Assembly: GCA_026645745.1 (NCBI GenBank)
Contig: JAPKMU010000003.1
Span: forward strand, 1-44,515
Source of the DNA: Anaerolineae bacterium
GTDB taxonomy: Bacteria; Chloroflexota; Anaerolineae; Aggregatilineales; Phototrophicaceae
Reading direction: 5' to 3'
DNA length: 44,515 nt
In this document: one piece after another, positions 1-44,515 of the stretch
Layout of the letters: every line of letters begins with the position of its first letter
Position numbering within the stretch: position 1 is the first letter of the stretch
The notes under the pieces: generated by a model
Databases searched by the model: none
Seen by the model: only the letters and a program-made list of their open reading frames with translations
What the model was told of the DNA's origin: nothing
Position numbers and translations under genes: made by a program

Positions 1-165
1 AACTGCTGCCACAATTAAGTCTTTAAGATACGATTGCGGTGTGCGTCCCGGCGACAATGGAATAATCTCCCCGTTGATGAGTTCAAAATTGAGGTCACTG
101 TTCTCCGGGGCTTCCGCAAACGCCCGAAATTCCTCCAGCGTCATCGTTTTTGAGGTTGTGGTCAT
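1..165 (-). CDS. Uma2 family endonuclease (partial, N-terminal part)
   Basis: The minus strand reads 55 codons from an ATG at 163-165 to the window edge without a stop, so the C-terminal part lies outside. The start MTTTSKTMTLEEF followed by FELINGEIIPLSPG is the usual N-terminus of Uma2 (DUF820, PF05685) proteins, which have a PD-(D/E)XK-like nuclease fold and are strongly multiplied in Cyanobacteria and Chloroflexota. The catalytic Asp/Glu-X-Lys part would lie beyond the window, so activity cannot be judged. The role of the family in cells is largely unknown. The next gene on the same strand is asnB, ending 20 bp upstream; a functional link is not evident. Confidence 0.75.
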   Translation of the reverse strand, partial: MTTTSKTMTLEEFRAFAEAPENSDLNFELINGEIIPLSPGRTPQSYLKDLIVAAV

Positions 166-185
166 CTGTTTCACCTATCACTCTG

Positions 186-2123
186 TCACCCCATTGTAAT
201 GCCAAAACGCCGCGCCCACAGTTCTAAGTTGAGCAAGCGGAACACAACTTCGACTTGAGGTGCGCGCCCGCTGAAATGCCCATCTAAGAGCGCATCGAGC
301 GCCACCGGATTCAACCAGCCGCGCACCCAAGCCGACGGATCGCGCAGTGTCGATTCGATTCGTTCGCTCAATTCTCCGGCGAACCACTGCAAGATCGGCG
401 TGCTGAACGGCTGTTTGCGCCGTTCCAATGCGAACGCGGGCAGCATCGGACGCATCGCTTCGCGCAGCACATATTTATTCTCGCGCATGCGCACACTGCC
501 GGGGATACGCGCCGCAAACCGCAGCAAATCGGGATCGAAGAACGGAATGCGTGCCTCCAACGAATGCGCCATCGTCACTTTGTCGCCGTTCAAGAGCGCG
601 TTGCCATGCAGCCATGTGTTGATCACCACTGCTTGCGCGAATTGATCCGCGTCCTCACGCTGAGAGCGCGTGACGATCTCCGCGAATGTCGTTTCTTTGT
701 GGCAGTTCGCCTGCCATGCCTCGATCAGCGCGGGAGCGTACAAGCGGCGGCGCAGCGTATCGCTGAACACCAGCCCATCAAAGCTCTGAATCCGCCGGAT
801 CGCATCCGGCAGGGGCGCGGCGGCGGCGCGCACACGCGGGAGATACGTCGGCAGTGCGCCGAGTCCGCGATAACGCTTGAGTGCCGGATACAGCGGCTCA
901 ATCCGGTCGATGATCGGTGCGGCGGCGCGTGCGAATATGCCGTAACGCGTCTGCCGGTCGATCAATGCCGGAATTGCGCGGTGATTCGCATAGCCGCTGA
1001 ACAATTCATCCCCGCCTAAGCCCGTAAGCACGACTTTGAGCTGCGATCCGGTCAGTTCCGCCAGCAGCAGCAGCGAAACCGCGCTCGAATTCGCGTTTGG
1101 TTCGTCGTGATGATAAACATAACGCTCAAACCCCGCCCACCATTCCGCCGCCGTGATCACCCGCTCGTGATGATCCGCGCCGAAGTGCGCCGCGATTCGC
1201 CGTGCCGCGTCAAGTTCGTTGTCAGGGGTATCCGCCGTGTAGCCGATGGTGTACGTATTCACGCACCCACCCGCCTCAGCGGACATCATCGCCAGCACCG
1301 CCGCCGAGTCCACGCCGCCGCTCAAGAACAAGCCGAGCGGCACATCGGCGCGCAAGTGCAGCCGCACCGATTCGGTCAAGCGTTCGCGTGCTTCTTGAAT
1401 GATCGCCGCATCGGAGCGCGTATCCGGCGGCGCAGGCGGAGCGCCCGCATAATCGGGGAAATCCCAGTAACGCTGAAGCCGGATCGTATCGTTCTCCGCG
1501 ATCAACGCATGACCGGGCATCAAGCGTTTGACGCCGCCGAACAGCGTTTCTTGTCCGATCATGAAGCCGAACGAGAAATACGTATCCAGCACGGCGGGAT
1601 TTAAACGCGGCAGAATCCCCCCGGCGATCAGCGCTTTGACTTCGCTCGAAAAATACAGGAATCCGTTCTGCTCGGCATAATACAGCGGCTTGATCCCGAT
1701 ATGATCAACTGCCAAGACCAACCGCTGACGCGCCACATCGAACAGCGCGAAGGCGTACATACCGCGCAAATGCCGGAACATGCCGTCCACACCGTACTGT
1801 TCGTATAGGTGGATCAGCGTTTCGCCGTCGCCCTCCGTCGTCAGGTGATGCCCCTGTTTCACAAGCTCAGCGCGGAGTTCACGGTAGTTGTAAATTTCGC
1901 CGTTGAACACCATCGCAATCGAGCGATCTTCGTTGTAAAGCGGTTGATCGCTGCCATCGATGTCGATGATGCTTAAGCGGCGCATCCCCAGCGACGCCGA
2001 TCCATGATCATAAAAGCCGTCGCCATCCGGTCCCCGGTGACGGATTGCGTCACACATGGCGCGCACACGCGCGAATTCGACCCGCTCGCCGCGCTGATCA
2101 ACTATGCCTGCTATCCCGCACAT
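186..2123 (-). CDS. asnB: Asparagine synthetase, glutamine-hydrolysing
   Basis: Makes asparagine from aspartate, ATP and glutamine in the cytoplasm. The 645-residue protein begins MCGIAGIVDQ, so Cys2 can act as the N-terminal nucleophile of the class II glutaminase domain; FNGEIYNYREL follows near residue 75. The synthetase domain carries the pyrophosphatase loop SGGVDSAAV near residues 265-273. Length fits the family (about 600-650). The open frame extends further upstream, but I chose the ATG at 2121-2123 because Cys must follow Met and because AAGGAG lies just before it. The gene starts 37 bp after the stop of a TolB-like gene on the same strand, so the genes may be cotranscribed. It differs from the lasso cyclase at 19046, which has Ser in place of this Cys. 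Confidence 0.95.
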   Translation of the reverse strand: MCGIAGIVDQRGERVEFARVRAMCDAIRHRGPDGDGFYDHGSASLGMRRLSIIDIDGSDQPLYNEDRSIAMVFNGEIYNYRELRAELVKQGHHLTTEGDGETLIHLYEQYGVDGMFRHLRGMYAFALFDVARQRLVLAVDHIGIKPLYYAEQNGFLYFSSEVKALIAGGILPRLNPAVLDTYFSFGFMIGQETLFGGVKRLMPGHALIAENDTIRLQRYWDFPDYAGAPPAPPDTRSDAAIIQEARERLTESVRLHLRADVPLGLFLSGGVDSAAVLAMMSAEAGGCVNTYTIGYTADTPDNELDAARRIAAHFGADHHERVITAAEWWAGFERYVYHHDEPNANSSAVSLLLLAELTGSQLKVVLTGLGGDELFSGYANHRAIPALIDRQTRYGIFARAAAPIIDRIEPLYPALKRYRGLGALPTYLPRVRAAAAPLPDAIRRIQSFDGLVFSDTLRRRLYAPALIEAWQANCHKETTFAEIVTRSQREDADQFAQAVVINTWLHGNALLNGDKVTMAHSLEARIPFFDPDLLRFAARIPGSVRMRENKYVLREAMRPMLPAFALERRKQPFSTPILQWFAGELSERIESTLRDPSAWVRGWLNPVALDALLDGHFSGRAPQVEVVFRLLNLELWARRFGITMG

Positions 2124-2160
2124 AACCGGGGAAACTCCTTGTTTATCGTGGTAGACACAT

Positions 2161-3078
2161 TTACGGTCGCCATGCAGGTTGACCATGCTGCGCCGCGTCA
2201 AACGTTAGCCGCCGCGTCTCGCTCCCGTCCGGGCGGATCAGGTACAGATGCATAAAAGCGCGTACCCCGCCGTCGCGGTCACTCCTGAACGCGATCCATT
2301 CGCCATCGCGCGACCATGTCGGCGATTCGTCGGTGATATCCCTGTTAAACGTAAGCTGTACCGGCGTACTGCCCTCCGCCGTGCTGATCCGGTAAAGTTC
2401 GATGTCCGGGTCAGTACCGTGAATCGCCGCAAACACGATTTGCGTCCCATCAGGTGAAAGCGTAATCGACGACATCAGATAGGTGTTTTCGTACACCATC
2501 CATTCGCGTTCTGTTTCCTGCACCCACAGTTGAGCCAAATAACTCAGCGCGACCCGTATACCGATGCGCGTGCGGCGGTCGGCTGAATAAGCTGACCACT
2601 CCCGATCAAGCGCGGTTTCTCCGCCTTCGATCACCTCCCCGGTGATCGCGTTGACCGCCGCATACCGCCCAAGATCAAATAGGTTGATATACACGATCTG
2701 CGACGAAGCATCCCATCCGGCATGATAAACCGTCCCGCTGTGCAGGTCAAAGCAGCGCGGAGTCGCATCTTCAAACGGCGCGATCACGCACGGCATCATG
2801 CTGATCTCGCTTGTAAGCGTATAGCGATTATAAAGGATGAAGCGCCCATCCGGTGACCATGCCGGGGATAATTCTTGCGTGACGTGAGTACGCGTCAGGT
2901 TAACGACGCGGGCGCGCTCAACATCGATGAGCCAGAGATCGACCATCGATCCTGACTGTGGCATATCGTACGCGATATAGTTCTCATCCAGCACCCCGCC
3001 GATCAACCGCGCCGCGAAGATCACGATGGTGAGAATAATGGCGATCCGCAGCGCCGCCGTGATGAACGATTTAAGCAT
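2161..3078 (-). CDS. TolB-like beta-propeller protein, membrane-anchored (paralogue 1)
   Basis: 305 residues. A single hydrophobic segment at about 9-28 (ending FAARLIGG) acts as signal anchor, so the rest should be outside the membrane. The body has PD40/WD40-like propeller repeats: SPAWSPDGRFILYNR near 71-85, then LSPDGTQIVFAA and SPTWSRDGEWIAFRS, ending LTFDAAQHGQPAWRP. Such repeats build TolB-type propellers that usually bind proteins or ligands; no enzyme motif is seen. The ATG at 3076-3078 is preceded by AAGGAGACTC, nearly the same leader as paralogue 3, and aligns with MLKPF of paralogue 2; the longer frame upstream runs into a repeat element. It is the last of three tandem copies before asnB. 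Function unknown. Confidence 0.8.
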   Translation of the reverse strand: MLKSFITAALRIAIILTIVIFAARLIGGVLDENYIAYDMPQSGSMVDLWLIDVERARVVNLTRTHVTQELSPAWSPDGRFILYNRYTLTSEISMMPCVIAPFEDATPRCFDLHSGTVYHAGWDASSQIVYINLFDLGRYAAVNAITGEVIEGGETALDREWSAYSADRRTRIGIRVALSYLAQLWVQETEREWMVYENTYLMSSITLSPDGTQIVFAAIHGTDPDIELYRISTAEGSTPVQLTFNRDITDESPTWSRDGEWIAFRSDRDGGVRAFMHLYLIRPDGSETRRLTFDAAQHGQPAWRP

Positions 3079-3088
3079 GAGTCTCCTT

Positions 3089-3306
3089 AGGCTTGTCCGA
3101 TATTCAAAACCGACCCCTCGCCCGCTCGCTTCGCTCGTCTCCCCTCCCCGAATTCGAAGAGGGGAGTACGCCACGTGACCCGCCCCTTAGAGTTTGCGCG
3201 CTTTTCGGGTAATGCAACCGAGCGATCCCCCCTCTCCCCGCTTGCGTGGGAGAGGGGGACAGGGGGTGAGGGGCGAAACCTGCATACGCCAATATCGGAC
3301 AAGCCT
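3089..3306. repeat. Intergenic palindromic element R1 with 16-bp terminal inverted repeats
   Basis: The segment between paralogues 1 and 2 starts with AGGCTTGTCCGATATT (3089-3104) and ends with its exact reverse complement (3291-3306). Inside are two further palindromes: 3139-3145 with 3160-3166 around CCGAATTCG, and an 11-bp stem at 3228-3238/3248-3258 of the CCCTCTCC...GGAGAGGG type. It encodes nothing that I can support. The end motif recurs at the right ends of the elements near 14060 and 27013 as GGATAAGCCTTC. It looks like a small non-autonomous insertion (MITE-like); no target duplication could be found here. Confidence 0.75.
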
Positions 3307-3308
3307 TC

Positions 3309-4229
3309 CTATGGTCTCCATGCCGGGGTTGTGTGCGCCGCGTGATCAAACGTCAGCCGCCGCGTCTCGCTCCCATCGGGGCGCATCATGTACAACTGCG
3401 TGCCGCGCAGCCCAAAGCCGCCGTAGTTACTGGTATACACGATCCACTCCCCATCCGGCGACCATGCGGGGAAAAGCTCCATCGAATATGGCGCATCCGT
3501 GATGCGGACGGGGGTGCTGTCGTCCTTTGTCTCAATCATATACAGCTCACCAATCCCCAGCGCATAGGCGGAGTATGCAATCCGCGTCCCATCAGCGCTG
3601 AATGCTGGCGGCGACGTGAGCATGACCGTTTCAAGCGGAGTCCATAGACGGTCGGTTGCCGTTTCGTAGACCACGTAATAAGGGACAAGTTCGCCGGATG
3701 CACGGAAACGCCGATCCGGGGAGTAAACAAGGCTCCGCTCGTAAGACACTGCTTGCGCGGTGTAAGCTCCGTTGTACTGCCCGGTGATCACGCTGGCGGT
3801 GCGGATTTGATTCGTGTCCACATTCAGCACATAGATCGTCTCACTGTCCGTCTCCCATCCGAGATGCACCAGACGCGGCGGCAGATCAAGGCAGCGCGGC
3901 GCGGTGCTGTCAAACGGTGCGATCACGCACACACGGTAGCCAACAGTCTCCAAACGGTTATACAGAATAAACCGCCCGTCCGGCGACCACGACGGGTCTT
4001 GTTCGACCGGTTCCGGCGTGTGAGTCAGGTTTACGGATAACCTCCGCTCGACGGCAAGCAGATAAACCTCGCTGAGCGCGGTATCAAAGGCGGTGGCGCT
4101 GAGGATGTCCATCTGTAAATAGGTGATATAGTTCTCATCCAGTGCCCCGCCGATCAACCGTGCCGCGAAGATCACGACGGCGAGGACGACAGCGATCCGC
4201 AGCGCCGCCGTGATGAATGGCTTGAGCAT
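3309..4229 (-). CDS. TolB-like beta-propeller protein, membrane-anchored (paralogue 2)
   Basis: 306 residues, closely related to paralogue 1 over the whole length. It has the same N-terminal anchor (MLKPFITAALRIAVVLAVVI then FAARLIGG) followed by DENYITY. Propeller motifs include DPSWSPDGRFILYNR, FSADGTRIAYSA and FPAWSPDGEWIVYTS, ending LTFDHAAHTTPAWRP. I chose the ATG at 4227-4229: it overlaps the TGA of paralogue 3 as TGATG, which suggests translational coupling, and it aligns with MLKSF of paralogue 1. A second in-frame ATG lies six codons upstream. The much longer frame upstream overlaps paralogue 3 and is not believed. Extracytoplasmic, function unknown. Confidence 0.8.
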   Translation of the reverse strand: MLKPFITAALRIAVVLAVVIFAARLIGGALDENYITYLQMDILSATAFDTALSEVYLLAVERRLSVNLTHTPEPVEQDPSWSPDGRFILYNRLETVGYRVCVIAPFDSTAPRCLDLPPRLVHLGWETDSETIYVLNVDTNQIRTASVITGQYNGAYTAQAVSYERSLVYSPDRRFRASGELVPYYVVYETATDRLWTPLETVMLTSPPAFSADGTRIAYSAYALGIGELYMIETKDDSTPVRITDAPYSMELFPAWSPDGEWIVYTSNYGGFGLRGTQLYMMRPDGSETRRLTFDHAAHTTPAWRP

Positions 4230-5110
4230 CACGGTGAGGGCATCCATGCAGGTTGAGCATACTGCCCCCGGTCGAAGGTGAGTTGGCGCAAGCCGCTCCC
4301 ATCGGGGCGGATGATATAAAGCTGATTGCCAACTCCGAGGGTATTGATAAATGCGATCCAAGTGCCGTCCGGCGACCATACAGGCTCTGATCGGGTCGTG
4401 TGAGAATCCATCCACGTAATCTGAATGGGTGTGCTGCCTTCCGCCGTCCCGGTCACGAACAGTTGATCCCCTGTCCGCATGTCGCGCGCGACATAAACGA
4501 TCCGCGAACCATCCTGCGTCATCACCGGGATGGACAAAAGGATCGTGCGTTCGACAAGCATCCATGCCCGATCCGTTTGCACATCTTGTACGCGCAGCGC
4601 CGCCCACAGCGGCACACCGGTTTGACGCTCGATAATCAAGCGGTAGCGACCGTCCCCTGCATCTGCCGCACCATCACCCACGTACTGACCCGTCACGGCG
4701 CTGGCGAGCACGAATTGATTCGTCGTCACGTTGAATACATGGATCGTTTCGCTGTCATCAAGCCACCCGCGATGCTCCATACGATCTGGCATATCGAGGC
4801 AGCGCGATTCCCCAGTGTTCAGCGGTGCCGTTACGCACACGCGCCACTCAAACGGCTCAAGCTGGCTGTGACGGTCATACAACAAATACTGCCCGTCCGG
4901 CGACCATGCCGGAGCTTGTTCGGACTGATCCGGCGTGTTGGTGAGGTTCACTGCCGTTGTACGTTCAATGTTCATCAAGTAGAGATCGCCGCTGTGCGTA
5001 TATGCGATGTAATGCGCCTCCAGCGCCCCGCCGATTAATCGTGCCGCGAAGATCACGAGCACCATCGCAAAAGGCAGCACCGGCGCGGCACGGGCGTAAA
5101 CCTTGATCAT
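4229..5110 (-). CDS. TolB-like beta-propeller protein, membrane-anchored (paralogue 3)
   Basis: 293 residues and first gene of the tandem set. The anchor segment (VLPFAMVLVIFAARLIGGAL, about 11-30) shares FAARLIGG with the other two copies, then the propeller repeats follow: APAWSPDGQYLLYDR, TQDGSRIVYVA, EPVWSPDGTWIAFIN, ending LTFDRGQYAQPAWMPSP. The ATG at 5108-5110 has GAGGAGACTC directly before it; a start four codons upstream is possible but would place the Shine-Dalgarno inside the gene. Any promoter must lie in 5111-5336, which has an AT-rich stretch at about 5155-5250. Three successive duplications are the simplest origin; copies 2 and 3 still overlap while copies 1 and 2 are split by element R1. 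Confidence 0.8.
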   Translation of the reverse strand: MIKVYARAAPVLPFAMVLVIFAARLIGGALEAHYIAYTHSGDLYLMNIERTTAVNLTNTPDQSEQAPAWSPDGQYLLYDRHSQLEPFEWRVCVTAPLNTGESRCLDMPDRMEHRGWLDDSETIHVFNVTTNQFVLASAVTGQYVGDGAADAGDGRYRLIIERQTGVPLWAALRVQDVQTDRAWMLVERTILLSIPVMTQDGSRIVYVARDMRTGDQLFVTGTAEGSTPIQITWMDSHTTRSEPVWSPDGTWIAFINTLGVGNQLYIIRPDGSGLRQLTFDRGQYAQPAWMPSP

Positions 5111-5360
5111 GAGTCTCCTCACGAGGACTGAGAGGTGAACCTACGTATAGGGACAGGACACAACCTATCTTAATTGTCGTTCAATCTCAATCGAGCGGCA
5201 ATCTCAATTCTTTCTCAATTGTATCCGCATAAGTCCCGACATAAACCGACATAAATCCCAACCCTCCCCGCCCCATCACAACTCTCACAGGTCGGAGTAG
5301 GGACGCGCTACAGCGCGTCCGCATGGGGGTCACGTCCGCGTGGGGGAGGGGTTGTTTTCT

Positions 5361-5401
5361 CCCCTCTCCCCGCTTGCGTGGGAGAGGGGCAGGGGGTGAG
5401 G
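5361..5401. repeat. Intergenic palindromic element R2
   Basis: A 10-bp stem CCCCTCTCCC (5361-5370) pairs with GGGAGAGGGG (5380-5389) around CGCTTGCGT, followed by CAGGGGGTGAGGGG. The stem-loop is identical to that in R1 (3229-3257). It lies between the minus-strand lipoprotein gene (stop at 5410) and paralogue 3. There is no T-run, so it is not a standard intrinsic terminator, though the RNA would fold. The remaining 5111-5336 holds an AT-rich leader region and nothing else I recognise; 5300-5319 carries a short palindrome, GACGCGC/GCGCGTC. Confidence 0.7.
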
Positions 5402-5409
5402 GGCTGTTT

Positions 5410-6570
5410 CTAAAACCCCCCGATCACACTCCGCCACTGCCCGCGATCGGTCATGCCCACATCGTTGATCAGGATGAATGTCTGGTTCACGCTTGGCAGG
5501 TAGATCGCCCGCCCTCGCTCAAACAAGAGAAGGGTCGCCGTCGTACCCGCTTCGCCGCTCACCCCCCAACCGATCAACCCCTGTATGTCAAGGTTTTCGC
5601 GCCACACCTTCCCGAACCCGCGTATCGGTTCGAGCAAGCCCGGCGGCGGGGTTAAGCCCGTGCTGTCGGGATCGACTCCGCTCACCCACAAATCCGCGAA
5701 GCGGCGGAAGCGCATATCGCTCGTGACCGCATAAATATCCCCCGGCGCTCCGGCGGTGTAGATCATCGTGCCGCGCTCCATCACCTGAGACGCGCCGCCT
5801 AAGCTGATGCTGCTCCCGATGGGACAGCCGAGCGCGGTCGCCAGCGCGGGATCGCTCGATAGCACGCTGCTGATCACGGCGGGCGGCGGCGCGGCGCACA
5901 CCACCGGGTTGCTCGGCGGCAGCGTTGCCAGCGGCACGTCCCCGATCCCACCCAGCGTCGGTGAAGCCGTCGGCGCGAGTGAGGTTTGCAACTGCGCCGT
6001 CACTGCTAATGCCAGCGCCGTTTGAGTCGCCGGGTTGTAGCGAATTTCCGGCGGCAGCACCGTAAACTGAGCCGCCAGCAGCGCCAGCAGTTCAAGTCCT
6101 TCCGGCGCGGGTGTGTTGGTCGCGCTCGGCGTGCTGGTTGGGCGCGGCGTATACGTCACATCAAGCGTATAGCTAGGCGTAAACGTGATGAACGTCGCTT
6201 GAGCCGGATCAAGCGTGGGCGTGATCGTCGCCGTGAGTGTTTCGGTTGGCGTGAGCGCCAGCGCTGTTTCGGTCGCTCCGGCGAGTCCGGTCGCCAGTTC
6301 CCCTGACTCCAACGTGAGCAGTTCCACCAGCGCGTCGAACGTCGCCCGCTCAAGCGGGTCTTCGGTCGCTTGCGCCACTTCAGTCGGCGCGATCACATTC
6401 GGCTCAGGGGTAGGCGGCGCGGGCGTGAACGGCGCAAGCGTCACCGTTGGCGTCACCGGGGTTTCCGATGGCAGTTCGATCAGCGTCGGCACGATCACCG
6501 TTGGAGTCGCTTCGCATCCGGTCAGCGCCGCCGCAAGCAGTAATGCGAGAATCCAGTATTTTTTGATCAC
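5410..6570 (-). CDS. Lipoprotein with Thr/Pro-rich stalk and Chloroflexota-type C-terminal domain
   Basis: 386 residues. A lipoprotein signal with lipobox LTGC places the lipidated Cys at 19. Residues about 20-215 are a low-complexity Thr/Pro/Ala stalk (for example TPTVTLAPFTPAPPTPEP). The C-terminal domain (about 220-386) contains ALGCPIG, an ERGTMIY segment, PIRGFGKVWREN and LLFERGRAIYLPS; I recognise this pattern (LGCP...RGFGKVWRE...FERGRM) from many secreted Chloroflexota proteins, but its function is unknown. The start is a GTG at 6568-6570, preceded by GGAAGGATGAG that overlaps the stop of the TIR gene; the two genes are 10 bp apart and probably one operon. It should sit on the outer face of the membrane. 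Confidence 0.8.
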   Translation of the reverse strand: MIKKYWILALLLAAALTGCEATPTVIVPTLIELPSETPVTPTVTLAPFTPAPPTPEPNVIAPTEVAQATEDPLERATFDALVELLTLESGELATGLAGATETALALTPTETLTATITPTLDPAQATFITFTPSYTLDVTYTPRPTSTPSATNTPAPEGLELLALLAAQFTVLPPEIRYNPATQTALALAVTAQLQTSLAPTASPTLGGIGDVPLATLPPSNPVVCAAPPPAVISSVLSSDPALATALGCPIGSSISLGGASQVMERGTMIYTAGAPGDIYAVTSDMRFRRFADLWVSGVDPDSTGLTPPPGLLEPIRGFGKVWRENLDIQGLIGWGVSGEAGTTATLLLFERGRAIYLPSVNQTFILINDVGMTDRGQWRSVIGGF

Positions 6571-6580
6571 AGGCGTTTTC

Positions 6581-7480
6581 TCATCCTTCCACGCTGTCGC
6601 GGGCGCGGAGCTGCGCGACCATCGTATCGAGTATTTGCTTGAACTCCGCCAGCGCTTCCGGGGCTGCTAACGCCCGCGCAATCGGCAGATTCGGTCGGCG
6701 GTCAGCGCGTTCTTCTTCAAATTCTTCTCCGGCAGGCATCAAGAAATTCAGCCGCCGCAAGACCCGCAGCCGTTCCGCCAGTTGATCATAAGGCGCGAAC
6801 GCCGCCAGATCACCAAACGGAATCTCTATTGACGGTTGACGCGGATAGGCGCGCACACGGAACACACTCAGCCCGCCGTTGCCGATCCACAATACCGCCG
6901 AAAGCGCGGGTTCTTTGTTGCCCGTAAAGCTGATCTCATCGACATTCGCTTCTGCCCACGCCAGCAGATCAAGCGCGGTTTGCGCGCACAAATCGCCGTC
7001 GGGGAGTTTTCTCAGGTGCTTAAAGAAGCGGTGATCGCGCAGCGCTTTTTTCTGCTTCTCAATCGCTTTTTCAGGGTTTTTGAGCATGGGTACTTTATTC
7101 AGCGCCTTGATCAGCCGCTCAAACCCGGCGTCAGCGTGGGTATGAAACGGAATCGCCTGTAATTCCTTCATGCTGAACGGAATCGGCGTTTCATCCATCT
7201 GCGCCATCATGATCGGTTTTTCCAACTCATCGGCGTACAGAGTTTCACGCTCGATCCAGCGTGACTGCACCGACTCGGCGGAGTGGATCAACACCACTGC
7301 CGCGCAGTTTTTGATCGCATTCTCAATGGATTTTGTCCAGCGCGAACCGGGTTCAATATCGCGTTCGTCGTACCACAGGGCAAAACCCGCGTTCGTCAGC
7401 CGCTCAATAAAGGTATCCCGATGCGGAAGATTTTGGCGGCTGTGACTCAGAAAGATATAAGGGCGCTGTGTGGTCATCAT
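6581..7480 (-). CDS. TIR-domain protein with unrecognised C-terminal module
   Basis: 299 residues. The first about 135 form a TIR fold: YIFLSHSRQN at 8-17, GFALWYDERDIEPGSRW at 32-48, and SRWIERE, in which Ser73-x-Trp75-x3-Glu79 matches the position of the catalytic Glu in NAD-cleaving TIR domains. The rest (about 140-299) is not a domain I can name; it contains VDEISFTGNKE, WIGNGGLSVFRV and FGDLAAFAPYDQLAERLRVLRRLNF-type alpha/beta sequence. Bacterial TIR proteins can act as NADases in phage defence or as signalling adaptors; neither role is shown here. Two ATGs are adjacent (7480 and 7477), preceded by GATTAGG, so the true start may be the second. The lipoprotein gene follows 10 bp downstream. 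Confidence 0.8.
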   Translation of the reverse strand: MMTTQRPYIFLSHSRQNLPHRDTFIERLTNAGFALWYDERDIEPGSRWTKSIENAIKNCAAVVLIHSAESVQSRWIERETLYADELEKPIMMAQMDETPIPFSMKELQAIPFHTHADAGFERLIKALNKVPMLKNPEKAIEKQKKALRDHRFFKHLRKLPDGDLCAQTALDLLAWAEANVDEISFTGNKEPALSAVLWIGNGGLSVFRVRAYPRQPSIEIPFGDLAAFAPYDQLAERLRVLRRLNFLMPAGEEFEEERADRRPNLPIARALAAPEALAEFKQILDTMVAQLRARDSVEG

Positions 7481-7601
7481 CCTAATCCGTTCTGTACGAA
7501 CTTAACTTTAACGCAGTTTCATCCCTGTGCGCATTATACAGAACGTCGGAGCCAAGTCCGCCCCAAAAATCAAGTCCATTTGGGCAATTGTGACTGACTT
7601 C

Positions 7602-7653
7602 TTGACATTCGTAGGGGCTTGGCGTTAACTTTAGTGGAGCGCAATCGATTGCG
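7602..7653 (+). promoter_or_regulatory. Promoter and LacI-type operator of the sugar-uptake locus
   Basis: TTGACA at 7602-7607 is followed after exactly 17 bp by TTAACT at 7625-7630, a plausible sigma70 promoter. A perfect 14-bp palindrome CGCAATCGATTGCG lies at 7640-7653, right at the expected transcription start. Its central CG and GCAA/TTGC arms are typical of LacI-family operators. The position suggests that the regulator encoded just downstream represses its own promoter. Confidence 0.65.
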
Positions 7654-7668
7654 AAGCTGTCATGTTTG

Positions 7669-8703
7669 ATGCGAACCTCAAAGATAACCTTAGCAGATAT
7701 TGCAAAATTGGCAGGCGTTTCGACATCAACCGTTTCACGGGCGCTTACCGACAGCCCGCAGATCAGCGCAGTGGTTAAACAGCGTATCCGTGAGCTTGCC
7801 GAAGCCCACAACTATCAAATTCATGTTGGGGCGCGCAATCTCAGACTGCGCAAAAATCATGTGATCGCCGTTGTCCTCCCGATTGAGGCGGATGACAGCG
7901 AAATGCTCGCCAATCCGTTTGTACTGGAATTTATCGGCGCGGTGCAGGTGGCACTTCATCAATATGACTACAACCTGCTTCTGCTCCAGCAAAAGCGCAT
8001 TGATCCCATGTTTTGGCGTTCCAACGTTGCGGACGGTTTTATTCAGTTAGGGCATGGCTCCGCGCCAGAACTCCTGAATGCGCTCCCTCCAGATATTCCG
8101 CTCGTTGTCTGGGGTCCGCAGTTTTCAGATCGTCGTTACTGTACGGTGGGAATCGACAACTGGAAGCTGGCGCAGCAAGCAGTCAACCACTTGATCAGCT
8201 TGGGGCGGCGGCGGATCGGCATCCTATGTGGGGGATTTGGCAAAGACGATACTGAGTCTTATCTCCGTTATCGCGGCTACCGCGAAGCGCTCACCCTTGC
8301 GGACATTCCCTTTTCGCCCGCGCTGGTCGCCTTCACGGAATACGGTTCGGTATCCGCGTATCAAGCGGCGAACCAATTGATTCGTCAGGTGTACGATCTC
8401 GATGCGATTTTCGCCGCGCACAGCGATATTGTCGCGCTGGCAGCCATCGAAGCGCTGCGTCAATCCGGGCGCTATGTGCCGGAGGATGTCGCGGTGGTGG
8501 GGTTTGATAACGTCGGTTTCGGCATGCACTTTGGGCTGCCGCTGACCACGATCAGTCAGGAAATCAAGACGACGGGGGCGCGCGTCCTCGTCGAAACGCT
8601 CATGAAACAAATCGCGGGCGAAACAACCCCTTCGGTGATCATCGAAGGCAAGTTGATCGTTCGCCAATCGTGCGGCGCGGCACACACGCATGCACACAGC
8701 TAA
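7669..8703 (+). CDS. LacI-family transcriptional regulator
   Basis: 344 residues. The N-terminus carries the LacI helix-turn-helix ITLADIAKLAGVSTSTVSRAL (about 6-26) and a hinge helix region near 48-58; the rest is a periplasmic-binding-protein-like effector domain, with GRRRIGILCG, DAIFAAHSDIVALAAIEAL and VAVVGFDNVGFG as landmarks. The ATG at 7669-7671 was chosen; a TTG directly before it would add one residue. It is followed by a GH13 enzyme and sugar transporter genes on the same strand, so it probably senses a glucoside or maltodextrin-type sugar. The palindrome at 7640-7653 and a similar site at 10447-10460 are its likely operators. Confidence 0.92.
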   Translation: MRTSKITLADIAKLAGVSTSTVSRALTDSPQISAVVKQRIRELAEAHNYQIHVGARNLRLRKNHVIAVVLPIEADDSEMLANPFVLEFIGAVQVALHQYDYNLLLLQQKRIDPMFWRSNVADGFIQLGHGSAPELLNALPPDIPLVVWGPQFSDRRYCTVGIDNWKLAQQAVNHLISLGRRRIGILCGGFGKDDTESYLRYRGYREALTLADIPFSPALVAFTEYGSVSAYQAANQLIRQVYDLDAIFAAHSDIVALAAIEALRQSGRYVPEDVAVVGFDNVGFGMHFGLPLTTISQEIKTTGARVLVETLMKQIAGETTPSVIIEGKLIVRQSCGAAHTHAHS

Positions 8704-8719
8704 GACGATAGGTAAGTGG

Positions 8720-10396
8720 ATGACAACACTGCGGCTGAAAACCTCCTCACCCGTCTTTAACGTTTCACCCTCGCATTATGATCTAGCGTGGTGGCAGACG
8801 GGCATTATTTATGAAGTGTATCCGCGCAGTTTTCAAGACAGCGATGGCGACGGCGTAGGCGATTTGCGCGGGATTCAACAGCGCTTGGGTTATCTGCGCG
8901 ATCTTGGCGTTGATGCGATTTGGATCACGCCCTTTTTCCGCAGCCCGATGGCGGACTTCGGCTATGATGTGTCCGACTACTGCGCGATTGACCCGATTTT
9001 CGGCACAATGGACGACTTCGACGCACTCTTAGCCGATGCGCACGCGATGGGCATCCGCGTCATCGTCGATTTCGTCCCGAATCACACCTCCGATCAACAT
9101 CCTTGGTTCATCGAATCGCGCAGTTCGTGCGAGAACCCCAAGCGCGACTGGTATATCTGGAAAGACCCGAACCCGGATGGCACACCGCCCAACAATTGGG
9201 AAGGCTTTTTCGGCGGCAGTGCGTGGACGTTGGACGAGCGCACCGGGCAGTATTATCTGCATATGTTCCTTGAGCAGCAGCCCGACTTAAATTGGCGTAA
9301 TCCCGACGTGATCGCCGCGATGAGCGATGTTTTGCACTTCTGGCTGAAAAAAGGCGTCGATGGTTTCCGCCTAGATGCGATCACCATTCTGATCAAGCAC
9401 GAAGATTTCCCCGATATGCCGCTCGATGCAGACGGTACGCTCTACGGCGGTGATCTGCTGCTTCAGTTGGTCGATGTTCACAATCAACCGGATTTACACC
9501 CGATTCTGCGGCGTTTCCGCGCCATCACCGACAGCTATCCCGGCGACCGCGTGCTGATCGCGGAAACAGGGGCGGCGAACTTTGACGAGTTGATGCAGTT
9601 CTGCGGCAGTCAGCTTGACGAAGTGCAGCTTCCGATGAACCTGAACACCATGCTGCTCCCTTGGGATGCGCGCATGATGCGCGACTCCATCAGCGATTAT
9701 TACGCGTGTTTACTCCCCGGCGCGGTGCCGAACTTCGTATTCGGCAACCATGATCAAAGCCGGTTCGCTACCCGCTTCGGTGATCAACATCACCGCGCGA
9801 TCAATGCTCTGCTGATGACCCTGTGGGGTGCTCCTACGCTCTATTATGGAGACGAGTTGGGGATGCCCGATGGTCGCATCCTTCCACATCAGCAAAAAGA
9901 CCCGTTCACCGTGCAGTATTCAGATTTTGGGCTGGGGCGTGACCCCGAACGCACGCCGATGCAGTGGGATGAAACGCCCAATGCAGGCTTTACCCCGCCC
10001 AATGTCGAACCTTGGCTGCCTATCAGAACGACGTTCGCCTCCAGTGTCGCCGCGCAAAGCGCCGATCCGGTGTCAACCTTGCACTTCTGCAAGCGCTTGA
10101 TCCAGCTTCGGCGGCAGTATCGCGCGCTCAACCGGGGGAGCATCCAATTTGTGGATGATCATCACCCAGACCTCCTGATATATCTCAGGGAATTTGAGGA
10201 TGAACGTATTTTGATACTGGTGAACTTCGGCGCATTATTGCATAGTGTCGATGCTTCGACGTTTGCAAGCCGCGCCGAACTACTCCTTACGAGCAGGATG
10301 GATACGCCGATGACTCAATCAGCGGATTCCATTTCTCTTCGTCCATATGAGACACTGCTGCTCAAGCTGGTTCAGGAGGTGAACCCGGACGACTAA
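8720..10396 (+). CDS. GH13 alpha-glucosidase / oligo-1,6-glucosidase-type enzyme
   Basis: 558 residues, cytoplasmic (no signal peptide). The GH13 conserved regions are all present: DFVPNHTS, GFRLDAI with nucleophile Asp219, LIAETG with acid/base Glu282, and FGNHDQSR with the third acid Asp345. The opening WWQTGIIYEVYPRSFQDSDGDG and overall length match alpha-glucosidases that cut short alpha-linked glucosides. An alternative start 30 bp upstream (8690) would overlap the regulator gene by 14 bp; I prefer 8720 because it gives the usual N-terminus, but the Shine-Dalgarno (AGGTAAGTGG) is mediocre. It would hydrolyse sugars imported by the transporter encoded downstream. The exact linkage preference cannot be read from sequence. 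Confidence 0.9.
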   Translation: MTTLRLKTSSPVFNVSPSHYDLAWWQTGIIYEVYPRSFQDSDGDGVGDLRGIQQRLGYLRDLGVDAIWITPFFRSPMADFGYDVSDYCAIDPIFGTMDDFDALLADAHAMGIRVIVDFVPNHTSDQHPWFIESRSSCENPKRDWYIWKDPNPDGTPPNNWEGFFGGSAWTLDERTGQYYLHMFLEQQPDLNWRNPDVIAAMSDVLHFWLKKGVDGFRLDAITILIKHEDFPDMPLDADGTLYGGDLLLQLVDVHNQPDLHPILRRFRAITDSYPGDRVLIAETGAANFDELMQFCGSQLDEVQLPMNLNTMLLPWDARMMRDSISDYYACLLPGAVPNFVFGNHDQSRFATRFGDQHHRAINALLMTLWGAPTLYYGDELGMPDGRILPHQQKDPFTVQYSDFGLGRDPERTPMQWDETPNAGFTPPNVEPWLPIRTTFASSVAAQSADPVSTLHFCKRLIQLRRQYRALNRGSIQFVDDHHPDLLIYLREFEDERILILVNFGALLHSVDASTFASRAELLLTSRMDTPMTQSADSISLRPYETLLLKLVQEVNPDD

Positions 10397-10446
10397 AAAA
10401 TAAGGGTTCAGTCGCGCATTACTAAGTAATACAGACAGAAATGCAA

Positions 10447-10460
10447 TGCAAGCGCTCAAA
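10447..10460 (+). promoter_or_regulatory. Second LacI-type operator candidate
   Basis: TGCAAGCGCTCAAA lies between the GH13 gene and the binding-protein gene. It shares GCAA-n-CG with the perfect operator at 7640-7653 and fits the left half of the cre-like pattern TGNAANCGNT. A 13-bp near-palindrome (ATTACTAAGTAAT, 10418-10430) is just upstream. Together they suggest a second regulated promoter for the transporter genes. Confidence 0.45.
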
Positions 10461-10480
10461 TCTATAAGGAGATGCTTTTC

Positions 10481-11704
10481 ATGAATCGCGCTAAAGTTCT
10501 CGCCTTGGTTATGCTTCTTGTCGTCGCGCTCGGTGCCGTTAGCGCCGTTGTCGCTCAGGACCCGGTCAATTTGATCGTGTGGTCGCAGGACGGTGACACC
10601 AATAACGTGGTGCTCGCTGAACAGTTCGAAATTTGGGCTGCCGCCAATATGCCCGGCGCGACCCTCGAAATCGTCCAGAAGGAAACCGAAGTCCTGCGCA
10701 ATGACCTGCTGACCGCTGGCTTGGCGGGTTCGGGTCTGCCCGATCTCGTCCTCGGACCGAACGATGCCATTGGCGTGTTCGTCGATGCCGGTCTGCTCCT
10801 GCCTCTCGATGACCTGTTTGATATGTCGCTGTATCCGTTCAACCTCGGCGCAGCGCAAATTGGCGGCGTCACCTACGGTGTCCCGACCAACGCCGGTAAC
10901 CACCTGATGCTGATGGTCAACACCAGCCTCGTGCCGGAAATCCCGCAGACGTTTGAAGAACTGCTCGCCGCCGCCGCTGCGGTCGAAGAAGCCAATCCTG
11001 ATATTCAGGGCTTCGCCTACAACCTGAACGAGCCGTTCTGGTTCCTGCCGTTCGTTCATGGCTTTGGTGGCAGCACCTACGGTGAAGATGGTTCGATGGT
11101 TCTCGATTCGCAGGCGTGGATCGATGCGTACCAGTTCGTCCATGATCTGAAGTTCGTCAGCGAAGCCGTGCCGCAGGAATGCGACTATGCTTGCGCCGAC
11201 TCGCTCTTCAAAGAAGGCAGCGTCGCCATGATCATCAATGGTGACTGGGCAATCGCTGAATACCTGAACCCGGAAACCTCCCCCGGTTTGGTTGACAGCT
11301 TCGCCGTCGCGCCGTGGCCCGAACTGCCGAATGGCAGCCGTCCGCAGCCGTTCACCGCTGGTAAGTTCCTCAGCATCCCGGCGACCGTTGAAGGCGCGCA
11401 GCTTGACGCCGCCGTCGCGTTCGCCACATGGCTGACCACCGATCCCGAATCCGTCGCGGCTTACTCGATTGGCACCGGTCGTCTGCCCGCTATCGCCGCC
11501 GTCGCGGTTGATCCCGAAACCGACCCGATCCTCGCGCAGTCGAACGAAGCGCTGACGACCGGTGTGGGTATGCCCGCCGACCCGACGCTCCGCTGCATGT
11601 GGGACAGCGTCCGCCCGAGCCTTGAAGGTGTCATGAGCGACAGCATGAGCGCTGAAGATGCAGCAATGGAAGCGCAGATCTCCGCTGAAGACTGCCTCGG
11701 CTAA
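10481..11704 (+). CDS. Sugar ABC transporter solute-binding protein
   Basis: 407 residues. A cleavable signal peptide (MNRAKVLALVMLLVVALG, cleavage probably near VVAQ-DP) precedes a family 1 extracellular solute-binding protein: VNLIVWSQDGDT at the mature N-terminus, PDLVLGPNDAIG, GVTYGVPTNAGN and an internal FKEGSVAMIINGDWAI, a hallmark of maltodextrin-type binding proteins. No lipobox is seen, so it may be free or held another way. ATAAGGAG sits 9 nt before the ATG at 10481; an earlier ATG at 10472 falls in the Shine-Dalgarno and is unlikely. Codon choice is more strongly biased than in neighbouring genes (many CTG, GGT, GTC), as expected for a highly expressed binding protein. The exact sugar is unknown. 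Confidence 0.93.
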   Translation: MNRAKVLALVMLLVVALGAVSAVVAQDPVNLIVWSQDGDTNNVVLAEQFEIWAAANMPGATLEIVQKETEVLRNDLLTAGLAGSGLPDLVLGPNDAIGVFVDAGLLLPLDDLFDMSLYPFNLGAAQIGGVTYGVPTNAGNHLMLMVNTSLVPEIPQTFEELLAAAAAVEEANPDIQGFAYNLNEPFWFLPFVHGFGGSTYGEDGSMVLDSQAWIDAYQFVHDLKFVSEAVPQECDYACADSLFKEGSVAMIINGDWAIAEYLNPETSPGLVDSFAVAPWPELPNGSRPQPFTAGKFLSIPATVEGAQLDAAVAFATWLTTDPESVAAYSIGTGRLPAIAAVAVDPETDPILAQSNEALTTGVGMPADPTLRCMWDSVRPSLEGVMSDSMSAEDAAMEAQISAEDCLG

Positions 11705-11730
11705 TCCGTCCCTAACCCTGATGTAGAGTC

Positions 11731-11764
11731 TCTTAGGGCGAAATCAGTTGATTTCGCCCTAAGA
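11731..11764 (+). terminator. Perfect stem-loop between binding-protein and permease genes
   Basis: TCTTAGGGCGAAATCA (11731-11746) is followed by GT and its exact reverse complement (11749-11764), a 16-bp stem with a minimal loop. There is no long T-run. In ABC operons such hairpins after the binding-protein gene commonly protect its mRNA end and reduce read-through into the permeases; that role is inferred here. Confidence 0.75.
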
Positions 11765-11784
11765 CTTTCAGGAGATACCCCAAA

Positions 11785-12897
11785 ATGGAATTTAGCGGTT
11801 TATCCATCGAGATCATCCTAAATACTTTACAGGTGCTGCTCCCGCTCCTCATCATTCTCGTAATTGGTGTCATTGCTCTTGAAGTGGGCTTGTATCTGTT
11901 CCTCGCGCGGGTGATCAAGACGAAATATGCGCTGCCGTATACGCTGCTTGCTCCGGCGTTCGTCGCGCTCGTCGTCTTTATGATTTACCCTCTGATCTTC
12001 AACGTGCTGTTGGCATTCTCCAATCTTGAACGCAGCACTTTCGCCTGTTACAGCCCGGTTTCGTTGGGAACATGCGAACTCGATCACCTTTACGGACTCG
12101 ACTACGCGATCCAGAACTTCTCGGATGTTTTCTTCCGCGTGCGTGATGGCGAGATCGTCGGGTGGGGGCGCTTGCTCAGAACCGCTGATTCCACTTTTCC
12201 TGTGCTGCTCGGTCGCACTGCCATCTGGACGATTACGAACGTAGTCTTCCATTTCGGGATCGGGATGGCGCTGGCGATCATCATGAATCAGAAAATTCGC
12301 TTCAAGGGTATTTACCGCGCCTTGATCGTGATCCCTTGGGCGATTCCATCCGTCATCGTCGGTTTGACATGGCGACAGGAATTCCACGCGCAGTATGGTT
12401 TTGTCAACGTACTGATTCAGGCGTTGGGCGGGCAGCCGGTGAGCTGGCTCGACGAACCCACCGCCGCATTCATCGCGGTGATCTTTGTCAACGTCTGGTT
12501 AGGCGTGCCGTTCTACATGATCATGCTGCTCGGTGGTATGCAAAGCATCCCGGCGGACTATTACGAAGCCGCCAACATCGACGGCGCGAGCGCATGGCAG
12601 CGCTTTAACGGTATCACCATGCCGCTGCTTCGTCCGATCATTATTCCAGCGGTCACGCTCGACGTGATTTGGACGTTTAACAAGCTCGATGTCATTTTCT
12701 TGGTCACGGGTGGAGGTCCTCAAGAAAGTACCAACATCTTAGTGTCGGCGTTGTATAACGCCGCCTTTGGACCCGCCGCGACGACCGAACTTGGCTTTGC
12801 TGCCGCCTTCTCGATCATCATCTTCATCATTCTGTTCATCTTCGCTCTGGTGTGGATCACGACCAGCGGTGGTTTGAAGGAGATTTACGACCGATGA
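11785..12897 (+). CDS. Sugar ABC transporter permease, MalF type
   Basis: 370 residues with several membrane segments, including a first one at about 9-38 and YTLLAPAFVALVVFMIYPLI near 52-71. The cytoplasmic EAA loop that contacts the ATPase reads EAANIDGASAWQRFNGITMP. An N-terminal extension before the core six helices fits MalF-type rather than MalG-type permeases. CAGGAGATACC precedes the ATG at 11785. Its last codons overlap the next gene as ATGA, so translation is probably coupled. It pairs with the MalG-like protein to form the channel; no ATPase gene lies in the window, so a shared MsmK/UgpC-like ATPase encoded elsewhere is expected. Confidence 0.93.
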   Translation: MEFSGLSIEIILNTLQVLLPLLIILVIGVIALEVGLYLFLARVIKTKYALPYTLLAPAFVALVVFMIYPLIFNVLLAFSNLERSTFACYSPVSLGTCELDHLYGLDYAIQNFSDVFFRVRDGEIVGWGRLLRTADSTFPVLLGRTAIWTITNVVFHFGIGMALAIIMNQKIRFKGIYRALIVIPWAIPSVIVGLTWRQEFHAQYGFVNVLIQALGGQPVSWLDEPTAAFIAVIFVNVWLGVPFYMIMLLGGMQSIPADYYEAANIDGASAWQRFNGITMPLLRPIIIPAVTLDVIWTFNKLDVIFLVTGGGPQESTNILVSALYNAAFGPAATTELGFAAAFSIIIFIILFIFALVWITTSGGLKEIYDR

Positions 12898-13880
12898 GTA
12901 CTCAAACTGCTGTGACTCCTGCACCAACCCCCACATGGTCTGAGGGTGGTTTTAAGCGTGTACGCCAGTTGATCGCTGGTGTGCTTGCGATTGGCGGTCT
13001 GGTCTTGACGCTGGTCAACGGCTTCAGCATCGGCTATCTGATTGTCGGCTTGTGGCTGGCGCTGCTGGTTTGGAAACCCCTGCATGGGATTCTCGTGTTC
13101 TACGCGACAATTTCGGTGTATCCAGTGCTGCGCGTGATCAGTATTTCACTGCGCCCCACCGACGGACTGCTTTCGCGCTCACTTGATCTGATTCCCCCCG
13201 GCGCGACCTTGAACAGCTTTGTCGAGTTGTTTGAAGAAGAAGAATTCCTCCGCTGGATTTGGAACAGCGCCGCTATCACGATCACCGTCTCAACCATCGG
13301 CGTTGTGATCGCCGCGACGGGCGCTTATGCCTTCAGCCGTTGGCGTTTCCCCGGTCGCCGCCCGCTCTTGATTTTCCTGCTCACCACCCAGATGCTCCCG
13401 GCGTCGATGCTGCTCATCCCGATCTATGTGATCGTGGCGCAGCTCAACCTAACCAACAATGTGATCGGGTTGGTGCTGGCGTATACGTCCACCGCCGTTC
13501 CGTTTAGCATCTGGATTTTGAAAGGGTACTACGACACGATCCCGCCGGACTTGGAAGAAGCGGGCATGGTGGACGGATGCACGCGCATGGAAGCGTTCTA
13601 CCGGATCATCCTGCCGCTTTCAACACCCGCGCTGTCGATTGTGTTCTTGTTCAACTTCTTGGCGTCTTGGTCAGAATTCCTCGTCGCCAAGGTGATCTTG
13701 CAGGCGAATCAGGTCATGACGTGGCCGCTCGGCTTAAACGAATTGATCGGTACGTTTAACACGGACTGGGGCAAGTATGCAGCGGGTTCCGTCTTCGTCA
13801 CGATTCCCGTTCTGCTGCTGTTCCTGTGGCAGTCGAAGTATTTGATCTCCGGTTTGACGCTCGGCAGCGTCAAGGGGTAA
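12894..13880 (+). CDS. Sugar ABC transporter permease, MalG type
   Basis: 328 residues. Two hydrophobic segments near the N-terminus precede the core; the EAA loop is EEAGMVDGCTRMEAFYRIILP, and the family pattern PIYVIVAQLNLTNN and WSEFLVAKVIL are present. The ATG at 12894-12896 overlaps the TGA of the MalF-type gene, with AAGGAG in the preceding codons; the longer frame upstream is not needed. The two extra N-terminal membrane segments (about 17-60) are longer than in typical MalG. The gene ends the transporter operon; the next 206 bp contain repeat element R3. Confidence 0.93.
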   Translation: MSTQTAVTPAPTPTWSEGGFKRVRQLIAGVLAIGGLVLTLVNGFSIGYLIVGLWLALLVWKPLHGILVFYATISVYPVLRVISISLRPTDGLLSRSLDLIPPGATLNSFVELFEEEEFLRWIWNSAAITITVSTIGVVIAATGAYAFSRWRFPGRRPLLIFLLTTQMLPASMLLIPIYVIVAQLNLTNNVIGLVLAYTSTAVPFSIWILKGYYDTIPPDLEEAGMVDGCTRMEAFYRIILPLSTPALSIVFLFNFLASWSEFLVAKVILQANQVMTWPLGLNELIGTFNTDWGKYAAGSVFVTIPVLLLFLWQSKYLISGLTLGSVKG

Positions 13881-13897
13881 TACCCCCTACCGCTCCT

Positions 13898-14079
13898 ACT
13901 GCTCCTCACCCCCCGCCCCCTCTCCAACCTTCGGTTAGAGAGGGGTGGCGCACCGAAGGTGCGACGGGGTGAGGAGTAGGTGTCGCCCCCCTCCTTGCGC
14001 CAGCGGGGAGGGGAAGGGGGAGGGGTAAAAAAGAGATGATTGCCCGTATCGGATAAGCCTTCGGGCGGTGAGGAGCAGT
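13898..14079. repeat. Intergenic palindromic element R3
   Basis: Bounded by ACTGCTCCTCACC (13898-13910) and its reverse complement GGTGAGGAGCAGT (14067-14079). Inside are the stem CCCTCTCCAACC/GGTTAGAGAGGG around TTC, a CGCACCGAAGGTGCG palindrome, further C/G-rich blocks, and near the right end TATCGGATAAGCCTTCGG. The left part (CTCCAACCTTCGGTTAGAG) is the same as in R4 at 26860-26903, and the right-end motif is shared with R1 and R4. It sits between two convergent genes (permease and NifX-like) and has no coding potential that I can support. Confidence 0.7.
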
Positions 14080-14086
14080 TCTCCCT

Positions 14087-14518
14087 CTAATGCAGCCGCT
14101 CTGGGTGATCGACAATCGTTCCATCGGCATACGCTTTGATCGCATCCGCGATCAAGCGAATATCGGTGATAATTGGCTTCACACCAATCGCGTTGAGTCC
14201 GTTGTGCGCACCGTAGCCCATCCCGCGCGCTAACACAACTTGACATCCCTTCAGCGGCGCGAACATGCTGGCGTGACGGTCAGCGTCATCATGGTTATGG
14301 GTGTGATCTTTTCCGCTTTCCTCTTGAATCTGCACATTCCCTTGATCGTGATCATGATGATCGTGTCCGTGATGATGTGACGGCTTTTCCGCCTGTTCCT
14401 CGGCTGCAATCTTGCCATCCACGAGCGTATAAAATTGGTAGTATTTGGCGCGTCCAAAATGCGCGCTGATCGTCTGACCGTCATCAGTGACGACCGCGAT
14501 TTTGACTGTGTTCTCCAT
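14087..14518 (-). CDS. NifX/NifB-type dinitrogenase iron-molybdenum cofactor domain protein with His-rich insert
   Basis: 143 residues. The two halves match the NifX/NafY fold (PF02579): VKIAVVTDDGQTISAHFGRAKYYQFY at 5-30, and CQVVLARGMGYGAHNGLNAIGVKPIIT in the second half. Between them (about 47-82) is a segment with many His and Asp residues (HHHGHDHHDHD, DHTHNHDD), which should bind nickel, zinc or similar metals. Family members bind iron-sulfur or FeMo-co clusters; those outside nif loci are of unclear role. The gene lies 68 bp after hypF on the same strand, so a part in metal handling for a [NiFe] enzyme is plausible but not shown. Confidence 0.85.
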   Translation of the reverse strand: MENTVKIAVVTDDGQTISAHFGRAKYYQFYTLVDGKIAAEEQAEKPSHHHGHDHHDHDQGNVQIQEESGKDHTHNHDDADRHASMFAPLKGCQVVLARGMGYGAHNGLNAIGVKPIITDIRLIADAIKAYADGTIVDHPERLH

Positions 14519-14586
14519 GATTGCGTGTGGTTCCTTTCGTACTGAACAAGTGCTGTAAGCATAGAAGCAGCGCCGGAGTGCCTTTC

Positions 14587-16878
14587 TTACCTGCTTTTCG
14601 CGTCAGCCCTTTCTTCTTTCTGTGTAACCGCCGCGATCACTGCTTGACCGAGCGCTAACCCGCCATCGTTCGGCGGTACGAGTTGATGCGTGTACACCGT
14701 GAACCCGGCATCCCCCAATAGCGGGATCGTCTTGCCGAGCAGCGTCACATTCTGGAAAACGCCGCCGCTCAACGCGACCTCACGCAAGCCGGAGATCGCA
14801 CCCAAACGCGCACAAATTTCGTGGATCATCGCCGCCACGCTGTTATGAAATCGTGCCGCGATCACGCCCGCCGGAATACCCGCCCGCACATCAGCAAGCA
14901 CCGCCTGAATCACGGGTGCGCTGTCGATCTGCTGTCCATCGCGTTCAAACGGATACAACCCCGTTTCATGGGGATCAACCACCGCTTCAAGTTCAATCGC
15001 CGCCTGACCTTCATAGCTCGTCGTCTGGCACACGCCGATCAGCGATGACACCGCGTCGAACAGCCGCCCCATACTCGATGTATACGGCGAATTCAGCCCA
15101 CGCTCGATCTGCGTGCGCAGCGTTTTCTGCTCCACTGCCGAAAGCGCCGCCAGTTCACCGTCCGGGACTTCCCCGGACGCGATCAAATAGCTGTATGCGA
15201 TGCGGGCGGGCTTGCGTGTCGCCGCGTCACCGCCGGGAAGCCGTACCGGTTTGAGAAATGCCGGTCGCTGAAACCCGGCGTAATCCGCGATCAAAAATTC
15301 TCCACCCCAGATCGTACCGTCCGTCCCGTAGCCCGTTCCATCAAAGCACACGCCGATCACCGGACGATCCCCCGGATGCCCGTGTTCCGCCATCACCGAC
15401 GCGATATGGGCGTGATGATGCTGCACCGCGACCGCCGGAATCCCACCTGCTTGCGCCCGCGCGACTGCGTACCGGGTTGCGCGGTAGTCGGGATGCAAAT
15501 CATACGCGATCACTTCCGGCGTGATCCGAAACAGCCGCTCAAAATGCGCGATCCCGCTCTCAAACGATTGGATCGTCTCGTAGTTTTCCATGTCGCCGAT
15601 GTGGTGGCTCATGAAGGCGTAATCGTCGCGCGTCACGCAAAACGTATTTTTCATCTCGCCGCCCACCGCCAAAATCGGCAGTGATTCAAACGGCAGTTTG
15701 ACCGGATACGGCGCATACCCGCGTGATCGTCGGATCGGCAGTTCGCGCTCGCCATGCACGCGCATCACCGAGTCATCGGTGCGGATATAAATCTCGCGGT
15801 TGTGCATCAAGAATGCGTCCGCCAATTCCCCCAGTTGATCGCGTGCCGCGTCGTTGTCGGTCACGATGGGTTCTTCGGATCGATTGCCGCTCGTCATCAC
15901 CAGCGGCGGCATGCCGCCTTCGTCTTCCATGATCAGCACATGGAGCGGGGTATACGGCAGCATCACACCGAGCGTATTCTGCCCCGGCGCGACATCGGGC
16001 GCGATTCTCCCGTTCCCCGCCTGAAGTCGGCGCAGCAGCACAATCGGCGCGGCGGGTGATATGAGCAAGCGGGCTTCTTGCTCGGAGACGATACAGGTTT
16101 CGCGGATCACATCGAGCGTGCGCATCATCAGCGCGAACGGCTTGGCGGCGCGTCCTTTGCGGCGGCGCAGTTCCGAGACAGCTTCCGGGTTGGTCGCATC
16201 ACACGCGAGATGAAACCCGCCTAACCCTTTGATCGCCAAGATTTTTCCGGCGCGCAGCATTTCCGCCGCTGATCGCACCGCTGCATCCCCGTTGATCGTA
16301 TCGCCGCCGTGTTCCAACCACACTTGCGGACCGCACGCGGGACAAGCGACGGGTTGCGCATGAAATCGTCGATCCGCCGGATCGTGATACTCGGCGGCGC
16401 AGGCATCACACATCGGGAAAACCGCCATCGTCGTCAATGGACGATCATACGGAATATCCTTGATCAGCGTGAAGCGCGGACCGCAGTTGGTACAGTTGAT
16501 GAATGGATAGCGGTAGCGCCGATCCGCCGGATCGCGCAGTTCGCGCAGGCAGTCCGCGCAAACTGCCATGTCCGGCGAAATCGGTTGAAAGGCATTTTCG
16601 ACAGCGGCACTTTCGCGGATTTCAAATGCGGTGAAATCTTCCGGGGCGGCGTCCTGTTCGCTCACCCGGTCGATGCGCGCCAGCGGCGGCGCTTCGTTCG
16701 TCAGCGCAGCGAGAAAACTTGCCACTGCTTCGGGCGTGCCTTCCGCGTGAATATCCACTCCGGCGGACGTATTCCGCACCCACCCGTGAATCGCAAGCCG
16801 CCGCGCCAGTGTATACACAAAGGGACGAAATCCAACGCCCTGCACAACGCCCGTGACATGAATCGATTTCGCGCGCAT
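14587..16878 (-). CDS. hypF: Carbamoyltransferase HypF, [NiFe]-hydrogenase maturation
   Basis: 763 residues, normal family length. Domains in order: acylphosphatase (VTGVVQGVGFRPFVYTLARR at about 9-28), two zinc fingers (CADCLRELRD, CTNCGPRF, CDACAAEYHD, CPACGPQ, about 107-183), a YrdC-like domain (about 195-380) and a Kae1-like domain (about 390-763; HHHAHIASVMAEHG, GVCFDGTGYGTDG). HypF turns carbamoyl phosphate and ATP into the carbamoyl group that HypE makes into the cyanide ligands of the NiFe site. No other hyp or hydrogenase genes are nearby, so partners must lie elsewhere. The ATG at 16876-16878 directly begins the acylphosphatase domain. Confidence 0.95.
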   Translation of the reverse strand: MRAKSIHVTGVVQGVGFRPFVYTLARRLAIHGWVRNTSAGVDIHAEGTPEAVASFLAALTNEAPPLARIDRVSEQDAAPEDFTAFEIRESAAVENAFQPISPDMAVCADCLRELRDPADRRYRYPFINCTNCGPRFTLIKDIPYDRPLTTMAVFPMCDACAAEYHDPADRRFHAQPVACPACGPQVWLEHGGDTINGDAAVRSAAEMLRAGKILAIKGLGGFHLACDATNPEAVSELRRRKGRAAKPFALMMRTLDVIRETCIVSEQEARLLISPAAPIVLLRRLQAGNGRIAPDVAPGQNTLGVMLPYTPLHVLIMEDEGGMPPLVMTSGNRSEEPIVTDNDAARDQLGELADAFLMHNREIYIRTDDSVMRVHGERELPIRRSRGYAPYPVKLPFESLPILAVGGEMKNTFCVTRDDYAFMSHHIGDMENYETIQSFESGIAHFERLFRITPEVIAYDLHPDYRATRYAVARAQAGGIPAVAVQHHHAHIASVMAEHGHPGDRPVIGVCFDGTGYGTDGTIWGGEFLIADYAGFQRPAFLKPVRLPGGDAATRKPARIAYSYLIASGEVPDGELAALSAVEQKTLRTQIERGLNSPYTSSMGRLFDAVSSLIGVCQTTSYEGQAAIELEAVVDPHETGLYPFERDGQQIDSAPVIQAVLADVRAGIPAGVIAARFHNSVAAMIHEICARLGAISGLREVALSGGVFQNVTLLGKTIPLLGDAGFTVYTHQLVPPNDGGLALGQAVIAAVTQKEERADAKSR

Positions 16879-16993
16879 AGAGTCCCTGAGCCATTAGCCC
16901 ATTGAATGCCCTATTATAAGGCGGTCAGCGTACCTTGTCCCGCCTCAAGGGTGATAGAGTGAAGCATTCGATTCAAGGGAATAGGATCTGTTG

Positions 16994-17392
16994 ATGATGC
17001 AAATGGCGATTGGCTTAAAAACGACGCTTCACATGGACTACGATGCCGCCCTCCAGCGCGTCCTTGAGGCGTTGAAGGCGGAAGGCTTCGGCGTGATCAC
17101 CGAAATCGACGTGAAAGATACGCTCAAGAAAAAGCTCGATCTCGATTTTCACCAGTACCGCATTCTCGGCGCGTGCAATCCGGCGCTTGCGCACCGCGCA
17201 TTAACCACCGCCCCGGATGTCGGGCTGCTGCTGCCGTGCAACGTAACGGTTGTACAGGCGGACAACGGCGTTGACGTAGCGATCATCGACCCGAAGATGA
17301 TGATGAGCGTACTACCGAACGAAGGTCTGCGCGTGATCGCGGACGAAGCGCGGGAACGTTTGGAGCGGGTGATTAAGGCTTTAGAGGCATAG
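16994..17392 (+). CDS. DUF302 domain protein
   Basis: 132 residues, predicted cytosolic. Landmarks of DUF302 (PF03625) are ALQRVLEALKAEGFGVITEIDV near the N-terminus, then HQYRILGACNPALAHRAL and VGLLLPCNVTVV in the centre. The family fold is known but its function is not established. The start region reads TTG ATG ATG CAA ATG; I chose the first ATG (16994), with AGGGAATAGGA about 9 nt upstream. Its 3' end overlaps the end of the convergent kinase gene by 20 bp. Confidence 0.85.
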   Translation: MMQMAIGLKTTLHMDYDAALQRVLEALKAEGFGVITEIDVKDTLKKKLDLDFHQYRILGACNPALAHRALTTAPDVGLLLPCNVTVVQADNGVDVAIIDPKMMMSVLPNEGLRVIADEARERLERVIKALEA

Positions 17393-18368
17393 CGCGCACA
17401 TCGGCTTCGATGAACTGCGCCAATTCGGGAAGCTGATCCAGTCCTCGGCGGCGGATCAAGCGGCGTACGTTCAAGTGTGGCAGTGAACGGGCGAGAAACG
17501 CGAAATCGCGCTGCATATACGGCTGCACCACGCTTAACGGCGTGTTGTAGCTGTCGCATAAATGGGTGATGTAGGCGTGTGCGCTCAGTTGAACAATGAT
17601 CTCACCCGCTGAGAGGGGTTCGACCGTGTTGGTTTCGCCGTAGCGCAAAATGTAGATCGCCGCGACCGGGAGCGGTTCAGAAGTGTTTGCCGACTCAGCC
17701 TCCGCAAACGCGAATTTTTGTGAGCCGTCATAGACGGGCTGCGCGCCTGCTTCATCGCCGCCAACCGCGCGATAGGACTCCGGCAGAAGTTTCAAACGCG
17801 GCGCATTCGGGTAGATCATCACGCGCTGAGATGCCGGATCAACCACCAGCGCGGCTTTGTCATCGCTCAACACGGGATGCCCGCGCCTTGAAAGCGCCGC
17901 CGCCGTCGTCGATTTACCAAAGCCGGACTCGGCGGCGAAGATCACCGCCTGCCCATCCACCGCGACCGCGCTCGCGTGCAGCACCAGCGCTCCCCGCTGG
18001 TTGAGGAGCACCGCCATCGCATCGTTCAGGATGACATCCGTCCATGTTTCTTGCGCTGTGTTTGGTGAACTCAAGATATCGATGTGCGTGCCGTTCGAAA
18101 CGGTGCAAGTCCCCATGGGTGCCCAATTGAAAATCAAACTGCCGCCGCTGACTTGAATCGTCGGGTCAGCGTTCAACGGCAGTGCATCATCGGCATAGTC
18201 AATGCCGATCACGACATCAGGCGGCACATCATTCAAATTCAGTTCAGGAATAGGGAGGCGGACTGTAGATCGAACCGTTACGCCGTCAATCGCGTAACCG
18301 GCAGGTGTCGAAAATAGAAAAGGGCTGCTTGTTGTGCTGTCAGCCCTGTTTGGATCTCGCGTATTCAC
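17373..18368 (-). CDS. HPr-kinase-like kinase of the lasso-peptide cluster
   Basis: 331 residues. The C-terminal half is an HprK-type P-loop kinase: LHASAVAVDG at 130-139, Walker A ESGFGKST at 147-154 and LSDD at 167-170. The first 110 residues are a variable domain. Proteins of this type occur in lasso clusters; ThcoK and PadeK phosphorylate the C-terminal Ser of the precursor (known from the paeninodin group). The precursor here, encoded 24 bp upstream on the same strand, does end in Ser, which fits. The start is GTG at 18366-18368 with GGAA just before; a different start is possible. It could also act on another substrate. Confidence 0.85.
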   Translation of the reverse strand: MNTRDPNRADSTTSSPFLFSTPAGYAIDGVTVRSTVRLPIPELNLNDVPPDVVIGIDYADDALPLNADPTIQVSGGSLIFNWAPMGTCTVSNGTHIDILSSPNTAQETWTDVILNDAMAVLLNQRGALVLHASAVAVDGQAVIFAAESGFGKSTTAAALSRRGHPVLSDDKAALVVDPASQRVMIYPNAPRLKLLPESYRAVGGDEAGAQPVYDGSQKFAFAEAESANTSEPLPVAAIYILRYGETNTVEPLSAGEIIVQLSAHAYITHLCDSYNTPLSVVQPYMQRDFAFLARSLPHLNVRRLIRRRGLDQLPELAQFIEADVRAMPLKP

Positions 18369-18392
18369 TTCCAGCCAAACATCTAGCAGGAT

Positions 18393-18527
18393 TTAGCTGC
18401 CGAAGCGGAACATTGCGGTGGGGGTGCCACCAACATCTGGCTGATCACCGTTCATGCTGTTCAAGGTGATATTCTGGACAGAACCATATTGGCGAAGTGT
18501 CGGACGGGTGTACGTCTTCTTCTGCAT
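18393..18527 (-). CDS. Lasso peptide precursor
   Basis: 44 residues starting MQKKTYTRPTLRQYGSVQNI. The leader shows the lasso motif Y-x2-P-x-L-x3-G-x5-T (Tyr6, Pro9, Leu11, Gly15, Thr21) read by the PqqD-like RRE protein. With Thr at leader position -2, cleavage after Leu22 gives a 22-residue core, positions 23-44, beginning NSMNGDQPD. Asp31 would be core residue 9 and would close a nine-residue ring on Asn1. The tail has Arg41 and ends FRFGS with a C-terminal Ser. AAGGATAGGCGCA precedes the ATG at 18527; an upstream in-frame start adds 20 unlikely residues. A core starting at Ser24 (ring to Asp8) is the main alternative. Confidence 0.85.
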   Translation of the reverse strand: MQKKTYTRPTLRQYGSVQNITLNSMNGDQPDVGGTPTAMFRFGS

Positions 18528-18765
18528 TGCGCCTATCCTTCCAATGAAATTGATAACAAGGAGAAAGCAGTGGTGAATGACATCCATTGACTCCCTACAA
18601 AAGAATATATCGAATCGCAGAAGGTGTCAATTTCCCATTTTCGCATATCTGTAAAAAACCCATTGCTCTTAACATCTCTGGCATTTTGCTATGGAATCGT
18701 GCCGCGTTTGCACCTACAATCAGCTTGGATCACTGCTGCACATACAAGTCAAGAGGAACTCAACG
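18528..18765. promoter_or_regulatory. Divergent control region of the lasso cluster
   Basis: This 238-bp gap separates the minus arm (precursor, kinase) from the plus arm (RRE, cyclase, methyltransferase, peptidase). It is clearly more AT-rich than the flanking genes, for example 18597-18670. TTGACT at 18587-18592 is a -35-like hexamer on the plus strand, but no well-spaced -10 could be fixed. It must hold both promoters if the two arms are transcribed separately. Confidence 0.4.
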
Positions 18766-19044
18766 TTGAACTCGCAAACCACCGTTACCGCAACCGCGAA
18801 CCACGTTGCCACCGAAATGCAAGGCGAAACTGTCATCCTGAGTTTCACAACCGGGGAATACTTCGGACTCGATGAGGTTGGGGCGCTAATCTGGAAGAAT
18901 ATTCAACAGCCGACCTCCATCGCGCGGCTGTGCGAGATCATTATGGCAGAATACGACGTTGATGAAGCCCAGTGTATGCAAGATGTTCAGGCGTTGGTGA
19001 CGGAACTCGTCGCTCACGAACTGGCACTCGAATCTTCGTTATAA
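18766..19044 (+). CDS. PqqD-like RRE protein of lasso cluster (B1)
   Basis: 92 residues, the usual size of stand-alone RiPP recognition elements. Hallmarks are GEYFGLDEVGALIWKNI and the helical C-terminal half DEAQCMQDVQALVTELVAHELAL. It should bind the precursor leader through Tyr/Pro/Leu and present it to the B2 protease and cyclase. I chose TTG at 18766 because AAGAGGA lies 8-9 nt before it and the resulting N-terminus fits the family; an in-frame ATG at 18691 would add 25 residues without a good ribosome site. The stop is one base before the cyclase start, so the two are coupled. Confidence 0.88.
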   Translation: MNSQTTVTATANHVATEMQGETVILSFTTGEYFGLDEVGALIWKNIQQPTSIARLCEIIMAEYDVDEAQCMQDVQALVTELVAHELALESSL

Positions 19045-19045
19045 G

Positions 19046-21097
19046 ATGAGCGGCATCGCTGGCAGTGTCGATTTCGGCGGTGCGATCCCGTCCACCGCGC
19101 ATCTCGAAAACCTCCGGTGGATGCTGGAGGAAATGGCACACTACGGCGCAGACCGCACCGGAACATGGATCGGAGCGGGAGCGGCGTTAGGGCACTGCCT
19201 TCAACTGAACGCCCCCGAATCTCCTTATGATGTGCAGCCGCTCCAACGTGGAAACCTCGTCATCACCGCTGATGCACGCTTGGACAACCGCGACGATCTC
19301 AAGCGCGCCCTGAATTTGAGCGACGGCGATCTGCCGCTGACGGATGCCGAGATTCTGCTTGCCGCTTATCACCGTTGGGGATCAGACTGCGCACCGCACT
19401 TGATCGGTGATTTTGCGTTCGTGATCTGGGACGACGCCGAACGCCGCGCTTTCTGTGCGCGGGATCGCTACGGAGTGCGCCCATTCTTCATGATGCACAC
19501 TCCGGGTGAGCGCTTTCTGTTCGCATCACATGAGTGGGCGATCCTGACTCAAGTCTCAGTTCAGGCAAGCGATCTCTACATCGCGCAGATGCTCATGAGC
19601 ATGTTATCGACCGTCAAAGCCGGGGCATATACCAGCCGCTACGAAGGCGTGAGCGTGCTGCCGCCGTCACACACCGCGATCATCACTGCCGAGCGCGTGA
19701 TTCTCAGCCGCTACTGGCAGATCGACGCTGCCCCGGAACTTCACCTGAAAACGGATGAGGATTATATCGACGGTTTCCGTGAGCGGTTTTTACAAGCCGT
19801 TCAAGCCCGCACCCGTTCGCTGTATCCGGTCGCCGCGCATCTCAGCGGCGGACTCGATTCCTCGGCGGTGGTGTGCGCGGCGCGGCATGTTTCGCCCGGA
19901 ACAGAACTTCACACGCTCTACAACATGCCGGATCACCCGGATGCGGACGAACGCCCGTATGTGCAAGCCGTCCTCGATCAAGGCGGGCTGACGCATCATC
20001 ATCAAACACGCTTTCGCAGCACGCTCCCAAGCCAAGCGGAGACAGCGCACGAAGGCATTGACGGATCGATGTTCGCCAACCGCGAAATGCTCGCGCATTT
20101 TCGACCGGATAACGTTCGCACGCTGCTAACAGGCTTCGACGGGGATACGATTGTCCCGTTCGGAACGGAATATCTGTATGATCTGGCACGGATGCAAGAT
20201 TGGGCGGCGTTCTTTCATGAAGCCCGCGCGTTTGCCGATCACAATAAGCGGCGCACACCCGCGACGGAAGCCTCAACCTTGGCGCGCTACGGGCAGCCTG
20301 TTTTTGACGAATGGATCAAAGCGCGGCGGTACGGCGCATATCTTCATGCCCTGACGATGATCAAGCGCGAAACGGGAATTTCACGCTATCACCTGATTCG
20401 CTGGCGTGGGCGATTGTGGCTGCCGCCTCCGCTGCGCGCCGTGCTGGAGCGCGTGCGTCCTTCCGGCTCACTTCCCGCAGCATGGGATGACCTGAACCCG
20501 ACAATTCAACCGGAATTGGCGCGGCGCTTTCGCTTGGACTCAATCGCGCAGCACGATCAACAGGAAGCGCGATCCCTGCGCGAAACACATCTCCGCTTCG
20601 CCGCGCCGGAACACTACGGCGATTCGCTCGACTTGTTCACGAAATTTTATGCGCGTTCCAATGCGGAGGTGCGTCACCCATTCTTAGATGTACGCGTCGT
20701 CGAGTTCCTGCTTGGCACGCCGGGGCATCTTAAGCTGAAAGACGGTTGGAATCGGTATATCGTCCGCCGCGCACTCGATGGGCTGATGCCGCCGTCGGTG
20801 CAGTGGCGCGGAGACAAACCGCACGCGGGCGAGGACTTTTTGAACAATATGAAACGTGAGGACACGCCGCTTATGGAAAGCATCATCTACGGCGATCTCA
20901 GCGACTTTGAAGCCTATCTCGTGCCTTCCGCGCTGCGAACCGTCTACGAGCGCTTTAAGAATCCGCCGGAAAATATGTCGAATTCGGCGCGTTACCGGGA
21001 CGGCTATGTGATCTGGCGCGCGGTCGATGTCGTCGTGTGGGTGCGCGCCGTGCGCCAGCGGGCAGCGGCGTTTGAAGCGCGGCGGGCGGCGTTATGA
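19046..21097 (+). CDS. Lasso macrolactam synthetase, asparagine-synthase-like (C protein)
   Basis: 683 residues. The protein resembles AsnB but starts MSGIAGSVDF: Cys2 of the glutaminase is replaced by Ser, so it should not hydrolyse glutamine, as is usual for lasso cyclases. The ATP-binding loop HLSGGLDSSAVV lies near residues 264-275. It would adenylate the side chain of the ring acid (Asp9 of the core) and join it to the core N-terminus. The start is one base after the RRE stop, and the last codons overlap the methyltransferase start as ATGA. A second AsnB homologue at 186-2123 has the intact Cys2 and is the true asparagine synthetase. Confidence 0.92.
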   Translation: MSGIAGSVDFGGAIPSTAHLENLRWMLEEMAHYGADRTGTWIGAGAALGHCLQLNAPESPYDVQPLQRGNLVITADARLDNRDDLKRALNLSDGDLPLTDAEILLAAYHRWGSDCAPHLIGDFAFVIWDDAERRAFCARDRYGVRPFFMMHTPGERFLFASHEWAILTQVSVQASDLYIAQMLMSMLSTVKAGAYTSRYEGVSVLPPSHTAIITAERVILSRYWQIDAAPELHLKTDEDYIDGFRERFLQAVQARTRSLYPVAAHLSGGLDSSAVVCAARHVSPGTELHTLYNMPDHPDADERPYVQAVLDQGGLTHHHQTRFRSTLPSQAETAHEGIDGSMFANREMLAHFRPDNVRTLLTGFDGDTIVPFGTEYLYDLARMQDWAAFFHEARAFADHNKRRTPATEASTLARYGQPVFDEWIKARRYGAYLHALTMIKRETGISRYHLIRWRGRLWLPPPLRAVLERVRPSGSLPAAWDDLNPTIQPELARRFRLDSIAQHDQQEARSLRETHLRFAAPEHYGDSLDLFTKFYARSNAEVRHPFLDVRVVEFLLGTPGHLKLKDGWNRYIVRRALDGLMPPSVQWRGDKPHAGEDFLNNMKREDTPLMESIIYGDLSDFEAYLVPSALRTVYERFKNPPENMSNSARYRDGYVIWRAVDVVVWVRAVRQRAAAFEARRAAL

Positions 21098-22260
21098 GCG
21101 ACTTCACACGCGACGGTTACAAGGTCGCTGATTATGGATTTATGGCGGGGGATCTCGTGCGCGTGCAGGCATACGCCGACGCGATGCGCCGCGTGATCAC
21201 GCCTGAAACCGTCGTCTTGGAGATCGGCACGGGTTCGGGGTTGTTCGCCATGCACGCCTGCCAGCTTGGAGCGAAGCGCGTTTACGCGATTGAAGTGGAG
21301 GATGCGGTCGAAGCCGCGCGCGAAAGCGCCGCCGCTAACGGCTTCGCGGATCGGATCACGTTTTATCATGCCGCCTCGACTCAGGTCACGCTCCCCGAAC
21401 TTGCCGATGTGTTGATCAGCGACTTACGCGGGACGCTCCCGCTGCATAACCATCACCTCGAAACGATCCGCGATGCGCGGGCGCGCCTGCTCAACCCCGG
21501 CGCGCTTCAACTTCCGCAGCAGGATACGATTTTCTTTGCGCCGGTGTACGCGCCGGAAAGTTATCAAGATCGCGTCGAGCCTTGGAAGAAGAATCCGTTC
21601 GGGCTGAACATGGACGCGGGGCGCAAAACGACGATCAACACGTACTTCACACACCGCGTTAAACCGGAAGAAATCATCCTGCCCGCTCAAACATGGGCGG
21701 AGATCGACTACTGCCGCGATGATGCGCCGCTTAACTACGCCCATACGCTGACATGGACAATCGATCAACCGCTCGTCGTTGATGCGCTGCAAGGCTGGTT
21801 TGAGGCGCGCATTTATGATGAGATTGGCTATCGCACCTCCCCGGATCAACCGAGGCTGGCATACAACACCGCCTATTTCCCGCTCGAACAACCGGTGAGC
21901 GTACAAGCGGGAGAAACTTTAAGCGTGTTCATGCGGGCGGATAATCACGGTGGCTTGTATACGTGGTCATGGAAAACGCGGGTGATTGGCGCGGATCAAC
22001 GGGAGCGGATTTCCTTTCAGCAGTCTACATTTTTCGCCAGCGTGGGCAGCCTTCGCCAGCGTGCGCCGATGTACCAGCCCGGTTTGAGTCGATCCGGGAT
22101 CATCGACGGTACGATTCTCACGTGGATGAACGACGGCGCAGCAGTCGCGGAGATCGCGCGGCGCTTAATGGCGCAGTTCCCCGATGTGTACCCAGATACA
22201 GGTGCGGCACTCGCCAAAGCCGGGAATATGTCCATCCGTTACGGGAATCACGCACCATGA
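21094..22260 (+). CDS. PRMT-like SAM methyltransferase of lasso cluster, with RRE-like C-terminus
   Basis: 388 residues. Motif I VLEIGTGSGLFAMHACQLGA (41-60) with acidic Glu67 after KRVYAI, and the segment ADVLISDLRG then ARARLLNPGAL, follow the class I fold of protein arginine methyltransferases. The double-E loop SEWMG of PRMTs is SDLRG here (109-113), so the substrate may differ. A beta-barrel-like part follows (about 160-325). The last about 55 residues (from ~333: GTILTWMNDGAAVAEIARRL, then FPDVYPDTGAALAKAG) resemble a PqqD winged helix, perhaps a fused leader-binding domain; this is pattern recognition only. ATGA overlaps on both sides bind it into the operon. Likely target: Arg41 or a carboxylate of the precursor. 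Confidence 0.82.
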   Translation: MSDFTRDGYKVADYGFMAGDLVRVQAYADAMRRVITPETVVLEIGTGSGLFAMHACQLGAKRVYAIEVEDAVEAARESAAANGFADRITFYHAASTQVTLPELADVLISDLRGTLPLHNHHLETIRDARARLLNPGALQLPQQDTIFFAPVYAPESYQDRVEPWKKNPFGLNMDAGRKTTINTYFTHRVKPEEIILPAQTWAEIDYCRDDAPLNYAHTLTWTIDQPLVVDALQGWFEARIYDEIGYRTSPDQPRLAYNTAYFPLEQPVSVQAGETLSVFMRADNHGGLYTWSWKTRVIGADQRERISFQQSTFFASVGSLRQRAPMYQPGLSRSGIIDGTILTWMNDGAAVAEIARRLMAQFPDVYPDTGAALAKAGNMSIRYGNHAP

Positions 22261-22703
22261 TTCGCCAGTGGGCACGACTTTCCGGCGCGCGGCGCGGTGC
22301 GCTGATCCGCGCCCTTCCATTGATGATCGCTGTCCGTGTGTGGCTGTGGGTTGTGCCGCTCCGGTATTGGCAGTCGCAGTTGAAGCAGATGATGAGCGGA
22401 TCTGGGGCAGCCGACGAAAAAGAATCGACTGCCGCGATCACATGGGCAGTTGAGCGCATCGGGCGCATCCCGCCCATGACCTGCCTCGTGCAAGCGATTG
22501 CCGGGTACATCCTGCTCCGGCGCTCTGGCGTATTCTCGCGGCTTCGCATCGGCGTCCGCCGTGATGGGGATCAATTTCGCGCGCACGCATGGCTGGTCAA
22601 CGCCCGCGATGAAGTGCTGATCGGCGGACAAAACGGTTTAGGCACGTTCGCCGCCTTCGACTTCGATTCGAATACAGCCTCCACGTTCTTGAAGTCCCTT
22701 TGA
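22257..22703 (+). CDS. Lasso leader peptidase, transglutaminase-like (B2)
   Basis: 148 residues, typical of stand-alone B2 proteins. The catalytic pattern is RIPPMTCLVQAIA (Cys76) and FRAHAWLV (His110), with Asp118 as candidate third residue. It removes the leader after the residue following the conserved Thr, in complex with the RRE protein. The ATG at 22257 overlaps the methyltransferase stop as ATGA; a longer frame reaching 21963 is inside the methyltransferase gene and not used. No exporter gene (D protein) follows, so export must depend on a transporter elsewhere. Confidence 0.9.
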   Translation: MIRQWARLSGARRGALIRALPLMIAVRVWLWVVPLRYWQSQLKQMMSGSGAADEKESTAAITWAVERIGRIPPMTCLVQAIAGYILLRRSGVFSRLRIGVRRDGDQFRAHAWLVNARDEVLIGGQNGLGTFAAFDFDSNTASTFLKSL

Positions 22704-22805
22704 TCCTGACGCTCACCCGCCGCTGAGACAAATCTTAAACGCAGATATTCCCCAAACGAGTTAAACTAGATGTGTTAATAGTTCATCTTTCAAAGAGCGG
22801 ACATC

Positions 22806-25800
22806 ATGACCCGTATTCGTTCTGCGCTCATGCTTTGTTTGTTTGCCGCCTTTCTGCTCAGCGCCGCTTTGCCCGTCCACGCGACGTATTTTTCGGTCGG
22901 CTGCACGAATGGCGTTGGCGATGTCGCCCAATTTCGGGCACATATCAACACTGCCATGAGCAGCGGCGGCACGGATACGATCTGGCTTGCGCCGGACTGC
23001 ACGTATACGCTCACACAGCCGCTGACTATCGGGGCAGGGACAGCGCAGTCGCTCACGATACAGGGGCAAGGCGGGACGGTGATCAGCGGGAATAACGCTG
23101 TGCGCGTGTTCAACATTACCGCCCCAACCATCCCGATCACGCTGCAAACCATGACGATACAAAACGGGTACGCGACCAGCGGCGCGGCGGCGATCCATGC
23201 GGGCAACAGTTCAAACCTCACGCTCGACAACGTGACTGTGCGTAATAATCGCGTGTCGTATGGTGGTACTGGGTACGGATACGCCGCAATTTATGCTTAC
23301 GGTGGCTGGCTGACGATCACCAATTCAACGATCATCGACAACGACGGGTTTTATGGCGGCGCAGTTGCAGCGGAACGCGCACTCGTCCAAATCAGCAGCA
23401 GCACAATCCGCAGGAATACGGCAGTCGGTCCGGGCGGCGGGTTATACATCCTCGGTCGGACTTATCTCGTATTCGATCTGACTGTTACCAGCAGCACCAT
23501 CAGCGAAAATATCGCTCGAGGTTCCCTAGGGGGCGGCGGCGTTTATCTGCTTGGGCAGGACACTGGCGCGCAGTTTTCAAACACACGCATCACCAATAAT
23601 TATGGGGGAACAGGCGGCGGCATTTTCGCTTCCAGCGCCGATCTCTCGTTGATCAACACGATCGTGAGCGGCAATCTATCAGGACCCGGCGGCGGCATTT
23701 ATATCGACGGTTACGATCCCGATGTCACGATTTCCGGCTCGACCATCAACGGCAACCGTTCGCTGACGTTAGGCGGAGGCATGGACGCGACGGTCAACAT
23801 GTACGGCTCATTGTCGATCAGCACCAGCACCTTTGCCGGAAACCGCGCCCAGACGGGCGGCGCGGTGCGTGGGATCGGCATGACCACGATTGCGGATGCG
23901 ATCATGAGCGGCAATTATGCCAGCCTAAGCGGCAGCGCGCTTGAAGGGTCGATCTTTGACGTGGATCGAAGCGCCTTTATTGGCAATCGTACCGAAACGA
24001 GCAGCGCAATCTATGCCGCTTTTGGGAGTGATGCTTACATCACCGAAGTTGACGCAAGCTGTTTTGAAGGAAATACGCCCTATGCGATGCTTACCCGCCC
24101 TAACGCATATGATTTGCGCGCCGACGGCAACTGGTGGGGCGACCCGACCGGACCCGGCGGCGAAGGTTCGGGCTTTGGTGATGCCGTCGGCGCGCATGTG
24201 ATTTTCGCGCCGTTCTTGACCAGCCCTCCGGCGGCATGCCAAAACCTACCCACTGACTCTGTTGTGAGCATGTTCGCCGCCCCGCCGTACTTGATCGAAG
24301 GCGGCACGGGCACGCTCACAATTATGCGTGAGATTCCGACAAACGCCCCGCTCACAGTGAACTTCACACGCGGCGGCACAGCGAATGCAGAGGATTATAT
24401 ACTCCGCATGAACGGCACGGACATCACGGGCGATTCGATCACCATTCCAGCAGATCACGGGTTCGCGCCGATTGATTTTGTCGCCGTGCGCAACTTTCGG
24501 GACGAGCAGCAGAATGATACGGTGATTCTCACGCTGGTCGATGATCCCACGTACACCGTGACGGATTATGCGCGTTCAATAGAAGTCGAGATTGAGGACT
24601 ATGATGTCTCGCGGGTGTGGCTGTACTCTCTGATACCCGTTCCGTCCACGCTGATCGAAGGCGAGACGCTGACATATGAGGTCAACATTACGACGATCCC
24701 GTATGCGGATGTGACCGTGACCGTGCATTTTGACCCGGCAGAAGTCGCGATCAACGGGGAGACGGACGGGAGCGTTGATCTGGTATTCAACGAGTCCAAT
24801 TGGAACACGCCGCAGACGCTTATGGTCACGGTGGTCGATGATGCTGTGCCGGAAAACGAATGGGTGTATCAGTTCCTAGAAGCGACGACGATCACGCATA
24901 CCGTTACCAGCGCCGATGCGCTCTACAACGGCTACCCTGTCCCAGACTTCCCGCTCAACATCCGCGATAACGATGTCGATATTTGCGCGGTACAGGATCA
25001 GATTCCGGTCAGCGAATGCCGCGCCCTGATCGACCTCTACGAATCGACCAACGGCGATGGGTGGACGAATCGCGGCGGCTGGCTGGAAGGAACCACGATT
25101 TGCGGCATGTGGGAAGGCGTGGTGTGCGAGTACCTGCCCCCGGCGGGCGGCGATCCGCTGGTGACGCCCGAGCCGAATGAATGGGCGAATGTCGTCGGCT
25201 TGGAGCTGTCCCAGAACAACCTGACCGGCACGCTGCCCGATTCATTCATTAACTTGTCCCATCTGCGCTATGTAAACATGCATTCAAATGCTATCACCGG
25301 CACACTGCCTGAGTTGGAAAGCCTAAGCGAGCTATATAGTTTGAGTTTGTCTAGAAATCAGCTCAACGGGGAAATTCCGTCGCTGCCTTCGGAAATCGTA
25401 ACGATACTCCTTGCGCACAATCAATTGACAGGTAGTATTCCTGAGATAGCAGGTCTGAGCGCGTTGATTCAATTAGAACTCCACGATAATCAACTGAGCG
25501 GCGAAATTCCACCGCTGCCTCCCACACTGTATTCACTGGCGCTCGACGATAATCTGCTGAGCGGATCGATTCCACCGCTGCCTGCCGCCCTGAACTATTT
25601 CTCGGCGTCGAGCAATCAGTTGACCGGATCAATTCCCACGCTGCCGCCAATCCTCGAATATCTGTTTCTAGACAACAATCAGCTGACTGGCTCACTTCCC
25701 CCACTGCCAGAAAGTCTGATTATCATTCAGGTACCACAGAATGACATGACCGGATCGATTCCCCCTCTGCCTCCCAGCCTGATAGCGCTCGGTGTGGCTG

Positions 25801-26843
25801 GCAACCAGTTCTCCGGCGCACTGCCAGAGTTTCCCGCTCCGCTCTTGTTCATAGACGTCGCGGACAACGCCCTAACCGGGGTCGTTCCACCCTCGATTAC
25901 TCAGACCGCCATCTCCGAGCCCCATTATATGCGCAACCTCTATCTCTGCGGCGGCGAAAATGACCTCGCCTCCGATGACCCGGCGGTGAATACGTTCATT
26001 GAAGCGTATGCGCCGGGATGGTCACCCCTCAACGGCTGTCTGCCGCGCCTGTCGGTGATCGATGTCGTCGATGTCGTGCCTGATCCGCCAGTCGCGCCTG
26101 TCGGTTCGGTGGATGTGATCCTGTCCGAACTCGCGGACATCTCGACTTTCACCTATCAAGACGTGACGCTGATGCGCGGTTCGACTCCGGTCACGCTCGA
26201 TTCGTCGGTCACGGTTGCGCTGCACGACGCGCCGACGTTCACCTACCGGATCAGCGGGCTGACGTCGTTCACCACGCCGTTTGGGGTGTACACGCTTACG
26301 GTGAACGCAGCAGGGCTGCGCGATCAATTCGGTTTGCTGCCCACGTCACCAAGCACCGCCAGCGAGACGTGGACATGGGTCGAAACCGGATCGCTCACCG
26401 TTGAAGTCGATCTGCAAGGACGACCCGCCGCGCCCCATGCGAGTTATCTCATTCCGGTTGATGTGACGCTTGAGACGGCGGGCGGTGACACCGTGCTGCA
26501 CGAGACGATCACGCTCGATACTTACGGCATGTTTGCGCTGAATAACCTGATCCCCGGCAATTACACGCTGCGCGTCAAGCCGTCCAACGGGCTGGCGCTC
26601 AGTCAAGCGATCACCTTGACGAGCGGCGCGAACAGCGTGTATATGGGCATGATCCCAACTGGAGATGCGAACGGCGATAACCGTGTCAGCTTACTCGATT
26701 TCTCACTGCTGGCGCAGGCATTTGGCACGAGCCAAGGCGCACCGGGGTATAACCCTGCGGTGGACTTCAATGGCAACACGGTGATCGATCTGCTCGATTT
26801 TTCGGCGCTGGCGTCGAATTACGGCACAGCGGGCGCAGACTGA
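22806..26843 (+). CDS. Large secreted beta-helix / Calx-beta / LRR / dockerin protein
   Basis: 1345 residues. Order: signal peptide (1-26, ending VHA), right-handed beta-helix (about 50-470) with repeated NGGGIYI-like and ITNSTI-like turns and a NWWGDPTGPGG end motif, two Calx-beta-like domains (about 485-725), then an LRR region (about 727-1060). The LRR part starts with the cap CRALIDLYESTNGDGW and has about ten 21-24 residue units of the plant type (NQLTGSIPPLPPSL). A beta-sandwich part follows, and a dockerin with two calcium loops (GDANGDNRVSLLDF, VDFNGNTVIDLLDF) ends it. It should be exported and may bind polysaccharide, a surface or a cohesin partner. Its stop lies inside the 25-bp repeat described below. 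Confidence 0.9.
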   Translation: MTRIRSALMLCLFAAFLLSAALPVHATYFSVGCTNGVGDVAQFRAHINTAMSSGGTDTIWLAPDCTYTLTQPLTIGAGTAQSLTIQGQGGTVISGNNAVRVFNITAPTIPITLQTMTIQNGYATSGAAAIHAGNSSNLTLDNVTVRNNRVSYGGTGYGYAAIYAYGGWLTITNSTIIDNDGFYGGAVAAERALVQISSSTIRRNTAVGPGGGLYILGRTYLVFDLTVTSSTISENIARGSLGGGGVYLLGQDTGAQFSNTRITNNYGGTGGGIFASSADLSLINTIVSGNLSGPGGGIYIDGYDPDVTISGSTINGNRSLTLGGGMDATVNMYGSLSISTSTFAGNRAQTGGAVRGIGMTTIADAIMSGNYASLSGSALEGSIFDVDRSAFIGNRTETSSAIYAAFGSDAYITEVDASCFEGNTPYAMLTRPNAYDLRADGNWWGDPTGPGGEGSGFGDAVGAHVIFAPFLTSPPAACQNLPTDSVVSMFAAPPYLIEGGTGTLTIMREIPTNAPLTVNFTRGGTANAEDYILRMNGTDITGDSITIPADHGFAPIDFVAVRNFRDEQQNDTVILTLVDDPTYTVTDYARSIEVEIEDYDVSRVWLYSLIPVPSTLIEGETLTYEVNITTIPYADVTVTVHFDPAEVAINGETDGSVDLVFNESNWNTPQTLMVTVVDDAVPENEWVYQFLEATTITHTVTSADALYNGYPVPDFPLNIRDNDVDICAVQDQIPVSECRALIDLYESTNGDGWTNRGGWLEGTTICGMWEGVVCEYLPPAGGDPLVTPEPNEWANVVGLELSQNNLTGTLPDSFINLSHLRYVNMHSNAITGTLPELESLSELYSLSLSRNQLNGEIPSLPSEIVTILLAHNQLTGSIPEIAGLSALIQLELHDNQLSGEIPPLPPTLYSLALDDNLLSGSIPPLPAALNYFSASSNQLTGSIPTLPPILEYLFLDNNQLTGSLPPLPESLIIIQVPQNDMTGSIPPLPPSLIALGVAGNQFSGALPEFPAPLLFIDVADNALTGVVPPSITQTAISEPHYMRNLYLCGGENDLASDDPAVNTFIEAYAPGWSPLNGCLPRLSVIDVVDVVPDPPVAPVGSVDVILSELADISTFTYQDVTLMRGSTPVTLDSSVTVALHDAPTFTYRISGLTSFTTPFGVYTLTVNAAGLRDQFGLLPTSPSTASETWTWVETGSLTVEVDLQGRPAAPHASYLIPVDVTLETAGGDTVLHETITLDTYGMFALNNLIPGNYTLRVKPSNGLALSQAITLTSGANSVYMGMIPTGDANGDNRVSLLDFSLLAQAFGTSQGAPGYNPAVDFNGNTVIDLLDFSALASNYGTAGAD

Positions 26844-27038
26844 TTTTCTCTATTTCATTGCTCCTCACCCCCAACCCCTCTCCAACCTTCGGTTAGAGAG
26901 GGGAGAAAACAAGCGATGTGCTCCCCCTCTCTATCGCTTGCGATGGAGAGGGGGTAAGGAAAAAATGTCGTCCCGTAAACTGAATTCGGGGAGCGGTCGG
27001 TGGATAAGCCTTCGGCGCAGACTGATTTTCTCTATTTC
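26832..27038. repeat. Element R4 flanked by a 25-bp direct duplication
   Basis: The 25 bp at 26832-26856 (beginning GGCGCAGACTGATTTTC and including the upstream stop TGA) recur exactly at 27014-27038. Between them are 157 bp with two hairpins: CTCTCCAACCTTCGGTTAGAG (around 26879-26899) and CCCCCTCTCTATCG/CGATGGAGAGGGGG (about 26921-26954). The left part is shared with R3, and the right end GGATAAGCCTTC with R1 and R3. This looks like an insertion that duplicated its target, here the 3' end of the secreted-protein gene. The leader and ribosome site of the next gene lie downstream. Confidence 0.85.
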
Positions 27039-27095
27039 CATCCTTGTGCTATGCTGCACAACGTACCACAGCATTCCACACGAGGAGAATACAGA

Positions 27096-28466
27096 GTGAA
27101 AGTTCGTTTGCTGCCGATTGTTTTGTTCGCCATCCTGATCAGTGCTGTGCCGCTTTTCGCACAAAGCGACACCGAGATTTACGGTTCTGAAGATGGCTTG
27201 GTCACATTTGAGTACCCAACCGACTGGGTTGTTTCAGAAAACTCAGGCTTGATCACCGTGACGAATACCGCCGAAGCGGCGGAAGCCTTCCAAGCGGGCG
27301 AGAACATGCGCGAAGGGATGATCGCCGTGATCATCGCCCATATTTCCGCCATTTCAATCCTTGAACCCGCCGTTGATCCAACTTGGTCGCCGTTGGAAAT
27401 GATCGAGTACTTGGCGGAAGATTCCGGCACAAGCGCTGAGATCAGCGAAGGCGACTTGAACGGGTTTGCAGGCGCACAAGTGGACATCATCAACGACGAA
27501 ACCGAAAGCGCTGGTATTTATGGTGCGGCACTTGCACTCGATACGCCCACCGGCGTCGTCATACTTGTGCTCGAAAGCGGCGACGAGATCGACGTGTACG
27601 GAAACGGACTCTCACTCATTGCCACCTCGTTGACAGGTGCTTTCACGTCAGAGGTTCCCGATGAACCATCAGGTGAGGCGATCCGCCAATGGGCGATTGG
27701 CGCAGAAGCGACCAGCCAATACGGGGATACCAGTTGGAGCGCCGCTCAAGCGACGGGCGAACCGGATACCGATACATGCGGCGATATTACCACCGCGTGG
27801 GCGTCGTCAACTTCAACCGGGCAAGATACGCTGACGCTGGAATACGCTGTCGCGGTGATTCCGCAAGAAATCAGCGTCTACCAGACCTACAACCCCGGTT
27901 CGATCATCAGCATCAGCCTGATCACGGTCGATGGTGAGACGATCACCCTGCCCGACAGCGCCGATCCTCCCGGTAACACCGAATGCCCCGGCGTGTTCAA
28001 GCTGGATGTAGAAGATGTCAATCAACTTGTGATCGGCGTCATCATCGAATTGGATCAGACCATCGGCGGCAGTTGGAACGAGATCGATGCGGTGGAACTC
28101 GTCGGCGTAGCGGGTGAAGTCTTCACCGGATGGATGGGCGAAGGCGAAATCACCGATGCGGAACCCAGCCAAAGCTGGGAAGGCACGTTTGAAGGCGGCG
28201 AAACGATCACGATCACCGTCATCTCCAACAGTGACTTTCTCGATCCGAAGGTGCAGTTGTATTCCGCCGATGATCTCGAAACTCCGCTTGCCGAAAACGA
28301 CGACTCGCGCGATGAAGAAATCGGCTTTACCAATTCCCGCATTGAAGATTTCGAAATCGAAGAAGGCGGCGATTATGTGATCGTCGTCACCCGCTTCGGC
28401 GGCGTAGGCGATTACACACTCATGGTCGAAGGCGCGGACGGCGTCGAATTTGAGCCGAACTTCTAA
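27096..28466 (+). CDS. Secreted protein with PPC-like C-terminal domain
   Basis: 456 residues. A signal peptide (MKVRLLPIVLFAILISAVPLFA) is followed by a domain of about 170 residues starting YGSEDGLVTFEYPTDWVVSEN, resembling PsbP/DUF1795-like folds. The middle (about 190-345: SWSAAQATGEPDTDTCGD, WNEIDAVELVG) resembles a carbohydrate-binding or scarf-like beta-sandwich. The end (about 355-456: WEGTFEGGETITITV, GGDYVIVVTRFGGVGDYTLMVEG) fits the bacterial pre-peptidase C domain. The start is GTG at 27096 with CGAGGAG upstream; an open frame reaching 27000 crosses the repeat and is rejected. Role unknown, probably extracellular. Its last codons are duplicated behind element R5. Confidence 0.82.
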   Translation: MKVRLLPIVLFAILISAVPLFAQSDTEIYGSEDGLVTFEYPTDWVVSENSGLITVTNTAEAAEAFQAGENMREGMIAVIIAHISAISILEPAVDPTWSPLEMIEYLAEDSGTSAEISEGDLNGFAGAQVDIINDETESAGIYGAALALDTPTGVVILVLESGDEIDVYGNGLSLIATSLTGAFTSEVPDEPSGEAIRQWAIGAEATSQYGDTSWSAAQATGEPDTDTCGDITTAWASSTSTGQDTLTLEYAVAVIPQEISVYQTYNPGSIISISLITVDGETITLPDSADPPGNTECPGVFKLDVEDVNQLVIGVIIELDQTIGGSWNEIDAVELVGVAGEVFTGWMGEGEITDAEPSQSWEGTFEGGETITITVISNSDFLDPKVQLYSADDLETPLAENDDSRDEEIGFTNSRIEDFEIEEGGDYVIVVTRFGGVGDYTLMVEGADGVEFEPNF

Positions 28467-28605
28467 GAAACCGTTTAAAAAATCCCTCTCCCACGTAAAC
28501 CGCGAGCCTGTTTTTGTCCCTCTCCCCGCCTGCGTGGGAGAGGGACAGCTTGCGCAGCAAGCAGGGTGAGGGGTCATAAAACGACTATTCGAGCCGAACT
28601 TCTAA
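28452..28605. repeat. Element R5 flanked by a 15-bp direct duplication
   Basis: GAGCCGAACTTCTAA at 28452-28466, the last five codons of the preceding gene including the stop, recurs exactly at 28591-28605. The 124 bp between hold the family palindrome GTCCCTCTCCC/GGGAGAGGGAC around CGCCTGCGT (about 28517-28547) and a GGGTGAGGGG tail at 28563-28572. As in R4, the copied host sequence is the 3' end of a gene. The convergent histidine kinase gene ends at 28610, five bases after the repeat. Confidence 0.85.
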
Positions 28606-28609
28606 CGCA

Positions 28610-31024
28610 TTATTTCGTGCGTTTTGTGGACGCGGCTGAAGGTCGCGTCCACTCGATGCGCACGGTTGTTCCCTCGCCAATCACACTCGTGATCGCGCTT
28701 TGCGCGTCAATCGAGCGCGAACGCTCCCGAATATTACTCAAGCCAACGCTGCTCCAACTGATCTGCGCCGGATCAAACCCCTGCCCATCATCGATCACCG
28801 TGAGCGCAGCATGATCGTGATCGCATCCCAGTTGAATCCGCACCTGATGGGCGTGCGCGTGCTTGATCACATTGTTCAGCGCTTCTTGTGTGATCCGGTA
28901 AAAAGTCGTCCGCACTTTGACGGGAAGTTCAACGCTGCCTTCAACGTGCAGAGTCACGGTAAGTTGATCGGCGTGCCCCATCGCGGCGTTTGCCAGATGG
29001 GTGAGCATCTCCACCAAGTTAAACGACTCGGTATCCACATCACGCATTTCGACGACGAGATTACGCATCTCCGCCAGCGCCCCCCGATTCAACCGCCAAA
29101 GCTGCTCTAGGTTCGCCTCAAACTGGGGATGATTCGGTACACGCATCAGCGTTTCAGAGAGCAGTGCCGCGCTGAACAAAAGCTGACTGACCGAGTCATG
29201 CAGGTCACGGGCGATGCGCTGGCGTTCTTTGATCATGCTGAGTTCTTGCGCGTGCTCCAGCGCGATTGCGTTATGAACGGCTAACGCGGCTTGCGCGGCG
29301 AAAACTTTCAGGCGGGCGGCGTGTTCCGCCGTAAAAAACGCAGGGGTGCGGCTGTTCAGGTTGAGGAAACCGAGGATTTCATCGCCAAACGCGATCACCA
29401 TCCCCAAGTAGCTTTGCAGCGGCGCAGCATCGATCAGGCTCGCGCGGTCTGGGTGCTTCTCAATCTGCGGGATGATCAGCGGCTCATGGGTGCGCATCAT
29501 CGTATCAAGGTCAGGGTGCTGATCAAGCGGGAGGGAAAGCTGGCGCAGCACTTCGCCCATTTGCATAAGTGCATCGTCGTCAAACCCGCGCATCCCAACC
29601 ACCCGTGCTTGGCGGTCGCGCACCAGCATGATATTCACCGTATCGTAGGGGACGACTTGCGAGAGCGTATCCAAGATATGCTCAAGCACACGCGGAAGAT
29701 CGAGCGTGCTGTTCAGCGTGAGCGCGATGCGGGCGATTGCCTCGGCAAATTGGCGCTGATCCCATTCTGCCAGTGCGGCGCGCTTTTGTGTGTCGATGTC
29801 GATGGTGCTGCCCACAATGCGCGTTGGCACACCCTTTGAATCACGCACATACACGGCGCGATCCCAGACGTACTTCCAATATCCTGCTTTGTGACGCACC
29901 CGATACTCGCGGTCATACTGGTAAATCGAGGGATCATTGAAGACGCGCGCGGTATCCAAGCGTATCCATTCGGCATCGTCCGGGTGAACAAGGGTCATCC
30001 ACCACCCACCGCTTGGATCGATGTCCTCTTCCGTGTAGCCAAGCAGTTCTGCTAAACCGTGTGACCGCTGCACCGTGCCGGAGAGGATGTCATAGTCATA
30101 AATGATCGCCTGCACCGCATCGGTCGCCAAACGGTAGCGTTCTTGTGCGATTTGAAGTTCCTGCTCGGCTCGCTTGCGTTCGCTAATGTCGGTCACGCTG
30201 CCGACAACGCGCACAACCTTTCCAGTTTCGTCGCGCACCAGCATGGACTGTGACCATACGTAAACCACCTGACCGCTGCGGTGAAGAATGCGGTACTCGA
30301 CGGAATGTAAATCATGGCGCGTATTGGTGTTGTACAGATTAACATCATATTCCCTCAATATCCGGTCGCGGTCATCCGGATGAATCAATGCATTCCACCA
30401 TGCGCGCGTCGGCTCGGATTCTTCGACGGTGTATCCGGTCACATCATATAAACTGGTGCTTCGCTCAACCATGCCCGTTCGCACATTGTAGTCAAACCGC
30501 ACCGCACGAATCGGGGATTGTCCATCGCTGTAATGCTGGTGTGCCTGTGACGCTATCGCGTCGATCTGCCGACTGCGCCGTTGATCATCGGCTAAGGCAA
30601 ATTCCATATCTCGCTGACGCACCGCGTTTTCAATCGCAGTGATCAAGCGGAACGGCGTCAGGTCGCGGCGCAGCAAGTAATCAGATGCCCCTAACTGCAT
30701 CAGCCGAAATACATGCAGTGGATCAACCGGATCGCCAATGATCACAACCGCCTGTGGATACAGCGGATAGGGAAATGTCCGCAGTCGAATGATCAATTCC
30801 TCAAGATCATCGGTGATTTGATCCGAAATCAAGATACAGTGCGGAGGCGGATTGGAGAGTGCAGACAAAAGCGCTGACGCTGACGTGAAATGCTCGATCC
30901 GAAACGTGAACGGTTCAAGTTGAGCAAGCTGCGCGCGAATCAAAGCCGCATCGTCAGGAGCGGCGGAATTTGGCTCACACTCCGGGCACGCCAGCAGGAG
31001 ATAGCGCTCAACCTGCATATTCAC
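28610..31024 (-). CDS. Sensor histidine kinase (pseudo-receiver, PAS, PAS, GAF, HisKA_3, HATPase)
   Basis: 804 residues, no membrane segment, so probably cytoplasmic. The N-terminus (1-135) is receiver-like but lacks the paired acids and the conserved Lys (GASDYLLRRDLTP), so it may not be phosphorylated. Two PAS domains follow, each with a PAC end (VGSVTDISERKRAEQEL, VGSTIDIDTQKRAAL), then a GAF domain (about 420-580). The kinase core is of the NarX/DesK type: H-box RQRIARDLHDSVSQLL with His609, and ATPase motifs NNVIKHAHAH and DDGQGFD. The start is GTG at 31022-31024 with GGAG 8-9 nt upstream; ATG at 31018 is an alternative. No LuxR-type response regulator is adjacent, so it is an orphan here. 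Confidence 0.9.
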   Translation of the reverse strand: MNMQVERYLLLACPECEPNSAAPDDAALIRAQLAQLEPFTFRIEHFTSASALLSALSNPPPHCILISDQITDDLEELIIRLRTFPYPLYPQAVVIIGDPVDPLHVFRLMQLGASDYLLRRDLTPFRLITAIENAVRQRDMEFALADDQRRSRQIDAIASQAHQHYSDGQSPIRAVRFDYNVRTGMVERSTSLYDVTGYTVEESEPTRAWWNALIHPDDRDRILREYDVNLYNTNTRHDLHSVEYRILHRSGQVVYVWSQSMLVRDETGKVVRVVGSVTDISERKRAEQELQIAQERYRLATDAVQAIIYDYDILSGTVQRSHGLAELLGYTEEDIDPSGGWWMTLVHPDDAEWIRLDTARVFNDPSIYQYDREYRVRHKAGYWKYVWDRAVYVRDSKGVPTRIVGSTIDIDTQKRAALAEWDQRQFAEAIARIALTLNSTLDLPRVLEHILDTLSQVVPYDTVNIMLVRDRQARVVGMRGFDDDALMQMGEVLRQLSLPLDQHPDLDTMMRTHEPLIIPQIEKHPDRASLIDAAPLQSYLGMVIAFGDEILGFLNLNSRTPAFFTAEHAARLKVFAAQAALAVHNAIALEHAQELSMIKERQRIARDLHDSVSQLLFSAALLSETLMRVPNHPQFEANLEQLWRLNRGALAEMRNLVVEMRDVDTESFNLVEMLTHLANAAMGHADQLTVTLHVEGSVELPVKVRTTFYRITQEALNNVIKHAHAHQVRIQLGCDHDHAALTVIDDGQGFDPAQISWSSVGLSNIRERSRSIDAQSAITSVIGEGTTVRIEWTRPSAASTKRTK

Positions 31025-31158
31025 GGGGGCTGCTCCAATCTTAGAAAACGCGGGTCTTGGTTAGGAGACATCCTGCAAATCGAGGGCAGCGTTGAAAAAA
31101 CATAGGGGATTAAACCACGCCGTTGGGGTCTACCGCAAGCAAAATGAATATCCTTAAC

Positions 31159-31190
31159 GCACTCCTCACCGGGGTCCCGGTGAGGAGTGC
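31159..31190 (-). terminator. 15-bp perfect stem-loop after PIN-TRAM gene
   Basis: GCACTCCTCACCGGG (31159-31173) and its exact reverse complement (31176-31190) enclose GT. It begins 7 bp past the stop of the minus-strand PIN-TRAM gene, and the transcript continues into an AT-rich stretch (31138-31158), so it probably ends that transcript. Confidence 0.7.
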
Positions 31191-31196
31191 GAAGCG

Positions 31197-32249
31197 CTAT
31201 GACTTCTCTGGCGTGGCGAACAAAATGCGCCCGGTTTCTTTATTGATCAGCTTGGTGACGCTGACATAGATCGTGCGATCCATGTACTGCTTACCGTTTT
31301 CGATGATCACCATCGTGCCATCTTCGAGATAACCAACGCCTTGATTTGCCTCTTTGCCTTCTTGAATCACACGGATCGTGAAGCGTTCACCGGGAATGTA
31401 CACCGACCGGACAGCATTCGCCAGCGAGTTGATATTCAACACTTGGACACCCTGCGCCCGCGCCACTTGGTTCAGCGGATAATCGACCGTTAAAATCGGG
31501 GACTGCATCTTCACTGCTAGCGCGATCAGCTTGTTATCGACCTCATCCTCATCTTCAATATCATCCTCGATGATTTTGAATAGGACTGTCGGCTCACGCT
31601 GGAGTTCATTCAGCTTATTCAAGCCGTGCCGCCCACGCGACCGCCGCTGCGGGTCGGACGAATCGGCAACACGGTGGAGTTCGCTCACCACAAAGCGCGG
31701 CGCGAGCAGCGTCCCGCCGATAAATCCGGTTTTGGCAATATCGACAATGCGCCCGTCGATCAACACACTGGTATCCAGCAGAAGCGAACGATCCTCACCG
31801 CTGCCGTACATCGTGCGCGCCTTGCCAATGCCGAGCCACTCAAACAAAAACTGCCATACATCGCGCGAACGTGCGCTGAAAATGACGGTGAACAGGTACG
31901 CCAGCACAACCACCATGATCGGCGGAATCAAGCGCCCAAGCGGCGGATCAAGCAGCGAGAGCGGGTAGGAGGTGAGCAGGGCAACCGTCAGACCGACGAT
32001 CAACCCAAGCAGGCTGGTAAACAAGACTTCAATTGGCTGTTCACTGATCTGTGCGCGGGCGCGGGCAATCGGGCGGATGGTCAAATAAGGGGTTAAGACC
32101 AACCCGAACAGCGCTCCCACCAATGCGAACACGAGTGAAACGCCCAAATCAGGCAGGGAAAGCGGATCGGCAACAGTAAGACCCAAACGTGCGCCGACGA
32201 GTGCAAACACGATCATCCCAACGATGCGGGAAATAAAGTCGATGGACAT
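31197..32249 (-). CDS. PIN-TRAM membrane protein, YacL-like
   Basis: 350 residues. About four membrane helices lie in the first 125 residues (SLVFALVGALFGLVLTPYL, EVLFTSLLGLIVGLTVALLT, LIPPIMVVVLAYLFTVIFSA). A PIN nuclease-fold domain follows (LLLDTSVLIDGRIVDIAKTGF; acidic residues in EDEVDNKLIALAVKM and ILTVDYPLN). A TRAM RNA-binding domain ends the protein (GKEANQGVGYLEDGTMVIIEN). This is the arrangement of Bacillus YacL; members are thought to be membrane-bound RNases but the substrate is not established. The ATG at 32249 has GGAG nine bases upstream and begins a membrane segment; the longer frame upstream includes terminator sequence. Confidence 0.9.
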   Translation of the reverse strand: MSIDFISRIVGMIVFALVGARLGLTVADPLSLPDLGVSLVFALVGALFGLVLTPYLTIRPIARARAQISEQPIEVLFTSLLGLIVGLTVALLTSYPLSLLDPPLGRLIPPIMVVVLAYLFTVIFSARSRDVWQFLFEWLGIGKARTMYGSGEDRSLLLDTSVLIDGRIVDIAKTGFIGGTLLAPRFVVSELHRVADSSDPQRRSRGRHGLNKLNELQREPTVLFKIIEDDIEDEDEVDNKLIALAVKMQSPILTVDYPLNQVARAQGVQVLNINSLANAVRSVYIPGERFTIRVIQEGKEANQGVGYLEDGTMVIIENGKQYMDRTIYVSVTKLINKETGRILFATPEKS

Positions 32250-32396
32250 TGTGTGAAACTCCAATCCAAATGAGTTGTACCGCAAGGCACGCCAATCCAA
32301 TGAAGGCAGGGCAGGGACGGCGTGTAACTTTCGCATCGTAGCACATGGCATGGGGAGCGTCAACGCGCCAAAAGAGGGGGTGTTTATGGAAGAAAT

Positions 32397-32443
32397 ACCC
32401 TTCTTCACCTCGGCTTGTTGCATAGGGTGAAGTGAAGAAGGGT
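32397..32443 (-). terminator. Stem-loop after asnS
   Basis: ACCCTTCTTCAC (32397-32408) pairs with GTGAAGAAGGGT (32432-32443), a 12-bp stem with a 23-base loop, 10 bp past the asnS stop. On the minus strand it is followed by ATTTCTTCC, a weak U-rich tail. Confidence 0.55.
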
Positions 32444-32453
32444 TACGCTCGGC

Positions 32454-33794
32454 TTACGGGTACTTCCGGTTCAGGATGCGCGCATACGGGATCGCCTCAC
32501 GCAGGTGATCCAGCCCGCAGATCCACGCGACAGTGCGTTCAAGCCCTAAGCCGAATCCGGCATGGGGGACACTGCCAAAGCGCCGCAGATCGAGATACCA
32601 CGAATAGGCGTTCGGGTCGATGCCGAAGTTCTTGACGCGCTCGTCCATCAATGCCACATCGAAGATGCGTTCGCTGCCGCCGGTCACTTCGCCGTAGCCT
32701 TCCGGGGCGAGTAAGTCAACGCTGCGGCAGACCTCCGGGCGACCTTCGACCGGTTGCATATAGAATGCTTTCACGGCGGTCGGGTAGTGATAGACGAATA
32801 CCGGGCGATCAAACATCTCGGCAACGGCGGTTTCATGCGCCCCGCCGAAGTCGTCACCCCATTCGATCTTGAGGAATTCCTTGCGCTCCGGGTCGGTTTC
32901 TGCCTCGTAAGCCGCTTGAATCCGCTTAACCGCTTCGTCGTAGCTGATGCGGGCGAACGGCGCTTTGATCGCCTCAAGGCGTGAAAGATCGCGTTCGAGA
33001 ATCGCCAGTTCCGGCTGATGTTTTTCGAGCACGGCGCTGACCACATGCGCGATCATCTGCTCCTCAATGTCCATCAGTTCTTCAAGCGTGCAGTGAGCGA
33101 TCTCCGGCTCAAGCATCCAAAATTCCATCAAGTGGCGGCGTGTTTTGGATTTTTCAGCGCGGAACGTTGGACCGAAGCAGTAGACTTTGCCGAACGCCAT
33201 CATGTTGGCTTCGTTATAAAGCTGCCCGGTTTGCGCCAGATACGCGGGTTCACCAAAATAATCGATCTCAAACAGGTTGGTGGTGTTTTCGCCCGCTGTC
33301 GGCGTGATGATCGGCGTATCGACGAGCAGGAAGCCGCGATCATCGAGCCAGTTGCGGAGCGTGTGAACAATCGTCGCACGGATGCGCATGATCGCCCACT
33401 GACGCTTGGAGCGCAGCCACAGATGGCGGTTGTCCATCAAGAAATCAGTGCCGTGTTCTTTCGGCGTGATCGGGTAATCCGATGCGACCTGAAGCACCTC
33501 GACCGCCGTGATCGTCAGTTCGTATCCGTGCGGGACGCTCTTTTCCGCCTTCGGGTTCGCCTGAACGACACCAGTCACAACGACGGCGCTTTCTTGGGTG
33601 AGCGCGGTCAACTGTGCGATGAGCGCCTCGCTTAAATCCGGCTTGAAGCCGACCCCCTGCACCAGCCCTGTACCGTCACGGAACATCACGAAGAACACTT
33701 TTTTGGTTTCGGTCTTGTCGTAAACCCAGCCGCGCAGGGTGACTTCTTCACCCACATGCTGCGCGATCTGGCTGATAGTGATTGCTGCTGCCAC
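32454..33794 (-). CDS. asnS: Asparaginyl-tRNA synthetase
   Basis: 446 residues, class II. An N-terminal OB-fold anticodon-binding domain (VTLRGWVYDKTETKKVFFVMFRDGTG) is followed by the catalytic core: motif 2 FGPTFRAEKSKTRRHLMEFWMLE and motif 3 GFGLGLERTVAWICGLDHLREAIPYAR. AsnS is preferred over AspS by length, lack of an inserted GAD domain and the core sequence HLMEFWMLEPE. The start is GTG at 33794, preceded by AAAGGCGG; an ATG ten codons upstream would add MLNCLQRRLN and is less likely. With AsnS present, Asn-tRNA can be made directly, and AsnB in this window supplies asparagine. Confidence 0.93.
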   Translation of the reverse strand: MAAAITISQIAQHVGEEVTLRGWVYDKTETKKVFFVMFRDGTGLVQGVGFKPDLSEALIAQLTALTQESAVVVTGVVQANPKAEKSVPHGYELTITAVEVLQVASDYPITPKEHGTDFLMDNRHLWLRSKRQWAIMRIRATIVHTLRNWLDDRGFLLVDTPIITPTAGENTTNLFEIDYFGEPAYLAQTGQLYNEANMMAFGKVYCFGPTFRAEKSKTRRHLMEFWMLEPEIAHCTLEELMDIEEQMIAHVVSAVLEKHQPELAILERDLSRLEAIKAPFARISYDEAVKRIQAAYEAETDPERKEFLKIEWGDDFGGAHETAVAEMFDRPVFVYHYPTAVKAFYMQPVEGRPEVCRSVDLLAPEGYGEVTGGSERIFDVALMDERVKNFGIDPNAYSWYLDLRRFGSVPHAGFGLGLERTVAWICGLDHLREAIPYARILNRKYP

Positions 33795-33866
33795 GTTCAA
33801 CCGCCTTTGCAAACAGTTCAACAAATAGAGGAAATTGGGCGGATTATAACATGAGAAATGTCCGCT

Positions 33867-34760
33867 TCATCGCTGCGCAGCCAAGCGCACGGTTTGCGCG
33901 TGGATCGTGACAATATCCATGATGTTTTTCGCGTATCCGCCCGCCATCGCAACGGCAGCGGGCAATCCGGCTTCGGCACACAGGCGAAACACAATCCGAT
34001 CCCGTTCGGCTAACCCGGTGATTGTCACGCTCATGCGTCCTAGCCGATCCCCTTCATATGGATCAGCCCCGGCGAGATAGATCGCCATGTCCGCCCCCGC
34101 CGCCGCGATTGCCCGTCGCGTCCCTTCTTCAACAATGGCGAGATAATCCGCATCGCCTGTCCCGTCGGGGAGTTCGATGTCAAGGCTGCTCCGCTGTTTG
34201 TGAAATGGAAAGTTCTTCGCGCCGTGCACGCTGAACGTAAACACGCTGGTATCGCCCGCAAAGATCGCCGCTGTGCCATCGCCTTGATGCACATCGAGAT
34301 CGAGGATCACCACACGGTGAACCCGCTTTTCTGCTTGCATCGCCCGCGCTGCGACAGCCGCATCGTTGAACACACAGTAGCCCGCGCCGTGATCGGGGAA
34401 GGCGTGATGCGTCCCACCTGCCAAGTTGACGCTGATCCCGTCCTCAAGCGCGGCGCGGCAGGCGGCAATCGTCGCACCGCTCGAACGACAGGAGCGTTCG
34501 ACCATTTCCGGCGACCAAGGAAAGCCAATCCGGCGGATTTCCCGCTCGGTGAGCGTGCCGTTTTTCACCCGCTCCAGATAATCCGCATCGTGAGCACGCA
34601 AAATCTGTTCGTCTGATGCCGCATCCGGCAGCAGCAGATCAGCCGGGGAGAGGATGCCTTCCGCGAGTATCCGTTCACGCAGCAGGGCATATTTCGCCAT
34701 CGGGAAACGGTGATCAGGAGGGAGCGGCAGAACAAACGTATCGGAATAATAAGCGCGCAC
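33867..34760 (-). CDS. Histone-deacetylase-family amidohydrolase
   Basis: 297 residues. The HDAC fold is clear: NLAGGTHHAFPDHGAGYCVFND, the zinc-binding DLDVHQGDGTAAIF, and LAGADPYEGDRLG with a further zinc-binding Asp. In bacteria these zinc enzymes act on acetylated polyamines, acetoin-related compounds or proteins; the substrate is not evident. The opening YYSDTFVLPLPPDHRFPMAKY is normal for the class. The start is a GTG at 34758-34760; the frame runs further upstream, but family alignment ends there and the added part crosses the promoter of the divergent gene. It ends 72 bp before asnS on the same strand and may share its transcript. Confidence 0.88.
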   Translation of the reverse strand: MRAYYSDTFVLPLPPDHRFPMAKYALLRERILAEGILSPADLLLPDAASDEQILRAHDADYLERVKNGTLTEREIRRIGFPWSPEMVERSCRSSGATIAACRAALEDGISVNLAGGTHHAFPDHGAGYCVFNDAAVAARAMQAEKRVHRVVILDLDVHQGDGTAAIFAGDTSVFTFSVHGAKNFPFHKQRSSLDIELPDGTGDADYLAIVEEGTRRAIAAAGADMAIYLAGADPYEGDRLGRMSVTITGLAERDRIVFRLCAEAGLPAAVAMAGGYAKNIMDIVTIHAQTVRLAAQR

Positions 34761-34790
34761 AGAATATATCCCATCGAAGCACAAGCGGCG

Positions 34791-34796
34791 TATAAT
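34791..34796 (+). promoter_or_regulatory. -10 element of the zinc-ribbon gene
   Basis: A perfect TATAAT lies 33 bp upstream of the ATG at 34830, within the 69-bp gap to the divergent deacetylase gene. No good -35 hexamer is seen at the normal spacing. Confidence 0.45.
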
Positions 34797-34829
34797 CAGA
34801 ATAGCATGCTCACATGAAAGGACGCACAA

Positions 34830-35066
34830 ATGACCACACCGAAACGAACCATCACGATCACTTGTGAGGTGTGTGGGGCTAAGTTTGAAACTGACCCGAA
34901 CGATCCGGCGCACAAAATCCAGCACAGTTGGGGCGGCGCGATTCCCGCCGATGGGGAGAGCAAGCGCGGGATTACCGCGCCGATCAGCTATTACGACACC
35001 TGCCCGAATGGGCATCAAACGATTGTCACTTTAACGCCAAAACCGCAGCCCGGGGATCATTCATGA
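34830..35066 (+). CDS. Small zinc-ribbon-like protein
   Basis: 78 residues, not recognised as a named family. TITCEVCGAKFET carries a CxxC pair (Cys12, Cys15), and CPNGH near residue 59 with further His residues (HKIQH) could complete a metal site. GAAAGGACGC lies 6 nt before the ATG. Its stop overlaps the start of the next membrane-protein gene as ATGA, so the two are translated together and may work together. No function is proposed. Confidence 0.7.
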   Translation: MTTPKRTITITCEVCGAKFETDPNDPAHKIQHSWGGAIPADGESKRGITAPISYYDTCPNGHQTIVTLTPKPQPGDHS

Positions 35067-35926
35067 CCGACACCACGCCCGAAACGACCTACACCGCCCC
35101 GGATGGACAGGAGTTTATCGTTACGACTGAAACCGCGCCGGAAGGCGTCAAGCCGCTCACCGACGATGCGTATTGGTTTGAAAAGTTTAAGACTCAACTT
35201 GACAGCGTTGACACAGTGTACACCACCGCCGCAACCAACCTAAATTCGCTGGCGGACTGGGGACTTGGGCTGTACTTTAGCGCGACCGCGATCACGGGGG
35301 TAGGCTTTTCTTTGTTTTCCGCTAACGATCTGCCTTCGCAGAGCGCTTTGTGGATCGGGATTGGTGCGGCGGCAATGGTCTTTATCAAATGGATGGCGCT
35401 GTGGGTGAATCAGCCGATCATGGAGATGACGGATGATCGCTCGGCTGAGGAGATTCGCAAAGATTTCAGCCATCAAAACCGGGTGCGCCAGCTGCGGATC
35501 AACACCGGCTATGCGTTGTCGATGATCGCCGCCGCGCTGGTCGCTTACAGCATCGTTGTCGCCGCCACCGCGCAGCCCGTCGAAGAACCACCTGCGCCGA
35601 TTGTCAATCCGTTTGAAGCCGGTGATTTTACGGCAGAAGTCCGCTACACACCGGAAGGCGTCGGCTATATACACTTGATCGCGGAATTCCCGGATACGGA
35701 TACCGTCACGATCTGCGTGACGCCAATCACGGGAGAAAACACCAATGCGGTGATCACGTCGTGCGCCGACGAAGCGCGCGTGAGCTACCCGTTGATCGAA
35801 GGGCGGCTGCAAACAAGTGTCGCCTTCCCGGCGGAGGTGTTCGCCGCCGCTGTTGAGATCGGGTGGACAGATGATGAAGGGACGATTCGCCGGATTATTC
35901 GCACCGTAAGCACGGGCGGCGCGTAG
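35063..35926 (+). CDS. Hypothetical membrane protein
   Basis: 287 residues, not recognised. The N-terminal about 60 residues are polar and acidic. Three hydrophobic segments follow (LGLYFSATAITGVGFSLF, ALWIGIGAAAMVFIKWMALW, YALSMIAAALVAYSIVVAA, at about 68-172), with a charged stretch between the second and third (MTDDRSAEEIRKDFSHQNRVR). The C-terminal about 105 residues have a Pro-rich start (VEEPPAPIVNPF) and beta-rich sequence with two Cys (TICVTP, SCADEA), perhaps an outside domain. The ATG at 35063 overlaps the preceding stop as ATGA; the longer frame upstream lies within the zinc-ribbon gene. Confidence 0.72.
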   Translation: MTDTTPETTYTAPDGQEFIVTTETAPEGVKPLTDDAYWFEKFKTQLDSVDTVYTTAATNLNSLADWGLGLYFSATAITGVGFSLFSANDLPSQSALWIGIGAAAMVFIKWMALWVNQPIMEMTDDRSAEEIRKDFSHQNRVRQLRINTGYALSMIAAALVAYSIVVAATAQPVEEPPAPIVNPFEAGDFTAEVRYTPEGVGYIHLIAEFPDTDTVTICVTPITGENTNAVITSCADEARVSYPLIEGRLQTSVAFPAEVFAAAVEIGWTDDEGTIRRIIRTVSTGGA

Positions 35927-35988
35927 GCGAACTATCGACTATCGTGAGATAAGCACTCGGCTAATCGCCCCTCATCGTGACCGCCCGG

Positions 35989-36813
35989 TTATGCCAGCGC
36001 AGTGATCGCTGCGGCGTCAAGCGGTCGTGAGCACAAGACATCAACTGACGGAAGCGCCGCGAGATCAACTTTCTTGGGGTCTTTGGGTTGTTCGCGTTCG
36101 GCATTCACAAACCCGTGCTGGTGACAGCGGCGGCACTCCCAGATGGTGACGGTGATCACCTCGTGAGCAGGCGTGTTGTTTTCGGCATGGGCAAAATCGC
36201 GCAGTCGGGAATAGTCGCCGCTGTTGAGCGCTTCCACCACCGCCGCTTCATCGGTGCGATTGAACCTGATCGCCTTCTTCTTTTGCATGTAAATTCCACA
36301 CGACGGGCATACGGGCGTGCGCCGCATCAGCGCGGCAGGCGTCCCGATCAGACCGATGAACAGGGTGATCAAGACGGTCGCTAGAACCAAGCCGTCAGTC
36401 CACGAATTGAATCCTCCTTCGCCTTTCCACAGCTGATGCACCACCAGATACATTCCAAAAGCGGCAGCACCGAGGATCGCCGTGACTACGGTGATATCGC
36501 GCGTACTCTGGCTTTTCCCGACCATGCCAAACAGCAGTTGCCCGAACAGAGACCCGAAATAACGCGATGTGACCGCAAACAGAAACACCGTCGCTGTGAT
36601 CAGAAGAAGCTGCTCATAGCCGTCGCCGGGGATTATCGTACTCCCGACCATACGGATGAACTCATGCACAACGTACAGAATGGGAACGCTGAAATAAACA
36701 AGGAACAAACCTAACAAAATGAGCCGCACGTTTGTGAAGGTGTTTCCGCGCCCATTCAATTCATAGGCGTAGTGAACCGGAGCGGTTTGTGCGGAGGATT
36801 CGTGAATAACCAT
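35989..36813 (-). CDS. Hypothetical four-helix membrane protein with zinc ribbon
   Basis: 274 residues, not recognised. Four hydrophobic segments lie in the first 170 residues (LILLGLFLVYFSVPILYVV, LLLITATVFLFAVTSRY, ITVVTAILGAAAFGMYLVV, LVLATVLITLFIGLIGTP). A soluble tail follows with VCPSCGIYM and WECRRCHQHG, two CxxC pairs spaced like a zinc ribbon. The ATG at 36813 has GGAGAGATC directly upstream; the frame continues 33 codons further without a ribosome site. Neighbouring genes are divergent or convergent, so it is likely a single-gene unit. Confidence 0.72.
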   Translation of the reverse strand: MVIHESSAQTAPVHYAYELNGRGNTFTNVRLILLGLFLVYFSVPILYVVHEFIRMVGSTIIPGDGYEQLLLITATVFLFAVTSRYFGSLFGQLLFGMVGKSQSTRDITVVTAILGAAAFGMYLVVHQLWKGEGGFNSWTDGLVLATVLITLFIGLIGTPAALMRRTPVCPSCGIYMQKKKAIRFNRTDEAAVVEALNSGDYSRLRDFAHAENNTPAHEVITVTIWECRRCHQHGFVNAEREQPKDPKKVDLAALPSVDVLCSRPLDAAAITALA

Positions 36814-36941
36814 GATCTCTCCAAAGGGGATTGATGCAAGTTCCTTGTGAAAACTAGCGCAACTATCCACCTTAGTACACCTTTTTGCAGGATCAAGGAT
36901 CAAGATCATCAATCTCCTATTATTGACTTATGGCGCAGCGC

Positions 36942-36957
36942 TATAATCCCCGGCATG
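36942..36957 (+). promoter_or_regulatory. -10 box placed for a leaderless transcript
   Basis: TATAAT at 36942-36947 ends 7 bp before the ATG at 36955, so transcription would start at or next to the start codon. No Shine-Dalgarno is present (CCCCGGC precedes the ATG). TTGACT at 36923-36928 is nearby but only 13 bp from the -10, so the -35 is uncertain. Confidence 0.5.
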
Positions 36958-37398
36958 TCTGATTTACTTATCGAACTCTCCAAAGTCCTGAGCACATTTG
37001 CGCTGGCGTTCTTCTCGTTTTGGGGGTCAATCCCCGCCGGGTTAGCGCTTGGCTTATCGCCGCTCGTCGTAATCCTCACCTCTACGCTTGGCTATGTGAG
37101 CGGGGTAGGGATCGTCGCGTTTGCCGGGGGACGCTTGCGCGCATGGGTTGACCGCCGCTTCGGGTCACGCGCCGCGCTTGATCCCAACAGCCGCCTGTAT
37201 CGCATCTGGGATCGTTACGGGATGATCGGATTGGGGGCGCTTGCGCCGCTCACCGTCGGCGCGCAGATCGGCGCAGCGATTGGCATGGCGTTGAACGCGC
37301 CGCCCTTCCGCCTGTTCGTGATTATGTCGGTCGCGGCGTTCGTGTGGAGCATCGGCTTAACGGCGGCGTTTCTGCTCGGCGTGGCGGTGGTGACTTAG
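36955..37398 (+). CDS. Small multidrug-export family membrane protein
   Basis: 147 residues and largely hydrophobic. It has four or so membrane segments: FALAFFSFWGSIPAGLALGL, PLVVILTSTLGYVSGVGIVAFAGG, GLGALAPLTVGAQIGAAIGMAL and LFVIMSVAAFVWSIGLTAAFLLG. The pattern SIPAGLALGLSP and the charged loop before IWDRYGMIGLGALAP match the Sm_multidrug_ex family (PF06695), whose name rests on one early report; true substrates are unknown. The start is fixed by the promoter position (leaderless) and the family N-terminus; an upstream in-frame ATG at 36847 overlaps the divergent gene's leader. Confidence 0.75.
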   Translation: MSDLLIELSKVLSTFALAFFSFWGSIPAGLALGLSPLVVILTSTLGYVSGVGIVAFAGGRLRAWVDRRFGSRAALDPNSRLYRIWDRYGMIGLGALAPLTVGAQIGAAIGMALNAPPFRLFVIMSVAAFVWSIGLTAAFLLGVAVVT

Positions 37399-37415
37399 CG
37401 GTCGAAAGCACATTC

Positions 37416-38207
37416 TCACGGCAAACCCTCAAGCGCACTATCGCTGTCCATACTGCGGATGCGCCATGCAACTGGCAAAGTCAACCAGCCAAAAATCGCT
37501 GCGCCACCAATCGTCGTCAACCATAGGAGCGGTGTCGCAGCGTATTCGTAAACAATTCCCCAAAGAGCGTAGGTGAGCAGCATGTCACTTCCTGTAGGAA
37601 GATCACGGGTGATCGGCAGCACGACGGTAATTACAGTCATATTGATGACCCCACCGAGAAAGCTGCGCCACAGCCATACAAAACGATACTCTTTTGGAAG
37701 TGTTCGGGATTGCACCGCACCCACACAAAAATAGAATGCGGCGGCAAACAGCACGTTCACGATGACGCTGGGCGGAGAGGCTTGGATCAACGTGGGCTGC
37801 GAGTAGTCGAGAGCCGAATGGATAGGTGACGGACGAAACAGACCTTCCGGACGGGCAGCGATCAAAATGAGTGCGGCAGCGCCACCAAAGAGGACTCCGC
37901 CAATGACGCTAGCCCATGACCAAAGCCGCCTATTTAGGAAAAGGCTTTGCGTCCGCCCATAAAGCCAACTCACGACGATACCGTATCCCACCGTTCCGAA
38001 AGCAAAACCGAGATCCAATATCGGAGCGCCGGGGGGCAGCCCTGATAGAATAAGGTGGAGCATATTGCCGCCGAACAGACCAAACGGAATAGCTGCAACC
38101 CAAGCAACCAGCAGTCCCACCAAGAGGATGATCTGGTTTGCCGCAATCCACCCCAACCCCCAATCAAAGTATGGTTTCGACCGTGACGGATTTGTGATGT
38201 CTGCCAT
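37416..38207 (-). CDS. Hypothetical polytopic membrane protein
   Basis: 263 residues, not recognised. At least six hydrophobic segments are seen, including IILLVGLLVAWVAAIPFGLFGG, LGFAFGTVGYGIVVSWLYG, ASVIGGVLFGGAAALILIAA, IVNVLFAAAFYFCVGAVQS, GVINMTVITVVLP and IGGAAIFGWLTLPVA. I chose the ATG at 38207 preceded by GGGAAG; the longer frame uses a TTG five codons upstream. It ends 17 bp from the convergent transporter gene. No motif allows a function to be given. Confidence 0.7.
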   Translation of the reverse strand: MADITNPSRSKPYFDWGLGWIAANQIILLVGLLVAWVAAIPFGLFGGNMLHLILSGLPPGAPILDLGFAFGTVGYGIVVSWLYGRTQSLFLNRRLWSWASVIGGVLFGGAAALILIAARPEGLFRPSPIHSALDYSQPTLIQASPPSVIVNVLFAAAFYFCVGAVQSRTLPKEYRFVWLWRSFLGGVINMTVITVVLPITRDLPTGSDMLLTYALWGIVYEYAATPLLWLTTIGGAAIFGWLTLPVAWRIRSMDSDSALEGLP

Positions 38208-38347
38208 GCGCTTCCCAATCAATGAAGTGATTGTCTATCCGTAGTATATGACGTGACGCATCATTTGAGCGACTGACGAACTACCAGCAAGCCAGTTTAC
38301 ATGCTATACTTTTAGACCAATTGTTCAACATTTGACTGGACGCAATC

Positions 38348-40957
38348 ATGGCGAAAACCCAATCGCGCTATGTCTGTCAAAACTGCGGGCGGCAGTCCCC
38401 GCGTTACATGGGACGCTGCCCCTCGTGCGGTGAATTCAACACGATGGTTGAAGAAGTGACGGAAGTCGTCAAGGCGGGGTCGCGCAGCAGTACCCGCGCG
38501 CGTCCCGTGCTTCCGAGCAGCCGTCCGCAGCGCTTGAAAGAGATCGGCGTCGAAGACCTGAAGCGTTATTACGTGCCGATTGGCGAGTTCAACCGCGTAT
38601 TGGGGGGTGGGCTTGTGCCGGGCAGCATCACCTTGATCGGCGGCGAACCGGGAATCGGAAAATGCGTTTCGGCGGATACATGGATACAAACCGATCGGGG
38701 CTTGATGCGTATCGGGGATTTGTCTAATCCAGTCGAAGGCTTTTCATGCCTTGAACTGACTGTCAAATCGACCGATGGCGGACGCTCCACCAGCCATTTC
38801 TATAACGCCGGTGTGCAGCCGATCAAGCGGTTGACGACGCGCATGGGGTATCAAGTGCAAGGTACGTACACCCATGCCGTACTGACTCTCTCCAAAGACG
38901 GATGCCGCACATGGACAGCCCTTCAAGACCTTCAACCCGGTGACTATGTTGCAATACAGCGACACGGTGCGGTGTGGGGGAACAAAACAGCGTTTCTACC
39001 GCTGTCTGATGCTCCGATTCACCCAAATTTCCCAACCCATCTTGAGCCGGAAACAGCGTATGTGTTGGGGCTGCTCATCGGCGACGGTTCGCTTGGCGGG
39101 GAGCATGACGTCGGACTGACCACCAATGACCCGGAAATTCAGCAGGTGTATGTGGATTGGGCAGCATCACTGGGTCTGCACGTCTCAATCAGCAGCAAAA
39201 CCGGTACGACAGCGAAGAGTCTGCGCATCAGCAGTAAGCGACTTATTCGCTGGTTGGGTCACATTGGGGTACCGATGTGCAAGTCGTACACGAAATCGAT
39301 CCCAACCTGCATTTTGGAATCGAACGAAGAAAACGCACGTGCATTTCTGCAAGGCGTTTTTGACACGGATGGATCGTCGTATCCGCTGGGGGTCGATTTT
39401 TGCACCGTTTCGGAGACTCTGGCGCGGCAGGTTCATTTGCTGCTGCTTCAGTTTGGGATTGTTGGAAAACTGCGATTCAGAGCAAATTCCTATGCCGGAG
39501 CTTGGATCGTTTCCATGCAAGGCAGTAATGCGCGCCTGTTTTATGATCGAATTGGCTTCCGGTTGGCGCGCAAACAGGCAAATCGAGCGCTGCTGCCGGA
39601 AACGAACAATAACAATCTTGACGTGATTCCGTATCTGCCAAGCACTGATCCATTCCGCATCCCTCAAGATAAAAGGTTTGATCGCCGTTATTTACGCGGC
39701 ACACGGGCGGCAAGTTACGAAAAACTCACAGCGATCACCGAGTTTATTCCGGAGTATGCCGACCTGCTCACCCCGCCGTTCTTCTGGGACAAGATCGAAA
39801 GCGTCGAGGATGCGGGCGCAGCCGACTGCTATGACTTGTGTGTTCCCGAAACACATGCTTACGTGACCAATGGCATTGTCAGCCACAATTCAACCCTCGT
39901 GATTCAAACCGCCGCAACAATGGCAAATAGTGTCGGGCGCGTCCTGTATGTGAGCGGCGAAGAAAGCACGCGGCAGATCAAAATGCGCGCCGACCGCCTC
40001 GGCTTACAAGCGAATGATCTATTCCTGCTCACCGAAACCAATCTCGCGGACATCCTCGAACAGGTCAACGAAATCGATCCGACCGTCGTTGTGATCGACT
40101 CGATCCAAACGATCTACACCGAAGAAAGCGAGTCATCGCCGGGGAGCGTGTCGCAAGTGCGCGAGTGCGCCTCGCGGTTGCAAATGCTCGCCAAAACCAG
40201 CGGCACGAGCGTCTTTTTGATCGGGCATGTCACCAAAGAAGGCGCAATCGCCGGTCCGCGTGTGCTGGAGCATATCGTCGATACGGTGCTGTACCTCGAA
40301 GGCGATCCGTTTCAGGCGTATCGTCTGCTGCGGAGCGTCAAGAATCGCTTCGGCGCGACCAGCGAGATCGGCGTATTCGAGATGAGCGGCTTGGGCATGA
40401 TCGAAGTCCCGAATCCGAGCGAAGTATTTATCGCGGAACGGGTGATGAACGCCCCCGGCACGTCAATTGTGGTGACGATGGAAGGCACGCGCCCGCTGTT
40501 GGTCGAAGTACAGGCGCTCACCAGCCCAACCTCATTCGGCAATCCACGCCGCACCCCCAACGGTGTTGATATGAGCCGCTTGTTGATCATCGCGGCGGTG
40601 CTCGCCAAGCGGTTTGGACTCAAGCTGCATGAGCAGGATATTTTTCTGAACGTGATCGGCGGCTTGAAGCTCGACGAACCCGCCGTAGACCTGTCGATGG
40701 CAATGGCGATTGCATCCAGCTACTACGAAAAACCGCTCCCCAACGACATGGTATTCATCGGGGAAATCGGTTTGAGCGGTGAGTTACGTCCGGTATCCCA
40801 GTTGATCGCGCGCTTAAACGAAGCCGCGAAGATGGGCTTTCAACGCGCGATGATCCCGCGCATGAAAAAAAGACCGAACGATGCGCCGGAGGGCTTGAAA
40901 TTGATCGAAGCGCGCAACGTCGGTGAAGCGCTGGCGATTGCCGTGCCGAAGGATTAA
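38348..40957 (+). CDS. radA: DNA repair protein RadA (Sms) interrupted by an intein
   Basis: 869 codons, of which 460 are RadA. The N-extein (1-105) has the zinc finger CQNCGRQSPRYMGRCPSCGEF and the start of Walker A, GGEPGIGK. The intein (106-514) follows, then the C-extein resumes with Ser515 of GK-S-T. Later landmarks are VVIDSIQTIY (Walker B), VKNRFGATSEIG (the KNRFG motif) and a Lon-like C-terminal domain (VGGLKLDEPAVDLSMA-type sequence). RadA is a DnaB-like helicase that extends branch migration during recombination. Because the insertion splits the ATP site, RadA should be inactive until splicing. The ATG at 38348 lacks a strong Shine-Dalgarno. Confidence 0.96.
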   Translation: MAKTQSRYVCQNCGRQSPRYMGRCPSCGEFNTMVEEVTEVVKAGSRSSTRARPVLPSSRPQRLKEIGVEDLKRYYVPIGEFNRVLGGGLVPGSITLIGGEPGIGKCVSADTWIQTDRGLMRIGDLSNPVEGFSCLELTVKSTDGGRSTSHFYNAGVQPIKRLTTRMGYQVQGTYTHAVLTLSKDGCRTWTALQDLQPGDYVAIQRHGAVWGNKTAFLPLSDAPIHPNFPTHLEPETAYVLGLLIGDGSLGGEHDVGLTTNDPEIQQVYVDWAASLGLHVSISSKTGTTAKSLRISSKRLIRWLGHIGVPMCKSYTKSIPTCILESNEENARAFLQGVFDTDGSSYPLGVDFCTVSETLARQVHLLLLQFGIVGKLRFRANSYAGAWIVSMQGSNARLFYDRIGFRLARKQANRALLPETNNNNLDVIPYLPSTDPFRIPQDKRFDRRYLRGTRAASYEKLTAITEFIPEYADLLTPPFFWDKIESVEDAGAADCYDLCVPETHAYVTNGIVSHNSTLVIQTAATMANSVGRVLYVSGEESTRQIKMRADRLGLQANDLFLLTETNLADILEQVNEIDPTVVVIDSIQTIYTEESESSPGSVSQVRECASRLQMLAKTSGTSVFLIGHVTKEGAIAGPRVLEHIVDTVLYLEGDPFQAYRLLRSVKNRFGATSEIGVFEMSGLGMIEVPNPSEVFIAERVMNAPGTSIVVTMEGTRPLLVEVQALTSPTSFGNPRRTPNGVDMSRLLIIAAVLAKRFGLKLHEQDIFLNVIGGLKLDEPAVDLSMAMAIASSYYEKPLPNDMVFIGEIGLSGELRPVSQLIARLNEAAKMGFQRAMIPRMKKRPNDAPEGLKLIEARNVGEALAIAVPKD
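38663..39889 (+). mobile_element. RadA intein with LAGLIDADG homing endonuclease
   Basis: 409 residues in frame within radA. Splicing residues are intact: Cys1 in CVSADTWIQTDRGLMRIGDL (block A), T-x-x-H in GTYTHAVLTL (block B), and CYDLCVPETHAYVTNGIVSHN at the end (blocks F and G, His-Asn), followed by Ser+1. The central part contains the two LAGLIDADG motifs LGLLIGDGSL and FLQGVFDTDGSS, each with its acidic residue, so both splicing and homing could work. The insertion point lies between Lys and Ser of Walker A, a conserved site that inteins favour in P-loop ATPases. Confidence 0.95.
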
Positions 40958-40963
40958 GTCAAT

Positions 40964-41009
40964 CGCAAAGAACGCAGAGAGGATCACCGTATGCTCTGCG
41001 TTCTTTGCG
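40964..41009. terminator. Bidirectional stem-loop between radA and convergent gene
   Basis: CGCAAAGAACGCAGAG (40964-40979) and its exact reverse complement (40994-41009) form a 16-bp stem with a 14-base loop. It fills the whole gap between the radA stop (40957) and the stop of the minus-strand gene (41011), so it can serve both transcripts. There is no T-run. Confidence 0.7.
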
Positions 41010-41010
41010 G

Positions 41011-41391
41011 CTAGATGTAATAGATTGTGTCGTCGGTAGTATTGGTTTTGCCGCGTTTTTCGTCTGAGAGTTCGCCGTCATCCCCGACATACGTCGGCGG
41101 GCGCTTCGGCTTTTCGTCGTCGCCAAACTCATCGTATTTGCGCTTTTCATCGGCATATGCGTCGCGCGACCATTCGCCGCCGCCAAACGATTTACTCAGC
41201 GCGGGAAGCACAAACCAGAAGAACGGCACGACGAAAAAGAAGATAAACCATCCGCTGCGCAGCCCGATCATGAAGATGAAGATGAACCCCAACAGCGGCA
41301 GAATCCCGAAGAACGGAAATCCACGCCGATGCCCACCCCATCCCATGTGATGATGACGGGGGTGATGTTCCCAACGATTCCAACCACTCAT
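41011..41391 (-). CDS. Small hypothetical membrane protein
   Basis: 126 residues, not recognised. The N-terminus is rich in His, Trp and Gly (EHHPRHHHMGWGGHRRG), followed by two hydrophobic segments (FFGILPLLGFIFIFMIG, WFIFFFVVPFFWFVLPAL) joined by LRSG, probably a hairpin in the membrane. The C-terminal half is charged and acidic (DEKRKYDEFGDDEKPKR). The ATG at 41391 was chosen with GGGG 7 nt upstream; an in-frame ATG four codons earlier (41403) is equally possible. The His cluster may bind metal. Confidence 0.65.
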   Translation of the reverse strand: MSGWNRWEHHPRHHHMGWGGHRRGFPFFGILPLLGFIFIFMIGLRSGWFIFFFVVPFFWFVLPALSKSFGGGEWSRDAYADEKRKYDEFGDDEKPKRPPTYVGDDGELSDEKRGKTNTTDDTIYYI

Positions 41392-41491
41392 TGCAAACCC
41401 CATTTCGATAACCTAGCGTGTGGACGTGATATTTGCTTCTACGTGAGGATGCGCCGTTTGTTGCTTGATCCTAAAGCAAAACTGACCAAAC

Positions 41492-41514
41492 GGTGGGCAA
41501 ACCCCACCTTTTGA
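41492..41514 (+). terminator. Short stem-loop with T-run, orphan
   Basis: GGTGGG (41492-41497) pairs with CCCACC (41503-41508) followed by TTTT. It lies in the 224-bp gap between two divergent genes, so it does not obviously end a known gene; it could belong to a small transcript or be chance. The gap also has TTGACA at 41540-41545 and TATAGT at 41567-41572, spaced 21 bp, as a weak promoter candidate for the gene at 41616. Confidence 0.3.
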
Positions 41515-41615
41515 GGGGGTATCCGAATGTCAACGTAATTTGACAGCATCAAAACCTGAATCCCTGTATAGTTTTAAACATCCAAATCGTTGCATAGTCG
41601 AATTGAGCAGGCATT

Positions 41616-42044
41616 ATGGGGCATTCCATTACATGGTTAATCGAAGGCTGTGTCATCTACGCCCAATATTATGGCGTCGTTGATCTAGCGGAATATGCCG
41701 AAGGAGGCAAGATTTTTTCGGAAATGGTCGAGGCAGGTGACGCCCCGGTACATATTTTGGTTGACGCGCTGCGGGTTACCAAAGGACCGCACGACATCCC
41801 CAAAATGCTTGACTACATGCGCGGCTACCAAAGTCCGGGACTCGGATGGGTGCTGACCGTCACCCCGAACAAGGTTGAACGCTTTTTTGCTTCACTGGTC
41901 ATGCAGATGTTGAACAGCAATATGCGCATGCACATGTTCGCCAGCATGGATGAAGTTCCCGCCTATTTATCGGAACGTGATCCGCGCCTAGAATCGGAAC
42001 AAATCGCGGAGGCGATCCGCCAGCGTAGTATCGTGGACGCATAG
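41616..42044 (+). CDS. SpoIIAA/STAS-like small cytosolic protein
   Basis: 142 residues. The order of elements, with ITWLIEGCVIYAQYYGVVDLAEY then DAPVHILVDALRV (a strand ending in the Asp-Ala of the family) and a helical part, followed by FASMDEVPAYL near residues 107-117, fits SpoIIAA/STAS-like proteins (PF11964-type) that occur singly in many Chloroflexota. The family has no settled role; some bind lipids or act as anti-sigma antagonists. No Shine-Dalgarno is evident (GAGCAGGCATT precedes the ATG). Confidence in the fold is moderate. Confidence 0.65.
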   Translation: MGHSITWLIEGCVIYAQYYGVVDLAEYAEGGKIFSEMVEAGDAPVHILVDALRVTKGPHDIPKMLDYMRGYQSPGLGWVLTVTPNKVERFFASLVMQMLNSNMRMHMFASMDEVPAYLSERDPRLESEQIAEAIRQRSIVDA

Positions 42045-42094
42045 GTGGGGTATACTGGCAGCGATTTGCCGTGTAATTGTTGGAGATATTTCGC

Positions 42095-42973
42095 TTGATT
42101 CGACGCCTTTTCCTACTTTCGCTGCTGCTCACAGCGCAGCCTGCTGCCCAAGCGCAAGAATCCCCCTGTTTGATCATCCGAAGCGCGGTTACGTCATTGG
42201 AAGAAGGCGAGTCCATGGGCTACGTGATCGCGCTTTCGCAAGCACCTGCCCCCGGTGAGATCATCACGATCAATGCGCAGACGAACAGCGACGTGATTAC
42301 GATTGAGCCGCCCGCCCGCGAGATCACGCTCGACACATGGGAAAATGGGCGCGTGTTTAGCGTCACCGCTGCCGAAAATCGCATCGACGAAGAAGCCGAA
42401 CAGCAGATTGTCCGCGTGACTCATATTGCGACCAGCGATCTACCCGGCTCGGTGTTCGATGGAATCACGGACTGCACGGCGCTGCAAATCGGGATTATCG
42501 ACGATGACGGCGCGATTCCGTCCACCCCTACGCCAACCCGTCCCCCGATGACATGGACACCCACGCCGGATTTATTACCACCGATGCCTGATCTCCCAAT
42601 TGCGCCGACGCTCCAACCCGGTGACGTGGGGATCACGTTCGATCCGCCGCTGATCGTAGTGCGCGAAGGAGATGCGCCCGCGTTCGTAAGCGTCAACACG
42701 AACACGCCGCCGAATCTCCGCGAGTCGATCACGATCTTTCCGCTGTATGATCCGCTGCAAATCGTGATCTCGCCGCCCACCCGTGATGTGGTGTTCAGTG
42801 CATGGCAGGACTCCCGCGTGTTTGAAATACGGGTGATTGACGATACGATCATGGAAGCGGATCAAGTGCTGCCTGTTCGCTTGTACGTCACCAGCACCGA
42901 TCCTTACTCTCCGTACTTCAATTTGACCGCCGCGCCCACGCTGCTCGTGCAAGTCTTGGATAATGATCGCTGA
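42095..42973 (+). CDS. Secreted protein with two Calx-beta-like domains
   Basis: 292 residues. A signal peptide (MIRRLFLLSLLLTAQPAAQA) precedes two beta-sandwich repeats of Calx-beta type, about 24-140 and 185-292. Both have the pattern EEG/REGD, ITINAQTNSDVITIEPP or ITIFPLYDPLQIVISPP, and end with IIDDDG or LDNDR, the usual acidic calcium loops. A Pro/Thr linker (STPTPTRPPMTWTPTPD) joins them. The start is a TTG at 42095 with TTGGAGATATT 8 nt upstream; upstream TTG codons at 42077 and 42080 overlap that ribosome site. Likely extracellular with calcium-stabilised folds; role unknown. Confidence 0.75.
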   Translation: MIRRLFLLSLLLTAQPAAQAQESPCLIIRSAVTSLEEGESMGYVIALSQAPAPGEIITINAQTNSDVITIEPPAREITLDTWENGRVFSVTAAENRIDEEAEQQIVRVTHIATSDLPGSVFDGITDCTALQIGIIDDDGAIPSTPTPTRPPMTWTPTPDLLPPMPDLPIAPTLQPGDVGITFDPPLIVVREGDAPAFVSVNTNTPPNLRESITIFPLYDPLQIVISPPTRDVVFSAWQDSRVFEIRVIDDTIMEADQVLPVRLYVTSTDPYSPYFNLTAAPTLLVQVLDNDR

Positions 42974-43023
42974 ATACGCAACCAAAATCGTTTTTTTGCG
43001 TATTTATTCACAGGTCGAACGGG

Positions 43024-43029
43024 TATAAT
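43024..43029 (+). promoter_or_regulatory. -10 element of the Ser/Thr kinase gene
   Basis: TATAAT lies 38 bp upstream of the kinase start within the 94-bp gap after the Calx-beta gene. The best -35-like sequence (TTGCGT, 42996-43001) is 22 bp away, too far for a standard promoter, so the match is partial. Confidence 0.4.
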
Positions 43030-43067
43030 TCTCATGATGGATTAAGCAAGTCAGCAGGAGCATGCGT

Positions 43068-44515
43068 ATGCCGCTTACTGAAGGGCAGAATGTCGGACCC
43101 TATCGGATCGTCGCCCAGCTTGGATTTGGCGGCATGGCGACCGTCTACAAAGCATATCATGCCCGGCTTGATCGTTATGTCGCCATCAAAGTTTTGCACG
43201 CGGCGTTCCAAGAAGATGCAACTTTCTTGGCGCGTTTCCAACGCGAGGCGCAGATCGTCGCGCGTCTAGAACACCCGCATATCGTACAGGTGTACGACTT
43301 CGCAGAACACGAGAATCAGCCCTACTTGGTGATGAAGTATGTCGAAGGACGCACGCTCAAGGGGCTGCTCACGCATAACCCACCGTCATTGAGTGAAACC
43401 CTTCGCATCATGACGCACATCGCGGACGCGCTCGATTACGCGCACCGCGCCGGGGTGCTGCACCGCGACATCAAGCCGAGCAACATCATTTTGGCGACTG
43501 ACGGCACACCGTATATCACCGACTTTGGTTTAGCGCGCATGGCGCAGATCAACGAAAGCACCCTCAGCGCCGATGTGCTGCTCGGCACGCCGCATTATAT
43601 TTCACCTGAACAAGCGATGGGCAGTCGTGAACTCACATCTGCGACCGACTTGTATTCGCTCGGCGTGGTGATGTACGAGTTGTTTACCGGGCGCGTGCCG
43701 TACACCAGCGATACCCCGTTCGCGGTCATCCACAGCCATATTTACAGCGCGCTTCCCAAACCAAGCGCGATCAACCCGGAAATTCCACCGCAGCTTGAAG
43801 CCGTCTTGAATAAGGCGCTTGCCAAAAATCCAGCGGATCGCTACCCAACCGCGCGCGATATGATGAATGCCGTCAAAGAAGCGATCACCGCCAGCGGCAT
43901 GAATCAGCTTGATCCTAAGCGCGTTGAACATGCGCAGTCGCTCACAGGCGAAATCCCATCAACCAACACTGCTGAACCCGTCGGCGGCACACAAGCGCGC
44001 CTTGATCGGCTGTCGCAGCCCGCTTCACCGGTTAACACGGTCGATCCTGATGATACTGCCCCGCCGATCCCACTTGCAAGCGCCAAGCAGCCTGCCGTGA
44101 GTCCGTTAGACAACACGCCAAGCGCGCGTTTTCCGCTCCCCAAGAGCGCGGAGAGCGTCGGGCAGACTCCGCCGCCCGCACGCACACCGAGCGGTGCGCC
44201 GATCACGCCGGGAGGATTGGCAGGGAGCATCGGCGGGCTCGTCGGCAGCGCCGCGCGTTTAGGTATCGAATCGGCGGCGCGCGCACTCAGCGAAGCCAAC
44301 GTCAACATTCAAGCCGAAATTGAGAAGAATTCTAAGCGCCCGCGCCCGATTCCCGGCGCGAAAGTCATGCACCGCAGCGACGACGGCGCGCAGATTTCCA
44401 AACTGCCGAACGGCGGTGTGCATGTTCGCACCAAGCACGGCGTGGAGCTGCGCTTTGATCAGAGTGACACGATCAACGCGCCTTGGTGGGGCAAGATCAA
44501 AGATGGTCAATGGGA
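43068..44515 (+). CDS. Serine/threonine protein kinase (partial, C-terminus outside)
   Basis: 482 codons run to the window edge without a stop. The kinase domain (about 12-270) is complete: Gly-rich loop LGFGGMATVY at 18-27, Lys41 in VAIKVL, LHRDIKPSNI with Asp134, and DFGLA with Asp152, and an APE-like SPEQAM. A Pro/Ser/Thr linker follows (about 290-400), then a Gly-Ala helix-like stretch (GGLAGSIGGLVGSAARLG) and KVMHRSDDGAQISKLPNGG, perhaps the start of another domain. It is a PknB/Hanks-type kinase. The second ATG at 43068 was chosen because GGAG lies 7 nt upstream; an in-frame ATG at 43062 is too close. No membrane segment appears in the visible part. Confidence 0.92.
   Translation, partial: MPLTEGQNVGPYRIVAQLGFGGMATVYKAYHARLDRYVAIKVLHAAFQEDATFLARFQREAQIVARLEHPHIVQVYDFAEHENQPYLVMKYVEGRTLKGLLTHNPPSLSETLRIMTHIADALDYAHRAGVLHRDIKPSNIILATDGTPYITDFGLARMAQINESTLSADVLLGTPHYISPEQAMGSRELTSATDLYSLGVVMYELFTGRVPYTSDTPFAVIHSHIYSALPKPSAINPEIPPQLEAVLNKALAKNPADRYPTARDMMNAVKEAITASGMNQLDPKRVEHAQSLTGEIPSTNTAEPVGGTQARLDRLSQPASPVNTVDPDDTAPPIPLASAKQPAVSPLDNTPSARFPLPKSAESVGQTPPPARTPSGAPITPGGLAGSIGGLVGSAARLGIESAARALSEANVNIQAEIEKNSKRPRPIPGAKVMHRSDDGAQISKLPNGGVHVRTKHGVELRFDQSDTINAPWWGKIKDGQW

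Follow-up and report, generated by a model that had tools for sequence, protein, structure and literature searches.

Gene content and organization of the lasso peptide cluster

The window (the whole 44,515-nucleotide stretch of DNA analyzed here) contains a group of six genes organized in two divergent arms. The minus-strand arm is made up of an HprK-like kinase gene (K, 17373..18368; HPr_kinase_C, 1e-5; TIGR04352, 1e-11) and a lasso precursor gene (A, 18393..18527; NF033528, 6.8e-6, below the 33-bit cutoff; NF033521, 0.027). The plus-strand arm codes for B1, a PqqD-type leader-binding protein or RRE (18766..19044; PqqD, 2.4e-19; NF033536, 1.3e-21), an asparagine-synthetase-like macrolactam cyclase without Cys2 (C, 19046..21097; NF033535, 3e-150, at 502 bits just under the cutoff of 525), a PRMT-fold methyltransferase of the SD[LI]RG type (M, 21094..22260), and B2, a transglutaminase-like leader peptidase (22257..22703; Transglut_core3, 9.9e-21; NF033537, 5.9e-23, above the cutoff). 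A preliminary description had proposed a lasso cluster with these genes, leader pattern, and divergent arms in a Chloroflexota host, and both the cluster, at these coordinates, and the host assignment are supported by our searches, the former by family profiles. With an RRE, a transglutaminase-like B2, an asparagine-synthetase-like cyclase, and a precursor all recognizable, this is a real lasso peptide cluster, complete except for an exporter, and its genes predict a threaded, dehydrated product.

B1 probably starts at the TTG at 18766, preceded by AAGAGGA (18751-18757), with an alternative ATG at 18691. The ATGA overlaps described for the plus arm exist between cyclase and methyltransferase and between methyltransferase and B2, but B1 and the cyclase are separated by one base. 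The cyclase was said to lack Cys2, as confirmed by its MSGI N-terminus; the SGGLDSS motif is present. No exporter adjoins the cluster, again as first described, and nearby transporter-type genes (10472-13880) seem, from their first residues and gene order, to serve in the import of sugars. A second asparagine-synthetase-like gene, 17 kb from the lasso cyclase (186-2147, minus strand), codes by profile for an ordinary asparagine synthetase, with an MCGI start that retains Cys2. Elsewhere in the window, a TIR-domain protein (6581-7480, minus strand; TIR_2, 2e-20; ThsB_TIR, weak match) is coded next to a predicted lipoprotein-like gene, and the gene directly downstream of B2 (22806-26843, plus strand) codes for a secreted protein of 1345 amino acids that combines leucine-rich repeats with a dockerin-type domain at its C-terminus.

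The precursor consists of the leader MQKKTYTRPTLRQYGSVQNITL, which matches Y-x2-P-x-L-x3-G-x5-T exactly, and the core NSMNGDQPDVGGTPTAMFRFGS. We reproduced both the 22-residue length proposed for the core and the mass of its unmodified lasso form (2266.97 Da). The first nine core residues, NSMNGDQPD, include D6, Gln7, and D9; the last is the acid found at core positions 7 to 9, where ring-forming D/E is expected, so that the predicted ring runs from N1 to D9, leaving D6 as a candidate methylation site. The core has a single arginine (Arg19), near the end of the tail, and terminates in Ser22. In the kinase, which is expected to phosphorylate Ser22, the His-Lys-Asp-Asp motif described for paeninodin kinases (PMC9266682) is intact (HASAV...GFGKST...LSDD). 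B1, B2, the cyclase, a kinase with these residues, and the C-terminal serine are all shared with clusters of the paeninodin/pseudomycoidin type, from which the window differs in the PRMT-fold methyltransferase, the Chloroflexota host, the divergent arms, and the lack of an adjoining exporter. Many other Chloroflexota lasso clusters (among L031-L090) have an intact kinase motif beside precursors that do not end in Ser/Thr, such as Glu in L065, Phe in L069, Val in L073, and Gly in L081, unlike the paeninodin rule.

Distribution among Chloroflexota

B2 was found in 76 of 396 genomes of the window's class. We read 60 of these loci, and 28 of them have at least 5 kb on each side of B2. A recognized lasso cyclase is present in half of the flanked loci (14/28) and a kinase in 18, including every one of the 14 with a cyclase, whereas none of these 14 codes for a PRMT-fold methyltransferase. 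The kinase is a standard, close to universal part of lasso clusters in this class, and it is the methyltransferase, not its pairing with the kinase, that is the rare and distinctive feature of the cluster. The window's own genome has a second lasso cluster (contig C634, locus L084) with B1, B2, cyclase, and kinase, without such a methyltransferase.

Searches covering about 870 distinct genomes of Chloroflexota turned up a PRMT-fold methyltransferase in six more lasso loci (L006, L027, L028, L091, L092, and L093). These loci span two classes, since L006 (contig JAERMM010000278.1, which is also that of locus L009) belongs to another class. The same gene set had been proposed as something to look for in other Chloroflexota: the kinase does accompany the methyltransferase in all seven loci, window included, but it also occurs regularly without it, and the 7/7 cooccurrence is uninformative because kinases are so common. 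Methyltransferase and kinase genes are often neighbors (L006, L027, L028, and L092). An ABC exporter (ABC_tran, 2e-37) is coded in L091 as well, and PF14907 nucleotidyltransferase genes are present in both L091 and L093. A plasmid collection queried with the window methyltransferase gave no match, a scan of genome contigs with a two-sequence alignment returned a single relative that was already known, and widening the search to other orders and families near the positive genomes added no methyltransferase-bearing lasso clusters. As to the proposal that kinase plus PRMT-like enzyme is an uncharacterized combination, the pairing is not what sets the cluster apart, but a literature search, from which subscription papers were mostly absent, found no RiPP pathway, lasso or other, with a PRMT-fold enzyme.

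A PRMT fold with a different substrate loop

Among the solved structures listed as matches to the methyltransferase, there are only PRMTs (PRMT8, 9.5e-24 with the protein and 1.6e-45 with its family profile), aligned over residues 16-276 and covering both the Rossmann domain and the beta-barrel known from PRMT1 and PRMT8. No PCMT (PIMT) match appeared at the thresholds used. The fold call rests on sequence, as the AlphaFold model, computed from a two-row alignment, has a mean pLDDT of 48. The PRMT substrate loop SEWMGxxLxxE is replaced by SDLRGTLPLHNH, with both substrate-binding (double-E) glutamates missing, and the THW loop reads AYNTAYFPL, without the histidine. Hence, "PRMT-like" is true of the fold and not of the substrate-binding residues. 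The conserved arginine of the SD[LI]RG loop suits, we infer, an anionic (carboxylate) acceptor. Also different from PRMT1 and PRMT8 is an extra C-terminal helical domain (residues 325-388 approximately), shared with L023, L028, L029, and L091 to L093, which had no Pfam match; a possible likeness to the helical half of PqqD/RRE scored an hhalign probability of 9%.

Methyltransferases of the window type form a clade of 11 proteins (support, 100/100), nine of which have SD[LI]RG, the other two having GDLRG and QDLHG. Five members are located in lasso clusters (window, L006, L027, L091, and L092). Other PRMT-fold types are carried by L028, L027b, and L093, with the double-E kept in the first two; lasso methyltransferases are not one clade, and the tree forces at least three changes of association. 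The L027 locus has a second PRMT-fold methyltransferase (L027:7878-8957), cut by the contig end, that keeps the double-E loop (SEIIGNDPLAEG).

Within the clade, L026 has no telling neighbor, and the same methyltransferase type is found in L021 (1924-4941) beside PqqD-like and radical SAM genes, neighbors that suggest a possible role of the subfamily in further RiPP pathways. Small SHOCT-domain proteins are coded directly upstream of methyltransferase relatives in L022 (2225-2674), L023 (8793-9269), L024 (3459-3872), and L025 (2042-2581); they have an Arg/Gly-rich N-terminus and a membrane span, with RGIGGPG repeats in L025. The pairing of SHOCT protein and methyltransferase is conserved away from lasso clusters and may represent a protein methylation system of bacteria. 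Members outside lasso clusters (L021-L026) fit a reading in which the true substrate is not this peptide, or in which another ring atom or backbone position is modified, and a PRMT-like domain has been presumed, by assignment, to O-methylate a tyrosine in an NRPS (PMC10127204). This reading has a small chance of being correct, considering the ATGA translational coupling of cyclase, methyltransferase, and B2 here and the recurrence of such enzymes in seven lasso loci.

Core residues associated with the methyltransferase

We compared the five cores that accompany SDLRG-type methyltransferases with 18 ring-capable cores from loci without that enzyme, aligned by leader register (Tyr+17 as core position 1); background cores were found by the leader pattern, which may miss or misassign some peptides. 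The five rings are NSMNGDQPD (window), QMVTGDMGD (L091), EGANADAND (L092), AGGASDDVD (L027), and SSDKVGSLD (L006), and all of them would close at D9; for L027 and L092, the register rests on leader spacing, with Val in the place of Thr-2. An extra ring Asp is present in 5/5 of these cores versus 0/18 of the others (P = 3e-5), and in four of the five it is Asp6 (Asp6-x-x-Asp9; 0/18 in the others, P = 0.0006), values to be read as post hoc, the association having been noticed after looking at the data, and as coming from five positive cores only, three of them from one family and so not fully independent. Regardless of register, Asp6 of these four cores lies at position -3 relative to the Asp that closes the ring. 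Asp6 was the strongest residue-position association, equaled in 13 of 3000 label shuffles and in 6 of 3000 when all plausible cores were used. L006 is the exception, with its extra ring Asp at D3. D6 is followed by Gln, Met, Ala, or Asp, and not by the Thr/Ser of known aspartimide examples. Two precursor-like open reading frames with lasso leaders (L074:7402-7503 and L049:7488-7574) lack a ring acid; their tails read GRGRGRGRR and ARGRKKKKK, respectively, and they are perhaps a different type of peptide.

The PRMT name suggests arginine methylation, which here would make the enzyme an arginine N-methyltransferase acting on Arg19. The fold itself, the position of this only core arginine, and the Arg/Gly-rich proteins beside same-clade enzymes in four genomes speak for this; the SHOCT neighbors fit arginine methylation there and count against Asp6 as the target. 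However, the guanidinium-binding residues are those missing from the enzyme, there is no arginine anywhere in the precursor of L091 (the closest sibling, from the same family and with this methyltransferase type), nor in the core of L092, and core arginine does not track with the methyltransferase (3/5 versus 8/18, P = 0.64). Arginine methylation is, therefore, disfavored, and Arg19 is an improbable target.

The main rival to Asp6 is the C-terminus of the peptide, where the methyl acceptor would be the alpha-carboxylate, as it is in lassomycin, the hydroxyl of Ser/Thr, or the phosphate that the kinase adds. All five SDLRG-type cores end in Ser/Thr, compared with 4/18 of the others (P = 0.004), the methyltransferase and kinase genes often adjoin, and lasso peptides O-methylated at the C-terminus are known (PMC9266682). 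However, a Ser/Thr end is already expected from the kinase, and this target leaves Asp6 unexplained. In addition, the lassomycin-type O-methyltransferases (StspM), although also coded in lasso clusters, are set apart by their published description as a different methyltransferase family. We consider methylation at the C-terminus rather unlikely.

Proposed pathway and its significance

In the lasso aspartimides described so far, the core has DTAD at positions 6 to 9, where D6 is methylated by a PIMT homolog and D9 closes the ring (PMC13001092; PMC10787088), and all RiPP aspartimides reported until now have been attributed to a PIMT homolog (PMC13001092). On the predicted ring closure, the cluster shares with the lassimiditides cellulonodin-2 and lihuanodin the nine-residue ring closed at D9, Asp6, and a methyltransferase gene, but its enzyme has a PRMT instead of a PIMT fold, the WxxxGxP motif is absent, D6 is followed by Gln7 in place of Thr/Ser, and a kinase is present. 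Since the methyltransferase tracks with Asp6 and the published aspartimides share D6 and D9, a PRMT-fold enzyme may be performing the equivalent Asp6 step. The reading that we favor, at close to an even call, is that of a paeninodin-like lasso peptide in which the PRMT-fold methyltransferase methylates the ring Asp6, giving an ester or an aspartimide, and not an arginine.

In this pathway, the leader would be bound by B1 and removed by B2 after Thr-2/Leu-1, and the cyclase would form a nine-residue ring by linking the Asn1 N-terminus with the Asp9 side chain. As in paeninodin, the kinase would probably act on the linear precursor, phosphorylating Ser22. The methyltransferase would act on the side-chain carboxylate of Asp6, and the resulting methyl ester would either stay or collapse to an aspartimide, so that the enzyme would do the job of the PIMT-type enzymes of lihuanodin and cellulonodin-2 by means of a different protein family. 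It is possible, if somewhat doubtful, that the exchange for SD[LI]RG turned a PRMT fold into a ring-Asp methyltransferase that evolved independently of PIMT and works alongside C-terminal phosphorylation.

If this is true, the aspartimide step would be served by two unrelated enzyme families that converge on Asp6 of a nine-residue lasso ring, and genome mining could look further than PIMT. Nature would also have provided an example of a PRMT fold redirected from cationic substrates to an anionic one.

Follow-up and report, generated by a model that had tools for sequence, protein, structure and literature searches.

The window analysed here, a 44,515-nucleotide stretch of DNA from an Anaerolineae bacterium, carries a complete lasso-peptide cluster that includes a methyltransferase with the protein arginine methyltransferase (PRMT) fold. 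The PRMT fold is best known from arginine methylation in eukaryotes, where a pair of Glu residues grips the guanidinium. A PRMT-like enzyme without these arginine-gripping residues, whose relatives lie beside unusually methionine-rich peptides, suggests a novel type of peptide methylation. We propose that the PRMT fold was taken over for lasso tailoring as a leader-guided peptide methyltransferase. Its three-helix tail would serve as a pared-down RRE-like element that binds the leader (or B1), and the enzyme would act, alongside an HPr-type kinase, while the precursor is still linear, ahead of lasso closure by B2 and the cyclase. That the tail docks in this way and the enzyme acts on the linear precursor, that arginine is no longer methylated in the PRMT manner, and that the methyl group goes to the C-terminal tail of the core are, taken jointly, evenly poised between right and wrong in our judgement.

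The methyltransferase ORF (21094–22260, + strand) encodes 388 amino acids from an ATG start to a TGA stop, in the gene order B1, cyclase, methyltransferase, B2, and overlaps both neighbours by a few bases. B1, a PqqD-family leader-binding protein (18691–19044, +; start codon uncertain), was assigned by profile matches, the asparagine-synthase-type lasso cyclase (19046–21097, +) by NF033535 (3e-150; 501.9 bits, just missing the cut-off of 525), and the B2 leader peptidase (22257–22703, +) by NF033537, above its cut-off. On the opposite strand, just upstream of that run, lie the precursor (18393–18527, −; 44 amino acids) and an HPr-type precursor kinase (17373–18368, −), in which H, GKS and DD are present and the first Gly of the GxxGxGKS motif is replaced by Ala. 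The precursor was recognized by motif reading and by a match of NF033528 (lasso_cyano) to residues 23–41 of its 64-residue ORF, which missed the cut-off (1.5e-5; 24.8 bits against 33). Its leader reads YxxPxL...T(-2) and its inferred core NSMNGDQPD-VGGTPTAMFRFGS, with core D9 as the ring acceptor. A preliminary description of this DNA, made from the letters alone, had placed the methyltransferase in a RiPP context and reported a single core Arg at precursor residue 41; both statements were borne out, with residues 8 and 12 of the leader being Arg as well.

Directly downstream of the cluster (22806–26843) is a 1345-residue, secreted-looking protein with LRR and dockerin repeats. Elsewhere in the window, a second asparagine-synthase-type amidotransferase was identified by Pfam at 189–2204, with no adjoining lasso genes noticed, and a RadA/Lon-like AAA protein (38348–40954) is split by an intein with a LAGLIDADG domain. 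The same genome holds a second lasso cluster (contig C634, locus L239) with B1, B2, cyclase and HPr-type kinase, without a PRMT-fold enzyme and with a likely core that has no Met.

The PRMT-like SAM fold, recognized earlier from the order of motifs, was confirmed by Pfam, phmmer, AlphaFold2 and Foldseek. Pfam matched PrmA (3.3e-10) and PRMT5_C (2.7e-8), both above their cut-offs, and a phmmer search of PDB sequences gave PRMT8 as the best match (9.5e-24), followed by PRMT7, PRMT2 and PRMT1. The full-length AlphaFold2 model, built with 26 aligned sequences, had a mean pLDDT of 93.6, and the best 50 Foldseek matches listed for it were all PRMTs, with PRMT1/6/8 at the top (TM by target length ≤0.85). 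Sequence and model both place a SAM domain ahead of the PRMT beta barrel. Near full-length homologues occur in related genomes (E down to 6.5e-92), which argues that the gene is more than a chance reading frame. With the type I fold of PRMT1/6/8 the enzyme shares the Rossmann SAM domain and beta barrel, the N-terminal helices, and the DxxR and GxGxG motifs. Unlike PRMT1/6/8, it is encoded in a bacterial lasso cluster, has an added C-terminal three-helix domain, and is changed at the active site. The SDLRG reading of the double-E loop proved correct (S109-D-L-R-G113, 21418–21432, +, at the place of SE-x-x-G); alignment with relatives whose double-E loop is complete puts D110 (codon 21421–21423, +) at the place of the first Glu and N119 (21448–21450, +) at that of the second, and the THW-loop position reads L255-A-Y257.

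Single-protein scans of viral and genome contigs found no relative. An alignment of four sequences was used as query against the genomes of ∼85,000 species, from which at least 80 loci were kept. Four of 400 genomes from the window's phylum, its own included, carried a homologue at E ≤1e-25, as did 29 of 396 at E ≤1e-45 in the phylum of the Acidobacteria locus L026. Among 100 relatives besides the window's own genome, three had a homologue of nearly full length, in each case with lasso genes next to it; related-genome matches below the level of about E 1e-11 resemble general methyltransferases and, although kept in the neighbourhood table, were left out of the counts. After removal of near-copies, 105 methyltransferase rows among the matches listed were classed by their neighbours, 38 as lasso-linked and 67 as not, with L039, L145, L150 and L160 (kinase but no cyclase in view) counted as lasso-linked and L082 and L085, whose LasC-type matches were taken as ordinary amidotransferases, counted as non-lasso. 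The lasso-linked loci came from the window's relatives and from records titled Acidobacteria, cyanobacteria (Nodosilinea), Gemmatimonadetes, proteobacteria, Myxococcales and Planctomycetota. On a tree of 104 rows, built with the catalytic loop excluded by a quick method that left many forks open, the lasso label changed 5 times against a shuffled mean of 31; the label is therefore strongly clustered and recruitment to lasso loci appears to have been rare.

An HPr-type kinase accompanied 37 of the 38 lasso-linked rows. The same kinase was found in 13/20, 16/33 and 12/17 enzyme-free lasso B2 loci from three control sets, where several loci end early at contig ends and where L214 and L224, having no B2, had been dropped from a set of 35. 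The notion of the kinase as a partner specific to the methyltransferase was toned down, and since the kinase is frequent in enzyme-free lasso loci we make no claim that methylation needs phosphorylation. One cluster (L107:166–3484) has its precursor flanked by two HPr-type kinase genes.

The C-terminal region of the enzyme (residues 322–388; 22057–22257, +) is a lasso-specific domain, delineated by model, profile, Foldseek and VIA-align. Helices span residues 333–346, 351–361 and 369–383 of the full model, and the region formed three helices without strands both there and when folded alone, i.e. it is a domain of its own. A tail profile matched 31 of the 38 lasso-linked rows vs 1 of the 67 others, so 31 of 32 tail-bearing homologues are lasso-linked; the concern, raised in the preliminary description, that homologues might occur mainly outside RiPP clusters holds for tail-less relatives only. 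The single non-lasso match, L034, keeps the double Glu, and its 11.8 kb showed no lasso genes. Seven lasso-linked rows gave no tail match: L109 is cut by a contig end, and L036, L045, L159, L163, L164 and the second copy in L149 end 12–39 residues past the barrel with no matching domain. Four of these (L036, L159, L164 and the second L149 copy) reach no further than 12–32 residues beyond it, so the tail is not essential in all lasso-linked enzymes. Two loci have unusual gene structures. At L045:7836–8936 the leader and core of a precursor continue in frame into the tail-less methyltransferase as a single 367-residue ORF, though seven consecutive A where the two meet make a sequencing error possible; at L183:5777–6662 the N-terminal part of a cyclase is joined to the end of a tailed methyltransferase, in what looks like a collapsed or deleted locus.

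The tail had been described as resembling a PqqD winged helix, and this stood in part. Besides the separate domain, the ranking of fold neighbours agreed with it: Foldseek with the tail alone against 350,542 PDB chains placed a lasso B1–leader complex first (6jx3_B, E 1.6) and PqqD third (3g2b, E 2.8), at chance-level scores and with no match at E ≤0.001. The winged helix itself did not stand, as the tail has no predicted beta strands and is thus not a full PqqD/RRE fold. PF05402 (PqqD) was matched by 6 of 17 tails at E ≤10 (best 0.0078, sub-threshold), hhalign of the tail profile with ten of the loci's own B1 proteins gave 2% probability, and VIA-align returned Z scores of 6.3 (PqqD), 6.0 (6jx3) and 5.8 (TbiB1) that lie below the tool's own trust level and are equalled by unrelated helical domains. 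The weak resemblance is to the helical half of stand-alone lasso B1 and PqqD (RRE) proteins, from which the tail differs in its missing strands and a sequence link below threshold; judging from the models, it may be the helical half of an RRE with the docking function kept. Since the domain is almost confined to lasso-linked homologues, a leader-docking role is plausible. The tail could instead mediate dimer contacts or the docking of B1, B2 or the cyclase, a reading with a real, if minority, chance of being correct: the weak scores to RRE folds, the want of leader-clasping strands and the stand-alone B1 also encoded in the cluster would suit it, but the best fold neighbours are B1 and PqqD, the domain is tied to lasso loci, and the precursor of L045, sequencing error permitting, lies in frame ahead of an enzyme that has no tail.

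The Glu pair is kept in 4 and gone from 34 of the 38 lasso-linked rows (alignment of tree rows). In its place stand D-x in the window's clade and a second clade, V/A-E in a third clade, and N-gap in L045. Non-lasso rows on the tree kept Glu/Glu in 59 of 66 cases; among the seven exceptions, five from Streptomyces and Streptosporangium loci read D/M, one reads E/P, and L033, an orphan placed within the window's clade, reads D/R. The window's clade has D110 in 18/18 rows and R or H112 in 17/18, and keeps the SAM-binding residues E/D43, G45, G47 and G49. The actinobacterial PRMT-like rows L055, L071, L072, L074 and L077, which are not lasso-linked and lie mostly inside long ORFs, have Asp/Met for the double Glu and keep SHW.

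Precursor cores were readable for 31 of the 38 lasso-linked rows and numbered 36, chosen by eye among pattern matches. Seven rows had no readable precursor (L043, L145, L150, L157, L158, L160 and the second copy in L149); a doubtful L157 candidate was dropped, and the L186 precursor was left out of the counts. Cores counted but doubtful, by their boundary or for want of an acceptor acid, are those of L149 and L153 and the second of L152, and the counted L045 core has no stop after it. The controls, 23 cores in all, were drawn from lasso loci that lack the enzyme: 16 are from Acidobacteria and 7 from among the relatives of the window's genome, counting that genome's second lasso cluster; L215, a near-copy of L182, was dropped, and antisense- or leaderless-looking pattern matches were discarded by eye. 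Leaders had Y/WxxPxL-like motifs with T, V or I at −2, and in most cores position 8 or 9 was Asp (Glu in one), the likely ring acceptor.

The four double-Glu loci (L154 and L155, which are near-copies, their relative L156, and L164, which stands apart) yielded six cores, each with 2–5 Arg and no Lys, and Met in one. Arg was present in 10 of the 27 other loci with a readable precursor. Among the 30 cores of these enzymes without the Glu pair (non-EE), 10 contained Arg, 22 Lys and 27 Met. Met was found in 3/23 enzyme-free cores (Fisher p 1.5e-8 against 27/30, with the rows sharing ancestry) and made up 9.7% of residues in non-EE cores vs 0.8% in enzyme-free cores. It was the sole residue enriched among the 20 tested; Glu, Tyr, Pro and Trp were rarer than in enzyme-free cores, and Lys and Arg taken singly did not differ significantly. 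Met recurs in each non-EE lineage while the surrounding positions vary, which argues for selection on Met itself. The tree offers one or two independent EE/non-EE contrasts, which is not enough for a sign test. In the second clade, cores finish with Cys-Leu (RACL, SPCL, GTCL, RVCL and GMCL in L035, L037, L041, L149 and L151).

The leading candidate for the acceptor, which we put forward tentatively, is the tail methionine, M39 of the precursor, as an S-methyl sulfonium. Thioether methylation needs no general base and so fits the loss of both Glu, and methylation of Met is the sole reading that explains the Met signal in the cores. Three of the 30 non-EE cores have no Met, which counts against it, and R112/H112 beside D110 in the window's clade would be odd for a sulfonium product. 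The broader statement that the PRMT fold in lasso pathways lost its Arg clamp repeatedly and switched to the Met thioether, with a stripped-down tail for leader docking, is doubtful. S-methyl-Met is known in one RiPP, longipeptin A, according to the available sections of that report, where the proposed Met S-methylation is ascribed to LopH, assigned without a knock-out (PMC11285071).

Two other acceptors are serious rivals, each only a little less likely than the tail Met. The C-terminal carboxylate, O-methylated to a methyl ester at Ser44, is the sole acceptor common to all cores whatever their sequence. R/H112 beside D110, with His/Asn/Ser at 120–121, could bind the anion in the window's clade, and a StspM-like product made on a different fold would have precedent in StspM, as far as the available part of that report goes (PMC8498205). 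Esterification leaves both the Met enrichment and the pairing of double Glu with Arg-rich cores unexplained, however, and R112 is not kept in other non-EE lineages. Side-chain N-methylation close to the C-terminal end, on Arg41 in the window's core and on Lys, often as K-T, in most relatives, is about as likely as esterification and would agree with the Lys or Arg of 28/30 non-EE cores, within the last five residues in 18/30, and with the LRT ending of the double-Glu L164 core against NKT, SKT or DRT in window-clade relatives. A PrmA-like SAM domain would suit lysine, as PrmA methylates lysines of ribosomal protein L11. Yet Lys or Arg is barely commoner than in enzyme-free cores (16/23 at any position, 10/23 within the last five residues), the L037 and L147 cores have neither, and the window's core has Arg as its one basic residue type while its enzyme is without the Glu pair.

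Arg41, named as a plausible target in the preliminary description, lost ground. A true PRMT-type Arg41 methyltransferase with a changed but working active site would account for the fold, for the single core Arg in the tail position and for the four lasso-linked relatives that have both Glu and Arg in every core; with D110/N119 for Glu/Glu, L255-A-Y257 for THW, and same-clade relatives such as L106, L026, L027, L029 and L030 whose cores have no Arg, we regard it as very unlikely. Arg as a general target was rejected, as 20/30 non-EE cores have none, and so was a ring-Asp/aspartimide route, the extra ring Asp not being conserved across cores read by eye.

Wherever the methyl group goes, the enzyme most likely acts, by analogy, while the precursor is still linear and uncut, guided by its own tail and/or B1. 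StspM, a lasso C-terminal O-methyltransferase, acts on the linear precursor (PMC8498205), as do lasso kinases, of which BsfK is sped up by B1 (PMC10368454), in the available parts of those reports. By motif and place the window's kinase belongs with the HPr-type lasso kinases PadeK, ThcoK and BsfK; the accessible portions of the accounts of their clusters do not describe this methyltransferase. StspM and the lassomycin-type carboxyl methyltransferases are likewise encoded in lasso clusters, but the StspM type was modelled on mitomycin 7-O-methyltransferase with His/Glu catalysis in the part of the source available (PMC9266682), and is set apart here by its published description. The LihM-type aspartimide-forming methyltransferases, also of lasso clusters, belong to the PIMT family and not to the PRMT fold, and modify a ring Asp of the already threaded lasso according to the accessible text of a 2026 review of interlocked peptides (PMC13352647). 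That text makes no mention of a PRMT-fold lasso enzyme (PMC13352647), and no paper on one was found in the parts available of the open-licence literature, subscription papers being outside the scope.

If the Met reading is true, the pathway would yield a lasso peptide whose threaded tail bears a bulkier residue with a permanent charge, an S-methylmethionine sulfonium. The natural series from double-Glu enzymes with Arg-rich cores to Glu-less enzymes with Met-rich cores would make acceptor choice testable, and the three-helix tail raises the question of how little of an RRE suffices for leader binding. If our proposal is right, the PRMT fold would be a recurrent lasso tailoring enzyme across several phyla.
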